A DNA stretch of 64,000 nt, from positions 2,857,742 to 2,921,741 of the forward strand of contig NC_014216.1 in NCBI RefSeq assembly GCF_000092205.1, written 5' to 3'. Both the position numbers and the translations under genes were made by a program. Shown one piece after another: positions 1-64,000 of this stretch. Numbering within the stretch: the first letter of the stretch is position 1; the number at the start of each line of letters is the position of its first letter. Source of the stretch: Desulfurivibrio alkaliphilus AHT 2 (GTDB taxonomy: Bacteria > Desulfobacterota > Desulfobulbia > Desulfobulbales > Desulfurivibrionaceae). Below the pieces are notes generated by a model. It searched no databases, had not been told where the DNA came from, and saw nothing but the letters and a program-made list of their open reading frames with translations.

Positions 1-2
1 GG

Positions 3-434
3 CCGGTGATTGTTCTGCTTGCCGCGCTGCTGCCGGTGGCTGGTGCCATGGAAAGTACCGGCGCCGCAGATCTGATTGCCACTTTCCTCCTCGATTTCAT
101 TGCCCAGGGGAATGCCGTGATTGCCCTGGTGGTGATCTTGGTCGCCACCATGACCCTGTCGGACCTGATGAACAATGCCGCCACCGCGGCGGTGATGTGC
201 CCGATTGCCATCGGGATCGCCGCCCAATTGGGGGCCAATCCCGACGGCTTTTTAATGGCGGTCGCGGTGGGTGCTTCCTGCGCCTTTCTCACCCCCATCG
301 GACATCAGAACAACACGCTGATCCTGGGGCCCGGCGGCTTCCGGTTTGGCGATTACTGGCGCCTTGGTTTGCCCTTGGAGATTATCGTGATCGCGGTCAG
401 CGTGCCGATGTTGCTGTGGGTCTGGCCACTATGA
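3..434 (+). CDS. SLC13/DASS-type permease, C-terminal part
   Basis: This is the last ~143 codons of a membrane transporter whose 5' part lies outside the window; the first complete codon is at base 3. Hydrophobic stretches alternate with two signatures typical of the SLC13 (divalent anion:sodium symporter) fold: an MNNAATAAVMCPIA segment, the counterpart of the family SNTA(T/A) motif, and AFLTPIGHQNNTLILGPGG, the second hairpin-like loop. The protein ends with a hydrophobic helix and VWPL. Substrate (sulfate, dicarboxylate or other anion) cannot be told from this fragment. It converges with nifA, with about 80 bases between the stop codons, so it is probably not part of the nif regulon. Confidence 0.75.
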   Translation, partial: PVIVLLAALLPVAGAMESTGAADLIATFLLDFIAQGNAVIALVVILVATMTLSDLMNNAATAAVMCPIAIGIAAQLGANPDGFLMAVAVGASCAFLTPIGHQNNTLILGPGGFRFGDYWRLGLPLEIIVIAVSVPMLLWVWPL

Positions 435-517
435 TTTTCCATAAGCTGCCGGAAAAAGGGACCAAGAGTCACCCACCAGCGGTTGGAGGCCTACCGGGAA
501 TTGCTGGCCGCCAACGC

Positions 518-2068
518 TCATAACTCCGGAATGGTGATGCCGTGTTTTTTTATCCGGTAACCCAGTTGGCGCGGGGTCAGGCCCAGGGCCCTGGCGGCTC
601 GGGCCTGTACCCAGCCGCAACGGCTTAGCGCCTTGAGCAGTTCCGCTTTTTCCATTTCCTGCAAAGAGCCGCCGGCGGCGGGCGTGTTCTGCGAGGGGGA
701 GGGCGGTTCCGGTGGGGCTTCCTGTTCCCTTAAATAGTAGGGCAGATCGGCCAGCTTCATCACCGGTCGATCGCTCATGATCACCAGCCGTTCAATCAAA
801 TTTTGCAACTCCCGAATATTGCCGGGCCAGGAGTAGGAGACCAGTTGGTTAATGATCTCCGGCCCCAGGTGCACCTGTTTGCGGTTGGCCTGGTTGCTGC
901 GGCTCAGGAAGTGTTCGATGAGCAGGGGAATGTCTTCCCGTCTTTCCCGCAGGGGAGGCAGCATTACCGGCACCACGTTGAGCCGGTAATAAAGATCGGC
1001 CCGGAAAGAACCCTGGCGAACGCAATCTTCCAGGCTGCGATTGGTGGCGGCAATAATCCTGACGTCCACCTTGATGGTGCGGGTGCCGCCCAGCCGTTCG
1101 AACATCCGTTCCTGTAAAACCCGCAGCAGCTTGGCCTGCAGGGGCAGCGGCATCTCCCCGACTTCGTCCAGAAACAGGCTGCCGCCGTCCGCCAGCTCGA
1201 AACGTCCCTTCTTCTGGTTCAGCGCCCCGGTAAAGGCGCCCTTTTCATGGCCCAGCAGCTCACTTTCCAGCAGGTTTTCCGGCAGGGCCGCGCAGTTGAC
1301 CTTGATGAAAGGCTGTTGCCGGCGCGGGCTGGCCTGGTGGATGGCCCGGGCCACCAGTTCCTTGCCGGTGCCCGATTCCCCCAGCAGCATGGCAGTGGCC
1401 CGGCTGGGCGCCACCTTGTTGATATATCGGTAAACTTCCTGAATTCTTTTGCTTTCCCCGATAATGCCATAACGGTTGCCGCGCCCGGAAAGGGCCTCGC
1501 GCAGCTGGCTGTTTTCCTCCTGCAGAATCTGCTGGCTGGAGGAAAAAGCACGCTGCAGGCTGAGAAACTGGGCGATCAGGGTGGCCACCACGGTTAAAAA
1601 GCGGATGTCTTCCTCAAAAGATATTTCCGGCCCGAAAAGACGGTCAACCGACAGCACCCCCACCGGGTTTTCGTTGAGCGTTACCGGTACCCCGATGAAG
1701 GAGATCTCTCCTTTGGGCAGGCGGGTGCGGGCTCCGGTTCGGTTGAGAAAGAGGGGTTCGTTGTGGATATCGGGCACCACGAAGGGGTAGGCATTGGCAA
1801 AGACCCGGCCAATCACCCCCTCGCCCGGTTGGTAGATGCCCCGGGCAATCTCGTCCGGGCTCAAGCCGTACGAGGCCACGATGGCCAGGCGGCCGCCGGG
1901 TTCTTCCTCCAGGACCAGGGTGGCCCGCTCCATGCGCAGGGTCTCATGGAGGACGCGCAGGGTTTCGTCCAGGGTTTTTTTGATATCCAGGGCCGAACCG
2001 ATCAGCTGGCTGATCTGGTAAAGGGCCTGCAGTTCCAGATGGGTGGTAAGCGAGGTTGGTGTTTTCAT
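518..2068 (-). CDS. nifA: NifA, sigma-54-dependent nif transcription activator
   Basis: Activates nif promoters as a sigma-54 enhancer-binding protein. Domain order: N-terminal GAF domain (about residues 15-170), AAA+ domain with Walker A GESGTGKE (about residue 230) and the sigma-54 contact loop GAFTGA, arginine-finger region [10 protein letters not shown], a Pro/Ser-rich linker, and a C-terminal Fis-type helix-turn-helix ([28 protein letters not shown]). About 516 residues, normal for NifA. It lacks the four-cysteine interdomain motif of rhizobial oxygen-sensitive NifA. The ATG at 2068 is used; a TTG at 2080 is also in frame. A sigma-54-like promoter lies only a few bases before the ATG. 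Divergent from nifH, so nif-specific identity is well supported by context. Confidence 0.93.
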
Positions 2069-2082
2069 GCCCCTGAGCAATG

Positions 2083-2098
2083 AGCAACATGTGTGCCA
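2083..2098 (-). promoter_or_regulatory. Sigma-54 promoter-like site facing nifA
   Basis: On the minus strand the site reads TGGCAC-N5-TTGCT, with GG and GC separated by ten bases, an excellent match to the -24/-12 consensus. Projected transcription start is about base 2072, only four bases before the nifA ATG at 2068, so a transcript from here would be almost leaderless. Confidence 0.55.
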
Positions 2099-2380
2099 AA
2101 CTCGACGGTTTTGTGTTTATCAATGTTTTTTGGTCGTTAACTGCCGGTTGTGGTTGATCTTGGTCGGGGCTGGTGGCCTGTATATCTGACCGTCATGTGG
2201 GGTTGCGCGGCGCATAAATTACATTTTTGTAATGTCGTCTTTGCTACCATTTGCTACCGGAGCCTACCAGGAGGGAGAGGGCGGTGGGGCTGGGAGTTGG
2301 CCGGCACGGCGGCTGTCCGTGTGGTTATTCTGTCGTTATTCCAAGTTGTTATCGTCAGGTTGTCGAGCTTTTGCAGCCGT
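2099..2380. other. nifA-nifH intergenic control region
   Basis: No gene is supported here. It contains a perfect palindrome ATTACATTTTTGTAAT at 2218-2233 and, overlapping its end, a TGT-N10-ACC sequence at 2233-2248, one base from the NifA upstream-activator consensus TGT-N10-ACA and about 130 bases before the nifH promoter. A similar TGT-N10-ACC lies at 24335-24350 upstream of nifN. No strict TGT-N10-ACA was seen. Confidence 0.4.
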
Positions 2381-2396
2381 TGGCACAACCTTTGCC
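2381..2396 (+). promoter_or_regulatory. Sigma-54 promoter of nifH
   Basis: TGGCAC at 2381-2386, five bases, then TTGCC at 2392-2396: GG and GC are ten bases apart as in -24/-12 promoters. Projected start is near 2407, giving a leader of about 190 bases before the nifH ATG. NifA encoded next door is the expected activator. Confidence 0.8.
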
Positions 2397-2421
2397 ATAC
2401 AGGGGAGTGACAGTTGGCAAT

Positions 2422-3428
<1,007 letters not shown>

Positions 3429-3499
3429 ATAATTGGCAAGTCAGTTAAATAATTCTGCCCGGCAGCGCTGCCGGGCCGGGAACCTTTGGGAGAAGAAAA

Positions 3500-3850
3500 A
3501 TGATGTACATGATTAGAGCGATTGTGCGGCCGGAGAAATCGGATGCGGTGCTGGCGGCTTTGATGGACGCCGGCTTTCCCGCCGTCACCAAGTACGCCGT
3601 GGCCGGGCGGGGCAAGCAGAGGGGGATCAAGATCGGCGATGTCACCTACGACGAACTGCCCAAGGTGATGCTGATGAGCGTGGTCAAGGAGGCGGACAAG
3701 GATTTCGTGGTCCAGGCCATCATGGACACCGCCCGCAGTAAGGGCAAGGGGGCCTTCGGCGACGGCAAGATCTTCGTCACCCCGGTGGAAGAGGCCTATA
3801 CCATCAGTTCCGGGATTAAAGAATCGGTGGCGGAGGAGGTGGCGGCATGA
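3500..3850 (+). CDS. nifI1: NifI1, PII-family nitrogenase regulator
   Basis: GlnB-like protein of about 116 residues. In methanogens and many anaerobic bacteria NifI1 and NifI2 form a complex that switches nitrogenase off after ammonium addition by binding the MoFe protein, released by 2-oxoglutarate. The sequence begins MMYMIRAIVRPEKSDAVL and has a PII-like GRGKQRG T-loop region and the KGKGAFGDGKIFV segment. GGGAG at 3488-3492 precedes the ATG at 3500; a second ATG follows at once. It overlaps nifI2 by four bases (ATGA). Its place between nifH and nifD is the hallmark of this regulatory type. Confidence 0.95.
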   Translation: MMYMIRAIVRPEKSDAVLAALMDAGFPAVTKYAVAGRGKQRGIKIGDVTYDELPKVMLMSVVKEADKDFVVQAIMDTARSKGKGAFGDGKIFVTPVEEAYTISSGIKESVAEEVAA

Positions 3851-4221
3851 AAGAGGTTATCGCCATTGTCCGGATCAACATGATGAACCAGACCAAGCAG
3901 GCCCTCACCGACTGCGGCGTCGATGCCTTCTTCGCCCACGAGGCCCAGGGCCGGGGCCAGGGCTTTGTCAACCCCCTGCTGCTGGCGGGGGCGGAACAGG
4001 GCTATGAGGAAGCCGCCGCCCTGCTGGGCGAAAAGGGCAAGCTCTACCCCAAACGGGTGCTGACCGCGGTGGTGGACGACAGCATGGTCAAGTGCGTGGT
4101 GGAAACCATCATCAACACCAACCAGACCGGCAAGCCCGGCGACGGCAAGGTATTCGTCCTGCCGATGAGCGACGCCATCCGGGTGCGAACCGGGGAAGCC
4201 GGACTCAAGGCCATATCATAA
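3847..4221 (+). CDS. nifI2: NifI2, PII-family nitrogenase regulator
   Basis: Second PII-like subunit of the nitrogenase switch, about 124 residues: begins MKEVIAIVRINMMNQTKQAL and ends with the conserved GKPGDGKVFVLPMSDAIRVRTGE segment, the B-loop/C-loop part of PII proteins. The T-loop region (EAQGRGQGFVNP) is longer than in NifI1. Translationally coupled to nifI1 through an ATGA overlap and followed 26 bases later by nifD. The pair suggests post-translational ammonium switch-off of nitrogenase by the NifI complex; no draT or draG is visible in this window. Confidence 0.95.
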   Translation: MKEVIAIVRINMMNQTKQALTDCGVDAFFAHEAQGRGQGFVNPLLLAGAEQGYEEAAALLGEKGKLYPKRVLTAVVDDSMVKCVVETIINTNQTGKPGDGKVFVLPMSDAIRVRTGEAGLKAIS

Positions 4222-4247
4222 AAAAGCAATCAGCGGGAGTTAGCGAA

Positions 4248-5885
4248 ATGGGAACAGCAATCGACAGCAAGGCGGCTGCCTGGAACGCAGAAGAGGTCAA
4301 GGCGGAGCTGCTGAAAAAATATCCGCCCAAGGTGGCCCGCAAGCGCGCCAAACAGATATTGATCAACGAGGCCCTGGAGAATGAAACTCCGGAAATAAGC
4401 GCCAACGTCCGGACCATCCCCGGCATCATCACCATGCGCGGCTGTACCTACGCCGGCTGCAAGGGGGTAATCATGGGGCCGACCCGGGACATCGTCAACC
4501 TGGTCCACGGCCCCATCGGCTGCAGCTTTTACGCCTGGCTGACCCGGCGCAACCAGACCGACGCCGGCCCGGACGGAGAAAATTACATGAACTACTGCTT
4601 CTCCACCGACATGCAGGAGCAGGACATCATTTTCGGCGGCGAGAAGAAGCTGGCCGCCGCCATCCAGGAGGCCTACGACCTCTTTCACCCCAGGTCGATC
4701 GCAGTGTTCGCCACCTGCCCGGTGGGGCTGATCGGCGACGATATTCACACCGTGGCCGCCAAGATGAAGGAGAAGCTGGGCGACTGCAACGTCTATGCCT
4801 TCTCCTGCGAGGGCTACAAGGGGGTCAGCCAGTCCGCCGGCCACCATATCGCCAATAACCAGGTCTTCCGCCATATCGTGGGGGAAAACGACGAGGTCAA
4901 GCCCGGCAAATTTAAAATCAACCTGCTGGGGGAATACAACATCGGTGGCGATGGTTTCGAGATCGACCGGCTCTTTGAGAAGTGCGGGATCACCTGCATC
5001 TCCACCTTCTCCGGCAACTCGACCTACGACCAGTTTGCCTCGGCCCACACCGCCGATCTCAACGCGGTGATGTGCCACCGCTCCATCAACTATGTGGCCG
5101 ACATGCTGGAGACCAAGTTCGGGATTCCCTGGATCAAGGTCAACTTCATCGGGGCCGCCGCCACCGCCAAGTCGTTGCGCAAGATCGCCGAGTATTTCGG
5201 CGACAAAAAGCTGATCGCCCGGGTGGAGGAGGTGATCGCCGAGGAGATGCCGGCGGTGGAAGCGGTGGCGGCCGAGGTGCGGCCCCGCACCGAGGGCAAA
5301 ACGGCGATGATGTTTGTCGGCGGCTCCCGGGCTCATCATTACAAGGAACTGTTCAACGAGATGGGCATGAAGACCATCGCCGCTGGCTACGAGTTCGGCC
5401 ACCGCGACGATTACGAGGGGCGGCGGGTAATCCCCGACATCAGGGTGGATGCCGACAGCCGTAACATTGAAGAGATCGAGGTGGAGGCCGACCCCACCCG
5501 CTACCAGCCGCGCAAGAGCCCCAAGGAGCTCGAAGCGCTGGAGAAGGCCGGTTACCAGTTCAAGTACTACGACGGGTTGATCCCGGACATGGACAACGGC
5601 ACCCTGGTCATCGACGACCTCAACCAGTACGAGGCGGAAAAGCTGGTGGAGCTGATTAAGCCGGATATCTTCTGCGCCGGAATCAAGGAGAAGTTCTCGG
5701 TCCAGAAGCTGGGAGTGCCGATGAAACAACTCCACAGCTACGACTCCGGCGGCCCTTATGCCGGTTTCCAAGGGGCCGTCAACTTCTACCGGGAGATCGA
5801 CCGGCTGGTAAGCTCCAAGGTCTGGGGCTATCTGAAGGCCCCCTGGCAGCGGGACCCGCAACTCTCGGCTTCATATAATTATTGA
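4248..5885 (+). CDS. nifD: NifD, nitrogenase MoFe protein alpha chain
   Basis: Alpha subunit carrying the FeMo cofactor and sharing the P-cluster. P-cluster cysteines are visible in MRGCTYAGCKG, HGPIGCSFY and FATCPVGLIGDD. The FeMoco cysteine lies in LNAVMCHRSINYV and the cofactor histidine in KQLHSYDSGGPYAGF. About 545 residues, longer than the ~490 of proteobacterial NifD because of an insert (the acidic DSRNIEEIEVEADP region and following), as in clostridial-type nitrogenase. Start ATG 4248 has GGGAG eight bases upstream. Presence of nifE, nifN, nifB and nifV in the window agrees with a Mo enzyme. Confidence 0.97.
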   Translation: MGTAIDSKAAAWNAEEVKAELLKKYPPKVARKRAKQILINEALENETPEISANVRTIPGIITMRGCTYAGCKGVIMGPTRDIVNLVHGPIGCSFYAWLTRRNQTDAGPDGENYMNYCFSTDMQEQDIIFGGEKKLAAAIQEAYDLFHPRSIAVFATCPVGLIGDDIHTVAAKMKEKLGDCNVYAFSCEGYKGVSQSAGHHIANNQVFRHIVGENDEVKPGKFKINLLGEYNIGGDGFEIDRLFEKCGITCISTFSGNSTYDQFASAHTADLNAVMCHRSINYVADMLETKFGIPWIKVNFIGAAATAKSLRKIAEYFGDKKLIARVEEVIAEEMPAVEAVAAEVRPRTEGKTAMMFVGGSRAHHYKELFNEMGMKTIAAGYEFGHRDDYEGRRVIPDIRVDADSRNIEEIEVEADPTRYQPRKSPKELEALEKAGYQFKYYDGLIPDMDNGTLVIDDLNQYEAEKLVELIKPDIFCAGIKEKFSVQKLGVPMKQLHSYDSGGPYAGFQGAVNFYREIDRLVSSKVWGYLKAPWQRDPQLSASYNY

Positions 5886-5895
5886 GGATAACATC

Positions 5896-7269
5896 ATGCT
5901 ACTACGACATACCCCTGCGGAAATTACCGAGCGCAAGGCCCTGGCCATCAACCCGGCCAAGACTTGCCAGCCCATCGGGGCCATGTACGCGGCCCTGGGG
6001 ATTCACGGCTGTTTGCCCCACAGTCACGGCTCCCAGGGGTGCTGCGCCTACCATCGCAGCACCCTGACCCGCCACTACAAGGAGCCGGTCTCCGCCTCCA
6101 CCAGCTCCTTTACCGAAGGGGCCTCGGTGTTCGGCGGCTCGGCCAACATGCTCCAGGCCATCAGCAACATTTTCAGTGTCTATAACCCGGAGATCATCGC
6201 CGTTCATACCACCTGTCTCTCCGAGACCATCGGTGATGATCTGCCCCAGATCAAGAAGAAGGCCCAGATGGAAGGCAAGATCCCGGCGGGCAAGCACGTG
6301 ATCAGCGCCTCCACCCCCAGCTATGCCGGCTCCCATGTTACCGGCTTCAGCAGCATGGTCACCGCCATGGCCGGGATGGCCGAATCCACCGGCAAGAAAA
6401 ACGGCAAGGTCAACATCATCCCCGGCTGGGTGGAGCCGGCGGATATGGAAGAGATCAAGCGCCTGGCCGGCCTGATGGGGGTGAAAAGCATCGTCTTCCC
6501 CGACACCTCCGGGGTGCTTAACGGGCCGCTGTCCGGCGAATACAAAATGTTCCCCGAGGGCGGCACCACGGTGGCGGAACTCAAGGCCACCGGCGATGCC
6601 GTGGGCACCCTGGCCCTGGGCGACTGGTGTTCCGGCGATGCCGCCCGCTACCTGGACAAGGAACACAAGGTGCCCTGCAAGATCCTTGATATGCCTTACG
6701 GGCTGGCCGCCACTGATCGCTTCATCGACGCCCTGCGCACCATGGCCGGCATCACCGTGCCCGATGAGGTGGCCCTGGAGCGAGGCCAGTTGGTGGACCT
6801 GATCTCCGACATGCACCAGTATCTCTACCAGAAAAAGGTGGCCATCTTCGGCGACCCGGATCAGCTCATCGCCATGACCGAGTTTCTGGTTTCCCTGGAC
6901 ATGCAGCCGATCCATATCGTCACCGGCACCCCGGGCAAGAAGTTTGAAAAACGGATCAAGGAGCTGACCGCCGGCCTGGGCCGCCCGGTCAACGTCAAGG
7001 CCAAGGGCGATATGTTCCTGCTCCACCAGTGGATCAAGCAGGAGCCGGTGGATTTGCTGATCGGCAACACCTACGGCAAATATATCGCCCGCGACGAGGA
7101 TCTTCCCTTCGTCCGCTGGGGTTTCCCGATCCTGGACCGCCAGGGCCACCAGTATTTCCCCACCGTGGGCTACAAGGGCGGCCTGCGGCTGCTGGAAAAA
7201 ATCCTCGGAGAGTTGATGGACCGCAAGGACCGCGACGACCCGGAAAGCAAATTCGAACTGGTACTGTAA
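5896..7269 (+). CDS. nifK: NifK, nitrogenase MoFe protein beta chain
   Basis: Beta subunit completing the P-cluster. Ligand cysteines are seen in AKTCQPIGAMYA, GSQGCCAYHR and HTTCLSETIGDD; the serine of STPSYAGSH matches the P-cluster serine position. About 457 residues: it lacks the ~50-residue N-terminal extension of Azotobacter-type NifK, as in clostridial and other anaerobe forms, consistent with the insert-bearing NifD beside it. It starts ten bases after nifD and is followed ten bases later by a ferredoxin gene, so it belongs to the nifH operon. Confidence 0.97.
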   Translation: MLLRHTPAEITERKALAINPAKTCQPIGAMYAALGIHGCLPHSHGSQGCCAYHRSTLTRHYKEPVSASTSSFTEGASVFGGSANMLQAISNIFSVYNPEIIAVHTTCLSETIGDDLPQIKKKAQMEGKIPAGKHVISASTPSYAGSHVTGFSSMVTAMAGMAESTGKKNGKVNIIPGWVEPADMEEIKRLAGLMGVKSIVFPDTSGVLNGPLSGEYKMFPEGGTTVAELKATGDAVGTLALGDWCSGDAARYLDKEHKVPCKILDMPYGLAATDRFIDALRTMAGITVPDEVALERGQLVDLISDMHQYLYQKKVAIFGDPDQLIAMTEFLVSLDMQPIHIVTGTPGKKFEKRIKELTAGLGRPVNVKAKGDMFLLHQWIKQEPVDLLIGNTYGKYIARDEDLPFVRWGFPILDRQGHQYFPTVGYKGGLRLLEKILGELMDRKDRDDPESKFELVL

Positions 7270-7279
7270 GGAGGCAAAA

Positions 7280-7585
7280 ATGGCGATTCCAGCCCGGCAG
7301 ATTCTGGTCTGCCAAAGTTTCAGGGTGGCCGGCGACAAGAAGGGCATCTGCCACAAGCAGACCGACGGCTTCCTGCAGTACCTGGAGGAGGAGATTCTGG
7401 ACCGGGGGCTCGACTGCCTGGTCAGCGCCACCACCTGCCTCAAGCAGTGCGAGTCCGGCCCGATCATGGTGGTTCAGCCGGAAAACTGGTGGTTCAAGGG
7501 AGTGGCCAGCGAAGAGGCCATCGACGCCATCCTGGACGGCATTGAAGAGGGCAGTCCGCCCGAGGCTTACCTGATTGCCGGTTGA
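7280..7585 (+). CDS. Thioredoxin-like [2Fe-2S] ferredoxin
   Basis: Small protein (101 residues) with the cysteine pattern of thioredoxin-fold [2Fe-2S] ferredoxins: C11 in ILVCQSFR, C24 in GICHKQ, then CLKQC near residues 53-57. Such proteins are commonly encoded beside nif genes, with the Clostridium pasteurianum 2Fe-2S ferredoxin as the model that interacts with the MoFe protein. It has a good Shine-Dalgarno (AAGGAGG) and starts ten bases after nifK, so it is co-transcribed with the structural genes. Likely an electron carrier or protective partner for nitrogenase; the exact role is inferred. Confidence 0.85.
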   Translation: MAIPARQILVCQSFRVAGDKKGICHKQTDGFLQYLEEEILDRGLDCLVSATTCLKQCESGPIMVVQPENWWFKGVASEEAIDAILDGIEEGSPPEAYLIAG

Positions 7586-7602
7586 GCAAGCATAACGCAT
7601 AA

Positions 7603-7626
7603 GGGGACAGCTTCAAAGCTGTCCCC
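7603..7626. terminator. Hairpin after the ferredoxin gene
   Basis: Perfect 11-base inverted repeat GGGGACAGCTT / AAGCTGTCCCC with a two-base loop, between the ferredoxin and the Nif11 gene. There is no strong T tract (only CTTTT 17 bases on), so it may be an attenuator or mRNA processing/stability hairpin rather than a full terminator. Confidence 0.55.
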
Positions 7627-7658
7627 GATTAAGTCTACCTTTTAACAGGAGCAAGGCC

Positions 7659-7880
7659 ATGGCCAAGAAAGACGCGGAGAACTTTTTGATTGCCGGCGGG
7701 GAGGACCGCGCCATGCGGTCCCGTTACGATGCCATCAAAACCATGGAAGATTTCGTGGCCGCCGCCAACGGCGAAGGCTATGCTTTCACCATCGAGGAGT
7801 TCCAGGCAGTGCTACGGGAGGCCGGCGATTCCTTCGACCTGATCGGCAACCCGGCCAAACGCCAGATTTGGTGGGTGTGA
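7659..7880 (+). CDS. Nif11-domain small protein
   Basis: 73-residue protein. The middle (MEDFVAAANGEGYAFTIEEFQAVLREAG) matches the pattern of the Nif11 domain, known from short proteins near nif genes and from leader peptides of ribosomal natural products. No peptide-modifying enzyme is encoded nearby, so a nif-linked role is more likely than a precursor peptide. ACAGGAGCAAGGCC precedes the ATG. Function of nif-associated Nif11 proteins is not established. It is the last gene before the accessory island. Confidence 0.75.
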   Translation: MAKKDAENFLIAGGEDRAMRSRYDAIKTMEDFVAAANGEGYAFTIEEFQAVLREAGDSFDLIGNPAKRQIWWV

Positions 7881-8300
7881 ATCCGGTCAATTTTGTCCAT
7901 GATCGCCACACTTCTACTGATTTATACCGGCTTATAGCATAAAACCCGTATACGCCGGTATAAATCAGTAGAAGTCAATATTTTTAAATGGAGCCGTTTC
8001 ACAAAGTAGGTAGAACACTTCTCCAGGTTGATAGCCCTTCGCAGTTGTGTTCGAGCTGTTTTACCACCAATATTTTCAGTCACATTCCTGTTCCAGGAAC
8101 TCCATGAAGTGGCATACATTTTGCTCTCTGAAAATTTAATACCAAGTGCAGGCTAGATGGTCAAGCATTGGGGTCGTTGTGAAATTTTTTCAAAATGGTG
8201 CCCCTTAAAAAGACTTGACCAGAGATTGAAAAGCGGTTAAATTTGCATACTATAGTTATCGGCAAGAAAATTAAGTATGCAAAGAATGGGGGAGTTTTCA
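7881..8300. other. Intergenic junction nif operon / accessory island
   Basis: No gene is supported. Composition shifts from GC-rich to AT-rich within this stretch, which marks the left edge of the accessory island. It contains the long palindrome at 7911-7974. A 65-codon minus-strand reading frame covers 7922-8119 but has no recognisable motif. Confidence 0.5.
7911..7974. repeat. Perfect 21-base inverted repeat (64-base hairpin)
   Basis: Arms 7911-7931 and 7954-7974 are perfectly complementary (outer CTTCTACTGA, inner TACCGGC) around a 22-base loop; after one mismatch the pairing continues for four more bases (TATA). There is no T tract. It sits just after the nif11 stop codon at the composition break, so it may be the trace of a mobile element or a strong transcript end. 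Confidence 0.8.
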
Positions 8301-9104
8301 ATGTATGGTGAACCTTCTAAGGCCCAAAAAGTAACTGGATACACGATATATAATGCCGAACAACAGAGACGGACGAAACGAAACGACTTGCCAGATTTTT
8401 ACCCAGACTTGCCTGAAAAAAAGTATGACATAATTTATGCTGACCCGCCTTGGGATTATGGCGGCAAACTACAGTTTGACAAGAGCAGCAAATCGGTTGA
8501 AGAGATAGATTTAAGTAGAAAAATATTTATCAGTTCGGCTAATTTTAAATATCCGACGATAAAAACAAAAGTTCTGAAAAAAATCCCCATTTATGAAATT
8601 GCAAAAGAAGATTGTTTGCTATTTATGTGGGTTACTAATCCGCACCTAGCTCAAGGGATAGAGCTAGGAACTTCTTGGGGGTTTGAGTATAAAACGGTTG
8701 CATTTGTCTGGGACAAGATGGTTCACAACCCTGGGCAATATACACTCTCATATTGCGAGTTATGTTTGGTGTTTAAGAGAGGAAAGATCCCTAGACCGCG
8801 AGGGGCAAGAAATATCAAACAACTTGTTCGTGTTCCTCGTGGAAAACACAGCGAGAAACCATTGGAAGTATTGAAGAACATAGAAAAGATGTTTCCAACA
8901 CAAGACAAAATAGAATTATTTGCTCGTCACCAACCAAATGGATGGGATGTATGGGGGCTTGATGTCAGGGAAGAGTATGAATCTGGCGAAACTAAGCAAG
9001 AAGAGGTGCTATATGCTCCTCGAAGTGGTCAAATAACACTGTGGGATCAGATGGGTCACGCCAAAAGAAAAAATGAGCAGTATGATTTCCATACCAACAA
9101 GTAA
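8301..9104 (+). CDS. MT-A70/MunI-type adenine-N6 DNA methyltransferase
   Basis: Modification enzyme of a type II restriction-modification system. It carries the catalytic DPPW in YDIIYADPPWDYGG (about residues 46-50) and has MT-A70-family features: LLFMWVTNPHLAQG, KTVAFVWDKM, and the SAM-site region GKHSEKPLEVLKNIEKMFP / IELFARHQPNGWDVWG. MT-A70 proteins include the M.MunI-like enzymes (CAATTG). The ATG at 8301 is preferred because GGGGGAG at 8288-8294 precedes it; ATGs at 8277 and 8286 are in frame but lack a good site. About 267 residues. AT-rich compared with nif genes. It converges with, and its last ~110 bases overlap, the end of the endonuclease gene on the other strand. Confidence 0.9.
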   Translation: MYGEPSKAQKVTGYTIYNAEQQRRTKRNDLPDFYPDLPEKKYDIIYADPPWDYGGKLQFDKSSKSVEEIDLSRKIFISSANFKYPTIKTKVLKKIPIYEIAKEDCLLFMWVTNPHLAQGIELGTSWGFEYKTVAFVWDKMVHNPGQYTLSYCELCLVFKRGKIPRPRGARNIKQLVRVPRGKHSEKPLEVLKNIEKMFPTQDKIELFARHQPNGWDVWGLDVREEYESGETKQEEVLYAPRSGQITLWDQMGHAKRKNEQYDFHTNK

Positions 9105-9198
9105 TCTCTCTGACCCTACAGGGATCTCGGGTTATATCACCCTGGAAAACTGTCCAGAATGGCAAAGCGTTTCCGCCGATATTTCCCTCTTTCCTTAG

Positions 9199-11157
9199 AC
9201 AGGAGTTTAACCACTCAGCCCAGTATTAAGCGACAAAATAACGCATATTCAAAAAGCTATTCCTGCTCAGGCTGTAAGACCCCATTCACAACTTTATAGC
9301 CCAAAGCCCGAAGAATTGCCGCCTGTTTTTCGTTGGGTTCCTCCAGGCGTCGTTGGGCCTTTCGTGCACCGGTGGGCCAGAGCAGGCAGGAATGCAGGGT
9401 GCGCAGGCGCTCCATGGCCTCGGCGGCGGAGATCCTGAGCCCGTTACGGGCCAGGCGAATTTCCAGCAGACGCAGATAGGCCAGGGCAACTACGCAGGTG
9501 AAGATATGGCACCTGATCTTGCCGTCGGTCCAGTGGCGCAGGGGCAGCATGGCCACCATTTCATGATCCTTGCTCTGGCGGAAGCTCTGCTCCACCACGT
9601 AGCGGTCCAGGCCGGCCTGGACGATCTCGTCGGTGTTCCAGTCAGGATGATCGGTCACCAGGATGTTCTTGCCGAAGTAGTCGATGTGGCGGCCGATCCG
9701 ATAGTGGTTTTTGCGACAGTTCATCTGTAAGCGCTTGCCGTCTCGAAACAGCTCCACTCGGTATAGATCATCCGGCAGGTGCAGTTCCCGGCAGAGGTTG
9801 AGATAACGCTCCTGCACTGTCGCGGGGTTACGCCACTGGGCTGCCTGGCCGTTGACCTTGTGGCGCATCAGGTGCACCTCTTCCTCCAAACGCAGCATTT
9901 TCTGCTCGAAGGCGTAACGCTGCTTGGTGGCGGTGCGGGGATTATAGGTGACCACCACACTGCGCTCTCTGCCCCACAACTCTCGGCTGGTACGCCAGGC
10001 CAGCAACAGGTCGTCATCGCGGCCTTTGGCCTTGAGCTGCCGGTTCTTGGCGGTATCGACTACCTGGAAATGCTTGCGATCCACATGGATCAGCTCTTCG
10101 GCGTAATGGGGTGAATAGCTGGTGACGAAATGGAGCCGGTCATTGGCGTCGATGGCGGCGATATTCTCCTCGGCGTTGATCCCCTTGTCGAAAACAATAG
10201 TCATGGTGCCTTGGTCGCCCCGGCCGGCAACTTCGAACAGTTCCTGGGCCAGCTTGAGGAACACCTTGGAATCGTGCCGGTTGCCTTCATACTCCCGGTA
10301 AAATAGCGGCAACCGGTTGTCCCTGGCCACCAGCAAAGCCACCCCGACCTGCCGCAGCCAGTGACGCCCCTCCTTGTTTCGACCTCGTTGGGCCAGTTCC
10401 GAAGAGGTGTTGCCGGCCATGAAGGTGTAATAGTTGGTGGTATCGAACATCACCGCATCCGCCGATGATGGCTCCAATTCCGCCAGCTTACGGAAAAAGA
10501 GATCGGCCACCGCCGCCAGCTTGGCACTGTCCATCTTCTCCCACTGCTTCCAGTAGGCCTGGGAGCTCAAGGCATCAAGGGCCACCGGCCGGATCTGCTG
10601 GATGGCGGTGGTGCGATACCACTCCGCCAAGGCCCGTTTGGACTTGGGGGCCACCATCCGATTGGCGATGGCATAGAAGAAATAATCCCCCACCGAAGGC
10701 GAGCCCTTTCTTTCCGCCGGCGACAGCACCGAATCGACCAGGCCGGCGATGTTGACCTCCCGGTCCAGCAGCTCGGCCAGCCACAGCGAGCCGAACTCCT
10801 GCACCTGGATCCGCTCGACCTCCCGGCTACCAGCACCCTTGGCCAGCTCCAGCAACCGCTCGGGGCTGCCGAGATAGACCTGGTTGACCACCTTGGGTTT
10901 GCCATCAACCCGGGCGGTCTCCCGCAGGTAATAGTAGGGTCTGCCTTTTTTGATTTTTTTGTGTATGTGTGCCATGCCCCAGCTTATTAAGTAGGGGCTC
11001 ACGCTGTCAAGTAAAAAATGAATTATTTTTGCAAAAACAAAAAGAAAAAGTGTTTTCGGGGGTTAAGCTTGAGGGGTCTTACGGATTTACGGTCGGTAAT
11101 GTGCTGATTTTACGTTGTTATGATGTTGTGAACGACCTGCTGCGGTTAAACTCCTGT
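9199..11157. mobile_element. IS1634-type insertion sequence (about 1.96 kb)
   Basis: Ends carry a 14-base perfect terminal inverted repeat ACAGGAGTTTAACC (9199-9212 and, reversed, 11144-11157). TAG flanks both sides (9196-9198 and 11158-11160), a possible 3-base target duplication; TTAG is equally possible if the right end is one base shorter. It contains one large transposase gene and is inserted in the endonuclease gene. Its GC content resembles the nif genes rather than the AT-rich target. Confidence 0.9.
9257..10975 (-). CDS. IS1634-family DDE transposase
   Basis: Large transposase (about 572 residues from ATG 10975; an in-frame GTG lies at 11002). It begins MAHIHKKIKKGRPYYYLRE, typical of this group. 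DDE residues are likely in VMFDTTNYYTF, TIVFDKGINAEENI and VVEQSFRQSKDHE. An N-terminal region with DREVNIAGLVDSVL precedes the catalytic core. The frame is intact, so the element may still be able to move. It lies within 14-base inverted repeats. Confidence 0.9.
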   Translation of the reverse strand: MAHIHKKIKKGRPYYYLRETARVDGKPKVVNQVYLGSPERLLELAKGAGSREVERIQVQEFGSLWLAELLDREVNIAGLVDSVLSPAERKGSPSVGDYFFYAIANRMVAPKSKRALAEWYRTTAIQQIRPVALDALSSQAYWKQWEKMDSAKLAAVADLFFRKLAELEPSSADAVMFDTTNYYTFMAGNTSSELAQRGRNKEGRHWLRQVGVALLVARDNRLPLFYREYEGNRHDSKVFLKLAQELFEVAGRGDQGTMTIVFDKGINAEENIAAIDANDRLHFVTSYSPHYAEELIHVDRKHFQVVDTAKNRQLKAKGRDDDLLLAWRTSRELWGRERSVVVTYNPRTATKQRYAFEQKMLRLEEEVHLMRHKVNGQAAQWRNPATVQERYLNLCRELHLPDDLYRVELFRDGKRLQMNCRKNHYRIGRHIDYFGKNILVTDHPDWNTDEIVQAGLDRYVVEQSFRQSKDHEMVAMLPLRHWTDGKIRCHIFTCVVALAYLRLLEIRLARNGLRISAAEAMERLRTLHSCLLWPTGARKAQRRLEEPNEKQAAILRALGYKVVNGVLQPEQE

Positions 11158-11542
11158 TAGAATTTCAAGAAGGCCAGGGGTGAAGAATTTGCATGATCTT
11201 TCGTGGGCATTTCCACGCCCATCTGACCGTTTCCCACCCTCTACCCAGCCATCTTGACGCTTGACCTCAACATATATAGTCTTGCCAGTTCTTGTATTGT
11301 CTATGGCATAGTCTAAATAAACTCCATGTTTGGTAATAGGCTCTTGAGGAGTATAAATTTGAGACATTTCTGGCTCAGAGAGTTGGACGCTTACATAAAT
11401 ATTTGAAAATTCTTTTGGTTTCGCTCTTATTTGATATTCTGTGTCCTCGAAAACTGCTTTAAATGCATCATAGAAATTGCTTTCAGCCTTTCCTGCATTC
11501 TTTCCGCTATAATCCTGCCATTTCTTACGTAGTCGATTATGT

Positions 11543-11776
11543 TCACTTGCCATTATCAACAAACTCCAATAGTTCTATCAATTTAACGTCGAGAGCTTTA
11601 GCAATTTTCATCATATTGATAAGGGTAATATTTTTTTCTGCACGCTCTATCATGCCAATATAGGTACGGTGTAGACTCGCCTTAGAAGCAAGCTCTTCTT
11701 GAGACAACCCTTTATTTTTGCGGGCCAATTTGACTCTTCCGCCAAATTGAATTAGCGCCTGGTTCTTCGTTGACAT
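11543..11776 (-). CDS. Controller (C) protein of the restriction system
   Basis: 77-residue Xre/Cro-type helix-turn-helix protein: FGGRVKLARKNKGLSQEELASKASLHRTYIGMIERAEKNITLINMMKIAKAL. This is the size and arrangement of C proteins that time endonuclease expression in type II restriction-modification systems, binding an operator in front of their own gene. The last bases overlap the start of the endonuclease gene, so C and R are one transcript. AGGGGG lies a few bases before the ATG. A 12-base inverted repeat at 11801-11837 is a likely C-box. Confidence 0.88.
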   Translation of the reverse strand: MSTKNQALIQFGGRVKLARKNKGLSQEELASKASLHRTYIGMIERAEKNITLINMMKIAKALDVKLIELLEFVDNGK

Positions 11777-11800
11777 AGTTACCCCCTAATATGGATATCT

Positions 11801-11837
11801 AACTTTAGTATGCATTTTTAGTCCACATACTAAAGTT
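11801..11837. promoter_or_regulatory. Palindromic operator upstream of the C gene
   Basis: Perfect 12-base inverted repeat AACTTTAGTATG / CATACTAAAGTT (arms 11801-11812 and 11826-11837), about 25-60 bases upstream of the controller start. Position and symmetry fit a C-protein operator or the control region of the C-R transcript. Confidence 0.6.
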
Positions 11838-12062
11838 GGCATTTTGTGGAGGGTTGTGAAGAATAGAGAAAATATCGGTGGGCGGATGAAGGTAGGCGTT
11901 ATGGTTTTTTTTGTCGGTAAAATGTTATTAAATTCAACGAGGTGAGAGACATGGAAAACAAAAAAATCACCATTGCAAACATCGCTTATGGTCAGCGGGC
12001 GGCGCCAATGTACTTGCCGCGTTAGCGCCGTCATCGTTTACACCGTCCGCTGAATTATTTTG
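11838..12062. other. Intergenic stretch with attC-like sequence
   Basis: No gene supported. On the minus strand, directly at the stop codon of the ATPase gene, the sequence begins TAACAAAATAATTCAGCGGAC and ends near GCCCGCTGACCATAAGCG (about 12065 to 11983). The TCAGCGG/CCGCTGA and CGGCGC/GCGCCG pairs fold back on each other. This recalls an integron attC site placed after a cassette stop codon, but the right-hand GTTAG core is not intact, so the call is tentative. Confidence 0.3.
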
Positions 12063-13637
12063 TTAGTGTCTCTTTTTGAATTTTGGTTTTGTCGGCAAAC
12101 CAAATTGTGCTTGCTCACTCCTCTGAACTGAAATTAAGTGGTCACGGAATGCCGGATGAATCTCCCAGAGGGCTTTTTGCATGTCATTCCACCGTTCATT
12201 ACACACAAAATTAGGGTCATCTGAAGGGTATACAAAGCGGTAGTTATCCTTTTCCCGAGAGTCTGAGATTCTGGGAAAAATAAACCCGATTAAGAACAGA
12301 AAGGACCATAATCTAAAGAGTTGCTCGTCATCATCTGGATTTATGATCATTCCAGAAAGCTTAATCGAGAAAGAAGATGGTAAAGATTTAAGATGTTTTT
12401 TGACCTGTTCTGATCCTGCCAAAAATGAGCCTTCATCATATTCCAATCTTGCAAAAGATCGAATTATTTGGGGTAAAGAGGGGCATTCCTTCTCGTATTC
12501 TTGGGAAAGCAATGTTGCTCGTTCTTCTGAATAAACAGGCATAACCTTCGCAAGAATATCGTCTGTGATTTTTGTTACAGGTGGCTCCAGAGCCTGCTTG
12601 GCAAGCATGTTGACCAGTTGGACCGCATCTCTCGGACGTTCTCTTGACCTTGACTTGATAATATCCCGCCAGCTGCTACGTTTCTGGCTTGTTGGCATTT
12701 TGGGCCTTTCTCCTTCAAAAAAGAAAGGATAATGAGGTTTGTTTTCCTTTGCTCCACATTTTTTAGCTGCCAATACTAATCGACGCTCAATAATTTCCTG
12801 CACATGGTCAAGGTTTGGATTTAGTGCAAATACGAGGCGAAGAAAATGGTCCCATTGGTCACGTTGGCCAACTTCTTCTTTTGACAACTCGCGCCAAATC
12901 TCATCCCGTATGGATATTATTACTCTTGATTTTGGGATTCTTTGGGCGATTTCTCGCGCTGCAAGCAATACTGCCCATATCCTATTTAAATGACCAGGGG
13001 AGCCTGGAGAAGCGACTTGATCTGTGTCATCAATAAATAGATAAAAGGCTCCAGATGATTCATTGATGTTTGTTTTGAGTGCTTTTTCAAGTTTTGTTGA
13101 ACTTGCACGATCAGCATTTGGCAGCACACTGGTAAAATCTACTGTTGTAATCGGTTTTGATACAGCGGCTAGGAACCTTGAGAGTTTTCCCACAAAGTCC
13201 ATATCTTGGACGCCTGACGCTATAGCCTCATTGTATAAAACTGCATTATCTCCTTTAACATATCCAGTAAGCTGAGAACCAATATTCTCAGCGAGAGCCT
13301 TTAGGAGCCCTTTGTAAGCAATTCTGGTTAACTCCCCCGATGAGCCTTCATGGGGCATATTGTCAAGATCAATGTCTAAAGGTTTCAGAAGTAGTGCAGG
13401 TATATTTGCCTTGAGCAACATATTAATGGAAAAATCAATAATTGCACTTTTACCTGATCCTTTTTTCCCAACTAGTAATCTAGGACTATTTGGTGGAGGT
13501 GTAATTATTTTTTTATATTCATCAGTTTGAACGAATGCTTCATTAAGGATATGCTTCTCACCTTCTGTTGTGCCAGTGGGAACATAATATAGAAGAGCGT
13601 TCATCCTTTCTTCAATAAGTGATGCTTGCTGGTTCAT
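12063..13637 (-). CDS. P-loop ATPase (STAND/KAP-like), candidate defence protein
   Basis: 524-residue cytosolic ATPase. Walker A GKKGSGKS at about residues 57-64, Walker B FYLFIDDTD at about 198-206, and a sensor-like SRVIISIRDEIWREL segment near 240. The C-terminal half is mostly helical with no recognised domain. The general layout resembles Sll1717-type P-loop ATPases and KAP/STAND NTPases, groups often found in anti-phage islands. It follows the membrane-protein gene by 25 bases on the same strand, so the two probably act together. AT-rich, unlike the nif genes, and next to a restriction-modification system. The defence role is inferred from context. Confidence 0.65.
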   Translation of the reverse strand: MNQQASLIEERMNALLYYVPTGTTEGEKHILNEAFVQTDEYKKIITPPPNSPRLLVGKKGSGKSAIIDFSINMLLKANIPALLLKPLDIDLDNMPHEGSSGELTRIAYKGLLKALAENIGSQLTGYVKGDNAVLYNEAIASGVQDMDFVGKLSRFLAAVSKPITTVDFTSVLPNADRASSTKLEKALKTNINESSGAFYLFIDDTDQVASPGSPGHLNRIWAVLLAAREIAQRIPKSRVIISIRDEIWRELSKEEVGQRDQWDHFLRLVFALNPNLDHVQEIIERRLVLAAKKCGAKENKPHYPFFFEGERPKMPTSQKRSSWRDIIKSRSRERPRDAVQLVNMLAKQALEPPVTKITDDILAKVMPVYSEERATLLSQEYEKECPSLPQIIRSFARLEYDEGSFLAGSEQVKKHLKSLPSSFSIKLSGMIINPDDDEQLFRLWSFLFLIGFIFPRISDSREKDNYRFVYPSDDPNFVCNERWNDMQKALWEIHPAFRDHLISVQRSEQAQFGLPTKPKFKKRH

Positions 13638-13662
13638 ATGAATTTTCCCTTTTACGCTTACG

Positions 13663-14271
13663 CTACTGATAAGCCGCGCCTTCTTGAGCGCCAGAACTTG
13701 GCGCAGCAGTATCCAGCGTCGGCTTAATTGGCTGGTTAGTAATAGATTTCTCTGTTGTCTCTTTGAGATCGTTTCCTTTCGCCTGAGTTTCGTCCTGTAC
13801 TTTTGGCGACACAGTTTCGGTCCTCACGGATTCAAGGGCTGGAAGTTCTTTGATTTCTTTGTGCAAATCTGATCGAACAGTCCAGGCTAGAGATGCCATT
13901 GAAACGATAATTGCAAGGCCAGAAAATATTGCAGGCACCCATAATTGCCATCTTTTTGAGCGGAGTGACGAGAGCACAGATACAAGGTAAGGAAAATGTA
14001 CGCAGTCTTTATCTGTGTCTGCTCTTCGCGCAAATAAATGCACCCAACTGTTGTCACTCTTTTGATATGAATATCGGTTATCAAGATCGTAATACAGTCT
14101 CCCCCATACTATATCAACATCAACACGCAAAGACTTTGCGACCGCTGTGATGTCAACCGGGACGTAATTCTTGTTCGTTCGTGCGGGGTTACCTTCCTTC
14201 CATTCCTCGTAATCATCTACGTGTCGCTTGTATATTTCTTCAATTATCTGAAGATCAGATGGAACCTTCAT
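13663..14271 (-). CDS. Membrane protein partner of the ATPase, unknown family
   Basis: About 202 residues from ATG 14271 (AGGAG a few bases upstream). The N-terminal ~100 residues are soluble and mixed helix/strand, with a possible winged-helix-like segment (VPVDITAVAKSLRVDVDIVWGRLYYDL). One strong transmembrane helix, LWVPAIFSGLAIIVSMASLAW, lies at about residues 110-132. The C-terminal ~65 residues are low-complexity, rich in Thr, Glu, Lys and Pro. I do not recognise the family. It is the first gene of a two-gene unit with the P-loop ATPase. A membrane-anchored partner of an NTPase could be an effector or receptor; this is inference. Confidence 0.6.
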   Translation of the reverse strand: MKVPSDLQIIEEIYKRHVDDYEEWKEGNPARTNKNYVPVDITAVAKSLRVDVDIVWGRLYYDLDNRYSYQKSDNSWVHLFARRADTDKDCVHFPYLVSVLSSLRSKRWQLWVPAIFSGLAIIVSMASLAWTVRSDLHKEIKELPALESVRTETVSPKVQDETQAKGNDLKETTEKSITNQPIKPTLDTAAPSSGAQEGAAYQ

Positions 14272-14567
14272 CTGCACTCCTAACGTCAAAATTGATCATC
14301 GGGCCGACATATTAGCAGCAAATGAACCATCGTTTATTTCCGTCTGCTCGAACGCATTGGTGGTAAAATGTTTTGCAATTCAACTGCAAGGTAAACAACA
14401 ATGCACAAATTAGATATTTTATTTATTTAATGAAACCGAGAAAGGAATGACGGGCTCTAATGCTGAAATAACGGCATTCATTACTTGGTATGTTGTTAAT
14501 GATTTTGGCGAAGTTAATAGATTTTTAAAATAATACGATAGAAACTGCAATGATATAAAAATAGATT
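14272..14567. other. AT-rich intergenic stretch
   Basis: No convincing gene. A plus-strand 28-codon frame starts at ATG 14447 (MTGSNAEITAFITWYVVNDFGEV...) but has no well-placed ribosome binding site and no recognisable family; it may be a gene remnant. The promoter of the membrane-protein/ATPase pair should lie in the left half. Confidence 0.4.
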
Positions 14568-15152
14568 TTACAAATATTCATACTTCGTTGTCTCAAGAGA
14601 TTTTAAAAAATTTCCCCACTTACAACAGATATATCCTTTCGGGTTTCGACGAGGAACAATTACGATTGAATCAATGGCATCAACCAGTATCGGTTCTTTG
14701 TGCCAAATTTCAACGTAAGGAATGCAGTTGTTACCAGAAACTTCAGAGCCATGACAAAATGGGTTTAGAACAAGATTGGTTAGTAATTTACCATTTAATA
14801 TAAGGAGAAATGTTATAGGTGAAAAATTTGTTATGAATTCTTCCCATGCTTCAAATGATAAATATATATTAAATGGTCTTTGTCTGAAATCGAATAAACA
14901 GACCCAATTATTTAAGTACCCTATATTATGTTTTGACTGTTCATAAGTTGGGTTAAATTTGCTTTCGCCGTTATTTGTAGCGCAATTAGGCAATATTGTT
15001 TTTGTTTTGATAATTAATTTGAGCGTTTCTACTTTGCATCTATAGAATATTTTGTTGTCTATTATTGGAAACAATGGCGCGATAGGTGTTGAATTAAAAC
15101 TTTCTATTGAATCTTTATACCCATCTTTGTCTTCGTATGGGATATCGTTTAA

Positions 15153-16686
15153 CTGAACTTTCGGACTTGACCTAACTGGCCGTTAAAATGTTTTTATTTC
15201 TGCCATTTCCCGCTGGGGATAACAACATATGACAAGCTGTATCCATCAATACATTGATGATTCTTCGCACGGCATCTTCGGTGAGCTCACCGAGTTGCCG
15301 TATTTTGTCCAGGGCCAGGGTCATGATGCGCTGGAGCGCTTCGAGCAGGGTGATGTCCTGCATCTCCTCGGCACAGGCGTAGAAGAGGGAGCCCAAAGCC
15401 CGCTCATCGTTGTCCATCCGCTGCTGGAAGGAGAGGAAGCAGTAACGGATCATGACTATGGTGGCATGGGCGATCAGTCCGTCGAAATTCCGCATCTGCA
15501 CCTCCTTTTCCAGGTTGAGGTAGTGCTTGACCACTTTGAACATCACCTCGATATCCCACCGTTTACCGTAGGTCTGAACGATCTCCTCCTCGCCGAGTTC
15601 CAGATCGGTGGACAACAGGGCCAGCCAGTTTTTGGTGCTGCGATGCCGGACGAAGACAATTTTGGCCGGCAAGCCACATGTCAGCTCCACCGTGGTGCTG
15701 GCCAGGATTTTGGCCCGCCCCGGTCGTTTGTGCAGGTTCCGGTAGATTTCCCCCACTCGCCGGGAAACACCCTGATGCCGGAAACGGATATTGGGCATGT
15801 CCTTCAGCATGCAGATCACTGGCCTATGCCGGTGCAGTTTCCTGATGATCGAGGGAAAGGCGAACCAACTGTCCATCAGGATGTAACCGAAGTCGATGCC
15901 GCTTGCCATGATCCGCTTGATCATACCATCCAGCAGATCGGTGGACTTGGTCACCGCCTCTTGCCGGCGCCGGGCAGCGCAACAACGCCGGTCAAGTCGT
16001 CTTTTCTCACCCCACAAACGTTTCTCCGGTTCACGCGAAGAAAGCAAGGCAAAGTCCACCGGCAAGGTGTTGTAACCATCCGACCAGGCCATGGTCAGCA
16101 GCTTGAAGCCCCTGGTAAACCGTTTACGGCAGTTGTCACGCACCCTGGCCAGCAACTCCACCTTGCGGGCATGGGGCCGTTCGTAGGTGCTGTCGTCGAT
16201 GATCAGCACCTTCCGTTTTGGCTCCTCGGTCAGCAGGGAGAAAACGGTGGCGATTTTGGCCGCCAGTTGCAGCAGCAGCCGGCGCCAGTTGTAGTTGGCC
16301 CCCTGCAGGAGGTCATAGGCGGCGTCCTTGCCAAAGCCCTGCTCCCGTTCCACGATTCCGCGAAAGAAGTTCTCCTGGTTGAAGGCCAGCATGAAGATGG
16401 ACTTCAGCAGCCGAACCGGCGAAGCGCCCCGCAGCTTACGGATACCCGCCCGGTTGAGCAGGGTGCCGAGGGAGAAGTTGTCAAAGAACTGATCGACTTT
16501 GCTGTTCAGTTGCCTTACTGCTTGCTGTTCTTGGCTGCCCGTGATATTTTGCATTCACGCCTCTTCTTTTTGATTTTATTGAGTTTTTGGCAATTCCCAA
16601 TATATCAAAAAGCAAGGGGCGTTTCACGTTTTATTTAGTTAAATCAGGGCTTTGAGTTTATTTTTTTCTCAAGTCCGAAAGTTCAG
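15153..16686. mobile_element. IS4-type insertion sequence (1534 bp)
   Basis: 18-base perfect terminal inverted repeats CTGAACTTTCGGACTTGA (15153-15170) and its reverse complement (16669-16686). A 6-base direct repeat GTTTAA flanks it (15147-15152 and 16687-16692), the target duplication. One intact transposase gene inside. It is GC-rich, unlike the AT-rich gene it interrupts. Confidence 0.93.
15172..16554 (-). CDS. IS4-family DDE transposase
   Basis: 460-residue transposase. Catalytic residues are likely the aspartate of VLIIDDSTYERP, the aspartate of YILMDSWFAFP and the glutamate in TYGKRWDIEVMFKVVKHYL, which fits the Y-(2)-R-(3)-E-(6)-K signature of IS4 transposases. N-terminal part has helical DNA-binding character (LLNRAGIRKLRGASPVRLLKS). 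The frame is full length between perfect inverted repeats, so the element may be active. Confidence 0.92.
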   Translation of the reverse strand: MQNITGSQEQQAVRQLNSKVDQFFDNFSLGTLLNRAGIRKLRGASPVRLLKSIFMLAFNQENFFRGIVEREQGFGKDAAYDLLQGANYNWRRLLLQLAAKIATVFSLLTEEPKRKVLIIDDSTYERPHARKVELLARVRDNCRKRFTRGFKLLTMAWSDGYNTLPVDFALLSSREPEKRLWGEKRRLDRRCCAARRRQEAVTKSTDLLDGMIKRIMASGIDFGYILMDSWFAFPSIIRKLHRHRPVICMLKDMPNIRFRHQGVSRRVGEIYRNLHKRPGRAKILASTTVELTCGLPAKIVFVRHRSTKNWLALLSTDLELGEEEIVQTYGKRWDIEVMFKVVKHYLNLEKEVQMRNFDGLIAHATIVMIRYCFLSFQQRMDNDERALGSLFYACAEEMQDITLLEALQRIMTLALDKIRQLGELTEDAVRRIINVLMDTACHMLLSPAGNGRNKNILTAS

Positions 16687-16935
16687 GTTTAATGTAAACG
16701 GGTATTTTATCATGTTTCACCAAAATTATTTTAAATGCTTTTAATCAACAACCAATTAAGCATGTATTGCTTTTATCTAATTCAATTTGTGTATTTATAT
16801 GGTGCCAGCAAGTGATTCAACAAACCTGAATATCACCCCGTTTTGGGAGATAGCTATCCACATCACCCTTACTTTTCTGTGTATCATTACAACCGCGATG
16901 ATATCCACCAGACGGGCCAAGCCCCCCGCGCCATA

Positions 16936-18318
16936 TCACTCGCCCGCTCCCAGCGCCTCCAGCAGCCGCCGGTAATCCGGCGATTGGCGCAGGATGCGGC
17001 CGCCGGCCTCGGTCAGCATTTGCACCTGCTCATCCGGGAGTTGCAGGGCGGTCTTGATTTCCTGCAATTGGCGGCGCAGCTCCGGGTCGGGTTCCGCCTC
17101 GAAGGTCACCCGGGAAAAGTAGTATTCGATGGGGTTCTCCTCCTCGGCATCCTCGAACTGGCTCTTGATCGTCTCGATGTAGCTGCGGACCTGCTCGATG
17201 GAGTCGGACGAATAGTTCTCCATCGGGGTGGTCGCCGCCGCGTTGAGGACGGTGAAGATCGAGGGCGGGCGGGCGCTGCGGTCCATCTTGGCGGCCGTCT
17301 TCGGCTGGGCGTCCACCACGATGATCACCAGCCGTTTGATCTGCCGCCGGCCCTGGTGCTTGTTGAACTTGGCCAGGATCGAGAGCGGGCTGGAGACCGA
17401 GTTCAGCCCCAGCATCGGCTCGCGCAGGCCCAGGTTGTCGGCCAGGCCGCCGTCGCTCAGGTGGATGTAGGCCCGTTGCGGGTCTTCGTAAGACTCCCAG
17501 GCCACGGCCCGGTCGTAGCGGGCCGAGTTCAGCTCCAGATCCTTTTTGGCCCCGCGAATCCAGGCCGGGGTGGTGTAGCCGCAGCTCTCTTTGGGGTGGT
17601 TGGTGAAGGTGAGCGGGGTGAAGGCCACCGGGAAGGCCGAGGAGGCGGTGACCCCGCGGGAGAGCTGGATTTGGTCCAGGTCCGAGCAGAGCCGGTCGAA
17701 GTGGTCCTGGATGAAGGAGAAGCCGGCGCCGATGCTGATATCCGTCGCGTTGAGGACGATGAAGGGGCGCTGCCGGGGCAGGTCGGCGAAGGTGGCCCGG
17801 TTGAAGATCGCCTCCCCGTAGTAGCGGTCCGCCAGATCGCTGCGGCCGTAAGTCCACGACCCCAGCCGCCCCCAGTTCCAGGGGGCCAGCACCCGCCCGA
17901 TCAGGGCGCTTTCGATCCGCAGGGCCAGGACATCTTGCGGGAAGTCGGCCAGAAAGCGTTCCTGGCCGTAGAGGCCGTAATAGGCTGCGGCGAAGCTGCC
18001 GCCGGATACCGAGGAGATAATGTCCACCTCGTCGAGCAGGGTGGCGTCGGAGCCCGGCAGCCGGGCGGCAGCAAGTTCCTGCATCGCCCCGTAGGCGAAG
18101 GCGGCCGCCCGGGTTCCACCCCCGGAGAGGGCCAGGATGATGAAGGTTTCATCGCTGTTGCCGGGGTTCAGCGCCAGGTTCTGAAACCGGTAGCCGCTGG
18201 CGGGATCGACCTTGGTTAGCGGCGGGTTTTCCGGAAACGAGGCGCAGCCGCCCAGGAGCAGCAGCACCAGGAGCAGGAAGGCCGGCCAGAGCCGCTTGGG
18301 GTTGGCGGCGGCCATCAT
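16936..18318 (-). CDS. Patatin-like phospholipase lipoprotein
   Basis: 460 residues with a lipoprotein signal peptide (hydrophobic stretch then LLLLGGCASF lipobox, lipidated Cys at about 26). Patatin signatures follow: oxyanion-hole LSGGGTRAAAFAYGA, nucleophile motif SSVSGGSFAAAY (G-x-S-x-G) and the dyad aspartate in LSDGGLADNLG. Likely a serine acyl hydrolase at the outer membrane or periplasm acting on phospholipid or lipid ester. It overlaps the small upstream gene by four bases (ATGA), so the two are co-expressed. GC-rich like the core genome. Substrate unknown. Confidence 0.88.
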   Translation of the reverse strand: MMAAANPKRLWPAFLLLVLLLLGGCASFPENPPLTKVDPASGYRFQNLALNPGNSDETFIILALSGGGTRAAAFAYGAMQELAAARLPGSDATLLDEVDIISSVSGGSFAAAYYGLYGQERFLADFPQDVLALRIESALIGRVLAPWNWGRLGSWTYGRSDLADRYYGEAIFNRATFADLPRQRPFIVLNATDISIGAGFSFIQDHFDRLCSDLDQIQLSRGVTASSAFPVAFTPLTFTNHPKESCGYTTPAWIRGAKKDLELNSARYDRAVAWESYEDPQRAYIHLSDGGLADNLGLREPMLGLNSVSSPLSILAKFNKHQGRRQIKRLVIIVVDAQPKTAAKMDRSARPPSIFTVLNAAATTPMENYSSDSIEQVRSYIETIKSQFEDAEEENPIEYYFSRVTFEAEPDPELRRQLQEIKTALQLPDEQVQMLTEAGGRILRQSPDYRRLLEALGAGE

Positions 18319-18527
18319 GGCGTGAACTCAATAATCAGGGGGTTTCTTCTGGTGGTGGCGGAAACCTGGCGGGTGATGGCGGCGGGCTGGTAGTTTCGCG
18401 GTTCGCCGAGGTGGAAGGTGTAGGTGCCGGATTCGCCCAGCATCAGCACCTCGTTGGTATCCCCCAGCGGCTGGTCATCGACGAATACGGTGCGCTGTTC
18501 GCTGAAAACAACCTTGATCCAGTTCAT
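18315..18527 (-). CDS. Small protein with PEGA-like beta fold
   Basis: About 70 residues from ATG 18527, which follows GGGAGGG; a longer frame to 18581 is less likely. The sequence MNWIKVVFSEQRTVFVDDQPLGDTNEVLMLGESGTYTFHLG... PLIIEFTP has the alternating strand pattern and 'V-(x)-DD-x-x-x-G ... v-x-l-G' rhythm of small surface beta domains (PEGA-like). No signal peptide. Function unknown; coupled to the patatin-like lipoprotein by an ATGA overlap. Confidence 0.5.
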   Translation of the reverse strand: MNWIKVVFSEQRTVFVDDQPLGDTNEVLMLGESGTYTFHLGEPRNYQPAAITRQVSATTRRNPLIIEFTP

Positions 18528-18540
18528 TTCCCTCCCCCCG

Positions 18541-18740
18541 CTACGGGCCGTCGGCAACGTCCATTCGCTGAAAATGCCCAACCGGAATTAGTACCCTTAG
18601 CCAAGGAGAAAGATGATTGCAAGCAAAAAGGCGCCGGCCCAGCTCGTAGCGCATCTCGACGCTGGTTTCCTGGTCGCCGGTTGCGGCGAAAAAGGGTAAG
18701 GCGGGGGACGTTATGTTGTGAGGACGTCGAAACGCGCCAT
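18541..18740 (-). pseudogene. Decayed ccdB-like toxin gene
   Basis: Directly after ccdA, with TGATG stop/start overlap, an ATG at 18740 opens MARFDV, the usual beginning of CcdB gyrase toxins, but a stop follows after nine codons (by 18711). A different frame then continues with a weakly CcdB-like WLRVLIPVG segment to 18541. The likely reading is a toxin gene broken by frameshift. The remnant beyond the first codons is too diverged to be sure. Confidence 0.45.
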
Positions 18741-18988
18741 CAAAAACTCCGGTATCGGGCCAGAGGCAAACCGTTCCGCTCGGCATATTCGTTGGAACTC
18801 TCCAGCGCCGCCTGGTTCTCCTCCAACCACAATTGCGCCCGCCGTTCTGCGGTTGCCTGCGCCACACCTTGCTCCGCCGCCCGCGAAATATTTACTTGCA
18901 GCAACCGGGCTTCATCCAGCAAACGCGCACTGATCGATATGTTGGTCGCCCGCCTGGTGCCCCTAAGTGCCGACTGAACTGTTCCCAT
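18740..18988 (-). CDS. ccdA: CcdA-family antitoxin
   Basis: About 82 residues from ATG 18988, preceded by AAGG nine bases upstream; an ATG at 18997 is alternative. The N-terminal part (TNISISARLLDEARLLQVNISRAAEQGV) is a ribbon-helix-helix DNA-binding region and the C-terminal part (WLEENQAALESSNEYAERNGLPLARYR) is the CcdB-neutralising tail, very characteristic of CcdA. The downstream toxin frame appears broken, so this may be an orphan antitoxin. It stands at the right edge of the accessory island. Confidence 0.88.
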   Translation of the reverse strand: MGTVQSALRGTRRATNISISARLLDEARLLQVNISRAAEQGVAQATAERRAQLWLEENQAALESSNEYAERNGLPLARYRSF

Positions 18989-19325
18989 GGTTGTCATCCT
19001 TACGGTTGTTGCAATTATCTAATAAACTTATCTCAAATAGTATCCATAGACAATGCGCACGTCAACTGTAAGGCCTGTATCAGGGAAAGAGGAAGAAGGG
19101 GACAGAGCTATTTTTTGACATTATCCGAACCTTATTGTTGTGTTTCTTTCCTTTTGGTTGTGTTGCCGCCGTGAGGTTTTATCCCGGCAAAATCGTGGTC
19201 GGCAAATAATGGCCGTATTCCGGGCTGGTGGCTGATTGGCACAGGCCTTGCTCTTTAGGTTGGTCATGGTCGATTCCGCAAGAGGCGGCAGCATGAGTTC
19301 AGTAGCGATCAACAAGGGGAAAAAC
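18989..19325. other. Intergenic region before nifE
   Basis: No gene supported. It carries the nifE sigma-54 promoter at 19237-19252. No strict TGT-N10-ACA NifA site was found. The sequence AAGGGGACAGAGC near 19094-19106 resembles the GGGGACAG stems found elsewhere in the window (7603, 34929). Confidence 0.4.
19237..19252 (+). promoter_or_regulatory. Sigma-54 promoter of nifE
   Basis: TGGCAC at 19237-19242, five bases, TTGCT at 19248-19252; GG and GC are ten bases apart. Projected start near 19263, which excludes the in-frame ATG at 19236 as the nifE start and supports 19293 or 19326. Confidence 0.8.
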
Positions 19326-20675
19326 ATGCAAGCAACGGTTTTGGAATCCCGGCAAGGGCAGATTTGGCGGAAAGACGACGCTCCCATGGTGATGGAGTGC
19401 AACAAGGACAGCCTGGCCGGGGCGGTGAGTCAGCGGGCTTGTGTTTTTTGCGGCTCGCGGGTGGTGCTCTATCCCATTGCCGATGCCCTGCACCTGGTGC
19501 ATGGCCCCATCGGCTGCGCCGTTTATACCTGGGATATCCGGGGGGCGCTCTCCTCGGGGCCGGAGCTGCACCGGCTCAGTTTTTCCACCGACATGCAGGA
19601 GCGGGACGTAATCTTCGGCGGCGAAAAAAAGCTTTACCGGGCTCTGGTGGAGCTGATCGACCGCCACGCCCCGGCGGCGGCCTTCGTTTACTCCACCTGC
19701 ATTGTCGGGATCATCGGCGATGATCTGGAGGCGGTTTGCCGTAAGGTTGCCGCCGAGAAGGGGATTCCGGTGCTGCCGGTGCAGTCGGAGGGCTTCAAGG
19801 GCAACAAGCGGGCCGGTTATCAGGCCGCCTGCAATGCCATGCGCCGGCTGGTTGGCACCGGTGAGACGGCGGGGATCTCCCCCTACAGCATCAATATTCT
19901 GGGGGATTTCAACCTGGCCGGCGAACTCTGGCTGATCCGCGACTATTTCGCCCGGATGGGGGTGGAGGTGGTGGCCAACATCACCGGCGACGGCCGGGTG
20001 GCCGATATCCAGCGGGCCCACGGCGCCGCCTTGAATGTGGTGCAATGTTCGGGGGCCACCATGGAGTTGGCCAATATGATGGAGTCCGATTACGGCATTC
20101 CCGCCATCCGGGTCTCCTATTTCGGGATTGAGGATATGGCGGCGGCTCTCTATGCGGTGGCGGAATTTTTCCCGCAGGAGCCGGCCATCATGGCCCGGAC
20201 CCGGGAGTTGGTGCGGGAAGAGCTGGCGGCGCTGCTGCCGGAGCTTGAGCAGTACCGCCGCGACTTGCAGGGCAAAAAGGCGGCCATCTACGTGGGCGGG
20301 GCCTTCAAGGCCTTTTCGTTGGTAAAAGCCTTCCGGACCATCGGCATGGAGGTGGTGATGGTGGGCTCCCAGACCGGCACCGCCGAGGACTACCGGGAGC
20401 TGGCGGAAATCACCGACCCGGGCACCATCATCGTCGACGACTCCAACCCCTTGGAGCTGGCTTCATTTCTGCAGGAAAAGGAAGTGGATATTTTCGTCGG
20501 CGGGGTCAAGGAGCGGCCCATTGCCTACAAGCTGGGAGTGGCCTTCTGCGACCACAACCACGAACGCAAGGAGATGCTGGCCGGTTTCGAGGGGATGCTC
20601 AACTTTGCCCGTGAAGTCCACGCTTCGGTAACCAGCCCCGTCTGGCGGCTGCTGCCCCGCCGGGCGGCATCATGA
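19326..20675 (+). CDS. nifE: NifE, FeMo-cofactor scaffold subunit
   Basis: Forms NifEN, on which the NifB product is matured to FeMoco. It is a NifD paralogue: cysteines in SQRACVFCGSR, HGPIGCAVY and VYSTCIVGIIGDDLEAVC, and LNVVQCSGATMELANMM at the place of the NifD cofactor cysteine; the ending EGMLNFAREVHASVTSPVWR is NifE-like. About 449 residues from ATG 19326, which has AAGGGGA five bases upstream (ATG 19293 is an alternative). Unusually, its partner nifN is 4 kb downstream, separated by an M23-like gene, perR and katG. Confidence 0.95.
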   Translation: MQATVLESRQGQIWRKDDAPMVMECNKDSLAGAVSQRACVFCGSRVVLYPIADALHLVHGPIGCAVYTWDIRGALSSGPELHRLSFSTDMQERDVIFGGEKKLYRALVELIDRHAPAAAFVYSTCIVGIIGDDLEAVCRKVAAEKGIPVLPVQSEGFKGNKRAGYQAACNAMRRLVGTGETAGISPYSINILGDFNLAGELWLIRDYFARMGVEVVANITGDGRVADIQRAHGAALNVVQCSGATMELANMMESDYGIPAIRVSYFGIEDMAAALYAVAEFFPQEPAIMARTRELVREELAALLPELEQYRRDLQGKKAAIYVGGAFKAFSLVKAFRTIGMEVVMVGSQTGTAEDYRELAEITDPGTIIVDDSNPLELASFLQEKEVDIFVGGVKERPIAYKLGVAFCDHNHERKEMLAGFEGMLNFAREVHASVTSPVWRLLPRRAAS

Positions 20676-20713
20676 GCGGGAAATGAGATGCTTCCGGCAC
20701 CATTTAAGCTGAT

Positions 20714-21280
20714 TCAGATGCACCCTTCCAGGATAATCGGCAGCGGGTCGATCAACTCAAGCGCTGGATGGTTCCAAAGGGTTGACCAGTTTAGTGCCGT
20801 GGCCGGATAACCGGCGGTCAGCCAGGCCAGGGACAGGTGCAGATGGTCCGGTGGCGCGGAATTGCCCGGCTTGCCGGCCGCGGCTATCAGCGCCAGGGGA
20901 GAATCGGCTGAAACCTGGGTTCCGAGGTCAACCAGCGGCTCTACGTGGGCGTAAAGGGAAACCAGCCGTCGTTCCGGCCCATGGTTGATTGGGTGGCAAA
21001 CCACCACGGTGCGGCCCAGAAAGTCGTTTAGTAGTGCCGTCACTTCCCCGGCCCATAGGGGTGGCACCAGGGCCCGGGCCGGTAAGGCCAGGGATTGCCC
21101 CCGGGCATCAAGCAGGGCAAAGAGGTCCACCCCTTCATGGGGAGTGGGGCGTCGGCTCTGCTCACGCCACCAGGCAGACTGTTCCTTGAAGCCCATTCCC
21201 GGTTGCATCTGCCAGCGGCAATGGGGGTTCAATTGGTTTAGGCGCAGGAATTCGCCCCAGAAGGGGGTGGCAGGAATCAT
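20714..21280 (-). CDS. M23/LytM-like protein
   Basis: 188-residue protein with the landmarks of a LytM/M23 metallopeptidase fold: PHEGVDLFALLDARG (H-x3-D metal ligands), SLYAHVEPLVDLGTQV and DHLHLSLAW (H-x-H). No signal peptide or membrane helix is evident, unusual for a peptidoglycan enzyme, so it may act in the cytosol, be exported another way or be catalytically divergent. It lies on the opposite strand to nifE and converges with it; it is divergent from perR. No connection to nitrogen fixation is evident. Confidence 0.7.
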   Translation of the reverse strand: MIPATPFWGEFLRLNQLNPHCRWQMQPGMGFKEQSAWWREQSRRPTPHEGVDLFALLDARGQSLALPARALVPPLWAGEVTALLNDFLGRTVVVCHPINHGPERRLVSLYAHVEPLVDLGTQVSADSPLALIAAAGKPGNSAPPDHLHLSLAWLTAGYPATALNWSTLWNHPALELIDPLPIILEGCI

Positions 21281-21317
21281 GGGGGACCTTCGCAGTTGTT
21301 GGGTGGAAGCTTTTTGG

Positions 21318-21357
21318 TTGACAAACCGGCGATGCAGCTAAGTATAATGATAGTATA
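21318..21357 (+). promoter_or_regulatory. perR promoter with PerR-box-like sequence
   Basis: TTGACA at 21318-21323 and TATAAT at 21343-21348 (19-base spacing). The -10 region is part of TATAATGATAGTATA, similar to the TTATAATNATTATAA PerR box, so the regulator probably controls itself. GATAGTATA recurs before katG at 21878-21886. Confidence 0.55.
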
Positions 21358-21389
21358 TAAGTTCAAAAAAATCTGACGAACTTTCCAAA

Positions 21390-21839
21390 ATGGGGTGTCT
21401 GGCGGTGGATAAGCGGCTTGCCGATTTTGAAGATATTTGCCGGGAAAAGGGGCTGAAAATTACCCATCAGCGCCTGGAAATCTACCGGGAGTTGCTTTCT
21501 GCCACCGACCACCCTTCGGTGGAAGCTGTTTTTCAGCGGGTGCGCCAGCGCATTCCCACCATCTCCATCGACACCGTCTACCGAACCCTGGCCATGCTGG
21601 AGCAGTCCGGCATGATTCATCGCATCCAAACCATGGAAGGTCTTGCCCGCTATGAATCGGAGTGCGGCCTTCACCATCACCTGATCTGCAACAAGTGCCA
21701 TGAAGTCGTGGATTTCACCTGGGAGTTGTTCGATTCCCTGGAGCCGCCGCCGGCGGTTAAAAGCTGGGGGGTTAGCCAAGGGAAGAATATCGTGATCACC
21801 GGGGTCTGCCAACAGTGCTTGGAGCGGGAGCAAAAATAA
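21390..21839 (+). CDS. perR: Fur-family peroxide regulator (PerR-like)
   Basis: 149 residues. N-terminal winged helix (KGLKITHQRLEIYRELLSATDHPSVEAVFQRV...STIDTVYRTL-type) and C-terminal dimer/metal domain with HHHLICNKCHEV and a second CxxC (CQQC) that together form the structural zinc site of Fur/PerR. Located immediately upstream of katG with a PerR-box-like promoter, so it most likely senses peroxide and represses katG. The ATG at 21390 is the longest start; a GTG at 21405 following GGGGT is possible. PerR rather than Fur is inferred from the katG linkage. Confidence 0.85.
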   Translation: MGCLAVDKRLADFEDICREKGLKITHQRLEIYRELLSATDHPSVEAVFQRVRQRIPTISIDTVYRTLAMLEQSGMIHRIQTMEGLARYESECGLHHHLICNKCHEVVDFTWELFDSLEPPPAVKSWGVSQGKNIVITGVCQQCLEREQK

Positions 21840-21871
21840 ATAGCTATTTTTTTGTTGCCAAACCAGAAAGA

Positions 21872-21891
21872 TTCCTAGATAGTATAAGGAA
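21872..21891 (+). promoter_or_regulatory. Probable operator upstream of katG
   Basis: TTCCT at 21872-21876 and AGGAA at 21887-21891 flank AGATAGTATA. The GATAGTATA core is shared with the perR promoter, suggesting a common regulator. Confidence 0.4.
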
Positions 21892-21898
21892 CTAATAA

Positions 21899-24169
<2,271 letters not shown>

Positions 24170-24196
24170 TCGGGGCACCAAGCAGCAGGCTTAAGA

Positions 24197-24233
24197 GCCG
24201 GTTCAGCGGTCGGTCCGCCGCCGCTGAACCGGC
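24197..24233 (+). terminator. Hairpin after katG
   Basis: Perfect 13-base arms GCCGGTTCAGCGG / CCGCTGAACCGGC with an 11-base loop, 27 bases after the katG stop. No long T tract follows. Confidence 0.6.
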
Positions 24234-24519
24234 CCCTGGTTGTATAGCGCCCAATGATCGATTGGGACAGCAGGCTGGATCATCAGCTATGGCCGTATTG
24301 CTTGGCCACCTGAATGTCTGGTCTGCTTCCATTTTGTCGCAAGCCCTACCCGGCGACCCACTGGCTGCCGAGGAAGGTGGGGCCTGGTGGGGACAAATTG
24401 TTGGCTGATCGGCGGCGCTTCTCATTTCTTTTCTCTCCCTGAATTCAAGATGTTGCCTGTTGTCCGGCGTCTCTTGTGCCGCCGTCATTCGCCCTTGAGG
24501 GGTGGTTGGCGGCCCTCTT
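24234..24519. other. Intergenic region upstream of nifN
   Basis: No gene supported. TGT-N10-ACC at 24335-24350 is a near match to a NifA site, about 170 bases before the nifN sigma-54 promoter, and shares TGTCG...CTACC with the sequence at 2233-2248 before nifH. Confidence 0.35.
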
Positions 24520-24535
24520 TGGCATGCCCATTGCT
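24520..24535 (+). promoter_or_regulatory. Sigma-54 promoter of nifN-nifB-nifV
   Basis: TGGCAT at 24520-24525, five bases, TTGCT at 24531-24535, with GG-N10-GC spacing. Projected start near 24546, 78 bases before the nifN ATG. Confidence 0.75.
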
Positions 24536-24623
24536 CTAGTCCCATGGCAAGTGGATCGTCACTGATGGCGGAGGTTGTCAGCCGCCGCCGGCGATCCGGT
24601 TGGAACCAAAACGGGAGAGCACC

Positions 24624-26072
24624 ATGGGCAAGAAAACACCGGATTTTATTTCCACCACCAACGCCTGCAAGCTGTGCCGGCCCCTGGGGGCGGTGCTGGC
24701 CTTTCGCGGAGTGGCCGGGGCCGTGCCCTATTTGCACGGCTCTCAGGGTTGCGCCACCTACATGCGGCGCTACATCATCAGCCATTTCAATGAACCCATC
24801 GATATCGCCTCCTCCTCTTTGGGGGAGAAGAATGCCATCTACGGTGGCGGCCCCAACCTGATGCTGGGGTTGCAAAACGTCACCGCCAAGTACCGGCCGG
24901 CGCTGATCGGCATTGCCACTACCTGCCTCACCGAGACCATCGGTGATGACCTCAACCTATTGTTGGCCCAGTACCGGCGGGAGTTTATCGGCGATGATGA
25001 CAGTGCCCCCCTGCTGATCCGGGTTTCCACCCCCAGCTATGCCGGCAGCCACATGGAAGGCTTCCATGGTGCGGTCATGGCCCTGGTGGAGCAGTTGGCC
25101 GCACCGGCAGAAAGCGATTCAGTGTCGGGTCAGGCAATGCCGACCGAGGCGGGGATCAACCTTTTTCCCGGCCTGGTCTCGCCGGCGGACCTGCGCCTGC
25201 TTAAAGATATCCTGGCTGAATTCAACCTGCCGGCCACCATCCTGCCCGACTTCTCCGATACCCTGGATGGCCCGGCCCTGGAAGATTATCCCCTGATTCC
25301 CCCAGGCGGCACCGAAATCGCCGCCATCGCCGGGATGGGCCGGGCGGCGGTCAGCATCGAATTTGGCCGCACCATCCCGGATAATTTATCCGCCGCCGGC
25401 TGGCTGGCAGCTCAACGGGGAGTAAGCCGCAAGCAATTGGGGCTGCCGCTGGGGCTGCGGGAAACCGATCGCTTGATGGAGTTGTTGGCCCAATTGGCGG
25501 CGAGCCGGTCGGCCCCCACCGGCTGCGAAGAATCCCCAACTTCGGCACAACCTGCCTTGCCACCCCGCCAGGCGGCCGCCCGTGGCCGCCTGCTGGATGC
25601 CATGGTGGACGGCCACAAGTACCTGGCCGGTAAAAGGGCGCTGGTTTACGGCGAAGAAGACCTGGTGGTAGGGCTGAGCTCGCTTTTGGCGGAACTGGGT
25701 ATCCGGCCGGTGCTCTGCGCCTCCGGCGGCAAAAGCGGCAAGCTGGCGGCTGCCATCGGCGAGGTGACCGGCGAGCTGCTGCCTGCCGGCAGTAGCCCGG
25801 AGGTTTACGAGGATTGCGATTTCTTCGATATCGCCGAAAGGGCCCGGCAGCTCAAGCCGGATCTGATCATCGGCCACAGCAAGGGTTATTCCCTGGCCCG
25901 GGAACTGGCCATTCCTCTGATCCGGTTGGGGTTCCCCATTCACGACCGGCTGGGCGGCCAGCGGATTCTCCACCTGGGCTACCAGGGCGCCCAGCAGCTT
26001 TTCGATACCATCGTCAACACCCTGATCGCCCACAAACAGGACAGCTCGCCGGTGGGCTACAGCTACATGTGA
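24624..26072 (+). CDS. nifN: NifN, FeMo-cofactor scaffold subunit
   Basis: Partner of NifE in the NifEN scaffold and a NifK paralogue. Cysteines appear in NACKLCRPLGAV, GSQGCATYMRR and ATTCLTETIGDD; STPSYAGSHMEG corresponds to the NifK serine region. About 482 residues from ATG 24624 (GGGAG upstream); the in-frame ATG at 24600 lacks a site. A low-complexity stretch near residues 295-320 (SRSAPTGCEESPTSAQPALPP) looks like a linker insertion. Start of a nifN-nifB-nifV operon with its own sigma-54 promoter. Confidence 0.95.
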   Translation: MGKKTPDFISTTNACKLCRPLGAVLAFRGVAGAVPYLHGSQGCATYMRRYIISHFNEPIDIASSSLGEKNAIYGGGPNLMLGLQNVTAKYRPALIGIATTCLTETIGDDLNLLLAQYRREFIGDDDSAPLLIRVSTPSYAGSHMEGFHGAVMALVEQLAAPAESDSVSGQAMPTEAGINLFPGLVSPADLRLLKDILAEFNLPATILPDFSDTLDGPALEDYPLIPPGGTEIAAIAGMGRAAVSIEFGRTIPDNLSAAGWLAAQRGVSRKQLGLPLGLRETDRLMELLAQLAASRSAPTGCEESPTSAQPALPPRQAAARGRLLDAMVDGHKYLAGKRALVYGEEDLVVGLSSLLAELGIRPVLCASGGKSGKLAAAIGEVTGELLPAGSSPEVYEDCDFFDIAERARQLKPDLIIGHSKGYSLARELAIPLIRLGFPIHDRLGGQRILHLGYQGAQQLFDTIVNTLIAHKQDSSPVGYSYM

Positions 26073-26125
26073 GCAAACTGCAAATCTTTCAACCGTTGGC
26101 CGCGCCAACAGGTAAAGGAGTAATC

Positions 26126-27400
26126 ATGAACGCAACAGCAGACAGAGCTAATCATCCCTGCTTCAATCCGGCGGTTAAGGGACAGTTTGGGCGAGTGCAC
26201 CTGCCGGTGGCGCCCCATTGCAATATCAAGTGCAATTACTGCAACCGCAAATATGACTGCGTTAACGAATCGCGGCCAGGGGTTACTTCCACCGTGCTGA
26301 CCCCCGACCAGGCCTTGGTGTACGTGGATCGGGTATTGGAGCGTGAACCCCGGATCAGCGTGGTGGGGATCGCCGGCCCCGGTGACCCGTTTGCCAACGC
26401 CGAGGCCACCATGGAAACCCTGCGGCTGATCAACGAAAAGTATTCCGACAAGCTGCTTTGCCTGTCGAGCAACGGAATGAATATCGGCCCCCATATCCCG
26501 GAGCTGGCCGCCCTGAATGTTTCCCATGTCACCATCACCGTCAACGCGGTGGACCCGGAGATCGGGGCGCGTATTTACGGTTGGGTGCGGGACGGCAAGG
26601 TCCTTTACCGGGGCCGGCAGGCCGCCGAGCTGTTGCTCCGCCGCCAGTTGGAGGCCATTGGCCGGCTCAAGGCAGCCGGGATCACGGTCAAGATCAACTG
26701 CATTATGATTCCGGGCGTCAATGACCAACATATCCCGGCGGTGGCCGAGGCGATGCGCGATTTGGGTGCCGATCTGTTCAATTGCATGGCCCTGTTCCCC
26801 AATGCCGGCACTCCCTTTGCCGAGATCATCGAGCCCAGTAAGCAGGAGCTGGCGGCAATGCGGGCTAAAGCGGAAAAATTTCTGCCCCAGATGCGCCACT
26901 GCACCCGTTGCCGGGCCGACGCCGTGGGCCTGCTGGGCGAGGACAAAAGCGGCGAAATGCAGGGCTGCCTGAGTGCCTGTGCCACCCTGCCGCCCCCGGC
27001 CCCGGCCGATCGGCCCTATGTGGCGGTGGCCACCATGGAAGGCATTCTGGTCAATCAGCACCTGGGCGAGGCCGAAGTTTTTCAGGTTTTCGAGCCCCAC
27101 GCCGGAGGCTACCACCTGCGGGAAGAACGCCCGGCGCCGCCCAGGGGCGGCGGGGTGCGGCGCTGGATCTCTTTAGGTCGGGTGCTCAACGACTGCCGGG
27201 CGGTGCTGGTCAGCGGGGTGGGGGAGACCCCCAAAGAGATCCTGCGCGAATCGGGGCTGCGCACCGTGGAGATGAACGGCTTTATCAATGAGGGCCTGAA
27301 GGCCGTTTATGAGGGCGGCAACCCGACCCTGTTCAAGGCCAGGCAGGCCAAGTCCTGCTCCAGCGGCGGTTGCCGGGGAGCCGGCGAGGGCTGCGGGTAA
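26126..27400 (+). CDS. nifB: NifB with fused NifX-like domain, FeMoco precursor synthase
   Basis: Radical SAM enzyme that makes the 8Fe precursor (NifB-co) by inserting carbide. The CNIKCNYC motif (C-x3-C-x2-C) near residue 35 binds the SAM cluster; other conserved elements are GIAGPGDPFAN and FNCMALFPNAGTPF. After about residue 290 comes a dinitrogenase-cofactor (NifX/NafY-like) domain (VAVATMEGILVNQHLGEAEVFQVFE), a common NifB architecture. About 424 residues. AAAGGAG precedes ATG 26126. The tail is Cys/Gly-rich (CSSGGCRGAGEGCG), which could bind metal. Confidence 0.96.
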   Translation: MNATADRANHPCFNPAVKGQFGRVHLPVAPHCNIKCNYCNRKYDCVNESRPGVTSTVLTPDQALVYVDRVLEREPRISVVGIAGPGDPFANAEATMETLRLINEKYSDKLLCLSSNGMNIGPHIPELAALNVSHVTITVNAVDPEIGARIYGWVRDGKVLYRGRQAAELLLRRQLEAIGRLKAAGITVKINCIMIPGVNDQHIPAVAEAMRDLGADLFNCMALFPNAGTPFAEIIEPSKQELAAMRAKAEKFLPQMRHCTRCRADAVGLLGEDKSGEMQGCLSACATLPPPAPADRPYVAVATMEGILVNQHLGEAEVFQVFEPHAGGYHLREERPAPPRGGGVRRWISLGRVLNDCRAVLVSGVGETPKEILRESGLRTVEMNGFINEGLKAVYEGGNPTLFKARQAKSCSSGGCRGAGEGCG

Positions 27401-27438
27401 TATTTGGTCTTACTGTTTGCTAAAATGAGGTTATGGAT

Positions 27439-28638
27439 ATGGTTGGCTTGATTGACAGCACCTTACGAGAAGGATTGCAAGGGGTCGGGGTTGAACTGAG
27501 CCTTGACCGGCAGGTGGCGGTGGCCGCCGGCTCGGTGGCGTTGGGGCTTGAGGAGCTGGAAGTGGGTCCGGTGGGTCTGGCTGCGGCTACCATGGAGCCG
27601 GGCGATTACCTGGCCCGCTTGATCCCCCGGTTGCGCCACGAAGCCGGGGTGCGGCGGTTGGCCCTCTGGTGCCGGTGTTTGCCGGATGATATTGAACGCT
27701 CCCTGGCCCTGAACCCCGATGTCCTGGCGCTTTCCATTCCGGCCTCCCATCGGCAGATGACCAGCAAGTTGGGCAAAACGGCGGCTGAAGTTCGAACCCT
27801 GGCCGCCGCCGCCCTGGAATTGGCCCGTGGTCGGGTGCCGTACCTGGCTTTGGGGCTGGAGGATGTTACCCGGGCGGAGCCGAATTTTGTTCGTCAAATG
27901 GCGGTGCTGGCGGTGGATCATGGTGTCGATCGTTTGCGTCTGGCCGACACGGTGGGTATTTCCGCCCCGGATGAAATTGCCGATCTGGTGGGACGGGTGC
28001 GGGAATATCTCCGGGAGGCCGGCGGCGACGGCAGGGGCAACCAGGTGGCCATCGGGGTCCATACCCACAATGATTTCGGCCTGGCCGGAGCCAATGCCAT
28101 TGCCGCCCTGGCGGCCGGGGCCGATTGGGCCGACGTCTCGCTGTTGGGCTTGGGTGAGCGGGCCGGTTTGGCTCGCCTGGAAGAGGTGGCGACTTACCTG
28201 GCCCTGCGCCGGGGTCATCATTACCGGCTGGAGCGCCTGCCGGAGCTGGCGCAACAGTTGGCCGGCTTCTGCGGGCGGGAAATTCCCTCCTGGCGACCGG
28301 TGGTGGGCCGCGATGTCTTCAGCTGTGAAACGGGACTCCATCTGGCGGCCATCCAGCTTGATCCGGCCAGCTATGAGCCCTTCGCCCCGGAGTTGGTGGG
28401 GCAACGTCGCACCCTGCTCTACGGGGTTAAGGCCGGCCATCGGGCCATCGCCCGGCAATGGCGGCGCTGGCAGGAGGGTAGCGGTCAAGGAAGAAAGGCG
28501 CCGGTTGCGGCCGGCAAAAATCGGGCAATCCAAGGCGCCCCCGCCGGCCTGTTGGCCAAGGTTCGGCAAACGGCCCGTGAACTGCGGCGGCCCCTGACCT
28601 GCGAAGAGTTGCAGCGGGTTTTTCTGAGCTATGGTTAA
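27439..28638 (+). CDS. nifV: NifV, homocitrate synthase
   Basis: Condenses acetyl-CoA and 2-oxoglutarate to homocitrate, the organic part of FeMoco. It has the DSTLREG motif at the N-terminus and the HTHNDFGLAGAN metal-site motif of the isopropylmalate/homocitrate synthase family, with the C-terminal VGRDVFSCETGLHLAAI segment. About 399 residues. ATG 27439 is preferred since GAGG lies eight bases upstream; ATG 27433 is only two bases after it. Basic, low-complexity insertion near residue 350 (GSGQGRKAPVAAGKN). Last gene before a strong hairpin. Confidence 0.92.
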   Translation: MVGLIDSTLREGLQGVGVELSLDRQVAVAAGSVALGLEELEVGPVGLAAATMEPGDYLARLIPRLRHEAGVRRLALWCRCLPDDIERSLALNPDVLALSIPASHRQMTSKLGKTAAEVRTLAAAALELARGRVPYLALGLEDVTRAEPNFVRQMAVLAVDHGVDRLRLADTVGISAPDEIADLVGRVREYLREAGGDGRGNQVAIGVHTHNDFGLAGANAIAALAAGADWADVSLLGLGERAGLARLEEVATYLALRRGHHYRLERLPELAQQLAGFCGREIPSWRPVVGRDVFSCETGLHLAAIQLDPASYEPFAPELVGQRRTLLYGVKAGHRAIARQWRRWQEGSGQGRKAPVAAGKNRAIQGAPAGLLAKVRQTARELRRPLTCEELQRVFLSYG

Positions 28639-28651
28639 GCCGTGGGGAGGG

Positions 28652-28695
28652 GCTGTAAGCGCCCAGCGGGGATAATCCCCGTGGGCGCTTACAGC
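28652..28695. terminator. Bidirectional terminator between nifV and ahcY
   Basis: 14-base perfect arms GCTGTAAGCGCCCA / TGGGCGCTTACAGC enclose an inner CGGGG/CCCCG stem. It lies between convergent genes and is followed on the plus strand by TTTTTT. The outer GTAAGCG/CGCTTAC is the same as in the nifH-leader repeat. Confidence 0.8.
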
Positions 28696-28709
28696 AGGGT
28701 GGTGGTTTT

Positions 28710-30017
28710 TTAGTAGCGGTAGTGGTCGGGTTTGTACGGCCCTTCCACCGGTACGCCGATGTACTTGGCCTGGTCGGGGCGGAGTTCGGTGAGGTTGGCG
28801 CCGATCCGTTCCAGGTGGAGCTTGGCCACCTTTTCGTCCAGGTGCTTGGGCAGCATGTAGACCTTTCTTTCATACTGGTCGTGGCGCTCCCACAGCTCGA
28901 TCTGGGCCAGTACCTGGTTGGTGAAGGAGTTGCTCATCACGAAGCTGGGGTGGCCGGTGGCGCAGCCCAGGTTCACCAGCCGGCCCTCGGCCAGGATGAT
29001 GATGCGGTGGCCGTCGGGGAAGATCACGTGATCCACCTGGGGCTTGATGTTCTCCCAGGTCAGGTCTTTAAGGCCGGCGATATCGATCTCGTTGTCGAAA
29101 TGGCCGATGTTGCAGACGATGGCCTGGTCCCGCATCTGCTCCATGTGGGCGCGGGTAACGACGTTGATGTTGCCGGTGGCGGTGACGAAGATGTCGGCTT
29201 TAGGTGCGGCGTCATCCATGGTCACTACCCGGAAGCCTTCCATGGCGGCCTGCAGGGCGCAGATGGGGTCGCACTCGGTGACCCAGACGGTGGCGCCCAT
29301 GCCGCGGAAGGCTTGGGCACAGCCCTTGCCCACGTCGCCGTAACCGGCCACCACGCAGATCTTACCGGCGATCATCACGTCGGTGGCCCGCTTGATGCCG
29401 TCGAGCAGCGATTCCCGGCAGCCGTACAGGTTGTCGAACTTGGACTTGGTTACCGAGTCGTTGACGTTGATGGCCGGGGCCAGCAGGCTGCCTTCCTTGG
29501 TCATCTCATAGAGGCGGTGGACCCCGGTGGTGGTCTCTTCGCTGATCCCCTTCACATCTTTCATCAGCTCGGGATATTTCTCGTGCATGATCTGGGTCAG
29601 GTCGCCGCCGTCGTCCAGGATCATGTTGGGCCGCCAGCCGTCGGGGCCGGTGATGGTCTGCTCGATGCACCACCAGAACTCTTCCTCGTTCTCGCCCTTC
29701 CAGGCAAAGGTGGGAATCCCGGCGGCCACCATGGCGGCGGCGGCCTGGTCCTGGGTGGAGAAGATGTTGCAGGAGGACCAGCGGACCTCCGCCCCCAGGG
29801 CGGTGAGGGTTTCCATCAGCACCGCGGTCTGGATGGTCATGTGCAGGCAGCCGGCAATGCGGGCGCCCTTGAGCGGCTTGCTCGCGCCGTACTCTTCGCG
29901 CAGGGCCATCAGCCCGGGCATCTCGGTCTCGGCGATCAGCACCTCTTTACGGCCCCAGTCGGCCAGGTTCATGTCCGCCACTTTGTAATCGTTGTTGTCC
30001 AGTACTTTGTTACTCAC
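28710..30017 (-). CDS. ahcY: AhcY, S-adenosylhomocysteine hydrolase
   Basis: Splits SAH to adenosine and homocysteine, relieving product inhibition of SAM-dependent methyltransferases. NAD-binding GYGDVGKG, the substrate region [16 protein letters not shown], and the C-terminal KPDHYRY tail are diagnostic. 435 residues. Start is a GTG at 30017 with AGGAG upstream. Last gene of a minus-strand methyl-transfer cluster, 47 bases after metK. Its presence beside metK, a homocysteine methyltransferase and an unassigned SAM methyltransferase closes a full SAM cycle. Confidence 0.97.
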
Positions 30018-30064
30018 AATAAAACTCCTATCAGTAAGGGTTGAAAAATTTCAGGTTCGTTTGC

Positions 30065-31231
30065 CTATTTAATGCCGGCGGCGGCTCTAAGAGCCTCGGC
30101 CTTGTCGGTGCGCTCCCAGGTGAACTCTTCCCGCTCCCGGCCGAAGTGGCCGTAGGCGGCGGTTTTACGGTAGATGGGGCGCAGCAGGTCGAGATGCTGG
30201 ACGATGGCCTTGGGCCGCAGATCGAAGTGCTCGGTGATCAGCTTGCGGATCTCGTCGTCGCTGATCTTGCCGGTGCCGAAGGTGACCACGTTGATGGAAA
30301 CCGGCTGGGAAATGCCGATGGCATAGGCCACTTGCACTTCGCACTGGGAGGCCAGGCCGGCGGCCACCACGTTCTTGGCCACATAGCGGCCCATGTAGGA
30401 AGAGGAGCGGTCCACCTTGGAGGGATCCTTGCCGGAGAAGGCGCCGCCGCCGTGGGAGCCCACGCCGCCGTAGGTGTCGACGATGATCTTGCGGCCGGTA
30501 ACGCCGCAGTCGCCCACGGGGCCGCCAATTACGAAACGGCCGGTGGGGTTGATGAAGTACTTGGTGTTTTTATCCACCATGTTCTCGGGCAGTATGGGCT
30601 TGATGATCTCTTCCATCACCGCCTCTTTGAGGTCCTCGTAATCCACCTCGGGGGAGTGCTGGGTGGAGAGTACCACCGCCTCGACCCGTTTGGGTTTGTC
30701 GTTTTCATACTCGATGGTGACCTGGCTTTTGGCATCGGGGCGCAGCCAGGGCAGCCGGCCGGATTTCCGCATCTCGGCCTGGCGCTTGACCAGGCGGTGG
30801 GAGTAGGTGATGGGCATGGGCATCAGCACCTTGGTTTCGTCGCAGGCGTAGCCGAACATCAGGCCCTGGTCGCCGGCGCCCTGGTCCAGGTCGACACCCT
30901 TGCCTTCGTCCACCCCCTGGGCGATATCCGGCGACTGCTTGTCGATGCTGGTGAGGATGGCGCAGGACTGCCAGTCAAAGCCCATATCGGAAGAGTTGTA
31001 GCCGATTTCCTTGATGGTCTCGCGGACGATGCTGGGGTAATCGACCACCGCGTTGGTGGTGATCTCGCCGGCGATCAGGGCCATGCCGGTGGTCACCAGG
31101 GTCTCGCAGGCCACCCGGGACATCTTGTCCTGGGCCAGGATGGCGTCCAGAACGGCATCGGAAACCTGGTCGGCCACCTTGTCGGGATGGCCTTCGGAAA
31201 CGGATTCGGAGGTGAAGAGATAGTTTGCCAT
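30065..31231 (-). CDS. metK: MetK, S-adenosylmethionine synthase
   Basis: Makes SAM from methionine and ATP. Typical segments: [18 protein letters not shown] at the N-terminus, [25 protein letters not shown] and [14 protein letters not shown]. About 388 residues, normal length. AAGGAG before the ATG. It lies in the methyl-transfer cluster between the homocysteine methyltransferase/MTHFR fusion and ahcY. No SAM riboswitch fold was found in the short leader (31232-31342). Confidence 0.97.
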
Positions 31232-31342
31232 GGTTGCTCCTTGTTTATGTTTGGCTAGGTTAATATTTATTAAGGTTCAATGGTTGTTAGCTTGTACAAT
31301 TTTTACCACATCCTGGCAAGATAAGAAAAAGCATGGGCCACG

Positions 31343-33238
31343 CTATTGCACCAGGGCTGCCAGTCGGCCGCTGCCCTTCCAGCCGGCCTGCCGGACTTCC
31401 CGGGTCAGTTCGGCGGTGACCTCCCACTTGTTGAGCGGGCTGATCAGGTAGAGGCCGTCGATGATGGGGCAGATCTCGGCGATCAGCTCCCGGGTGAACT
31501 CGTCGGCCACCCGGCGCTGGTCTTCCACCGCCTCGTAGCGTCCCAGCTTGCGTCGCAGGTCTTCGGGGATGTTGATCCCAGGTACCTCGTGGTGCAGAAA
31601 CTCGGCGTTGCGGGCCGAGATCAGCGGGAAGATGCCGGGGAAGATCAGCATCTCCAGGTGCCTGGTGCGTTCCAGCATATCCTCGACGGCCCCGGCGCTG
31701 AAGAAGGGCTGGGTCATGGCATAGACCGCGCCCAGGGCCGCTTTGCGTTCCAGGCGGCGGATCTGCAGGTCCGGGTTGTTGGGCCGGTAGCTGAAGGCGG
31801 CACCGATGGAAAAATCGCACTGCCCCTTCATGGCCTTGCCCGCCGGGTTGCGGCCCTGGTTGAACTGGTTGAGCATCCGGATCAGGCCGAACGACTGCAC
31901 GTCGAATACCCCGGTGGCCGCCGGCTGGTCGCCGGTGGTGGCCGGATCGCCGGTGACCGCCAGGATACTGTCGATCTCCAGCAAATGGGCCCCCATGATC
32001 TGCGATTGCAGCCCCAGGGCGTTGCGGTCGCGGCAGGTAACGTGGGCCACGGTGGCAATGCCCACCTCGCTGCGGATCTTGTGGGCCAGCGAGATGTTGT
32101 CGGCCCGCAGTACCGCCAGGGGGTTTTCCCCCAGGGTAATGGCGTCGGCCCCGGCGGCGGCCAGTTCCTTGGCGCCGCCGAGCACCCCGCTGATATCCAG
32201 GTGGGTGGGCGGGTCAACCTCCACCAGCACCGGCAGTTTGTCGGTGGGCAGGCGCTTGAGCAGGCTGCCGGCCTTGGCCGCCGTCGGGGCCTGGCTGTCC
32301 GGCCCGGTGGCCTGTTTGTCGCTGGCCACCTGGGTCAAGGGGCGGCGTTTAAGGCGCAAGTGTTTGCCGAATTCCTGGATATGGGCCGGGGTGGTGCCGC
32401 AGCAGCCGCCCACCAGCCGGGCCCCGGTCTTGACCATCTCCCGCACCAGTTGCGCCATGTAGGGCGGTTCGGCGGGGTAGATCAGGCGGTGGTTGACGAT
32501 CTCCGGAAAGCCGGCGTTGGGAAAGGCGGCCAGGGGCACCTCCTCGCCCAAGGCGGCCAGCCGTTCCATGGCCGTCAGCATGGCCCGGGCGCCGCGGCCG
32601 CAGTTGGAGCCCACCACGTCGGCTCCGGCGGCCAGGGCCGCCCGCCCGCATTCCAGGGCATCGAGGCCGGCGGCGGTGCAACCCTGCTTGGGGTAGACCA
32701 TGTTGGCCACGATGGGCATTTTGCCGGCCAGGCGGCGGGCCACTTTCAGGGCCAGCAGCAGCTCGTCGAGATGGCTGAAGGTCTCCAGGATCAGCAGGTC
32801 CACCCCGCCTTCCAGCAGGGCCTCGATCTGCTCCTTGAAGGCCGCCTCCACCGCTTCCCTTTCCGGTCCCTCGGTTTCGCCCAGGGGGAAATCGGCGCCG
32901 CTGGGGCCCACCGAACCGGCCACGTAAACCTCGCCGCTGCCGGCCCGCACCGCCAGTTCGGCCCCGGCCAGGTTGATCTGCCGGGCCTTGTCCTCCAGGC
33001 CGGCGTTTTCCAGCTTGAGCCGGTTGGCCCCGAAGGTGTTGGTTTCAATGAGCCGGCTGCCGGCCCGGATATATTCTTCGTGTACCGAGTAAACCAGGTC
33101 CGGGTCCGCCAGGTTGAGCCGTTCGATGTTCTTGCCCAGCTCAATCCCCTTGGCGTACAGATAGCTGCCCAGGGCCCCGTCGGCCAGCAGCACCCGTTCC
33201 CGGATATATTCCAGAAAGTCGGGTTTGTTGGCACTCAT
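31343..33238 (-). CDS. Bifunctional homocysteine S-methyltransferase / methylenetetrahydrofolate reductase
   Basis: N-terminal ~300 residues are a BHMT/MetH-type homocysteine methyltransferase: start LLADGALGSYLYAKG, zinc-cysteine motifs GSNCGRGARAM and GGCCGTTPAHI. A linker near residue 305-325 leads to a C-terminal MTHFR (5,10-methylene-THF reductase) TIM barrel (PVLVEVDPPTHLD ... DSILAVTGDPATTGDQP ... CDFSIGAAFSY ... AVYAMTQPFF). About 631 residues, the YitJ-type fusion. ATG 33238 has AAGGAG seven bases upstream and overlaps the AsnB-like stop (ATGA). It links methyl-THF chemistry with methionine regeneration. Confidence 0.93.
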   Translation of the reverse strand: MSANKPDFLEYIRERVLLADGALGSYLYAKGIELGKNIERLNLADPDLVYSVHEEYIRAGSRLIETNTFGANRLKLENAGLEDKARQINLAGAELAVRAGSGEVYVAGSVGPSGADFPLGETEGPEREAVEAAFKEQIEALLEGGVDLLILETFSHLDELLLALKVARRLAGKMPIVANMVYPKQGCTAAGLDALECGRAALAAGADVVGSNCGRGARAMLTAMERLAALGEEVPLAAFPNAGFPEIVNHRLIYPAEPPYMAQLVREMVKTGARLVGGCCGTTPAHIQEFGKHLRLKRRPLTQVASDKQATGPDSQAPTAAKAGSLLKRLPTDKLPVLVEVDPPTHLDISGVLGGAKELAAAGADAITLGENPLAVLRADNISLAHKIRSEVGIATVAHVTCRDRNALGLQSQIMGAHLLEIDSILAVTGDPATTGDQPAATGVFDVQSFGLIRMLNQFNQGRNPAGKAMKGQCDFSIGAAFSYRPNNPDLQIRRLERKAALGAVYAMTQPFFSAGAVEDMLERTRHLEMLIFPGIFPLISARNAEFLHHEVPGINIPEDLRRKLGRYEAVEDQRRVADEFTRELIAEICPIIDGLYLISPLNKWEVTAELTREVRQAGWKGSGRLAALVQ

Positions 33239-34866
33239 TGAGAAGCTCCTTCCGGGTCGTTGGCTTTTGGGGCAGCGGCCGGGGTGTCCTGGTAGCGTTT
33301 GTTGTCCAGGGCTCCCTGGGTGTTGGCCCGCTCCTCGGCAAAGTTGAAGCCCTCCCAGATACCGATGGATTTCAGGATCGAGTCCTGGGGGTGATAGCGG
33401 CGGAAGATTTTGAAATAAAGGGCCGCTTCCTTGCTGTTGATGGCGGCCTGGGGGTAGGCGGCCTTGATTTCGGCCAGTTCCTGGTCGCTGATCTCTTTTT
33501 CGGCCAGCCTTTCGCCCAGGCTTTCGCAGCCGGCCCCTTGGGTGTACTGCACCTTGTAGCGCCAGAGCACCTCTTCGGGCAGATGACCGGTGTCGGCAAA
33601 GGCCCGGCGCAGGATCCACTTTTCGATCCGGGCGTCGTTGACCTGGCGGATTTTCAGCTCCGCCGGGATCTGCATGGCCAGGTCGATCATCGCGGTGTCG
33701 AGAAAGGGCACCCGCAACTCCAGGTTGAACAGCATGCCGATGCGGTCGGCCCGCTGCAGGTTGATATTGTGCAGGGTGGAGATCAGCCGCCGGCATTCCT
33801 GGTTGAGCCTGGCCGTTTCCTGGTGCTTCATGTAGTGGTAGCCGGCAAACAGTTCGTCGGCCCCCTCGCCGGTGAGCACCACGGTGACATACCGGGCCGC
33901 CAGCTTGCAGGTGAAGTAGCAGGGTACGGCGCAGCGCACCAGGGAAGGATCGTAGCTTTCCAGTTTGCCGATCACCTCGGGCAGGGCCTGGTAGTACTCC
34001 TCTTCGGTGAAGATCAGCTCGTGGTGGGTGGAGTCGATATGCTCGGCCACCAGGCGGGCGGCGGTGAGGTCGTCGCTCTCCTTGCCGTTTTCATCCCGCA
34101 TGCCCACGGCAAAGGTGTGCAGGTTGGGGATCTCTTCGGCGGCGATGGCGGCGATCAGGCTGGAGTCCAGGCCGCCGCTGCAAAAGGCGCCCACCGGGAT
34201 CTCCGGGTCGGCCAGCAGCCGTTTTTTCACCGAGGCCTTGAAGGTGTCGCGGACCCTGGCCGCCGCTTCATCGACCCCGGTGAGCAGGTGGTCCCGGATC
34301 TCCGGCACCTGATAGTAGCGGACAAAGCCTTCCTGCGGGGTGTAGTAGTGGCCGGCGGGAAATTCGTGCACCTCCTCCACCTGGGCCAGGCTCATGGCGC
34401 CCAGCTCGGAGCTGAAGTACAGGTTGCCGTCGCGGTAGGCGTAATAAAGCGGCTTGATTCCCACCGGATCGCGGGCCAAAAGGTAGTCGCCGGCCTCGGT
34501 GAAGATGCAGAAGGCGAACATTCCGTCCAGCTCTTTTACGCAGGCGGAGCCTTTTTTACGATAGAGATGCAGGGGAACCTCGGTGTCGGAGTGGGTCCGG
34601 AACTCGAACTCTTCAGCCAGTTGTTCCCGCAGTTTGCGAAAGTTATAGATCTCGCCGTTGCCGATGATGCCGCAACTGTTGTCGGTGCTGATGATCGGCT
34701 GGTGGCCGCCGGCCACATCGACAATCGAGAGCCGGGTATGGCCGAAAGCCATGTTGCCGCTAATGTGCACGCCCCGGTCGTTGGGGCCGCGATGCTCCAG
34801 GGCATCCAACATCCGGTTGACGGTGTCCACATCGGCCGAACCGATACATCCTGCAATTCCACACAT
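33235..34866 (-). CDS. asnB: Asparagine synthetase B-type amidotransferase
   Basis: 543 residues. The N-terminal glutaminase domain starts with the nucleophile MCGIAGCIG and has HRGPND and NGEIYN; the C-terminal synthetase has the PP-loop FCSGGLDSSLIAAI and LTGEGADELFAGYHY. Such enzymes make asparagine or amidate other carboxylates. It lies between a SAM-dependent methyltransferase and the homocysteine methyltransferase in a methyl-transfer cluster, so it may amidate or adenylate a small molecule that is also methylated; this is inference. ATGA overlap with the next gene. Confidence 0.88.
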   Translation of the reverse strand: MCGIAGCIGSADVDTVNRMLDALEHRGPNDRGVHISGNMAFGHTRLSIVDVAGGHQPIISTDNSCGIIGNGEIYNFRKLREQLAEEFEFRTHSDTEVPLHLYRKKGSACVKELDGMFAFCIFTEAGDYLLARDPVGIKPLYYAYRDGNLYFSSELGAMSLAQVEEVHEFPAGHYYTPQEGFVRYYQVPEIRDHLLTGVDEAAARVRDTFKASVKKRLLADPEIPVGAFCSGGLDSSLIAAIAAEEIPNLHTFAVGMRDENGKESDDLTAARLVAEHIDSTHHELIFTEEEYYQALPEVIGKLESYDPSLVRCAVPCYFTCKLAARYVTVVLTGEGADELFAGYHYMKHQETARLNQECRRLISTLHNINLQRADRIGMLFNLELRVPFLDTAMIDLAMQIPAELKIRQVNDARIEKWILRRAFADTGHLPEEVLWRYKVQYTQGAGCESLGERLAEKEISDQELAEIKAAYPQAAINSKEAALYFKIFRRYHPQDSILKSIGIWEGFNFAEERANTQGALDNKRYQDTPAAAPKANDPEGASQ

Positions 34867-34928
34867 TTTTAATCCTCTTTTGTTTTCCGGTGTTAGAAGT
34901 TTAAACTTCCCCGGGGCCGGAAATCCCC

Positions 34929-34950
34929 GGGACAGATCTTGATCTGTCCC
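34929..34950. other. Intercistronic hairpin
   Basis: Perfect 10-base inverted repeat GGGACAGATC-TT-GATCTGTCCC between the SAM methyltransferase and AsnB genes, so it may stabilise or attenuate the operon transcript. Its GGGACAG outer stem resembles that at 7603-7626. Confidence 0.6.
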
Positions 34951-34959
34951 CTCCTGAAG

Positions 34960-36222
34960 CTATTTGACCACCTGGAACACGCCCACCAGGGAATGGCCCA
35001 CGCCGGTGCCCGGCTGCAGGTCCATTTCCATCTTGCGCAACGAGTAGCCCAAGTGGGGTTCGATGATGTTGGCCCGGGGATCGCCCCAGTCCAGCCAGCC
35101 CGAACCTTCGATGACCGCCCGCATGGTATGGATGGCGTCCTTCAGCGGCTCCGGATAGTAGGGCGGCACCTCCGGCGGCCGTTCACACAGCTCGCCTTTG
35201 CGGCAGTTGTAGTTGCGCAGCATGGCGATGGTGTGCTCGATCAGGGTGTTGCAGCACATGAAGAAGTGCTCGTAAAAGTTGTTCAAATGATCAAAGCCCG
35301 GCCGTGGCACGAAATCCACCATCAGGGTGGAAAGATCGGTGCGGGTGTAACCTTCGAACAGCGAGTTGGTCTGGTGCCGCAGCCAGCGCGGGGCATGCCG
35401 GTTGTAATCGCCGGTGCTCAAGTGGCGGCCGACGAAGATCGAGCGGTCGAAAAAGTGCAGGGGCTTGATGGTAACCCCGGTTTCCTGTTCCACCCGCTTG
35501 ATGATATTGATGCACTCCTCGCGGGTCATCAGCCGCAGGTCGAAGGAGGCGATATCGGCCTGATCCCGCTCTTCCTCGGGGTAGATGTAGGAGATCCGGT
35601 AATCCATGAAGTACTCTTCATCGGGCGGATGATGCCACAGATCCTGCCACTCGTAGGAGTAACGGCCCAGCCAGTCGCCGATGATCAGGGCGCCGTCTTC
35701 GGCGTGCAGGCAGATATCCCGGAAGATCTTGACCAACTGCTCGTTGGTGAAGTGGCTCATGGTGCCGTAAGACGACATGTAAAGGTCAAACGGTGCTTCC
35801 TTCTCCAGCATCTTGAGGCCGTCGGAAAAGTCGGCCTTCTCGAAACGGACCTTGCCGTTGCCGCTTAAATGCTCCCGGGCCTGCTCCAGCAGATCCTCGT
35901 TGAGGTCGTAGCCCACGTACTCCTGCAGGGTCTCCGGGGTCACGGCGGCGGTGATGAAGTCGTAGATCCCCGGTTCCTCGCGGTTGACCCCGGTGATCAG
36001 GTCATAACCGTCGGCGCTGCCGCAGCCCAGGTCGGCGATGCGGATCCGCTTGAGTTGCTTGTGTTTACGGTCGGTCAACTCGTTAAGATAGGGCCGGAGC
36101 ATGATCCCGGTGAGCTGATCCTCCCAGAATCGGCGCACGTTGTCATACTTGCCCAGCAGGCCGGTGGCCTTTTCGTACTTGCCGGTCCCGGCGGCCTGGG
36201 AATATGCCTTGGTTTCAGCCAT
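34960..36222 (-). CDS. SAM-dependent methyltransferase of unknown substrate
   Basis: 420 residues. The N-terminal half is a class I Rossmann methyltransferase: motif I IRIADLGCGSADGYDL (about residue 60), EYVGYDLNEDLLEQA and FDLYMSSYGTMSHF, then GALIIGDWLGRY. The C-terminal ~200 residues form an additional domain with His/Trp-rich segments (HFFDRSIFVGRH, APRWLRHQ). The substrate is not recognised. Cluster company (corrinoid methyl-transfer proteins, AsnB-type enzyme, MetK, AhcY) suggests methylation of an amine or amino acid, for example in making a methylated osmolyte, or of a cluster component; this is inference. GGAGG precedes the ATG. Confidence 0.75.
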   Translation of the reverse strand: MAETKAYSQAAGTGKYEKATGLLGKYDNVRRFWEDQLTGIMLRPYLNELTDRKHKQLKRIRIADLGCGSADGYDLITGVNREEPGIYDFITAAVTPETLQEYVGYDLNEDLLEQAREHLSGNGKVRFEKADFSDGLKMLEKEAPFDLYMSSYGTMSHFTNEQLVKIFRDICLHAEDGALIIGDWLGRYSYEWQDLWHHPPDEEYFMDYRISYIYPEEERDQADIASFDLRLMTREECINIIKRVEQETGVTIKPLHFFDRSIFVGRHLSTGDYNRHAPRWLRHQTNSLFEGYTRTDLSTLMVDFVPRPGFDHLNNFYEHFFMCCNTLIEHTIAMLRNYNCRKGELCERPPEVPPYYPEPLKDAIHTMRAVIEGSGWLDWGDPRANIIEPHLGYSLRKMEMDLQPGTGVGHSLVGVFQVVK

Positions 36223-36243
36223 TGATAAACCTCCGCTGCACGT

Positions 36244-36927
36244 TTAGGCGGCTTGCTGGGCCTTGAGCCAGTCAATGGCGGCAAAGGCATCGGCACAGTG
36301 AGCGTCGGCCCCGATCTCGCTGGCGAACTCCGGCGAAGTGGGGGCGCCGCCGATGCAGACCTTGGTGTTTTCCAGGCCCTCTTCCTTGAGCTTGTCGATG
36401 ACCTCCTGCATGTTGCGCATGGTGGTGGTCAGCAGGGCCGAAAGACCCAGGTAGGGGGCGTTGTGTTCCTTGACTGCGGCGACGATCTTGTCGGCGGGTA
36501 CGTCAACGCCCAGATCGATAACGTCGTAACCGGCGCCCTTGATCATGATGCTGACGATGTTCTTGCCGATATCGTGCAAATCGCCGATGACGGTGGCGAT
36601 GACGAAGCGGCCCTTGCTCTCCACCCCGTCCTTGAGCAGGTGGGGGGTGAGGATATCCATGCCGGCGCCCACCGCCTCGGCGGCGGCCAGCATATCCGGG
36701 ATCAGGTATTCGCCCTTTTCAAACTTTTCCCCCACCACGTTCATGGAGTCGGTCAGTCCGTCCACCAGGATCTCGGAGGGGCTGACGCCCTGATCCAGGG
36801 CCTGGTTGACCAGTTCGGTCACCGCCGGCTGATCCTCGAGGCCCTCATCAAAGCCCTCGTCTTCAGCTTCAATCCGGCCCTGAACCACGTTGAATGCGAT
36901 TTTTTCGAGCAGTTCTTGCTTTTCCAT
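36244..36927 (-). CDS. mttC: Corrinoid protein (MttC/MtbC type)
   Basis: 227 residues. N-terminal helical cap domain, then B12-binding Rossmann domain with the D-x-H-x-x-G motif GDLHDIGKNIV that holds the cobalt-liganding histidine, and GLSALLTTTM / CIGGAPTSPEFASEIGADAHCADA typical of this family. It carries the methyl group from MttB-type proteins to an acceptor. It lies between mttB2 and the SAM methyltransferase with good ribosome binding (AAGGAG). Cognate to trimethylamine/betaine-type methyltransferases. Confidence 0.92.
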   Translation of the reverse strand: MEKQELLEKIAFNVVQGRIEAEDEGFDEGLEDQPAVTELVNQALDQGVSPSEILVDGLTDSMNVVGEKFEKGEYLIPDMLAAAEAVGAGMDILTPHLLKDGVESKGRFVIATVIGDLHDIGKNIVSIMIKGAGYDVIDLGVDVPADKIVAAVKEHNAPYLGLSALLTTTMRNMQEVIDKLKEEGLENTKVCIGGAPTSPEFASEIGADAHCADAFAAIDWLKAQQAA

Positions 36928-37008
36928 GTCGTCTCTTTCTCCTTGATTTGGCGTTACTAAATTGCGGCTAGCTGGTTCGGCAGCATTTTTTCTGCCATTA
37001 TTTCCGGG

Positions 37009-38553
37009 TTATTTATCAGTAAACAATCGGTCCACAATGCCCGGCACCTCGGCGCGGATTTTGGCCTGGAGCTCGGCGGGCAGATGTTTGCCCGGCCGGG
37101 CTTCGACTTTGGCCAGTTCCGCCACCGCGCGGGGGATCACCCCGTCCTGCTGCTCCTTGGCCCCGAATTTGTAGGGCTCGGAAATCTCGCCGGCGTGGGT
37201 GGCCTTGCGGGTGTGGCGGGTAAACAGCCGGTGGCTGGACTTCATCACCTTGGTGATCATCTTGCGTACTTCTTCAATGCTTTCCGCATCCACCTTGGGC
37301 GGCCGCAGGCAGTGCTTGACCAGCCCCACCTGCTCGTTGTCCAGCAGCGCCTGCAGGGGGCAGAAGGTGTTGGTCCGCTCCAGCAGCCCGAAGGAGTAAT
37401 GGATGTACTGGGCGCCGGTGAGCCCCATGTAAAGGTGGGTGAAGACCTTTTCAAAGGAGGCCTGCATGCCGGGGGTCGAGGCGTTGCCCACCCCGGAGGA
37501 GGAATAGCAGGGGATCTTGTAATGCCGGGCCATCTGGGCGGTGTCGTTGTTGTACTGGTTGAACTCCGGGCAGCCGTAGAGGTCGTGCAGGTCGTCCAGC
37601 CGGGCCCGTACCGCCACGCTGCCGTAAAGGACCGGCGCGCCGGGCTTGATCAACTGGGTCAGCATCACCCCGGCCAGGATCTCGGCGTTGATCTGGGCCA
37701 CCATGCCGGCCTCCTGGATGGGAGCCGAAGAGCCGCCCTGGGGCGAGGAGGAAATTACCAGCGGCATCCCGGCCTCGACGATGTCGAAGACCTTGTCGGT
37801 GGTGTCTTCCACCATCTGCAGCGGGCTTTTGAAGACGCAGGTGATAAAGGAGACCACCGGGTTCTGCCGCAGCTCCTCGCTGCCGCCGGCGACGATCTCG
37901 GCCATCTTGAGCACCTTGTTCAGGCTGTTTTGGGTGGTCAGCCCGGCCTGGACGTGCTTGGTGATGTTGTTGAGGCAGGCAAAGAACTTGTTGACGTCGT
38001 GGTCATCTTCGCTGATGTCGCTGTCCTGGACGTTGACCGGCCGGATAAAGAAATCCAGGTGTTCCAGTTGCTCACCCAGCCGGGCGGCTCGGGCCAGCAG
38101 CAGGGCGTCGCCGCGCTTTTCGGTGTAGCGCGGGGCGGTGAGCTTGCGCTTAGGATCGCTGGTGGATTGAAACTCCTCCAGTTCGGTCTCCAGCCAGACA
38201 TTGGTCTCGGAGCCGGAGCCGAAATAGACCCGCGGCACCTCGGCGTCCAGCAGCAGCCGGTTTTGGGGGTCGCGGGCGCCCAGCACGATCTTGCTGGGGG
38301 CCATGGCGATATATTTGCGCACCATCGCCGGCGGGAAGTAAACCCGTTTGCAGGGTGCGCCGGCGCCGGGTTCGTCCTCCACCCGGGCGCCGTTGGCGGC
38401 AAAGAGTTCGGCCGCCCGCATGTTGTAGCACCAGATCCCGGTCTCTTCCAGGATTTTCATGGAAGCGTCATCCAGCAGCTCGATCTGCTCGGCGTTCAGC
38501 CGCTCATAGGGCTTAACCACGGTCCCTTGGCGAAATGTATCAGGTTCAGTCAT
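37009..38553 (-). CDS. MttB-superfamily methyltransferase (non-pyrrolysine)
   Basis: 514 residues of the trimethylamine/glycine-betaine corrinoid methyltransferase family (MttB/MtgB). The frame has no in-frame amber codon, so it is not a pyrrolysine enzyme; such homologues include the glycine betaine methyltransferase MtgB. Motifs seen: FGSGSETNVWLETELEEFQ, SSPQGGSSAPIQEAGMVAQ and NASTPGMQASFEKVFTHL. A second, clearly different MttB homologue lies at 39642-41108. Probably transfers a methyl group from a quaternary or tertiary amine to the corrinoid protein downstream. Confidence 0.85.
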   Translation of the reverse strand: MTEPDTFRQGTVVKPYERLNAEQIELLDDASMKILEETGIWCYNMRAAELFAANGARVEDEPGAGAPCKRVYFPPAMVRKYIAMAPSKIVLGARDPQNRLLLDAEVPRVYFGSGSETNVWLETELEEFQSTSDPKRKLTAPRYTEKRGDALLLARAARLGEQLEHLDFFIRPVNVQDSDISEDDHDVNKFFACLNNITKHVQAGLTTQNSLNKVLKMAEIVAGGSEELRQNPVVSFITCVFKSPLQMVEDTTDKVFDIVEAGMPLVISSSPQGGSSAPIQEAGMVAQINAEILAGVMLTQLIKPGAPVLYGSVAVRARLDDLHDLYGCPEFNQYNNDTAQMARHYKIPCYSSSGVGNASTPGMQASFEKVFTHLYMGLTGAQYIHYSFGLLERTNTFCPLQALLDNEQVGLVKHCLRPPKVDAESIEEVRKMITKVMKSSHRLFTRHTRKATHAGEISEPYKFGAKEQQDGVIPRAVAELAKVEARPGKHLPAELQAKIRAEVPGIVDRLFTDK

Positions 38554-38635
38554 TGGTCCTTACCTTTTGTTTTGTTCAATGTTTCAACGGGTCGAAATTT
38601 TCGGCGCTGCAAAGTTTCGGTTGTGGCACGGGGGT

Positions 38636-38766
38636 GGGGGCCGCGAAAACCGGTAGCGGCTCATTCTCGGCGGGCATCCTGCCCGCCTCCGAGGTGGCGG
38701 CGGCCTCCTGCGCGTCCATGCGCCCGGCCACCGCCAAACCCGCCGCTACCGGCTTCCGCGGCCCCC
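38636..38766. repeat. Palindromic intergenic repeat between mttB2 and mtrH-like gene
   Basis: Arms 38636-38660 and 38742-38766 (25 bases, 23 matching) end with GGGGGCCGCG and CGCGGCCCCC and contain CCGGTAGCGGC. Inside is another hairpin, GGCGGGC/GCCCGCC. A second imperfect hairpin follows (GTCCAGG.../...TTGGAC, near 38767-38798). The pieces translate to AGRMPA/GLAVAGRMDAQEAA-like strings seen in GC-rich interspersed repeats, so this is probably a repeated element rather than a gene. Confidence 0.65.
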
Positions 38767-38817
38767 GTCCAGGCTGCAAGCGACTTGCATCTTGGACGGG
38801 CACCATGTTGTTATTCT

Positions 38818-39609
38818 TTACCTGAAAAATCGAGCATATTTGCGGCATCGCTTGTCTTTGCCCACCAGCACTTCGGCGGCGCGGATGGCGCCCATCAGTT
38901 CCTGGTCCAGGACGTTGAGAATGCCGCCGTCCAGGCCGTAGGCCACCGCCATCTGCAAAAAGGCGCTGTTGAGCCGTTTGCGCTGGGGCAGGCCGAAAGA
39001 GATGTTGGAGACCGCCATCACCGTCTTAGCCTTGGGCAATTCCTTTTTGATCGCGGCGATGGTGTCCAGGGTGACCCGGCCCTGGGTGATGTCGGTGCTC
39101 ACCGGCACCACCAAGGGGTCGAAATAGAGGTCTTCTTCCGGCACCCCGTGCTTGGCGCAGTAGGCGGCGATATTCTGGCAGGCGGTCAGCCGGGCCTCGG
39201 CCGACGCGGGAATACCCTTGTCATCCATGGCCAGGCCCACCATGGGCAGCTTGAAACGGGCCGCCAGCGGCACCACTTGGGCCATGTTTTCCTCGGTGGC
39301 CTTGGTGGAGTTGATCAGGGCCGGCTTGCCCTGGCGGGCGGTCAGCCCGGCTTCCAGCACGGCGGCGTCGGCGCTGTCGATGCACAGCGGGGTGTCGATC
39401 TTCTCCTGGATGGTACTCACCGCCCAGGCCATGGCCTCCACCTCGTCGGCGCCGCTGCCGTGCCCGGTGCCCACATTGACATCGATATAGTCGGCCCCGG
39501 CGGCGGCCTGTTTTTCGGCCAGCTCCAGCAGTGCCGCCGCGTCCCGCGCCTCGATGATCTTGCGGGTGGAGGGGATGGTGGCGTTGATCTTTTCGGCTAT
39601 GGTAATCAT
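38818..39609 (-). CDS. MtrH/MeTr-like pterin-binding methyltransferase
   Basis: 263 residues from ATG 39609 (AAAGGA upstream). TIM-barrel pterin-binding protein with EKINATIPSTRKIIEAR at the start, GADYIDVNVGTGHGSG, and PLCIDSADAAVLEAGL, as in methyltetrahydrofolate:corrinoid methyltransferases (MtrH/AcsE type). It likely moves the methyl group between the corrinoid protein and tetrahydrofolate. It lies between the two mttB genes, matching the betaine demethylation systems where MttB-like protein, corrinoid protein and an MtrH-like protein work together. The longer upstream frame to 39645 is not used. Confidence 0.88.
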   Translation of the reverse strand: MITIAEKINATIPSTRKIIEARDAAALLELAEKQAAAGADYIDVNVGTGHGSGADEVEAMAWAVSTIQEKIDTPLCIDSADAAVLEAGLTARQGKPALINSTKATEENMAQVVPLAARFKLPMVGLAMDDKGIPASAEARLTACQNIAAYCAKHGVPEEDLYFDPLVVPVSTDITQGRVTLDTIAAIKKELPKAKTVMAVSNISFGLPQRKRLNSAFLQMAVAYGLDGGILNVLDQELMGAIRAAEVLVGKDKRCRKYARFFR

Positions 39610-39641
39610 GTTACATCCTTTGTTGGTTTTTCCTGCTGCTT

Positions 39642-41108
39642 TTAGTCTTCCATCAAAAAGGGCTGCAGGCCGGGAATTTCCGCCTTGATCCGTTGGCGGA
39701 TATCCTCGGGCAGTACCGAGGTCAGCGGCGCGTCGAGGATCTCCCGGCTGCGGGCGGTGGCTCGGGCGCGGGCGTCGTGGGCGCCGGCCTGTTGCCACGG
39801 TCCCCGGTTGTCCCGGTCGCTTAATTGCGGGCTGTAATGCTCGTGGCGCATTAAGCGGCGGGTATGGCGGGCGGTGACGAACTGGCCGCCGGGGCCGGCC
39901 TTTTTCAGCTCGGCCATGGCGATGGTTTCATCATCCACCCGGATGCCTTCCACCGCCCGCATGGTCATGCCCAGGATCTCGTTGTCCACCACCAGCTTGT
40001 CGTAGGAGGCGGTGAGGCAGAACTCGATGAAGCCGGCGGCGTCATGGATGAAGTTGGCCCCGGCCAGGGCCACCAGCACGCTGGTCATGGCGGATTCGTA
40101 GCCGGCCTGGGCGTCCACCACCTTGGAATCGGTCATCCCGGCGGTGGCGTAGAAGGGCAGCTTGTAGAACTGGGCCATCTGGGCTGCGCCGGCGTTCATC
40201 AGGCCCATCTCCACCGCCCCGGCCAGGTACTTGAGGTCCCGGAGGTCGGTGATGGAAGAGATGCAGCCGAAGAGGCAGGGGGCGCCGGGGTTGGTGAGCT
40301 GGGCCAGCATCACCCCGGCCAGGGAGTCCACCGTCTGGACCACCAGGTTGGCGGCCAGGGTCACCGGGGCGGTGGCGCCGCACAACGGCTCGGTGGGCAC
40401 CACCACCGGGATCCGGTTGCGGGCCGCTTCCATGGTCAACTCGCCGTAGGATTCATCCAGCTTGAAGGGGCTGATGGGGCAGGTGACCATGGAGATGAAG
40501 GGGCGCTCCCGCAGGGCCTCGGGGCTTCCGGCGATCATCTCCGCCATCTTGATGACGTTGCGTACCCCCTCTACGGTGTAAACTCCGCCCATGATGTGCT
40601 TTTGGGTGCGGTTCAGGGCGGCGCCGAAACGGTTGACGTCCACGTCTTCCACGGTCACGTCGCCGGGGTAGACGTTGAGCATGTAGAAGTGGATATTGTC
40701 CAGGGCATCCACCATGCGGGCCATGTTCATGATGTCTTTGGTCTGGGAGCGGCGGATATCGTCGCTGCCCGGCTCCTGGACATTGAGGGCGGTGCCGCCG
40801 GTGCCCATGTAAACCTTGGTGCCGCCGATCTCGCAGTCGTGCTCGCCTTCCGGGTCGCGGCCGCAGAGGTTGATCACCGGCGGGGCCTGGCCGATGATCT
40901 TTTCCACCAGGCTGCCGGGCATCTTGACGATATTGGTTTCCCGATCCACCTGGGCGCCGGCTTCGGCGAAGAGTTCGAGGGCGGCGGGAAAGTTGACCTG
41001 CACCCCGATTTCTTCGAAAACCTGCATGGCGGCCTGGTGAATGCGCTGGATGTCTTCCGGAGTCAGCGGCTGATAGCGGCCGCCTTCGATGCCTTTTCTT
41101 ACTTTCAT
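39642..41108 (-). CDS. MttB-superfamily methyltransferase (non-pyrrolysine), second copy
   Basis: 488 residues, same family as the protein at 37009-38553 but divergent, so the two may use different substrates. Segments seen: GTKVYMGTGGTALNVQEPGS, QKHIMGGVYTVEGVRNVIKM, TEPLCGATAPVTLAANL and AGANFIHDAAGFIEFCLTASYDKLVVDNEILGM. No in-frame amber codon. An insert near the C-terminus (RDNRGPWQQAGAHDARARATA) is low-complexity. First catalytic gene of the cluster after the activation-domain gene. Confidence 0.86.
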   Translation of the reverse strand: MKVRKGIEGGRYQPLTPEDIQRIHQAAMQVFEEIGVQVNFPAALELFAEAGAQVDRETNIVKMPGSLVEKIIGQAPPVINLCGRDPEGEHDCEIGGTKVYMGTGGTALNVQEPGSDDIRRSQTKDIMNMARMVDALDNIHFYMLNVYPGDVTVEDVDVNRFGAALNRTQKHIMGGVYTVEGVRNVIKMAEMIAGSPEALRERPFISMVTCPISPFKLDESYGELTMEAARNRIPVVVPTEPLCGATAPVTLAANLVVQTVDSLAGVMLAQLTNPGAPCLFGCISSITDLRDLKYLAGAVEMGLMNAGAAQMAQFYKLPFYATAGMTDSKVVDAQAGYESAMTSVLVALAGANFIHDAAGFIEFCLTASYDKLVVDNEILGMTMRAVEGIRVDDETIAMAELKKAGPGGQFVTARHTRRLMRHEHYSPQLSDRDNRGPWQQAGAHDARARATARSREILDAPLTSVLPEDIRQRIKAEIPGLQPFLMED

Positions 41109-41190
41109 GGGGTTTTGCTCTCCTTCAAAAGGGTTCCTGTTTTCTATTGTTAGCTTTTAAACTTGCATGATCAGGGTAACTGGCCTGCCG

Positions 41191-41955
41191 TTAGCGTCGG
41201 GCGATACAGTCTCGTTTTTTGCAGCGCCGGCAGGGAATCAGGTCGCGGTCGGCCGGGGCGTCGCTGCTTTGGTACAGCCCGAACAGGGCGGAGATCGATT
41301 TGCGCGGCTGCATCAGGCAGGAGGAGTCGAGTTCCACCCCGATCAGCCGATGGTCCAGCAGGGCAAACAACCCGGGCTGGTCGCTCAGGGGCCAATCGCA
41401 ATAGCCGGGGCTGAAGCGGGGGCCGGCCAGCAGGTCCGCTTGCTGTTCGATATGGCTTAAAAAACGGTCGGCCAGCCATTCCACGGCGCCGGAGCCCAGG
41501 GCGTCCAGCACGGCGGCGTCGGCCAACTGCCCCTCGGACTGCAACTCTTCCACCCGCCGGTCCAGGTCCGAGCCCACGGTGGCGATAAAGCAGCTTATTT
41601 GGGAGGCCTTTTGCAACGCGTCAACCATCTTGGGGTTGGTCAGTTCCATGGTCGCGCCGCCATTACTCAGGCTGATGGTGCCTTGGGCGGTTAGGGCGGG
41701 AGCCAGGGTGGTGTGGACCACCTGCGGCTCCAACAGTTCAGGTAACTCCGGCTCCAGGGCGGCCAGCCGCCGGGCGGTGCGGGCGCTTAAATCGCGCCGC
41801 CGCCGGCGGCCCAGCAGGCGCTCGACAAAGTCGCGGTCAAAACCCGGGCGATGTCGCCAGAGCCGGCCGGCTGCACGTTGAGCGGCTTGGCCGCTTTTGC
41901 CGCCGCGGCTGGCGGGGGAATAAGTTTTGCTGTGCTCAATGCCCGGGGTAATCAT
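41191..41955 (-). CDS. MetH-activation-domain-like corrinoid reactivation protein
   Basis: About 254 residues from ATG 41955 (weak ribosome site; a longer frame reaches 42075). The C-terminal half has the vitamin-B12-dependent methionine synthase activation-domain signature RFSPGYCDWPLSDQPGLFALL and ends with CRRCKKRDC, a cysteine cluster often seen in such proteins. It probably helps reductively reactivate the corrinoid protein of this cluster using SAM. The upstream ~95 residues are basic and lack a recognised fold. Confidence 0.8.
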   Translation of the reverse strand: MITPGIEHSKTYSPASRGGKSGQAAQRAAGRLWRHRPGFDRDFVERLLGRRRRRDLSARTARRLAALEPELPELLEPQVVHTTLAPALTAQGTISLSNGGATMELTNPKMVDALQKASQISCFIATVGSDLDRRVEELQSEGQLADAAVLDALGSGAVEWLADRFLSHIEQQADLLAGPRFSPGYCDWPLSDQPGLFALLDHRLIGVELDSSCLMQPRKSISALFGLYQSSDAPADRDLIPCRRCKKRDCIARR

Positions 41956-42071
41956 CTTTATATTACTGGCTCTCTGCTGAATTAAACTTGCAACTCGGTC
42001 CTGGCGGTTGCTTCCCCGTGCGGTTGGAAGCCTGCCGTTTGCTTGATCTTGCCGCGGGGGCAAGCTGAGTG

Positions 42072-42632
42072 TCACTCGGTGATGGGCGGAACCAAGCCGG
42101 GATCGAGCTTGCCGGCGGGGATGGCCTGTACCAGTTTGTCCAGGCTCTGGTTCAACAGCACCAGGTCTTCGGCGGCCAGGCGATCCAGGGCCTCGGTCAG
42201 CGGGCCGTGGTGCAGGGTGCCGGCCTGATCCAGCAGGTCCAGGCCGGTGGAGGTCAAGGTTACCAGCACCACCCGCTGGTCCTCCTGGCGACCGCCGCGC
42301 TGGCGGCGGACCAGCCCCCGGCGCTCCAGCTTGTCCAGCAGGTTGCTGGCAGTGGACTGGTGAATGGAAAGAATGCGGGCCACCTCGGAGATTTTAAGCT
42401 CGCCGGCGGCGGCTATTTCGCGCAGCACCCAGAGCATGGTGGCGCTTACCTGGCACTGCCGCTCCACCATTTTGGAATAGGATTGAATGGCCCGGAAAAC
42501 CACTCGCAGGTCGCTGAGCACCTTGCGTACGCGGGCCTCGCGCTGAAAGTTATCGTCGGTTTCGGTGGCGGCCGGGCCGCCCATGTCGCCGCCGGCTTCG
42601 GCGGCTATGGCAAAACTTTGCGTCATCGCCAT
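42072..42632 (-). CDS. MarR-family transcriptional regulator
   Basis: 186 residues with a MarR winged helix: ATMLWVLREIAAAGELKISEVARILSIHQSTASNLLDKLERRGLVRRQRGGRQEDQRVVLVTLTSTG. The N-terminal ~35 residues are Ala/Gly-rich and atypical. It lies at the head of the methyl-transfer cluster on the same strand, so it is the likely local regulator, responding perhaps to the amine substrate. Palindromes at 42661-42795 just upstream are candidate operators. Confidence 0.85.
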   Translation of the reverse strand: MAMTQSFAIAAEAGGDMGGPAATETDDNFQREARVRKVLSDLRVVFRAIQSYSKMVERQCQVSATMLWVLREIAAAGELKISEVARILSIHQSTASNLLDKLERRGLVRRQRGGRQEDQRVVLVTLTSTGLDLLDQAGTLHHGPLTEALDRLAAEDLVLLNQSLDKLVQAIPAGKLDPGLVPPITE

Positions 42633-42660
42633 GATGCTCTCGCTTTATCAATTAGTTTAG

Positions 42661-42795
42661 TTGGTCTGTGATGCCGACCAAATTGCCGCCGGGTGGCGGT
42701 TGAAATGCTGCCGTGTTTTATTTGCGGCATATATTATTGCAAAAAAAGTTTTTGTGCAATAACTTTTTGCCGTTCAAATATATTGCGTAATATAT
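42661..42795. promoter_or_regulatory. Palindromes upstream of marR
   Basis: TTGGTC/GACCAA (42661-42666, 42676-42681), TTATTGCA/TGCAATAA (42734-42741, 42755-42762; MarR-like) and an AT-rich dyad ATATATT...AATATAT (42778-42795). The AT-rich spacing and symmetry suit a promoter and operator region for marR and the divergently placed reductase. Confidence 0.4.
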
Positions 42796-42841
42796 ATGCC
42801 TGTAAAAGAATTTGCGGGAAAGGGAAGGGGAGGGGGTTTTC

Positions 42842-43795
42842 TTACTGCTTGGGATGGCGCTGTTTTATCGCCTTGGTTAGTTCTTCGTTGGCTGGCGCGG
42901 TCATGCCCAGCTGGTGGGCCCGGCGGACGATTTCGCCGTTGATGGCCATGATTTCGGTGGCTCGGTGCTGGCGGATATCCTGGAGCATGGAAGAGATGTT
43001 GGTGGCGGTCCGGCGGCAGACTTCTTCCACCATGGCCAGCGGGTCCATGCCCAGAGCAATGCCGCTGGCCTCGGCCACGGCGGCGGCTTCGTTTACCGCC
43101 AGGGCCATTTGTTGGCGGGCGGCGGGAATTTCCAACAGGCGGCCGTTGGGGCAGTCGTGGACTACGGTCAAGGCGTTGATGCCGACGTTGACCAGCAACT
43201 TGTGCCAGAGTTCGCGCTGGATGTTGGTGCTTATGCGGGTGTCGAATCCTGCCTGGCGAAAGGTTTGACTGATCTGGTGCAAGGGGTCGGCCAGGTTATG
43301 GGCCCAATGGCTTGACGCAGAATCGACATGCCCCATGGTAAGCGTGCCCGGGCCGCCGGGCCGGACCCGGCCAGGGGCCAGCAGGGTGGCGCCGGCGGTG
43401 CAGATGCCCGGCACGGGCAGGCAGCGGCCACGCAGCCGGCACAGCTGTTCCAGGTGGCTGATACCGTTGGTAAAGGTGATAAAGGGTGTGGCCGGGTCGG
43501 CAAAAGGGACGGCGTCGGCCAGAGCCTGGGGCAGGGTGAGGGATTTGACGCAGAAAATCACCGCCGAACACCCGGCTGTGTCGGCGTAATCGGCGGTAAC
43601 AGGAATGGGCAGGGGGGATGCCGAAGGTGCTGCCGGGCCCTCAAGGATGATTCCCTGGCGGTTCAGGGTGGCAGCCCGCCCGGCGTCATGGTCGACCAAG
43701 CGCACTCGGCAGGCGCCGGCCAAATGCAGCCGGGCCGCCAGCAGGCAGCCCAAGGCGCCGGGCCCGACCACCGCCAGATTCAGGTAAGCATTCAC
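42842..43795 (-). CDS. PanE/ApbA-type ketopantoate reductase family protein
   Basis: About 317 residues from GTG 43795, just before the NAD(P)-binding VVGPGALGCLLAARL (G-x-G-x-x-G). Further family features: FITFTNGISHLEQL, GTLTMG, and ELWHKLLVNVGINALT with the catalytic lysine. It reduces ketopantoate or a related 2-oxo acid with NADPH. A longer frame reaches 43879 but has no better start. Lies downstream of the OB-fold lipoprotein on the same strand. Confidence 0.8.
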   Translation of the reverse strand: MNAYLNLAVVGPGALGCLLAARLHLAGACRVRLVDHDAGRAATLNRQGIILEGPAAPSASPLPIPVTADYADTAGCSAVIFCVKSLTLPQALADAVPFADPATPFITFTNGISHLEQLCRLRGRCLPVPGICTAGATLLAPGRVRPGGPGTLTMGHVDSASSHWAHNLADPLHQISQTFRQAGFDTRISTNIQRELWHKLLVNVGINALTVVHDCPNGRLLEIPAARQQMALAVNEAAAVAEASGIALGMDPLAMVEEVCRRTATNISSMLQDIRQHRATEIMAINGEIVRRAHQLGMTAPANEELTKAIKQRHPKQ

Positions 43796-43951
43796 CGGGG
43801 TCCGATAGCCTGCAATGTCAGCAGTGGATAAACGTTGAGCAGCACCGCAGCGGTCGGGCGAGCAGCCAAGGTCGCACACAATCTGTGCATCCTGGCGGGG
43901 CTGCTCGTTCGACGCTGCGATGCTGCTGGTCGCAACGAAGGGCTGGAAGGG

Positions 43952-44485
43952 TTACTCGATGACGGTAACGTCTTCCAGGATCACCTGGTAGGTGTAGCCG
44001 GCGCCGAAATCCTTGTTGGCGGCCAAAACGCCTTCCAGGGTAACAATTTCGCCAACCTCCACCGCTTCCTGGGAGGTGGCCACCAGGTTGTGGGTGCGCT
44101 GGGTTTCAGAACCGGTACCGTCCTGCAAATGGATAAAGTTGCGGTTCATGATGGCCGGGGAATATTTCACCACCTGGGCTTTAACCCGTACCGTCTGGCC
44201 GCTCAGCCCTTCGCCCTGGGCAAACAGCTCGGAGACGGTGTAAGCGTTATCGCCGGTGGCCTTGGCCACTTCCAGTTCGGCAAAGGGTACTACGGCCTTG
44301 TCGCTGCCCATGGGGATGTCACCCATCCCGGCATGGGCCTCTTCCATGGCCTGGGTGAAGCTGCGCCGTTCATCCTCGGCGGTTTGCTGGGCAGTCGGCT
44401 GCTGGTTGTCGCCGCAGGCGGCCAGGAAAAAGGTCAGTCCGAGAGCGGCGGTAAAAAATGCATTGCGGGGGGAGATTAGCTTCAT
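43952..44485 (-). CDS. OB-fold lipoprotein
   Basis: 177 residues. Signal peptide with lipobox LAAC (lipidated Cys near residue 24) followed by GDNQQPTAQQ. The C-terminal half (LSGQTVRVKAQVVKYSPAIMNRNFIHLQDGTGSETQRTHNLVATSQEAVEVGEIVTLEGVLAANKDFGAGYTYQVILEDVTV) reads as an OB-fold nucleic-acid-binding-like domain common in bacterial lipoproteins of unknown role. AGGGAACC precedes the ATG. No specific function assigned. Confidence 0.7.
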   Translation of the reverse strand: MKLISPRNAFFTAALGLTFFLAACGDNQQPTAQQTAEDERRSFTQAMEEAHAGMGDIPMGSDKAVVPFAELEVAKATGDNAYTVSELFAQGEGLSGQTVRVKAQVVKYSPAIMNRNFIHLQDGTGSETQRTHNLVATSQEAVEVGEIVTLEGVLAANKDFGAGYTYQVILEDVTVIE

Positions 44486-44673
44486 GATGGTTCCCTGTTG
44501 TTGAAGGATTATAATGAACTGGATGACCCACTTGCGGGTCGTGAATCACAAAGGCCCCCGATCGCCGGAACCGATCGGCAGGGCCGAGGCTTACCTTAGC
44601 TAAAAAACCGCGTTTGTCAATGGGTAAGGTTTTTCCTGTGCGCCGGCATAACAACCCGTTTTTCCACGGGCTG

Positions 44674-46968
44674 TTATGCGGCGGGAGTGTAACTGAAGGC
44701 GAGGCGTTTGCCCTTGATGGTTACCCGAACCTCTCCACCCTTGCGCAGTTGACCGAACAGAATTTCTTCGGTGAGGGTATCGCCGATTTCCTTCATGATC
44801 AGCCGGCGCAAGGGGCGAGCCCCGTACTCGGGGTCGTAGCCTTGCTTGGCCAGCCAGGTGCGGGCCGCCGCAGTGAGGCTGATGGTCACCTTCTTTTCAC
44901 TCAACCGTTCCTGCAGTTCCAGGACCATCTTGTCGACGATTTGTTCCATCAAAGAGGTGTCCAGAGAGTTGAAGGTGATGATGCTGTCCAGCCGGTTGCG
45001 GAATTCCGGGGCAAAAAGATTTTTCAATGCCTTGCCGTCCCGACCCTGGCTGTCGCCGGTGAAACCGATGGGCCGCTCGGCCAGTTCCCGGGCTCCGGCG
45101 TTGGTGGTCATGATCAGGATCACGTTGCGGAAATCGGCCTTGCGGCCGGAGTTGTCGGTGAGCGAGGCGTGATCCATGACCTGCAGCAGGATGCTGAAGA
45201 TATCGGGATGGGCCTTCTCCAGCTCGTCAAAGAGCAGCACGCTGTGGGGGTGCTTGCGGATCGCCTCGGTGAGCAGGCCGCCCTGGTCGAAGCCCACATA
45301 GCCGGGGGGCGAGCCGATCAGCCGGGAAACCGCGTGTTTTTCCATGTACTCGCTCATGTCGAAGCGCTCGAAATGAATGGACAGATTGGCCGCCAACTGC
45401 CGGGCCAGCTCGGTCTTGCCCACCCCGGTGGGGCCGGCAAAGAGGAAGGCGCCGGTGGGGCCCTCGGGCCGCTTGATCCCGGCCCGGGAGCGCTTGACGG
45501 CGCCGGTTAAGGCGCTGATGGCCTGGTCCTGGCCGAAAATCTGGCTCTTGAGCATGGTTTCAAGCAGGCGCAGCCTCTCGATATCGGCCCCGGAAGCGCT
45601 CTTGGCCGGCACCCGGGCCAGCCGGGAAACCACCTCTTCCACGTCGCGCACCGTCACGCTGCGGCGTTTTTTGCCCCGGCGCAGACGAAAAGCCGCCCCC
45701 ACTTCGTCCAGCACGTCGATGGCCTTATCGGGCAGGAAGCGCTCGTTGATGTAGCGGTCGGCCAGTTCGGCGGCGGCCTTGAGTGAGGTGGCGGAATATT
45801 TGATCTGGTGATGTTTTTCGTAGTGGGGCCGCAGTCCTTGCAGGATGGCGTAAGTGTCCGGCACCGAGGGCTCGGCCACATCGATCTTTTGGAAGCGCCG
45901 TGACAGGGCCCGGTCTTTCTCCAAATGGTTTTTGTACTCTTCGTAGGTGGTGGCCCCGATGCAGCGAAGGCTGCCGGACTGCAGGGCGGGCTTGAGCAGG
46001 TTGGAAGCGTCCATGCTGCCGCCGCTGGTGGCGCCGGCCCCGACGATGGTGTGGATCTCGTCGATGAACAGGATGATCTGGGGGTTATCCTCCACCGCCT
46101 TGATCACCGCCTTTAAGCGCTGCTCGAAATCTCCCCGGTACTTGGTGCCGGAAAGCAGGCCGCCCATATCCAGCAGGCGGATCTCCACCTCTTTCAGCAG
46201 GTCCGGCACCAGCTCGCAGGCGGCCTGGTTTTGTTGCCGGCTTTCGTGGATCCGCAGGGCCAGGCCTTCAGCCAGGGCGGTTTTGCCCACCCCGGGTTCA
46301 CCCACCAGCAGCGGGTTGTTCTTGCGCCGCCGGCACAGGGTCTGCATGATCCTTTTCAGCTCGTTCTCGCGACCGATCAGCGGGTCGATCAAGCCCTGGG
46401 CGGCCCGCTGGCTGAAATTGACGGTATACTGCTCCAGGGCCTCGGCGTTTTTATCCGCCGGCTTGGCTCGACCCTGGTCGCTCTTGCCCTCCCGGTCGGT
46501 GGCGGGGGCGTGGTTTGGCGCGGCCGATTCGGGGATGCCGGCCGGCCGGCCATGGGAGATATACTCCACCACATCCAGCTTTTTGATCCCCTCCAGGTTG
46601 AGAAAGTAAACTGCATAGGATTCCGGTTCGGAAAAAATCGCCGCCAGCACGTCCCCGCCGTCCACCTCTTTTTTGCCGCAGCTCTGCACATGGGCGATGG
46701 CCCGTTGCAAAACCCGGTTAAAGCCGATGGTCTGGATGGGGTCGTGACCGATCCCACCCGGCATGCTGGGCAGGCTGGTGGTGAAAAAATCTTCCAGCTT
46801 TTCCTTCATCAAGGTGATATCACCGCCGCAGGCGGTCAAAATTTCCGCAGCCAGATCGTCATGGAGCAGGCCGTAAAGGATATGCTCCACGGTAACATGC
46901 TCGTGCTTGCGGACCTTGGCTTCTCTGATGGCCCGGACCAGGGCCATTTCCAACTTATCGTTAATCAT
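44674..46968 (-). CDS. clpA: ClpA, ATP-dependent Clp protease ATPase subunit
   Basis: About 764 residues, typical for ClpA. The N-domain begins MINDKLEMALVRAIREAK; D1 has Walker A GEPGVGKTA and IDEIHTIVGAG; D2 has GPTGVGKTE and LLFDELEKAHP. The ClpP-binding loop should lie in D2. The longer frame to 47034 is unlikely. Its adaptor ClpS is encoded ~9.4 kb away (56338-56655), and both genes share a conserved upstream sequence (47072-47102 and 56764-56794). Confidence 0.97.
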   Translation of the reverse strand: MINDKLEMALVRAIREAKVRKHEHVTVEHILYGLLHDDLAAEILTACGGDITLMKEKLEDFFTTSLPSMPGGIGHDPIQTIGFNRVLQRAIAHVQSCGKKEVDGGDVLAAIFSEPESYAVYFLNLEGIKKLDVVEYISHGRPAGIPESAAPNHAPATDREGKSDQGRAKPADKNAEALEQYTVNFSQRAAQGLIDPLIGRENELKRIMQTLCRRRKNNPLLVGEPGVGKTALAEGLALRIHESRQQNQAACELVPDLLKEVEIRLLDMGGLLSGTKYRGDFEQRLKAVIKAVEDNPQIILFIDEIHTIVGAGATSGGSMDASNLLKPALQSGSLRCIGATTYEEYKNHLEKDRALSRRFQKIDVAEPSVPDTYAILQGLRPHYEKHHQIKYSATSLKAAAELADRYINERFLPDKAIDVLDEVGAAFRLRRGKKRRSVTVRDVEEVVSRLARVPAKSASGADIERLRLLETMLKSQIFGQDQAISALTGAVKRSRAGIKRPEGPTGAFLFAGPTGVGKTELARQLAANLSIHFERFDMSEYMEKHAVSRLIGSPPGYVGFDQGGLLTEAIRKHPHSVLLFDELEKAHPDIFSILLQVMDHASLTDNSGRKADFRNVILIMTTNAGARELAERPIGFTGDSQGRDGKALKNLFAPEFRNRLDSIITFNSLDTSLMEQIVDKMVLELQERLSEKKVTISLTAAARTWLAKQGYDPEYGARPLRRLIMKEIGDTLTEEILFGQLRKGGEVRVTIKGKRLAFSYTPAA

Positions 46969-47071
46969 GGCTCTATTCTCGCTGATATCGGGGGAGTCCC
47001 GGTTGAAAAAAAAATCAAATAACACCTTCGGCAAGCGGCCTCGGGTTTGCTGAGGCTGCTTATGCTTCTAC

Positions 47072-47102
47072 TTATGGTAACCATTTACGATGAAAATGCA
47101 AC
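47072..47102 (-). promoter_or_regulatory. Conserved 31-base element upstream of clpA
   Basis: On the forward strand it begins TTATGGTAACCATTTAC and ends GAAAATGCAAC; 27 of 31 bases match the element upstream of clpS (56764-56794), and both lie about 105 bases before the start codon of a clp gene. It contains an ATGGT-A-ACCAT palindrome. It could be a shared promoter (minus-strand TTGCAT...CATAAG) or operator. Confidence 0.65.
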
Positions 47103-47215
47103 AAAAGGGGAGAAGATAGAAGAAAGGGGAAAAGAAGGCAGGGCCACCAGGGGGCGAAACTGCTTCCCGAGGCGGCCCTGTGAGCGACGACAAATAGATA
47201 TGGGCCTGAAAGGAA

Positions 47216-47575
47216 TCAGTTGCTCCGGTGGATGGCAATAATCACGTAATCCGTGGCGGAAAGTCTTTTGAGCTCGAAGACGATCTTGTCTCCCGGCTGT
47301 AGTCCTTTCGCCAGAGCCGGGTCAGCCAGGTCGAGATCCATGGTCATGGCCGGCCAATTGAGGGCCGGGATCGGTTCGTGGTTGAGGGTGATGGTTTTGC
47401 CGGCCGGATCGGTGGCGGTTACCACCCCGTTGGCCGTGACCACCTGGGCCTGGTCGGCCGTGGCTCCGCTACTCTTTCCGTGGCCGCCATGCCCGTGGCT
47501 GGCGGCCAGGGCGGGGGCGGAAAGGGCGAAGATGATGCTGGCTCCGGCGATGATGCTGATGATGGTTTTCTTCAT
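47216..47575 (-). CDS. cusF: CusF-like periplasmic copper/silver chaperone
   Basis: 119 residues with signal peptide (ends ALAASHGHGG) and a CusF beta-barrel: ITLNHEPIPALNWPAMTMDL contains the His, Trp and Met residues that bind Cu(I)/Ag(I) with a cation-pi contact. A His/Gly-rich N-terminus may add metal binding. Last gene of the cusC-cusB-cusA-cusF operon, 15 bases after cusA. Confidence 0.9.
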   Translation of the reverse strand: MKKTIISIIAGASIIFALSAPALAASHGHGGHGKSSGATADQAQVVTANGVVTATDPAGKTITLNHEPIPALNWPAMTMDLDLADPALAKGLQPGDKIVFELKRLSATDYVIIAIHRSN

Positions 47576-47590
47576 GATGTGCTCCTTAAA

Positions 47591-50500
47591 TTAAGAGGTT
47601 TGGCGTTTTTTCCAGAGGAAAAAGACCGAGGGTAATACCACCAGGGTAAGAATGGTGGCGCTGACCATGCCGCCCACCATGGGGGCGGCAATGCGCCGCA
47701 TTACTTCCGAACCGGTACCGGTGCTGAGCATGATCGGCAACAGGCCGATGATGATGGTGGCCACGGTCATGATCTTGGGCCGTACCCGCAGCAGAGCCCC
47801 TTCCACCACCGCCTCCAGCAGGTTGGCGACGGTGAAGGGGCGGCCGGCGGCGGTGGCCAGTTCCCGGTGCTTTTTCAGCGCCTGATCCAGGTAAACCAGC
47901 ATCACCACCCCGGTTTCGGCGGCCACCCCGGCCAGGGCGATGAAGCCGACGCTGACCGCGATGGAAAGGTTGTAGTCCAGCAGGTAGAGCAGCCAGAAGC
48001 CCCCCACCAGGGAAAGCGGCAGGGTGGCCATGATCAGCACTGCCTCGCCCATCCGCCCGAAGCTCAGGTAGAGAAAGAGCATGATGATGATCAGGGTCAG
48101 TGGCACCACCACCTTGAGGCGTTCGTTGGCCCGCGCCATGTGCTCGTACTGGCCCGACCAGCCGATGGAATAGCCGGGGGGGATCTCCACGTAACGGGCC
48201 ACGGCTTCGCGGGCCTCGGCGACGTAGCCGCCCAGGTCACGGCCCTGGATATCGACATAGGTCCAGCCGCTGAGCCGGGCGTTCTCGCTGCGGATCATCG
48301 GGGGCCCGTCGCTGATGGTCACCGTGGCCACCTGCTCCAGGGCCACCCAGGCCCCGCCGGGGGTGGCCAGGGGCAACTGGCGCAGCTTTTCCAGGGAGTC
48401 GCGCAGGTCGCGGGGGTAGCGGAGATTGATGGGGTAACGCTCCAGCCCTTCCACGGTGGTGCCGATGTTCATCCCCCCCACGGCGGTGCGGATCACCTCG
48501 TGGACATCGGCCACGTTGAGGCCGTAGCGGGCCGCCATGGGCCGGTTGACCTCGACCTCGATGTAGCGGCCGCCGGTGACCCGTTCCGAGTAGACCGACG
48601 AAGTGCCCGGCACCCCCTTGATCACTTCCTCGATCCGTTCGCCGATCTCCTGGATCACCGCCAGGTCGGCCCCGGCCACCTTGATTCCCACCGGGGTGCG
48701 GATTCCGGTGGCCAGCATGTCGATCCGGGTGCGGATCGGCATCACCCAGGCATTGGTGACCCCGGGCAGCTGCACGGCCGCGTCCAGCTCGCGGATCAGC
48801 TTTTCGGTGGTCATTCCGGGCCGCCACTGGTCGCGGGGTTTCAGTTGAATGGTGGTTTCCAGCATGGTCAGCGGCGCCGGGTCGGTGGCGGTCTCGGCCC
48901 GGCCGGTCTTGCCGAAGACGGTTTTGACTTCGGGCACCGTTTTGATCAGGCGGTCGGTCTGCTGCAGCAGTTCGGCGGCCTTGCCGGCCGAAAGCCCCGG
49001 CAGGGTGGTGGGCATGTACATCAGGTCGCCCTCGTCCAGGTCGGGCATGAACTCGGAACCCAGCCTGGTGGCGGGGTAGAGCATGCTGAGGGCGGCCACC
49101 AGGGTCAAAAAGACAATGGTTTTGGGGTAACCCAGGGCCACCCGGATCACCGGCCGGTAGGCGGCGATCAGCATCCGGTTGGCGGGGTTTTTATGCTCGG
49201 GAATGATCCGGCCCCGGATGCAGTAGCCCATCAGTACCGGTACCAGGGTGATGGCCAGGCCCGCCGCCACTGCCATGGCGTAGGTCTTGGTGAAGGCCAG
49301 GGGCGAAAACAGCCGCCCCTCCTGGGCCTCCAGGGTGAAAACCGGCAGAAAGCTGATGGTGATGATCAGCAGGGCGAAAAAGAGGGCCGGGCCGACTTCC
49401 AGGGTGGCCCGCTCGATCACCGCCCAATGCTCGGCGGCGTTGGCCGGCTTGCGGCGCTCCAGGTGCTTGTGGACGTTTTCGATCATCACGATGGCGGCGT
49501 CCACCATCGCCCCGATGGCGATGGCGATCCCCCCCAGAGACATGATGTTGGCGTTGATCCCCTGCAGGTGCATGATCACGAAGGCTCCCAGCACCCCCAG
49601 GGGCAGACTGATGGCGATGACCAGCGACGAGCGCAGGTGGAGGAGGAAGAGCAGGCAGACCAGAACCACCACGATCAGTTCCTTGATCAGGGTGTCCTTG
49701 AGGTTGGCCACCGCCCGTTCGATGACGGCGGAGCGATCGTAGGTTTCGACGATTTCCACCCCGGGCGGCAGGCCGGGCCGGATTTCCGCCAGTTTGCTCT
49801 TGACCCCCTCGATGACGGCCCGGGCGTTCTCGCCGGAGCGCATCACCACGATGCCGCCCACCACTTCTCCCAAGCCGTCCAACTCGGCGATGCCGCGCCG
49901 CATCTGGGGGCCGGTGCTGATTTCGGCCACCTCGCCCAGCAGCAGGGGCGTGCCGGTGGGGCCGATCTTGACGGGAATCCGGCGCAGGTCGTCGAGGTTC
50001 TCGATATAACCCTTGGCCCGGATCATATATTCGGCTTCCGCCATTTCAATGGCCGAGCCGCCGCTTTCCAGGTTGGCCCGCCGGACCGCGTTGGCGATGT
50101 CGGTGGTACTCAGGCCGTAGGAACGGAGCCGGTGGGGATCGACCACGATCTGGTACTGGCGGACCATGCCGCCCACCGTGGCCACTTCCGAGACCCCGGC
50201 CACCGTCTGCAATTCATATTTGAGGAACCAGTCCTGGATGGCGCGCAACTGGCCGAGGTCATGGTTGCCGCTGCGGTCCACCAGGGCGTACTGGTAGACC
50301 CAGCCCACTCCGGTGGCGTCGGGCCCCAGGGCGGGGGTGGCCCCTTCCGGCAGGCTGCCCGCCGCCTGGCTGAGGTACTCCAGCACCCGGCCCCGGGCCC
50401 AATAGAGGTCGGTGCCGTCCTCGAAGATCACGTAGATATAGGAATCGCCGAACATCGAGTAGCCCCGCACGGCGGTGGCCTTGGGCACCGCCAACAGGGC

Positions 50501-50713
50501 GCTGGAGAGGGGATAGGTCACCTGCTGCTCCACCACCTGGGGCGACTGGCCGGGATAGGTGGTCTTGATGATCACCTGGACGTCGGAAAGATCGGGAATG
50601 GCGTCCAGGGGGGTCCGCTGCAGGGAATAAAAACCCCAGAGAGCCAGAAAAATGCTGGCCAGCAGTACCAGCAGGCGGTTGGCCAAAGACCAGCGGATAA
50701 TGGCGGCGATCAT
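47591..50713 (-). CDS. cusA: CusA, RND heavy-metal efflux pump
   Basis: 1040 residues, inner-membrane HME-RND transporter that expels Cu(I)/Ag(I) through CusB and CusC. N-terminus RWSLANRLLVLLASIFLALWGFYSL, PLDAIPDLSDVQVII, and the HME-specific GAMVDAAIVMIENVHKHLE in TM4 region are diagnostic. Twelve hydrophobic helices are expected from the sequence. Overlaps cusB by four bases (ATGA). Copper/silver is favoured over zinc/cobalt by the CusF partner and the CusF-like tail on CusB. Confidence 0.95.
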   Translation of the reverse strand: MIAAIIRWSLANRLLVLLASIFLALWGFYSLQRTPLDAIPDLSDVQVIIKTTYPGQSPQVVEQQVTYPLSSALLAVPKATAVRGYSMFGDSYIYVIFEDGTDLYWARGRVLEYLSQAAGSLPEGATPALGPDATGVGWVYQYALVDRSGNHDLGQLRAIQDWFLKYELQTVAGVSEVATVGGMVRQYQIVVDPHRLRSYGLSTTDIANAVRRANLESGGSAIEMAEAEYMIRAKGYIENLDDLRRIPVKIGPTGTPLLLGEVAEISTGPQMRRGIAELDGLGEVVGGIVVMRSGENARAVIEGVKSKLAEIRPGLPPGVEIVETYDRSAVIERAVANLKDTLIKELIVVVLVCLLFLLHLRSSLVIAISLPLGVLGAFVIMHLQGINANIMSLGGIAIAIGAMVDAAIVMIENVHKHLERRKPANAAEHWAVIERATLEVGPALFFALLIITISFLPVFTLEAQEGRLFSPLAFTKTYAMAVAAGLAITLVPVLMGYCIRGRIIPEHKNPANRMLIAAYRPVIRVALGYPKTIVFLTLVAALSMLYPATRLGSEFMPDLDEGDLMYMPTTLPGLSAGKAAELLQQTDRLIKTVPEVKTVFGKTGRAETATDPAPLTMLETTIQLKPRDQWRPGMTTEKLIRELDAAVQLPGVTNAWVMPIRTRIDMLATGIRTPVGIKVAGADLAVIQEIGERIEEVIKGVPGTSSVYSERVTGGRYIEVEVNRPMAARYGLNVADVHEVIRTAVGGMNIGTTVEGLERYPINLRYPRDLRDSLEKLRQLPLATPGGAWVALEQVATVTISDGPPMIRSENARLSGWTYVDIQGRDLGGYVAEAREAVARYVEIPPGYSIGWSGQYEHMARANERLKVVVPLTLIIIMLFLYLSFGRMGEAVLIMATLPLSLVGGFWLLYLLDYNLSIAVSVGFIALAGVAAETGVVMLVYLDQALKKHRELATAAGRPFTVANLLEAVVEGALLRVRPKIMTVATIIIGLLPIMLSTGTGSEVMRRIAAPMVGGMVSATILTLVVLPSVFFLWKKRQTS

Positions 50714-52215
50714 GGCCGGATCTCCTCGCCGTTGACCCGCAGGGCCACGACCCGGAAGGTGACCGGATCAAGTTGCTCCAGGGCGAAGTGAAAGGGCGCT
50801 CCCGGCTTAAGATGGGTGGGAACGGTCAGACCCGGGGCCAGTTCCAGGTCCATGGTCATGGCCGGCCAGCCCAGCTCGGGAATCGGCTGGTGGCTGAGGT
50901 TGATGGCGGTGGGCGAGCTGCCGGGTCCGTTGTAGGTCCCTTCGCTCCAGATTTCCTGGCCGGGCTCCGGCTCGGCCAGGGGCTCCAGCCGGGTCAGGGA
51001 GGCCCGCAGGCTGCTTTCCGAATCGATCAGGAACTGGGCCGAAACCACCACCTCGTCGCCGGGGTTGAGGCCGGCCAGAATCTCGACCTGGTCGGCGCTG
51101 ATGGTTCCCGCCCGCACCTCCACCGCTTCAAAACGACCCTCGGGGCGGGCCAGGATCACCCGCTGGCTGTCGCCGCTGCGGATCAGGGCCTCATTGGGGA
51201 TCAGCAGCACCTCGTGGCGGGGTTCGCCGAAGATCCGGACCCGGGTGAACATGTCGGGCTTGAGTTGCCCGCCGGGGTTGGCGAAGCTCAGGCGGGCCTG
51301 GAGCGCCCGGCTGCGGGGGTCCAGGGAGGGATAGATGAAATCCACCACCCCCTCCAGGGTATCGCCCCCGGCCTGGTCCAGGTGCAGCTTGGTTCGCTGG
51401 CCCACCCGGACCAGGGGCGCCTGGTGTTCGAAAACCTCCACCCGGGCCCAGACCCGGTCGAGATTGGCGATGGTCATGATATCCATGCCCGGAGTCACGA
51501 ACATCCCTTCCCGGATCGCCAGTTCACTGAGTACCCCGTCCTGGCGGGCGTAAACCGGCACCAACTGGCGCACCTGGCGGTCACGTTCGATCTCCTCGAT
51601 GGTTTTGGGGCTGAGGCCCAGGGCCGCCAGGCGCCGGCGGGATGCTTCGCGGATGGCGGGCTGGTTCATGGCCAGGGTGCGGAGGAATTCCTCCTGGGCG
51701 TTGACCAGGGCGGGGGAGTAGAGTTCGAAGAGCAGTTGGCCCCGGCGGATCTCCTGGCCCAGGCTGCGGGCCGCCAGCCCTTCCACCCAGCCCTCGGTGC
51801 GGACATGGACATGGACCAGCCGGGTTTCGTCATAGTCGATGAAGCCCACCGCCTCCACCGCCGGTTCGATGGTGCCGAGGTCGGCTACGGCGGTGCGCAC
51901 GCCCAGGCTCTGGGCGATTTCCGGGGCGATGCTGATTCCCGGCCCGTCGCCGTTATCGGCGTAGATGGGAATGTAGTCCATCCCCATTTCGTCCTTGCGG
52001 GGCACCTCGGAGGTTACCCGGGGATTGTGGGGGTGGCGGTAGTAGAGGATTTCCCGTTCAGCGGCGGCGGGGGCGGATTCATTGGTTACCTGCCCGGTTT
52101 CCGTCCCGTGAAAAAAATGGTAAAAAACGGATAAATCGGTCCCCATTTTAGTGGCGGTCAGGCCAGCCCCCAGGGCGAAGGCCAGGATGATGCCGGCAAG
52201 ATATTTCAGACGCAT
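50710..52215 (-). CDS. cusB: CusB, periplasmic adaptor with fused metal-binding domains
   Basis: 501 residues, periplasmic membrane-fusion subunit. N-terminal anchor helix, then a heavy-metal-binding segment (YYRHPHNPRVTSEVPRKDEMGMDYIPIY), a barrel-sandwich and helical hairpin region (VHVRTEGWVEGLAARSLGQEIRRGQLLFELYSPALVNAQEE), and at the C-terminus a CusF-like domain, INLSHQPIPELGWPAMTMDLEL. The fused chaperone is unusual relative to standard CusB, which relies on a separate CusF (also present here). It precedes cusA with an ATGA overlap. Confidence 0.94.
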   Translation of the reverse strand: MRLKYLAGIILAFALGAGLTATKMGTDLSVFYHFFHGTETGQVTNESAPAAAEREILYYRHPHNPRVTSEVPRKDEMGMDYIPIYADNGDGPGISIAPEIAQSLGVRTAVADLGTIEPAVEAVGFIDYDETRLVHVHVRTEGWVEGLAARSLGQEIRRGQLLFELYSPALVNAQEEFLRTLAMNQPAIREASRRRLAALGLSPKTIEEIERDRQVRQLVPVYARQDGVLSELAIREGMFVTPGMDIMTIANLDRVWARVEVFEHQAPLVRVGQRTKLHLDQAGGDTLEGVVDFIYPSLDPRSRALQARLSFANPGGQLKPDMFTRVRIFGEPRHEVLLIPNEALIRSGDSQRVILARPEGRFEAVEVRAGTISADQVEILAGLNPGDEVVVSAQFLIDSESSLRASLTRLEPLAEPEPGQEIWSEGTYNGPGSSPTAINLSHQPIPELGWPAMTMDLELAPGLTVPTHLKPGAPFHFALEQLDPVTFRVVALRVNGEEIRP

Positions 52216-52226
52216 GGTTGGTTCCT

Positions 52227-53537
52227 TTATGGCAAAGTTTCGCCGGTCACGGTTTCCAGGACGGCGAGCTGGGTCTGATGGCGGGCGATCGCTTCCAGTT
52301 CTTCGCGCTGGAAATTGAACAGGGCCATCTGGCTGTCGAGGACGTTCATGAAATCGGTGGTGCCCGAGTGGTAGGCGGCCAGGGCCGCCCCGGCGGCGTG
52401 TTCGGCCCGGGGAATGATGTCGCTGCGGTAGAGTTCGGCCAGGCGCCGACTGCTGTCCAGTTGGCTGAGGACCTCGCCGATGCCCCGGCGGATCTGGTTG
52501 CGGGCCCGTTCCTGTTCCGCCCGGGCCAGGCGGATTTCCGCCTCGGCCTCGGCGGCCCTGGCGTGGCGCTGTTCCCGGCGGATGGGCAGGTTGAAGCTGA
52601 TGCCGGCGCTGTACATATCGTAGCCGGGATCGTCCATGGCCGGCTCACGCTGCATGTATTCCAGCGAGAAGGTGACATCGGGGTAAAAATCCCGCTCGGC
52701 CAGCCGCCGCCGGGCGGCGGCCTGCTGTTCCCGGGCCGCCAGTTGTCGGAACAGGGGGCGATTGGCGGCCAGCTGTTCCAACTCCGCGCTGGTCATGGTC
52801 AGGGGGGTCAGCTGTAGGGGGGCGGTCGGGTTGATGGGGGTGTCGACGGGCCGGGCCCGCAAAGTGTTTAAGGCGACCTCCAGGCTGCGGCGGCGCTGCT
52901 GGAGAAAAATCTCCATTTCCTCCATCTTCGCCCGTTCCACCTGGGCCTTGAGGACATCCTGGAGCAAACCGCGGCCAACCTCGTAGAGGCTGGTGCTCTG
53001 GTCGCTAAGGTCATCGAGGACGCCGATGTTGTGGTCCACAATCTCCAGGGCTCGGTCAACGAAAAGGAGTTGGTACCAGGTCTCCCTGACCAGGCCGCTC
53101 AACTCCAGGGCCCGCTCTTCCACTTCCAGGCGGGCGGCTTCGGCGTCATGGCGGGCCGCTTCTCGCTGCAACTCGCGTTTGCCGAAAAAGGGTACGGTTT
53201 GGCTGATGCCGATTACCTTGGCACTCATGGAGTCGCGATCAAAAGCGAGGGGGTCGCGAACCAGCAGGTTCTGGACTTGGAGCATCAGCATCGGGTCTTC
53301 CAGGGTGCCGGCCTGCCTTACCCGTTCACTGTATGCCTGCCAGCGAGCCTGGTCTGTTTCCAATTGCGGGTTGTTGGCCAGGACTTCGGCCACCAGCCGG
53401 TCCAGGTCGTGACCACTTACCCCGTGGACCTCGGGCTCGGTTACGCCGGCCGGGGTTGGCGGAGGGGCGGCCTGAGGCGAGGTCAACGGGCCCAGCAGAG
53501 CGGCGAGGGTGAGCAAAAGGGCGAAAAATTTGGGCAT
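52227..53537 (-). CDS. cusC: CusC, outer-membrane efflux channel (TolC family)
   Basis: 436 residues with a signal peptide (FALLLTLAALLGPLTSPQAA) and the paired helical repeats of TolC-like outer-membrane factors (NNPQLETDQARWQAYSERVRQAG ... ISFNLPIRREQRHARAAEAEAEIRLARAEQERARNQIRRGI). Completes the CusCBA tripartite pump. Starts 11 bases upstream of cusB and is preceded by AAGGAG. Its promoter region contains a sigma-54 site and tandem palindromes. Confidence 0.93.
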   Translation of the reverse strand: MPKFFALLLTLAALLGPLTSPQAAPPPTPAGVTEPEVHGVSGHDLDRLVAEVLANNPQLETDQARWQAYSERVRQAGTLEDPMLMLQVQNLLVRDPLAFDRDSMSAKVIGISQTVPFFGKRELQREAARHDAEAARLEVEERALELSGLVRETWYQLLFVDRALEIVDHNIGVLDDLSDQSTSLYEVGRGLLQDVLKAQVERAKMEEMEIFLQQRRRSLEVALNTLRARPVDTPINPTAPLQLTPLTMTSAELEQLAANRPLFRQLAAREQQAAARRRLAERDFYPDVTFSLEYMQREPAMDDPGYDMYSAGISFNLPIRREQRHARAAEAEAEIRLARAEQERARNQIRRGIGEVLSQLDSSRRLAELYRSDIIPRAEHAAGAALAAYHSGTTDFMNVLDSQMALFNFQREELEAIARHQTQLAVLETVTGETLP

Positions 53538-53603
53538 GGCTTGAACTCCTTCGGTTCGAGGGCGCGGAGCCGGAGCCGGGGCGCGCCGGACGACAAAAGA
53601 AAA

Positions 53604-53619
53604 CGCAATAAGCGTGCCA
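53604..53619 (-). promoter_or_regulatory. Sigma-54 promoter of cusCBAF
   Basis: On the minus strand: TGGCAC, five bases, TTGCG, with GG-N10-GC spacing. Projected start near 53592, 55 bases before the cusC ATG. Confidence 0.75.
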
Positions 53620-53717
53620 GTTGGCGGCAGATCTGCTTATCGGGCTAAATAATGGTTAATTTTGACTTGAAACAGGGGGAGGCCCGGGCCGGATTCAAAT
53701 GAAGAGAGAGAAAAAAA

Positions 53718-53755
53718 TGAAGAATATTCTTCAGGGGAATGAATAATATTCTTCA
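53718..53755. promoter_or_regulatory. Tandem 16-base palindromes, likely response-regulator sites
   Basis: TGAAGAATATTCTTCA (53718-53733, perfect) and TGAATAATATTCTTCA (53740-53755, one mismatched pair), centres 22 bases apart (two helical turns) and about 100-120 bases upstream of the cus sigma-54 promoter. This is the expected layout of enhancer sites for the NtrC-type regulator encoded next to them. Confidence 0.75.
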
Positions 53756-53784
53756 AAAAATGGGGGGCGAGCAACGGAGATCGG

Positions 53785-55131
53785 TCAGTTGAGGCCGAAT
53801 TTTTCCAAACGATAGATCAGGACGTGGCGGGGCAGGCGGAGCAGGCGGGCTGCCTGGGAGCGGTTGCCGCCGCTGCGGGCCAGGGCTTTTTGGATCAGCT
53901 CCTTTTCCACCTCCTCCAAAGAAAGACCATCGGGGGGCAGTTCGGGCAGCCAGGAGTTGCCAGCCGCGCCGGCGGGGGCGGGCAATTGCAGGTCGGCGGG
54001 GCCGATCTCGGCCCCGCGCCTGAGAATGACCGAGCGCTCCACCAGGTTGCCCAGTTCGCGGATATTGCCGGGCCAGGGATAGTCGGCCAGCCGGGCCAGG
54101 GCTTCCGGGTTGAAGCGGACTTCCGGCGGGGCGCCGATGCGCTTCAGGAAATGAGCGATCAGGGCCGGGATATCCTCGCGCCGCTGCCTCAGGGAGGGGA
54201 TCTCGAGCAGAATCACCCCCAGGCGGTAAAAGAGGTCTTCGCGGAAACGGCCGGTGGCGATTTCGGCCTGGATATCGCGGTTGGTGGCGGCGATCAGCCG
54301 GACGTCGATTTTTTCCCGCCGATCGGAGCCCACCGGTTCCACCTCCCGCTCCTGGATCACCCGTAGCAGCTTGGCCTGGAGTTCCGGTTGCAACTCCCCG
54401 ATTTCATCCAAGAAAATGGTGCCGCCGGCCGCCGTTTGAAAACGGCCCCGGCGGTTGGCCACCGCTCCGGTGAAGGCTCCGCGGACATGGCCGAAGAGTT
54501 CGCTTTCCAGCAGGGTGGGGGGGATGGCGGCGCAGTTGACCGCCACCATCGGCCCCTCCCGCCGGGGGCTGTGGCGGTGGAGCAGGCGGGCCAGCACCTC
54601 CTTGCCGGTGCCGGATTCGCCGGTGATCAGCACCGAGGCTTCGCTGTCGGCGGCCCGCAGGGCCACTTCCAGCAGTTCGGCCATGGCCGGGTTGGCGGTT
54701 TCCATGCCTTCGGCGCCGCTGAGCCGGTCCACCTCGGCGGCCAGATCCCGGTTGCGGAGCTTGAGGTTGCGCATTTCCAGGGCCTTGCGGCAGGCCAGGC
54801 GCAAGGTCTCCCGGTCGAAGGGCTTGGTGATGAAGGTGAAGGCCCCCTCCTGCATGGCCCGCACCGCCAGATCGATGGAGCCGAAGGCGGTGATCACGAT
54901 CACCGGGGTTTCCGGGGCTCGCTCCTTGATGGCGGCCAGCACCGTCAGCCCGTCCAGGTCGCCCAGCTTGACGTCGGTGATTACCAGGTCAAAGCTCTCG
55001 GCCTTGAACAGTTCCAGGCCTTGGCGGCCGGAAGCGGCCAGGCGCACCGTGAAGCCGGCCCGTTCCAGGTTGTGGCCGGTAACCCGGCGCAGGCTGTCGT
55101 CGTCGTCAATAAGCAGAATCAGGTCGGGCAT
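53785..55131 (-). CDS. NtrC-family response regulator (copper efflux control)
   Basis: 448 residues: receiver domain with acidic pocket DDDD, phosphoacceptor Asp in DLVITDVKLGDLDG and Lys in FITKPFDRE; AAA+ sigma-54 activation domain with GESGTGKE and GAFTGA; Fis-type HTH at the end (NRSQAARLLRLPRHVLIYRL). It overlaps the sensor gene by 13 bases and is directly upstream of the cusC promoter with tandem palindromes, so it most likely activates cusCBAF by sigma-54. Analogous in design to ZraR/HydG. Metal specificity is inferred from the operon. Confidence 0.9.
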   Translation of the reverse strand: MPDLILLIDDDDSLRRVTGHNLERAGFTVRLAASGRQGLELFKAESFDLVITDVKLGDLDGLTVLAAIKERAPETPVIVITAFGSIDLAVRAMQEGAFTFITKPFDRETLRLACRKALEMRNLKLRNRDLAAEVDRLSGAEGMETANPAMAELLEVALRAADSEASVLITGESGTGKEVLARLLHRHSPRREGPMVAVNCAAIPPTLLESELFGHVRGAFTGAVANRRGRFQTAAGGTIFLDEIGELQPELQAKLLRVIQEREVEPVGSDRREKIDVRLIAATNRDIQAEIATGRFREDLFYRLGVILLEIPSLRQRREDIPALIAHFLKRIGAPPEVRFNPEALARLADYPWPGNIRELGNLVERSVILRRGAEIGPADLQLPAPAGAAGNSWLPELPPDGLSLEEVEKELIQKALARSGGNRSQAARLLRLPRHVLIYRLEKFGLN

Positions 55132-56321
55132 CTGTTTGGTCCTGGTTGATCGCTTATCCCGTCGTCCCCCGGCTCGGTTACGGCGGAAAAGTTTTCCGCC
55201 GGCAGCCGGAGGGTGAAAAGGGCGCCGCCGCCGGGCCGATCTCCCGCCGTGATGGTGCCCCCCAGGCTTTCCACGATCTTGCGGCTGATCAGCAGGCCCA
55301 GGCCCGTGCCTTCCGGCTTGGCGGTATAAAAGGCGGTGAAGATTTTCTCCTTGTCGGCCTCGGCGATTCCCGGGCCATTGTCCGCCACCGTCACCTGCAC
55401 CTCCAGCGCCCGGCGCTCCACGGCCAGGGAGATCTCACCCCCCGGGGAGACCGCGTCGATGGCGTTGAGCAGCAGGTTTAGTAAAACCTGGGAGACCGGG
55501 TTGGCGGGCACCGCCAGGTCCGCTGCCTGCTCCAGACCGTGGACCCGGTACTGGATATTCTTTTTGCCCATGGGGTTGGCCGCCAGGGCGGCGATCCTGG
55601 TCAGCAGCCGGTCCAGGGGTTCCAATGGCTCCGCCGGATCCGCGTATGTCGTGGGTTCTCCGGTGCTGCCGGGTTCCGGGTTGTCCGCCCGCTGGCCGCG
55701 GGAGTAGCCCAGGACTTTGTCCACCGTGGCGTTGAGGCGGCTCGTTTCCTTTAGCAAGATCTCGACAAATTCTCGCCGGGGGTGGCCCGGCGGGAACTCA
55801 TCGAGAAAGATTTCCGCCGTGCCCCGGATGGAACTCAGCGGATTTTTGATCTCGTGGGCCAGGGAGGCGGAGAGCCGGCCCAGGGCGGAGAGGCGTTGGG
55901 CGGCGGCCAGTTGTTTCTCCGCCGCCAGCAACTGCCCGGTTTCCCGCTGGAGCCGCCGGTGGGATTTCTCCAGCTTTTCCGAAAGTCTACGGTACTGCTC
56001 CCGCAGGCGGTGTTCCCGGTCGGCGATCACCCCCACCACCAGGCCGGTGGCCAGATAAAGGGTGATCTCGGTCAATTCGCCGAGGTAGGTTTCCAGTCCC
56101 TGGCCGAAAAAATGGAACAGATGGGGGATGAAGGCCAGGGACGAGAGCCCGGCCAGAATCAGCCCGCCCCGCATCCCGAACCACAGCGCTCCCAACACAA
56201 TGGGGAAATAGCTGAGCCGGCGGAAGGTGTCGTGATAAAAATGGAGGTGCCCCGGGGTGAAATAGTGGAGCAGGCCGATGGCCGCCACTATCAGGACCAG
56301 GGCCAGGAAGCGCCCGTTCAT
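55119..56321 (-). CDS. Sensor histidine kinase, metal two-component system
   Basis: About 400 residues from ATG 56321 (weak ribosome site; frame continues to 56468). Four hydrophobic helices in the first ~100 residues place the sensor in the membrane, then a coiled coil (REHRLREQYRRLSEKLEKSHRRLQRETGQLLAAEKQL), the HisKA box LGRLSASLAHEIKNPLSSIRG with phospho-His, and ATPase motifs NLLLNAIDA, DNGPGI and GTGLGL. No large periplasmic domain is evident. Pairs with the regulator at 53785-55131. Confidence 0.9.
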   Translation of the reverse strand: MNGRFLALVLIVAAIGLLHYFTPGHLHFYHDTFRRLSYFPIVLGALWFGMRGGLILAGLSSLAFIPHLFHFFGQGLETYLGELTEITLYLATGLVVGVIADREHRLREQYRRLSEKLEKSHRRLQRETGQLLAAEKQLAAAQRLSALGRLSASLAHEIKNPLSSIRGTAEIFLDEFPPGHPRREFVEILLKETSRLNATVDKVLGYSRGQRADNPEPGSTGEPTTYADPAEPLEPLDRLLTRIAALAANPMGKKNIQYRVHGLEQAADLAVPANPVSQVLLNLLLNAIDAVSPGGEISLAVERRALEVQVTVADNGPGIAEADKEKIFTAFYTAKPEGTGLGLLISRKIVESLGGTITAGDRPGGGALFTLRLPAENFSAVTEPGDDGISDQPGPNRCPT

Positions 56322-56337
56322 CGGGGGTAAGCCCTGC

Positions 56338-56655
56338 TCACTCCCGCTCCAGGGAACATTTGAGGGGATATTCGTGCTTGCGGGCCAGGTTGTGGACCAT
56401 GGCGCTCTTGGTTTCCGCCACGTCCCGGGGGTAAACCCCGGCCACGCCGACCCCCTCTTTGTGGACACTCATCATGATCCGGTGGGCGCTGTCGGTGTCG
56501 TGCTTGAACACCGTTTCCAGTACCGTGACCACGAAATCCATGGTGGTGTAATCGTCGTTGTGCAGCAGCACCTTGTAGCGCGGCGGCTGGCGTAATTCCT
56601 GCTCTTCCCTGGTGACTGCATCAAGACCGGTTTGATCCTGGGACATGTTGCTCAT
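56338..56655 (-). CDS. clpS: ClpS, ClpA adaptor protein
   Basis: 105 residues from ATG 56655 (ATG 56646 also possible): PPRYKVLLHNDDYTTMDFVVTVLETVFKHD contains the ClpS fold with the N-end-rule pocket; VHKEGVGVAGVYPRDVAETKSAMVHNLARKHEYPLKCSLERE is the C-terminal part. It is 16 bases upstream of the sensor kinase gene and so probably shares its transcript, an unexpected association. clpA is elsewhere in the window with the same upstream element. Confidence 0.94.
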   Translation of the reverse strand: MSNMSQDQTGLDAVTREEQELRQPPRYKVLLHNDDYTTMDFVVTVLETVFKHDTDSAHRIMMSVHKEGVGVAGVYPRDVAETKSAMVHNLARKHEYPLKCSLERE

Positions 56656-56763
56656 CTTTGCCGTTTCCTTGGCACTTGCTTCAAGCTTATTCAGGTTGTT
56701 AAGGCTGGCCGGCAACGGCGATGCCGCCGTCGGCAAACCCGGAGTGGATTGCAATCAATTAAA

Positions 56764-56794
56764 TTATGGTAATCATTTACCGCGAAAATGCAAC
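56764..56794 (-). promoter_or_regulatory. Conserved 31-base element upstream of clpS
   Basis: Begins TTATGGTAATCATTTAC and ends GAAAATGCAAC on the forward strand; 27 of 31 bases match the element upstream of clpA. Lies 108 bases before the clpS ATG. Confidence 0.65.
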
Positions 56795-56799
56795 CGTTG

Positions 56800-58236
56800 T
56801 CAGGTCTGGTCGGGTCGAGGTTCAGCCCCGGTTGCCGGTTGCCGAGCGGCAAAGAGCAGGGCGCTTAACACGGCGTCTTCCGGCAGGCCGGAGCCTTTAA
56901 GCCGGTGCTCGGCGACCAGCAGGGCCCGGAGCAGTTCCTGCAACTGCCGGGAGGATAACCGGCCGGCCTGAAGAAAAAGCTGGTACAGGGCGTAGGGGTG
57001 CGTGGGGAAAGAGCCTGGCCAGGTAAATGCCTCGGCCGGGGTGGTCTGGTCGGCCTGCTCTTCCCAGGCTTTCTTGACCTGCGGCAGGTAGTTTTTTTGA
57101 AAAGCGGGGTAGGCCAGGCTCGAATCGCAGGGTCGGCCGGCTTGGTCCTGGACCGCCCGGGCCAGCAGCAGTTTGCGGACATGATTGCGCAACCCGCCCA
57201 AGATGGCCAGCGGGTGCATGCCGCCTTGCTGCAAACGCTCCAGAATGGAGATGCTCTTTTCCAGCCGCCCGCCGGTGAAGGCCTCGCTCAACTCAAAGAT
57301 CGCCTCTTCCCGGGTGCGGCCCACCAGTTCTGCCACTTCCCGGCGGCCGATGGTCTCCTGTTCATCAAGGTACAGGGCCAGCTTTTCCGCTTCCATGACC
57401 ACCGCCACCGGGTGGAAGCCTACCCGTTCCAGCAGCAATTCCAGGGCGTCGGGGCGTATTTTTTTGTTGAAGCCGGCCAGGGTTTCGTGGATCAGGTTTT
57501 TGAGCAAAGCGGCCTGTTCTTTGCGGGCCGGGGCCGAACTGCCGGAATCGATGCCGAGATCAACGATGACCGCCTTTTTCTCCAGGTATTTGTATAGTTT
57601 TTTGCGCTTGTCGGCGGTTTCGGCCAACAGCAGCAGCACCTTGCCCGGCGGCAGGCCGGCCTCGAGGGCGCTCATCAGTTCTTCACCGGCATCGCCCTTG
57701 GCCGCTGCCGGCGGCCGGTCGTCGTCGGTGCTCAAGAACTCACCGGCCCAGGCGGTGTCGGCGGGTTTGGCAAAGCCGAACAACTTTTGCCACTGGCTGG
57801 CGCTGATCTCGGCCAAATGGTCGCGGTGCCAGGCCACCGGGGCCAGGCCCGCCAGGCCCAGCATGGCCTTGAGATGGCGCTCGGTTTCCCGGCGGTTTTC
57901 CGACCCCCGGGCCTCTTGGGCTTTTTCCCACAGGGTTTTGGCCACCGTTTTGGAGTAGAGCAGGCGGGAATCCACCACCTTGGTCACCTGGCGCCCGGTG
58001 AAAAGGCTGTAGGTGCGGAGTCGGGCCAGGGTTTTGCCCGGCTCCTCCTTGTCGCCGTCGATGATGGTGAGTTGATTTTGGCGCTGTCGCTCATCGGGAA
58101 GCAGGGCGGCCTCAATGGCCGCCGCCGCCTCCCGGCAGAGAAAGCGTTCGCCCACCAGCAGGTAGGCCGGGGCGATCTCGTCGGCGGCTATTTGCGCGAG
58201 CAGTTTAGGCAGGTCTTGGCGCTTGAAGGTGGGCAT
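56800..58236 (-). CDS. holA: HolA, DNA polymerase III delta subunit
   Basis: 478 residues, longer than the ~340 of E. coli HolA. N-terminal domain resembles clamp-loader delta (YLLVGERFLCREAAAAIEAALLPDERQRQNQLTIIDGD), followed by DSRLLYSKTVAKTLWEKAQ and the C-terminal collar helices (VVMEAEKLALYLDEQETIGRREVAELVGRTREEAIFELSEAFTGGRLEKSISIL). An insert near residues 110-180 contains low-complexity and acidic regions. The C-terminal part has a longer tail than normal. Probably the replicative clamp-loader subunit. Confidence 0.85.
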   Translation of the reverse strand: MPTFKRQDLPKLLAQIAADEIAPAYLLVGERFLCREAAAAIEAALLPDERQRQNQLTIIDGDKEEPGKTLARLRTYSLFTGRQVTKVVDSRLLYSKTVAKTLWEKAQEARGSENRRETERHLKAMLGLAGLAPVAWHRDHLAEISASQWQKLFGFAKPADTAWAGEFLSTDDDRPPAAAKGDAGEELMSALEAGLPPGKVLLLLAETADKRKKLYKYLEKKAVIVDLGIDSGSSAPARKEQAALLKNLIHETLAGFNKKIRPDALELLLERVGFHPVAVVMEAEKLALYLDEQETIGRREVAELVGRTREEAIFELSEAFTGGRLEKSISILERLQQGGMHPLAILGGLRNHVRKLLLARAVQDQAGRPCDSSLAYPAFQKNYLPQVKKAWEEQADQTTPAEAFTWPGSFPTHPYALYQLFLQAGRLSSRQLQELLRALLVAEHRLKGSGLPEDAVLSALLFAARQPATGAEPRPDQT

Positions 58237-58293
58237 CCGGTCTTTTTAACACAGCTCTGGATTTTGGACGAGGGCAAAGCTGTAGTGGCGATT

Positions 58294-59046
58294 TTACCTT
58301 TTGAAGCCGTGCCCGGCCAGGATTTCCTGACCCTGGTCGGAAAGGATGAACTGCACAAACCTGCCGGCCAGCTCGGGCTCCCGGCTATCCTTGAGCGATG
58401 CAACAGAATAGCTCACCGGTTGGGGCAGGGACAGGGTGGCCACCACCTTGACCCGCTCCCCGCCCCGGGCGGCGTCGGTGGCGTACATCAGCCCGGCGTC
58501 CACTTCCCCGCGCCGGACGTAGTCGAGAACCTGGCGCACGTTCTCGGCGAAAATCAGTTTGGGCAGCAATTCCTCCCAAAGTCCCAAGTCCGTAAGAGCG
58601 GTCTTGGCATAGGCGCCCGCCGGAACGGTTGTCGGGGTTCCCACTCCGATCCGCCGTACCCGCTCTCCTTTGAGATCCTCGGTTTTGGCCACCGCCGCCC
58701 GGTTTGCCGCCGGAACCGCCAGGACCAGGGTGTTGTGGGCAAAGATTACCGCCTCATCCCCCTGGACGAAACCGCCTTGGACAGCTTCGTTCATCCATTG
58801 CGGGTTGGCGGAGGCGTACACATCCACTGGCGCGCCCTGTTTGATCTGGCGGAAAAGGGCCCCGGAAGAGGCGTAGTTGACGGTTACCCGCACGCCGGGG
58901 TTGAGTTGTTCGAACTCCGCCTTGACGCTGTTCATGGCATTGCTCAGTGAGGCGGCGGTGGACACCAGCAGTTCCTGGGCGGCGGCCGGTGCGGCCGGCA
59001 GGAATAAAAGAATGCCACCGAATAATAATGCCTTAATCTTTTTCAA
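58294..59046 (-). CDS. modA: ModA, molybdate-binding periplasmic protein
   Basis: About 250 residues. Signal peptide (KIKALLFGGILLFLPAAPAAAQ) then ELLVSTAASLSNAMNSVKAEFEQ, the oxyanion-binding start of ModA/tungstate-binding proteins, GVRVTVNYASSGALFRQIKQGAPVDVYASAN and the C-terminal KLIFAENVRQVLDYVRRGEVDAGLMYATDA. The TTG at 59046 is chosen: GGAGG lies seven bases upstream and TTGA overlaps the modB stop by four bases; the ATG at 59061 has no site. Captures molybdate for the nitrogenase cofactor. Confidence 0.92.
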   Translation of the reverse strand: MKKIKALLFGGILLFLPAAPAAAQELLVSTAASLSNAMNSVKAEFEQLNPGVRVTVNYASSGALFRQIKQGAPVDVYASANPQWMNEAVQGGFVQGDEAVIFAHNTLVLAVPAANRAAVAKTEDLKGERVRRIGVGTPTTVPAGAYAKTALTDLGLWEELLPKLIFAENVRQVLDYVRRGEVDAGLMYATDAARGGERVKVVATLSLPQPVSYSVASLKDSREPELAGRFVQFILSDQGQEILAGHGFKR

Positions 59047-59723
59047 CCCTTGACCTCCCATTTGGGCTGGCCCAGTCGGTTGGCGGCCCAGAGAATGGCT
59101 ACGCAGACCACGGACAGGAGCAGGACCAGTTGGTTGGCCAGGCTGTCATCTCCGGCCTGGACCGCGCTGTAGACGGCCAGGGAGAGGGTCTGGGTGCGGC
59201 CGGGCAGGTTGCCGGCGACCATCAGGGTGGCGCCGAACTCGCCCATGGCCCGGGCAAAAGCCAGCATGGTTCCGGCCATGATTCCGCGCCTGGCCAGGGG
59301 CAGCGAAATTCGTAAGAAAACCTGCCACTCGCTGCAGCCCAGGGTTCGAGCCGCGTCTTCACAATTGCGGCCCACATTTTCCAGGGCGGCCCGGGTCGCC
59401 CTGAAGACCAGGGGAAAAGCCACCACCGCCGCGGCCAGCACCGCCCCCTGCCAGGTGAACATCAAGGTTATTCCGAAGGTAGACTCCAGCCAGCGACCGA
59501 GCACCCCGTTGCGGCCCACCAGGACGATCAGGTAGTAGCCCAGCACCGTGGGTGGCAAAACCATGGGCAGGGTAAGCAGGGCATCCAGCCCGTCGCGGCC
59601 GGGAAAGCGGAAGCGATGGATGATCCAGGCCAGCAGCACCCCGAAAATCAAGGCGATCAGGGTGGCTAAAGTGGCCACCCGCAGGGTGAGTTGCAAGGGA
59701 ATCCAGAATGATGCTGCAAGCAT
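59043..59723 (-). CDS. modB: ModB, molybdate ABC transporter permease
   Basis: 226 residues with about five transmembrane helices and the ABC-permease EAA-type segment EDAARTLGCSEWQVFLRISLPLARRGIMAGTMLAFARAMGEFGATLMVAG, which contacts the ATPase. It is translated before modA (order modB-modA) with a four-base overlap. No modC ATPase gene follows modA or precedes modB in the window, so the ATPase must be encoded elsewhere. Mo supply fits the nif cluster. Confidence 0.93.
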   Translation of the reverse strand: MLAASFWIPLQLTLRVATLATLIALIFGVLLAWIIHRFRFPGRDGLDALLTLPMVLPPTVLGYYLIVLVGRNGVLGRWLESTFGITLMFTWQGAVLAAAVVAFPLVFRATRAALENVGRNCEDAARTLGCSEWQVFLRISLPLARRGIMAGTMLAFARAMGEFGATLMVAGNLPGRTQTLSLAVYSAVQAGDDSLANQLVLLLSVVCVAILWAANRLGQPKWEVKG

Positions 59724-59887
59724 GATCTAACCCGGTTGGCGCTCTGTTGATATGGCTTCGCTGTATTCCTCGCCCATTTCCAGGCTCAGCTCCTGTAAAA
59801 TATGTCTGGATGATCCTTGGTCCATGTCGTCATATTTATTAGTGCATAACGATTGTGGCAAGCCCTTTTGCATATGGTTTTCACTGG

Positions 59888-59909
59888 CGTTGACTATGTG
59901 GCGTCAACG
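59888..59909. promoter_or_regulatory. Inverted repeat upstream of the SDR gene
   Basis: CGTTGAC (59888-59894) and GTCAACG (59903-59909), perfect 7-base arms separated by 8 bases, 43 bases before the start codon of the next gene. Possible operator; no protein can be named. Confidence 0.35.
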
Positions 59910-59951
59910 ACGTAAGATGTTGGGCCATAAGTCATCGTAAGGAGGGTTAGC

Positions 59952-61115
59952 ATGGAACGGGGGGGATTTACCTGTTTGGGCAACGTGATCAAGACCGGCC
60001 TGCTGGTGGGGGGCTCCGGCCTGATCGGCGGTGGCATTCTCCACTACTTCAAAAAACAGGCCGATTGCGAGTTTGAACTGCTGGCCCCCAACAGCAAACA
60101 ACTTTCCCTGCGCGACCCGGAAGATATCCGCGCCTGGCTCCAGCGCTTCCGCCCCGAGTTTATCGTCAATTGCGCCATCACCGCCCTTGATTCCAGCCCG
60201 CTGCTGGCCTACGAGACCAACTACCTGGGCACCATCTACCTGGCCCGGGCGGCCCTGGAGCTCAAGATCCCTTATATCCATTTCAGCTCGGCGGCGGTGT
60301 TGCCCCCCGGCGAAAATCTTACCGAAGATGATCACCTGGAACTGACCCCCGATTTGCCCAACTACCCCAAGTCCAAACTGCTGGCCGAGCTGGCCCTGGC
60401 CGAGTTGCACCGAAAGTACGGTCTTGATTACACCAATATCCGCCTGGCAGTGGTTTACGGCGCCCATGATCACAAGGTGCAGGGCTTCCACCGGCTGCTT
60501 TTTTCCATCGCCGACCAGACCATGCCGCTGCTCTTTACCAACCGGCAGGCGATTCATTCCTACTCCAACGCCAAAAAGGTACCCCCCTTTGTGCACCACG
60601 TGCTGCGCCACCGGGAGGAGTTCAGCGGCAAGACCTGGCATTTTGTCGACCCTTTGCCGGTATCGCTCAGCGAGTTGATCATCACCATCAAGTCTTACCT
60701 GGAATTGAAAAGGCCGCGGGAAATTTATCTGCCTTACCCCTTGGCCCGCTTTGGTGCCGGGGTGATGCGGGGGATAACCCGGCTGCTGGGGCGGATCGGC
60801 ATTGAGGCCCGGATGCCGGCGGAACTGCTGTTCATGGAAAATTTTTATCAGACCCAGACCCTCTCATCCCGGCGGCTGCAGAGTTCCAGCTTCGTCGACC
60901 CCAAACCGGAAGCCACGGTGTTCACCGAATTGCCCCACCTGCTGGAGTATTATCTTTCCCGCTGGGAGGCCCTTAACCTGATTACCACCTACAACCAGGA
61001 TTTTTTTGCCTGCCGCCAGCGGGGGGAGGAGTTTACCCGGGACCCGCAAAGCCTGCTCAAAGAGCTGGACGAGGAGGTCGGCCGACCATTGCTGGGGGAC
61101 TCGGAGCCGTCCTGA
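59952..61115 (+). CDS. Extended SDR NAD(P)-dependent epimerase/reductase
   Basis: About 387 residues. Rossmann motif KTGLLVGGSGLIGGGILHYF near the N-terminus, catalytic Y-x3-K in LPNYPKSKLLAELALAELHRKYGLDYTNIRLAVVYG, as in RmlD/GalE-like extended short-chain dehydrogenases. Substrate unknown; nucleotide-sugar or lipid-linked ketone possible. AAGGAGG precedes the ATG. Located next to a TetR regulator with its own operator, on the same strand. Confidence 0.75.
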   Translation: MERGGFTCLGNVIKTGLLVGGSGLIGGGILHYFKKQADCEFELLAPNSKQLSLRDPEDIRAWLQRFRPEFIVNCAITALDSSPLLAYETNYLGTIYLARAALELKIPYIHFSSAAVLPPGENLTEDDHLELTPDLPNYPKSKLLAELALAELHRKYGLDYTNIRLAVVYGAHDHKVQGFHRLLFSIADQTMPLLFTNRQAIHSYSNAKKVPPFVHHVLRHREEFSGKTWHFVDPLPVSLSELIITIKSYLELKRPREIYLPYPLARFGAGVMRGITRLLGRIGIEARMPAELLFMENFYQTQTLSSRRLQSSSFVDPKPEATVFTELPHLLEYYLSRWEALNLITTYNQDFFACRQRGEEFTRDPQSLLKELDEEVGRPLLGDSEPS

Positions 61116-61147
61116 GGGGGGCTGCAGCCGGTCAACAAGAAACAAAC

Positions 61148-61198
61148 TGACTCATCAGTCAAAAAAGTATTGACAGCCGTTGGCGCCGGGTGTATCTC
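61148..61198 (+). promoter_or_regulatory. tetR promoter with palindromic operator
   Basis: TGACTCATCAGTCA (61148-61161, TGACT/AGTCA dyad), then TTGACA (61170-61175), 17 bases, TATCTC (61193-61198). A related ACTGACTGACTG stretch follows near 61217-61228. The symmetry suggests TetR autoregulation. Confidence 0.45.
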
Positions 61199-61286
61199 AC
61201 TACTTAACAAAGAGTTACTGACTGACTGCTCAGGTTGTTTTTGGCGGTCGGGTAACAGCGATCGCTTACGGTGTTCAGGGGTAACA

Positions 61287-61898
61287 ATGGTCAAAACGCG
61301 CAGGAGCAGAAAAAGCGGGCCCACCCGCAAGGAGGCCATTTTGGAAATGGCCACCGTTTTTTTTGCCGAGAAGGGTTTCCGGGAAACCGCCATTGGCGAC
61401 ATCGCCAAGATGATCGGGGTGGCCGACGGCACGGTCTTTTACCATTACAAAACCAAGGAAGATCTTTTTGTTGCGGTGCTGGAGAAGTTCAAAGAGCAAT
61501 TGATCCAGGAGAGTCGCGATTTTCTGGCCGGGCAGGAATTTGCCGACGGGCTGGCCATGGTGAAAGGGCTGGTGGGGTTTTACCTGGGCCTGGCCGCCCG
61601 GATGGAGGAGCGTTTCTTGCTGCTGCACCGGCATTATCCCTACAAGCTGGCCGAGGAAAATCCTAACTGCCGGCGGCATCTCGAGGATATTTATGATTTT
61701 TTCGCCGGCACCTTCGAGCAGGCCATCCGCCGGGGCCAGGAAGATGGCTCCATCCGGGAGCTTCCGGCCCACAAGACGGCGTTGCTGATCTTTACCATGG
61801 TCGACGGGCTGGTGCGGATCGGCACCTACCGTCTTTACCAGCCGGGGTCGCTGTACGACGAGCTGGTGGACTCGGTCCAGCGTATGCTGAGCCGTTAG
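61287..61898 (+). CDS. TetR/AcrR-family transcriptional regulator
   Basis: About 203 residues from ATG 61287 (AGGGG upstream). N-terminal TetR HTH: GPTRKEAILEMATVFFAEKGFRETAIGDIAKMIGVADGTVFYHYKTKEDLF. The ligand-binding C-terminal domain follows (LLLHRHYPYKLAEENPNCRRHLEDIYDFFAGTFEQAIRRGQEDGSI). Probably regulates the neighbouring SDR gene and/or itself through the palindrome at 61148-61161. Ligand unknown. Confidence 0.88.
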   Translation: MVKTRRSRKSGPTRKEAILEMATVFFAEKGFRETAIGDIAKMIGVADGTVFYHYKTKEDLFVAVLEKFKEQLIQESRDFLAGQEFADGLAMVKGLVGFYLGLAARMEERFLLLHRHYPYKLAEENPNCRRHLEDIYDFFAGTFEQAIRRGQEDGSIRELPAHKTALLIFTMVDGLVRIGTYRLYQPGSLYDELVDSVQRMLSR

Positions 61899-61944
61899 TT
61901 AACTGAATCAGGCCGGGTGGTTAATCGCTTGCCGGGGAAAGAAT

Positions 61945-63216
61945 ATGCGTAATGATGCCAAAGAGCAAAAAGTGGCCGGGGTGGGACTGGCGGTGTTCAG
62001 CGGTGATTTTTGCCGGGGCGACGAAGTGCTGGCGGCCCTGCGACAGGACACCGGCTGCCGGGTCGTCGATGACCGGGTGTTGGTAAAGGAAGCCGCCCGC
62101 TTGTCGGGAATGTCGCCTGGCGCCATTGAGCGGGCCTTCTCGGCCAAGGATTCGGTCTTTGAGAAATTTACCCATGAAAAGGGCGGCGCCTTGGCCTGGC
62201 TGCGGCGGGCCCTGGCTGAACAACTTGGGTCATCCGGGCTGCTGCTGGCCGGCAATGTGGCGCACCTGTTGCCCCGGGAAATCAGTCATTATTTAAGGGT
62301 TTGCCTGATTGCCGAACTGCCGTTCCGGCTGCAGCAGGCCATGGCGGCCGAAAACCTCACAGAAACCGAGGCCCGGCGGCGAATCACCGCCGCCGATACC
62401 GCCAAGGCCCATTGGGTTCAGGCCCTGCGGGGCCATGAAGACCCTTGGGCGGCGGAGCTATACGATATGTTGCTGCCCATGGCGGAAACCGGGGTCGAGG
62501 AGGCGGCGGCGCTGATCGGCCGGCAGTTGCAGCGGTCGGCGGTGCAGCCCACCGAAGAATCACGGCAGGCCCTGGCGGATTTCCAGCTGGCCGCTCAAGC
62601 CGGGGTGGCCTTGGTGGAAGCCGGCCATGACGGCGAGGTGGCGGCCCAACAGGGGCGGCTTACCGTGCGGATCACCAGAAAAGTTCTGATGTTCAACCGT
62701 CTGCGGGATGAAGTGCAGGCGATGCTGGGCGAGTTGCCGGGGGTGGCGGAGGTGTCCGTGGAAGTGGACCCCGGGGTGCCCCATGATCGCCAGGCCGAGA
62801 TTTATCGCAAGCATGATCGCGGCACCCCTTCCAAGGTACTGCTGGTGGATGACGAGCGGGAGTTTGTCCAGACCCTGTCGGAGCGGTTGCTGTTCCGGGA
62901 CGTGGGGGCGGCGGTGGCCCACGACGGCCAATCGGCCTTGGAGATGCTCATCGATGACGAGCCCGAGGTGCTGGTGCTGGATCTGAAAATGCCGGGCATC
63001 GACGGCATTGAGGTCCTGCGCCGGGTGAAAAAGATTCGCCCCGAGGTGGAGGTCATTATCCTCACCGGCCACGGCTCCGAGGATGACCGGCGGACCTGCC
63101 TGGAACTGGGTGCTTTGGCTTACCTGCGCAAGCCGGTGGATATCGACGAGCTTGAGGCCCGCCTGCAGGAGGCCCATCAAAAGGTCCAGGCGAGCCGGGA
63201 GGCCGACCGGGCCTGA
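61945..63216 (+). CDS. Cytidylate-kinase-like / receiver-domain fusion protein
   Basis: 423 residues. The N-terminal ~200 residues (LAVFSGDFCRGDEVLAAL... DDRVLVKEAARLSGMSPGAIERAF... LLLAGNVAHLLPREISHYLRV) resemble the cytidylate-kinase-like family, with a degenerate nucleotide-binding loop. The middle (residues ~200-290) is a small mixed domain. The C-terminal ~120 residues are a response-regulator receiver: VDDE, phospho-Asp in VLVLDLKMPGIDG, Thr of ILTGHG and Lys of YLRKPVDI. No DNA-binding domain. It is followed with TGATG overlap by a sensor-type gene, so a phosphorelay output coupled to nucleotide sensing is a reasonable idea. Confidence 0.8.
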   Translation: MRNDAKEQKVAGVGLAVFSGDFCRGDEVLAALRQDTGCRVVDDRVLVKEAARLSGMSPGAIERAFSAKDSVFEKFTHEKGGALAWLRRALAEQLGSSGLLLAGNVAHLLPREISHYLRVCLIAELPFRLQQAMAAENLTETEARRRITAADTAKAHWVQALRGHEDPWAAELYDMLLPMAETGVEEAAALIGRQLQRSAVQPTEESRQALADFQLAAQAGVALVEAGHDGEVAAQQGRLTVRITRKVLMFNRLRDEVQAMLGELPGVAEVSVEVDPGVPHDRQAEIYRKHDRGTPSKVLLVDDEREFVQTLSERLLFRDVGAAVAHDGQSALEMLIDDEPEVLVLDLKMPGIDGIEVLRRVKKIRPEVEVIILTGHGSEDDRRTCLELGALAYLRKPVDIDELEARLQEAHQKVQASREADRA

Positions 63217-64000
63217 TGATGAGCAGGTGGCGACTGAAAAAACCGGTGTTTTGGGACCAGGGGGCCAGCGGCGACGCCGGCGACCGGCCCCACTTCGACT
63301 TTCGCCGGATCTGGAAACGGGCGGTGGTGCTGATGCTTTGCGTAGCCCTGCTGCCGCTGCTGGCCCTGGCCTGGTTTGACTACCAGGTGACCAGCCAGTA
63401 CAGCGAAAACGAGATTGTGCTGCGCACCGATCGGCTGGTCTCCAACACCAAGCGAACGGTGGCCTTCTTCCTGGAAGAGCGACAGGCGGCGTTGCAGTTC
63501 GTGGTCCGGGAGTACGGCTTTGCCGAGCTCAACGATGACCGGCGCTTGGCCGGGATCCTGGCCAACCTGGGCAGTTCCATCGGCGGTTTTACCGATCTCG
63601 GGCTGTTTAATGCCGAAGGCCGGCAGATTCGCTATATCGGCCCTTACGCCCTGAAAGACCGGGATTACCGCGACGAACCCTGGTTTCGCGAAGTGGTGGC
63701 CGCCGGCAGCCATGTCAGTGACGTCTACCTGGGTTTCAGGGCCGAGCCGCACATGGTGATCGCGGTGAAGCGGGAAAAGGAGGACGGTTCCTTTTTCGTG
63801 CTCCGGGCCACTTTGAATACCGTCTGGTTCAACGAGCAGCTGGCCCACATTCGGGAGAGCAGTTTCGGGGATTCGTTTCTGATTAACCGGGAAGGGGTGA
63901 TTCAGACCCCGACCCTGGCCCATGGTGAGGTGCTGGACCGCTTCCCCCTGGCGATTCCGGCTTATGCCGAGGATACCCGGGTGGCGACCATCGCAGACCG
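63216..64000 (+). CDS. Membrane sensor with dCache-like domain, N-terminal part
   Basis: Starts at ATG 63216 (TGATG overlap with the previous gene; a second ATG follows) and runs open past the window end (about 261 codons visible). A transmembrane helix (AVVLMLCVALLPLLALAW) near residues 39-56 is followed by a periplasmic domain with dCache/PAS-like features (ERQAALQFVVREYGFAEL ... SIGGFTDLGLFNAEGRQIRYIGPYALKDRDYRDEPWFREVVAAGSHVSDVYLGFRAEPHMVIAVKRE). The rest, likely kinase or other output domains, lies outside. Expected partner of the preceding receiver fusion. Confidence 0.8.
   Translation, partial: MMSRWRLKKPVFWDQGASGDAGDRPHFDFRRIWKRAVVLMLCVALLPLLALAWFDYQVTSQYSENEIVLRTDRLVSNTKRTVAFFLEERQAALQFVVREYGFAELNDDRRLAGILANLGSSIGGFTDLGLFNAEGRQIRYIGPYALKDRDYRDEPWFREVVAAGSHVSDVYLGFRAEPHMVIAVKREKEDGSFFVLRATLNTVWFNEQLAHIRESSFGDSFLINREGVIQTPTLAHGEVLDRFPLAIPAYAEDTRVATIAD

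What the first reader, a model, noticed from the sequence alone, without database searches (positions are those of the whole stretch)
8992..11553. MunI-like restriction endonuclease gene cut by an IS in a way that can be reversed
The methyltransferase, controller and both halves of the endonuclease are still present. In silico, joining 11553-11158 to 9195-8992 (one TAG copy, no IS) gives a continuous frame of about 199 residues, the usual MunI size, with LLEIL joined to RKEGN in frame and catalytic D/ExK residues kept. The host would keep the protective methylase while losing cutting; a precise excision could restore it. The endonuclease's last ~110 bases overlap the methylase gene on the other strand, so the missing half is easily overlooked.
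Basis: partly seen in the sequence, partly recalled or inferred. Interest (0 to 1): 0.75.

Follow-up and report, generated by a model that had tools for sequence, protein, structure and literature searches.

The report
Restriction enzyme gene split by IS
A soda-lake bacterium carries a MunI-type DNA-cutting defence system whose cutting gene was recently split by a jumping element while the protective methylase and its regulator stayed whole; this is a clean but ordinary example of how such systems lose their cutting half.

Summary
In a closed genome whose size equals that of Desulfurivibrio alkaliphilus AHT2, a type II R-M system (controller and endonuclease on minus, MT-A70 methylase convergent on plus) has its endonuclease split by a 1957-bp IS1634-family element. 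The halves match Pfam MunI at adjoining positions (3-131, 132-193), and the joined flanks read 199 residues without a stop, as in intact relatives. A second identical IS copy splits an acylphosphatase the same way. One correction: the target duplication is best read as 5 bp (TTAGA), not TAG; copy two then has TCAAA, as expected for IS1634.

The C-R/M layout recurs in relatives from several phyla, so this is a MunI-type system, acquired horizontally and broken recently. Loss of cutting with a probably active methylase is the likely state. 'Can be reversed' is not supported beyond what holds for any simple insertion: no second strain was available, the excision literature seen (10 listed of 21 papers) shows no precise excision of such elements, and the endonuclease has leucine where 31 of 31 relatives have the proline of the PD motif. 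New member of a known kind; low to modest interest.

The parts
11543..11776 (-). Controller (C) protein, 77 aa, Cro/C1-type HTH
   Evidence: HTH_3 E 1.5e-15; PADLOC Control_protein E 1.2e-22; a controller-like gene upstream of R in 19 of 28 genome relatives
11158..11553 (-). 5' part of the MunI-type endonuclease gene (residues 1-132), holding the D, E and K of the PD-(D/E)XK motif; with three IS-derived residues (TGV) it ends as a 135-aa frame
   Evidence: PF11407 profile 3-131, E 5.7e-56; 1d02 E 5.5e-34; frame
8992..9195 (-). 3' part of the endonuclease gene (residues 133-199 and stop)
   Evidence: PF11407 profile 132-193, E 1.1e-20; 1d02 E 1.2e-15
9200..11156 (-). IS1634-family insertion sequence, 1957 bp, 13-bp terminal inverted repeats CAGGAGTTTAACC
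   Evidence: NF033559 306.8 bits; identical second copy near G000:C1:2353663-2355627; family end consensus from PMC2266710
9257..11002 (-). Transposase, 581-aa frame, intact
   Evidence: two copies in the genome, both without stops
9195..9199 (.). Target duplication copy TTAGA
   Evidence: sequence
11157..11161 (.). Target duplication copy TTAGA
   Evidence: sequence
8277..9104 (+). MT-A70-type DNA adenine methylase, up to 275 aa (start uncertain, perhaps 8301), convergent with the endonuclease; last 113 bases overlap the endonuclease tail
   Evidence: MT-A70 E 8.9e-21; PADLOC MTase_II E 2.5e-62; 84% to the methylase of intact relative L008 over 227 residues, no stops or gaps
11801..11837 (.). 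Probable controller operator before C: inverted repeat AACTTTAGTATG / CATACTAAAGTT
   Evidence: sequence; a similar pair lies before C in L008; function inferred
8245..8260 (+). Probable controller half-site before the methylase, GCATACTATAGTTATC
   Evidence: the same 16 bases lie before the L008 methylase; function inferred

Best explanation
A horizontally acquired MunI-type (probably CAATTG-specific) R-M system whose endonuclease was recently knocked out by a simple IS1634-family insertion. Shown from sequence: one gene split at codon 132/133, a 5-bp duplication, an identical IS copy elsewhere, and open methylase and controller frames. Inferred: the 135-aa fragment is inactive because it lacks the conserved last third of the protein; the methylase is still expressed and methylates the host, so losing cutting is harmless; the controller still regulates C and M; the state is an early step of decay towards a solitary methylase.
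For: Adjoining profile positions of the halves. No gap in residues 119-151 around the junction in any of the 30 of 32 relatives that cover it. The second IS copy splits an acylphosphatase between profile positions 27 and 28 with flanks fitting the same 5-bp rule, which argues against misassembly. Same C-R/M layout in intact relatives such as L008 and L013. Identical IS copies and no stop in either endonuclease half point to a recent event. R-M genes at 39-40% GC (1-kb windows 8001-9000 and 11001-12000) in a 60.29% GC genome (PMC5016858). No MunI hit in the other 57 relatives (38 of them of high quality) or in the other 394 genomes of a phylum sample, which overlaps the first set. No match to window 7877-19314 at the matching locus of G002.
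Against: No expression or methylation data. The methylase tail is about 40 residues longer than in L008, effect unknown. Leu80 may mean the enzyme was altered before the insertion, so the IS need not be the first lesion. No same-species strain was available to show an empty site. Two loci labelled Deltaproteobacteria (L015, L040) do hold the system, so absence from the phylum sample is not absence from all relatives of that older class. L029 has the endonuclease without a detected methylase, so the layout is not universal.
Confidence: 0.88

Rival explanations
1. Reversible switch: the IS excises precisely at a useful rate, so the population alternates between methylate-only and methylate-plus-cut states.
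For: The flanks join in frame; transposase frame intact; methylase kept.
Against: True in principle of any simple insertion. The discussion of one IS1634 paper speaks in general terms of double-strand breaks from IS excision and of cut-and-paste elements gaining copies at replication, not of precise repair (PMC4549789, passages). A search for IS1634 with excision found 21 papers and listed 10; titles and abstract starts of these show no precise excision of such an element, and only PMC4549789 was opened. Leu80 replaces a proline found in 31 of 31 relatives.
Confidence: 0.03
2. Both the split endonuclease and the methylase are non-functional: the whole locus is decaying.
For: Leu80 in the PD motif; methylase tail about 40 residues longer than in L008.
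Against: Methylase frame has no stops or gaps over 227 residues at 84% identity to L008, with pN 0.075 against pS 0.83; the half-site before M is identical to L008.
Confidence: 0.1
3. The split gene is an assembly artefact caused by the repeated IS.
For: Two identical IS copies exist.
Against: Each copy has its own matching 5-bp duplication and each splits one gene between adjoining profile positions; a mis-join would scramble the flanks.
Confidence: 0.02

Closest known systems
MunI restriction-modification system (CAATTG, PMC5896346 passage; structure 1d02)
   Same: Endonuclease halves match MunI along its length; GRGNAHERSCK segment and ExK shared
   Different: Endonuclease interrupted by an IS; Leu before the catalytic Asp; specificity not tested
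Intact MunI-type system on IMG/VR contig L008 (= L042)
   Same: Same C-R/M order, 199-aa endonuclease (79% identical over the first 132 residues, 73% over the rest), same half-site before M
   Different: No IS; methylase 228 aa and not overlapping the endonuclease
IS1634 family of insertion sequences
   Same: Transposase model NF033559; length within 1.5-2.0 kb, ends C-----YT, 5-bp duplication (flanks against family values in PMC2266710)
   Different: Nothing notable; the long variable duplications reported for two members are not seen here
Solitary (orphan) methylases left by loss of the endonuclease (recalled)
   Same: Methylase kept, cutting lost
   Different: Here the broken endonuclease and the controller are still present, so the event is recent

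Membership tests
MunI-type type II R-M system | Endonuclease of the RestrictionMunI family along the whole profile | tested here: met
   Two pieces at profile 3-131 and 132-193 of 193, both above the cut-off of 25 bits
MunI-type type II R-M system | Convergent MT-A70 methylase and upstream controller, as in relatives | tested here: met
   convergent methylase in 26 of 28 and controller-like gene in 19 of 28 genome relatives
MunI-type type II R-M system | PD-(D/E)XK catalytic motif | tested here: inconclusive
   D, E and K present (motif assignment recalled); P is L, against P in 31 of 31 relatives
MunI-type type II R-M system | Recognition and methylation of CAATTG | not testable with these tools
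   needs methylome or enzyme assay
IS1634 family | Transposase of the family | tested here: met
   NF033559 306.8 bits, cut-off 100
IS1634 family | Ends C-----YT and 5-6 bp AT-rich duplication | tested here: met
   CAGGAGTT ends; TTAGA and TCAAA (flanks; family values from PMC2266710). A related copy in G002 has an internal deletion and no matching duplication
Phase-variable R-M system | Evidence of both ON and OFF states in one lineage | not tested
   no second strain or reads available

The most novel reading that the evidence does not exclude
The IS works as a slow genetic switch on restriction: a permanently methylated lineage that can regain cutting by precise excision, held ready because controller and methylase stay under the C operator.
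Probability: 0.03. Interest if true: 0.5.

Novelty: new member of a known kind. Interest (0 to 1): 0.2.

Why it matters
It is a clear snapshot of an early step by which a type II R-M system may become a solitary methylase, with every part still readable and the lesion apparently recent. It also warns annotators that the second half of the endonuclease lies under the methylase tail. It predicts CAATTG methylation without cutting in the strain, which matters for anyone wishing to transform it.

Tried and rejected
A 3-bp duplication (TAG, and CAA at copy two) was first accepted from the flanks and then replaced by 5 bp after reading the family's end consensus.

A search for the endonuclease in plasmids gave no match and in phages one unannotated partial hit. 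An integron origin was considered because of an inverted repeat near 11993-12052. A pattern scan for it gave 16 matches in the window against a mean of 8.8 in shuffles (1 of 100 shuffles reached 16), scattered rather than clustered; a complete integron-type integrase exists in the genome but about 35 kb from the methylase gene. The idea was dropped, not refuted. pN/pS between window and L008 cannot be used as a ratio because synonymous sites are saturated. The lesion pattern in relatives (endonuclease 3 of 28, methylase 0 of 26) is suggestive only: numbers are small, nearly all are metagenome bins, and one case (L036) sits at a contig end. The scan behind these relatives confirmed 29 of 80 pattern matches, and 80 may be a cap.

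Literature searches for endonuclease genes disrupted by IS elements (5 papers, 15 listed of 54, 12 listed of 322) were seen as listings only, apart from PMC4444293, where one passage was seen and proved to concern prophage excision, and PMC4081073, where MunI passages were seen. That endonuclease loss leaves solitary methylases is therefore recalled, not cited.

Full report
Setting. The window lies in a single contig of 3,097,763 bases. That is exactly the genome size given for Desulfurivibrio alkaliphilus AHT2 (PMC5016858, table passage), so the host is very probably that soda-lake bacterium. A find in the main text of that paper gave 0 occurrences of 'restriction', 'transpos' and 'nitrogenase' as word starts; its supplements were not seen.

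The observation. The 5' part of the endonuclease (11553-11158, minus) and the 3' part (9195-8992, minus) match Pfam RestrictionMunI at profile positions 3-131 and 132-193 of 193. Both match the solved MunI chain 1d02. Joining the flanks in a script gives 199 residues with no internal stop. Intact relatives L008 and L009 also have 199 residues. In an alignment with 32 relatives, 30 cover the junction and none has a gap in residues 119-151; L012 and L014 were cut short there by in-frame stops. Nothing appears to be missing from the gene.

The insertion. The interrupting element encodes an intact IS1634-family transposase. A second copy, identical over the element, lies near 2,353,663-2,355,627. 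The published family consensus has ends C-----YT and 5-6 bp AT-rich duplications (PMC2266710, passages). Moving each end in by one base gives ends CAGGAGTT and duplications TTAGA here and TCAAA at the second copy (flanks), which fits on both counts. The second copy splits an acylphosphatase at profile positions 27/28. Two insertions with the same geometry, each splitting one gene cleanly, make misassembly very unlikely. The same paper notes that two members of the family produce long, variable duplications, which is not what is seen here.

The R-M system. The controller (11543-11776) matches PADLOC Control_protein models. The methylase (8277-9104, plus; start perhaps 8301) is MT-A70, with 84% identity over 227 residues to that of L008 and no stops or gaps. 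A genome-collection scan gave 29 loci (80 pattern matches, perhaps a cap); I dropped L041 (37%, partial). Of the remaining 28, the methylase was found convergent in 26 (not found in L029, nor in L039, whose contig ends there; partial at a contig end in L020) and a controller-like gene upstream in 19 (some loci have little upstream DNA). The layout is thus the family's usual one. The 113-base overlap of the methylase tail with the endonuclease is larger than in these relatives: L008 has none, and the largest I computed coordinates is about 77 bases (L025). Upstream of C is an inverted repeat AACTTTAGTATG/CATACTAAAGTT with a similar pair in L008; before M, GCATACTATAGTTATC is identical in the two. 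I take these as controller sites, by inference. CAATTG as the MunI site is from PMC5896346 (passage).

Origin. The R-M genes are at 39-40% GC in a 60.29% genome. MunI is absent from the other 57 relatives searched, 38 of them of high quality, and from the other 394 genomes of a phylum sample that overlaps the first, although the genome collection gave two loci labelled Deltaproteobacteria (L015, L040). In G002, same genus, the genes that flank this region are present. These are nitrogenase-like genes by my reading of the translation; no family search was run on them. There the flanking matches lie about 2.3 kb apart, against 11.4 kb here, two small flanking genes are in swapped order, and window 7877-19314 has no match. 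The IS, in contrast, occurs in the genus: transposases 97% and 92% identical in G002 and G003, of 58 genomes searched (three more rows of weak matches in two other genomes are distant relatives only). So a foreign R-M system was probably hit by a resident IS. The G002 copy carries an internal deletion and no matching duplication.

State of the enzyme. Asp, Glu and Lys of the motif are in the 5' part, but the residue before the Asp is Leu80, where 31 of 31 relatives with a residue there have Pro. The proline is not strictly required in PD-(D/E)XK enzymes at large (recalled), so activity of a whole enzyme is uncertain. The window otherwise departs from one more of 83 columns conserved at 90% or more. 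The fragment left is 135 residues and lacks the conserved GDITRDPCRVREI region, so I expect it to be inactive. Nonsynonymous divergence from L008 is alike in the two parts (pN 0.134 and 0.141) with synonymous sites saturated, so neither half shows long decay.

Reversibility. Nothing singles this insertion out as reversible. One paper on an IS1634 member (PMC4549789, passages) shows active proliferation and, in general terms, mentions damage from IS excision. The search for IS1634 with excision found 21 papers and listed 10, seen as titles and abstract starts except that one.

Pattern in relatives. Among the 28 loci, the endonuclease carries a candidate lesion in three: L014 (one in-frame stop), L028 (frameshift near codon 15) and L036 (first 50 residues missing beside a contig end). 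The methylase carries none in the 26 where it was found. This fits the expectation that cutting is lost first, but the numbers are small and nearly all are metagenome bins.

Verdict. Real, recent, and of a known kind: an R-M system whose endonuclease was inactivated by an IS while the methylase was kept.

Noticed in passing
L009/L043, L010/L044, L011/L045 around 5001-5606: MunI-type endonuclease genes on viral contigs of 56-203 kb with no relative of the L008 methylase found by tblastn within about 5 kb (other methylase kinds not sought); in L009 next to RecA-like and 5'-3' exonuclease genes. Possibly a phage nuclease against host DNA, with phage DNA protected otherwise.
   Followed up: partly
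G000:C1:2353663-2355627 (L002): Second identical IS1634-family copy splits an acylphosphatase gene with a TCAAA duplication.
   Followed up: yes
L014 4001-4594, L028 near 3940-4001, L036 1-100: Endonuclease lesions (stop, frameshift, missing N-terminus) in relatives whose methylase frame is open.
   Followed up: partly
window 7910-7975: 27-base inverted repeat with 12 bases between the arms at the left edge of the AT-rich region; found only here in the genome. Perhaps a terminator or an island edge.
   Followed up: partly
G000:C1:2830311-2831261 (L046): Integron-type integrase (TIGR02249, 449.9 bits, cut-off 265) about 35 kb from the methylase gene.
   Followed up: no
window 12063-13637: Sll1717-family P-loop ATPase (NF047389, E 1.2e-52) next to the R-M system in the same AT-rich stretch; no PADLOC match.
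   Followed up: partly
L012 4821-5195: Viral-contig MunI relative with two in-frame stops: a decayed copy or another genetic code.
   Followed up: no
L029 4001-4591: Endonuclease of the family in a locus labelled Aenigmatarchaeota with no methylase relative found in the 8.6 kb held.
   Followed up: no
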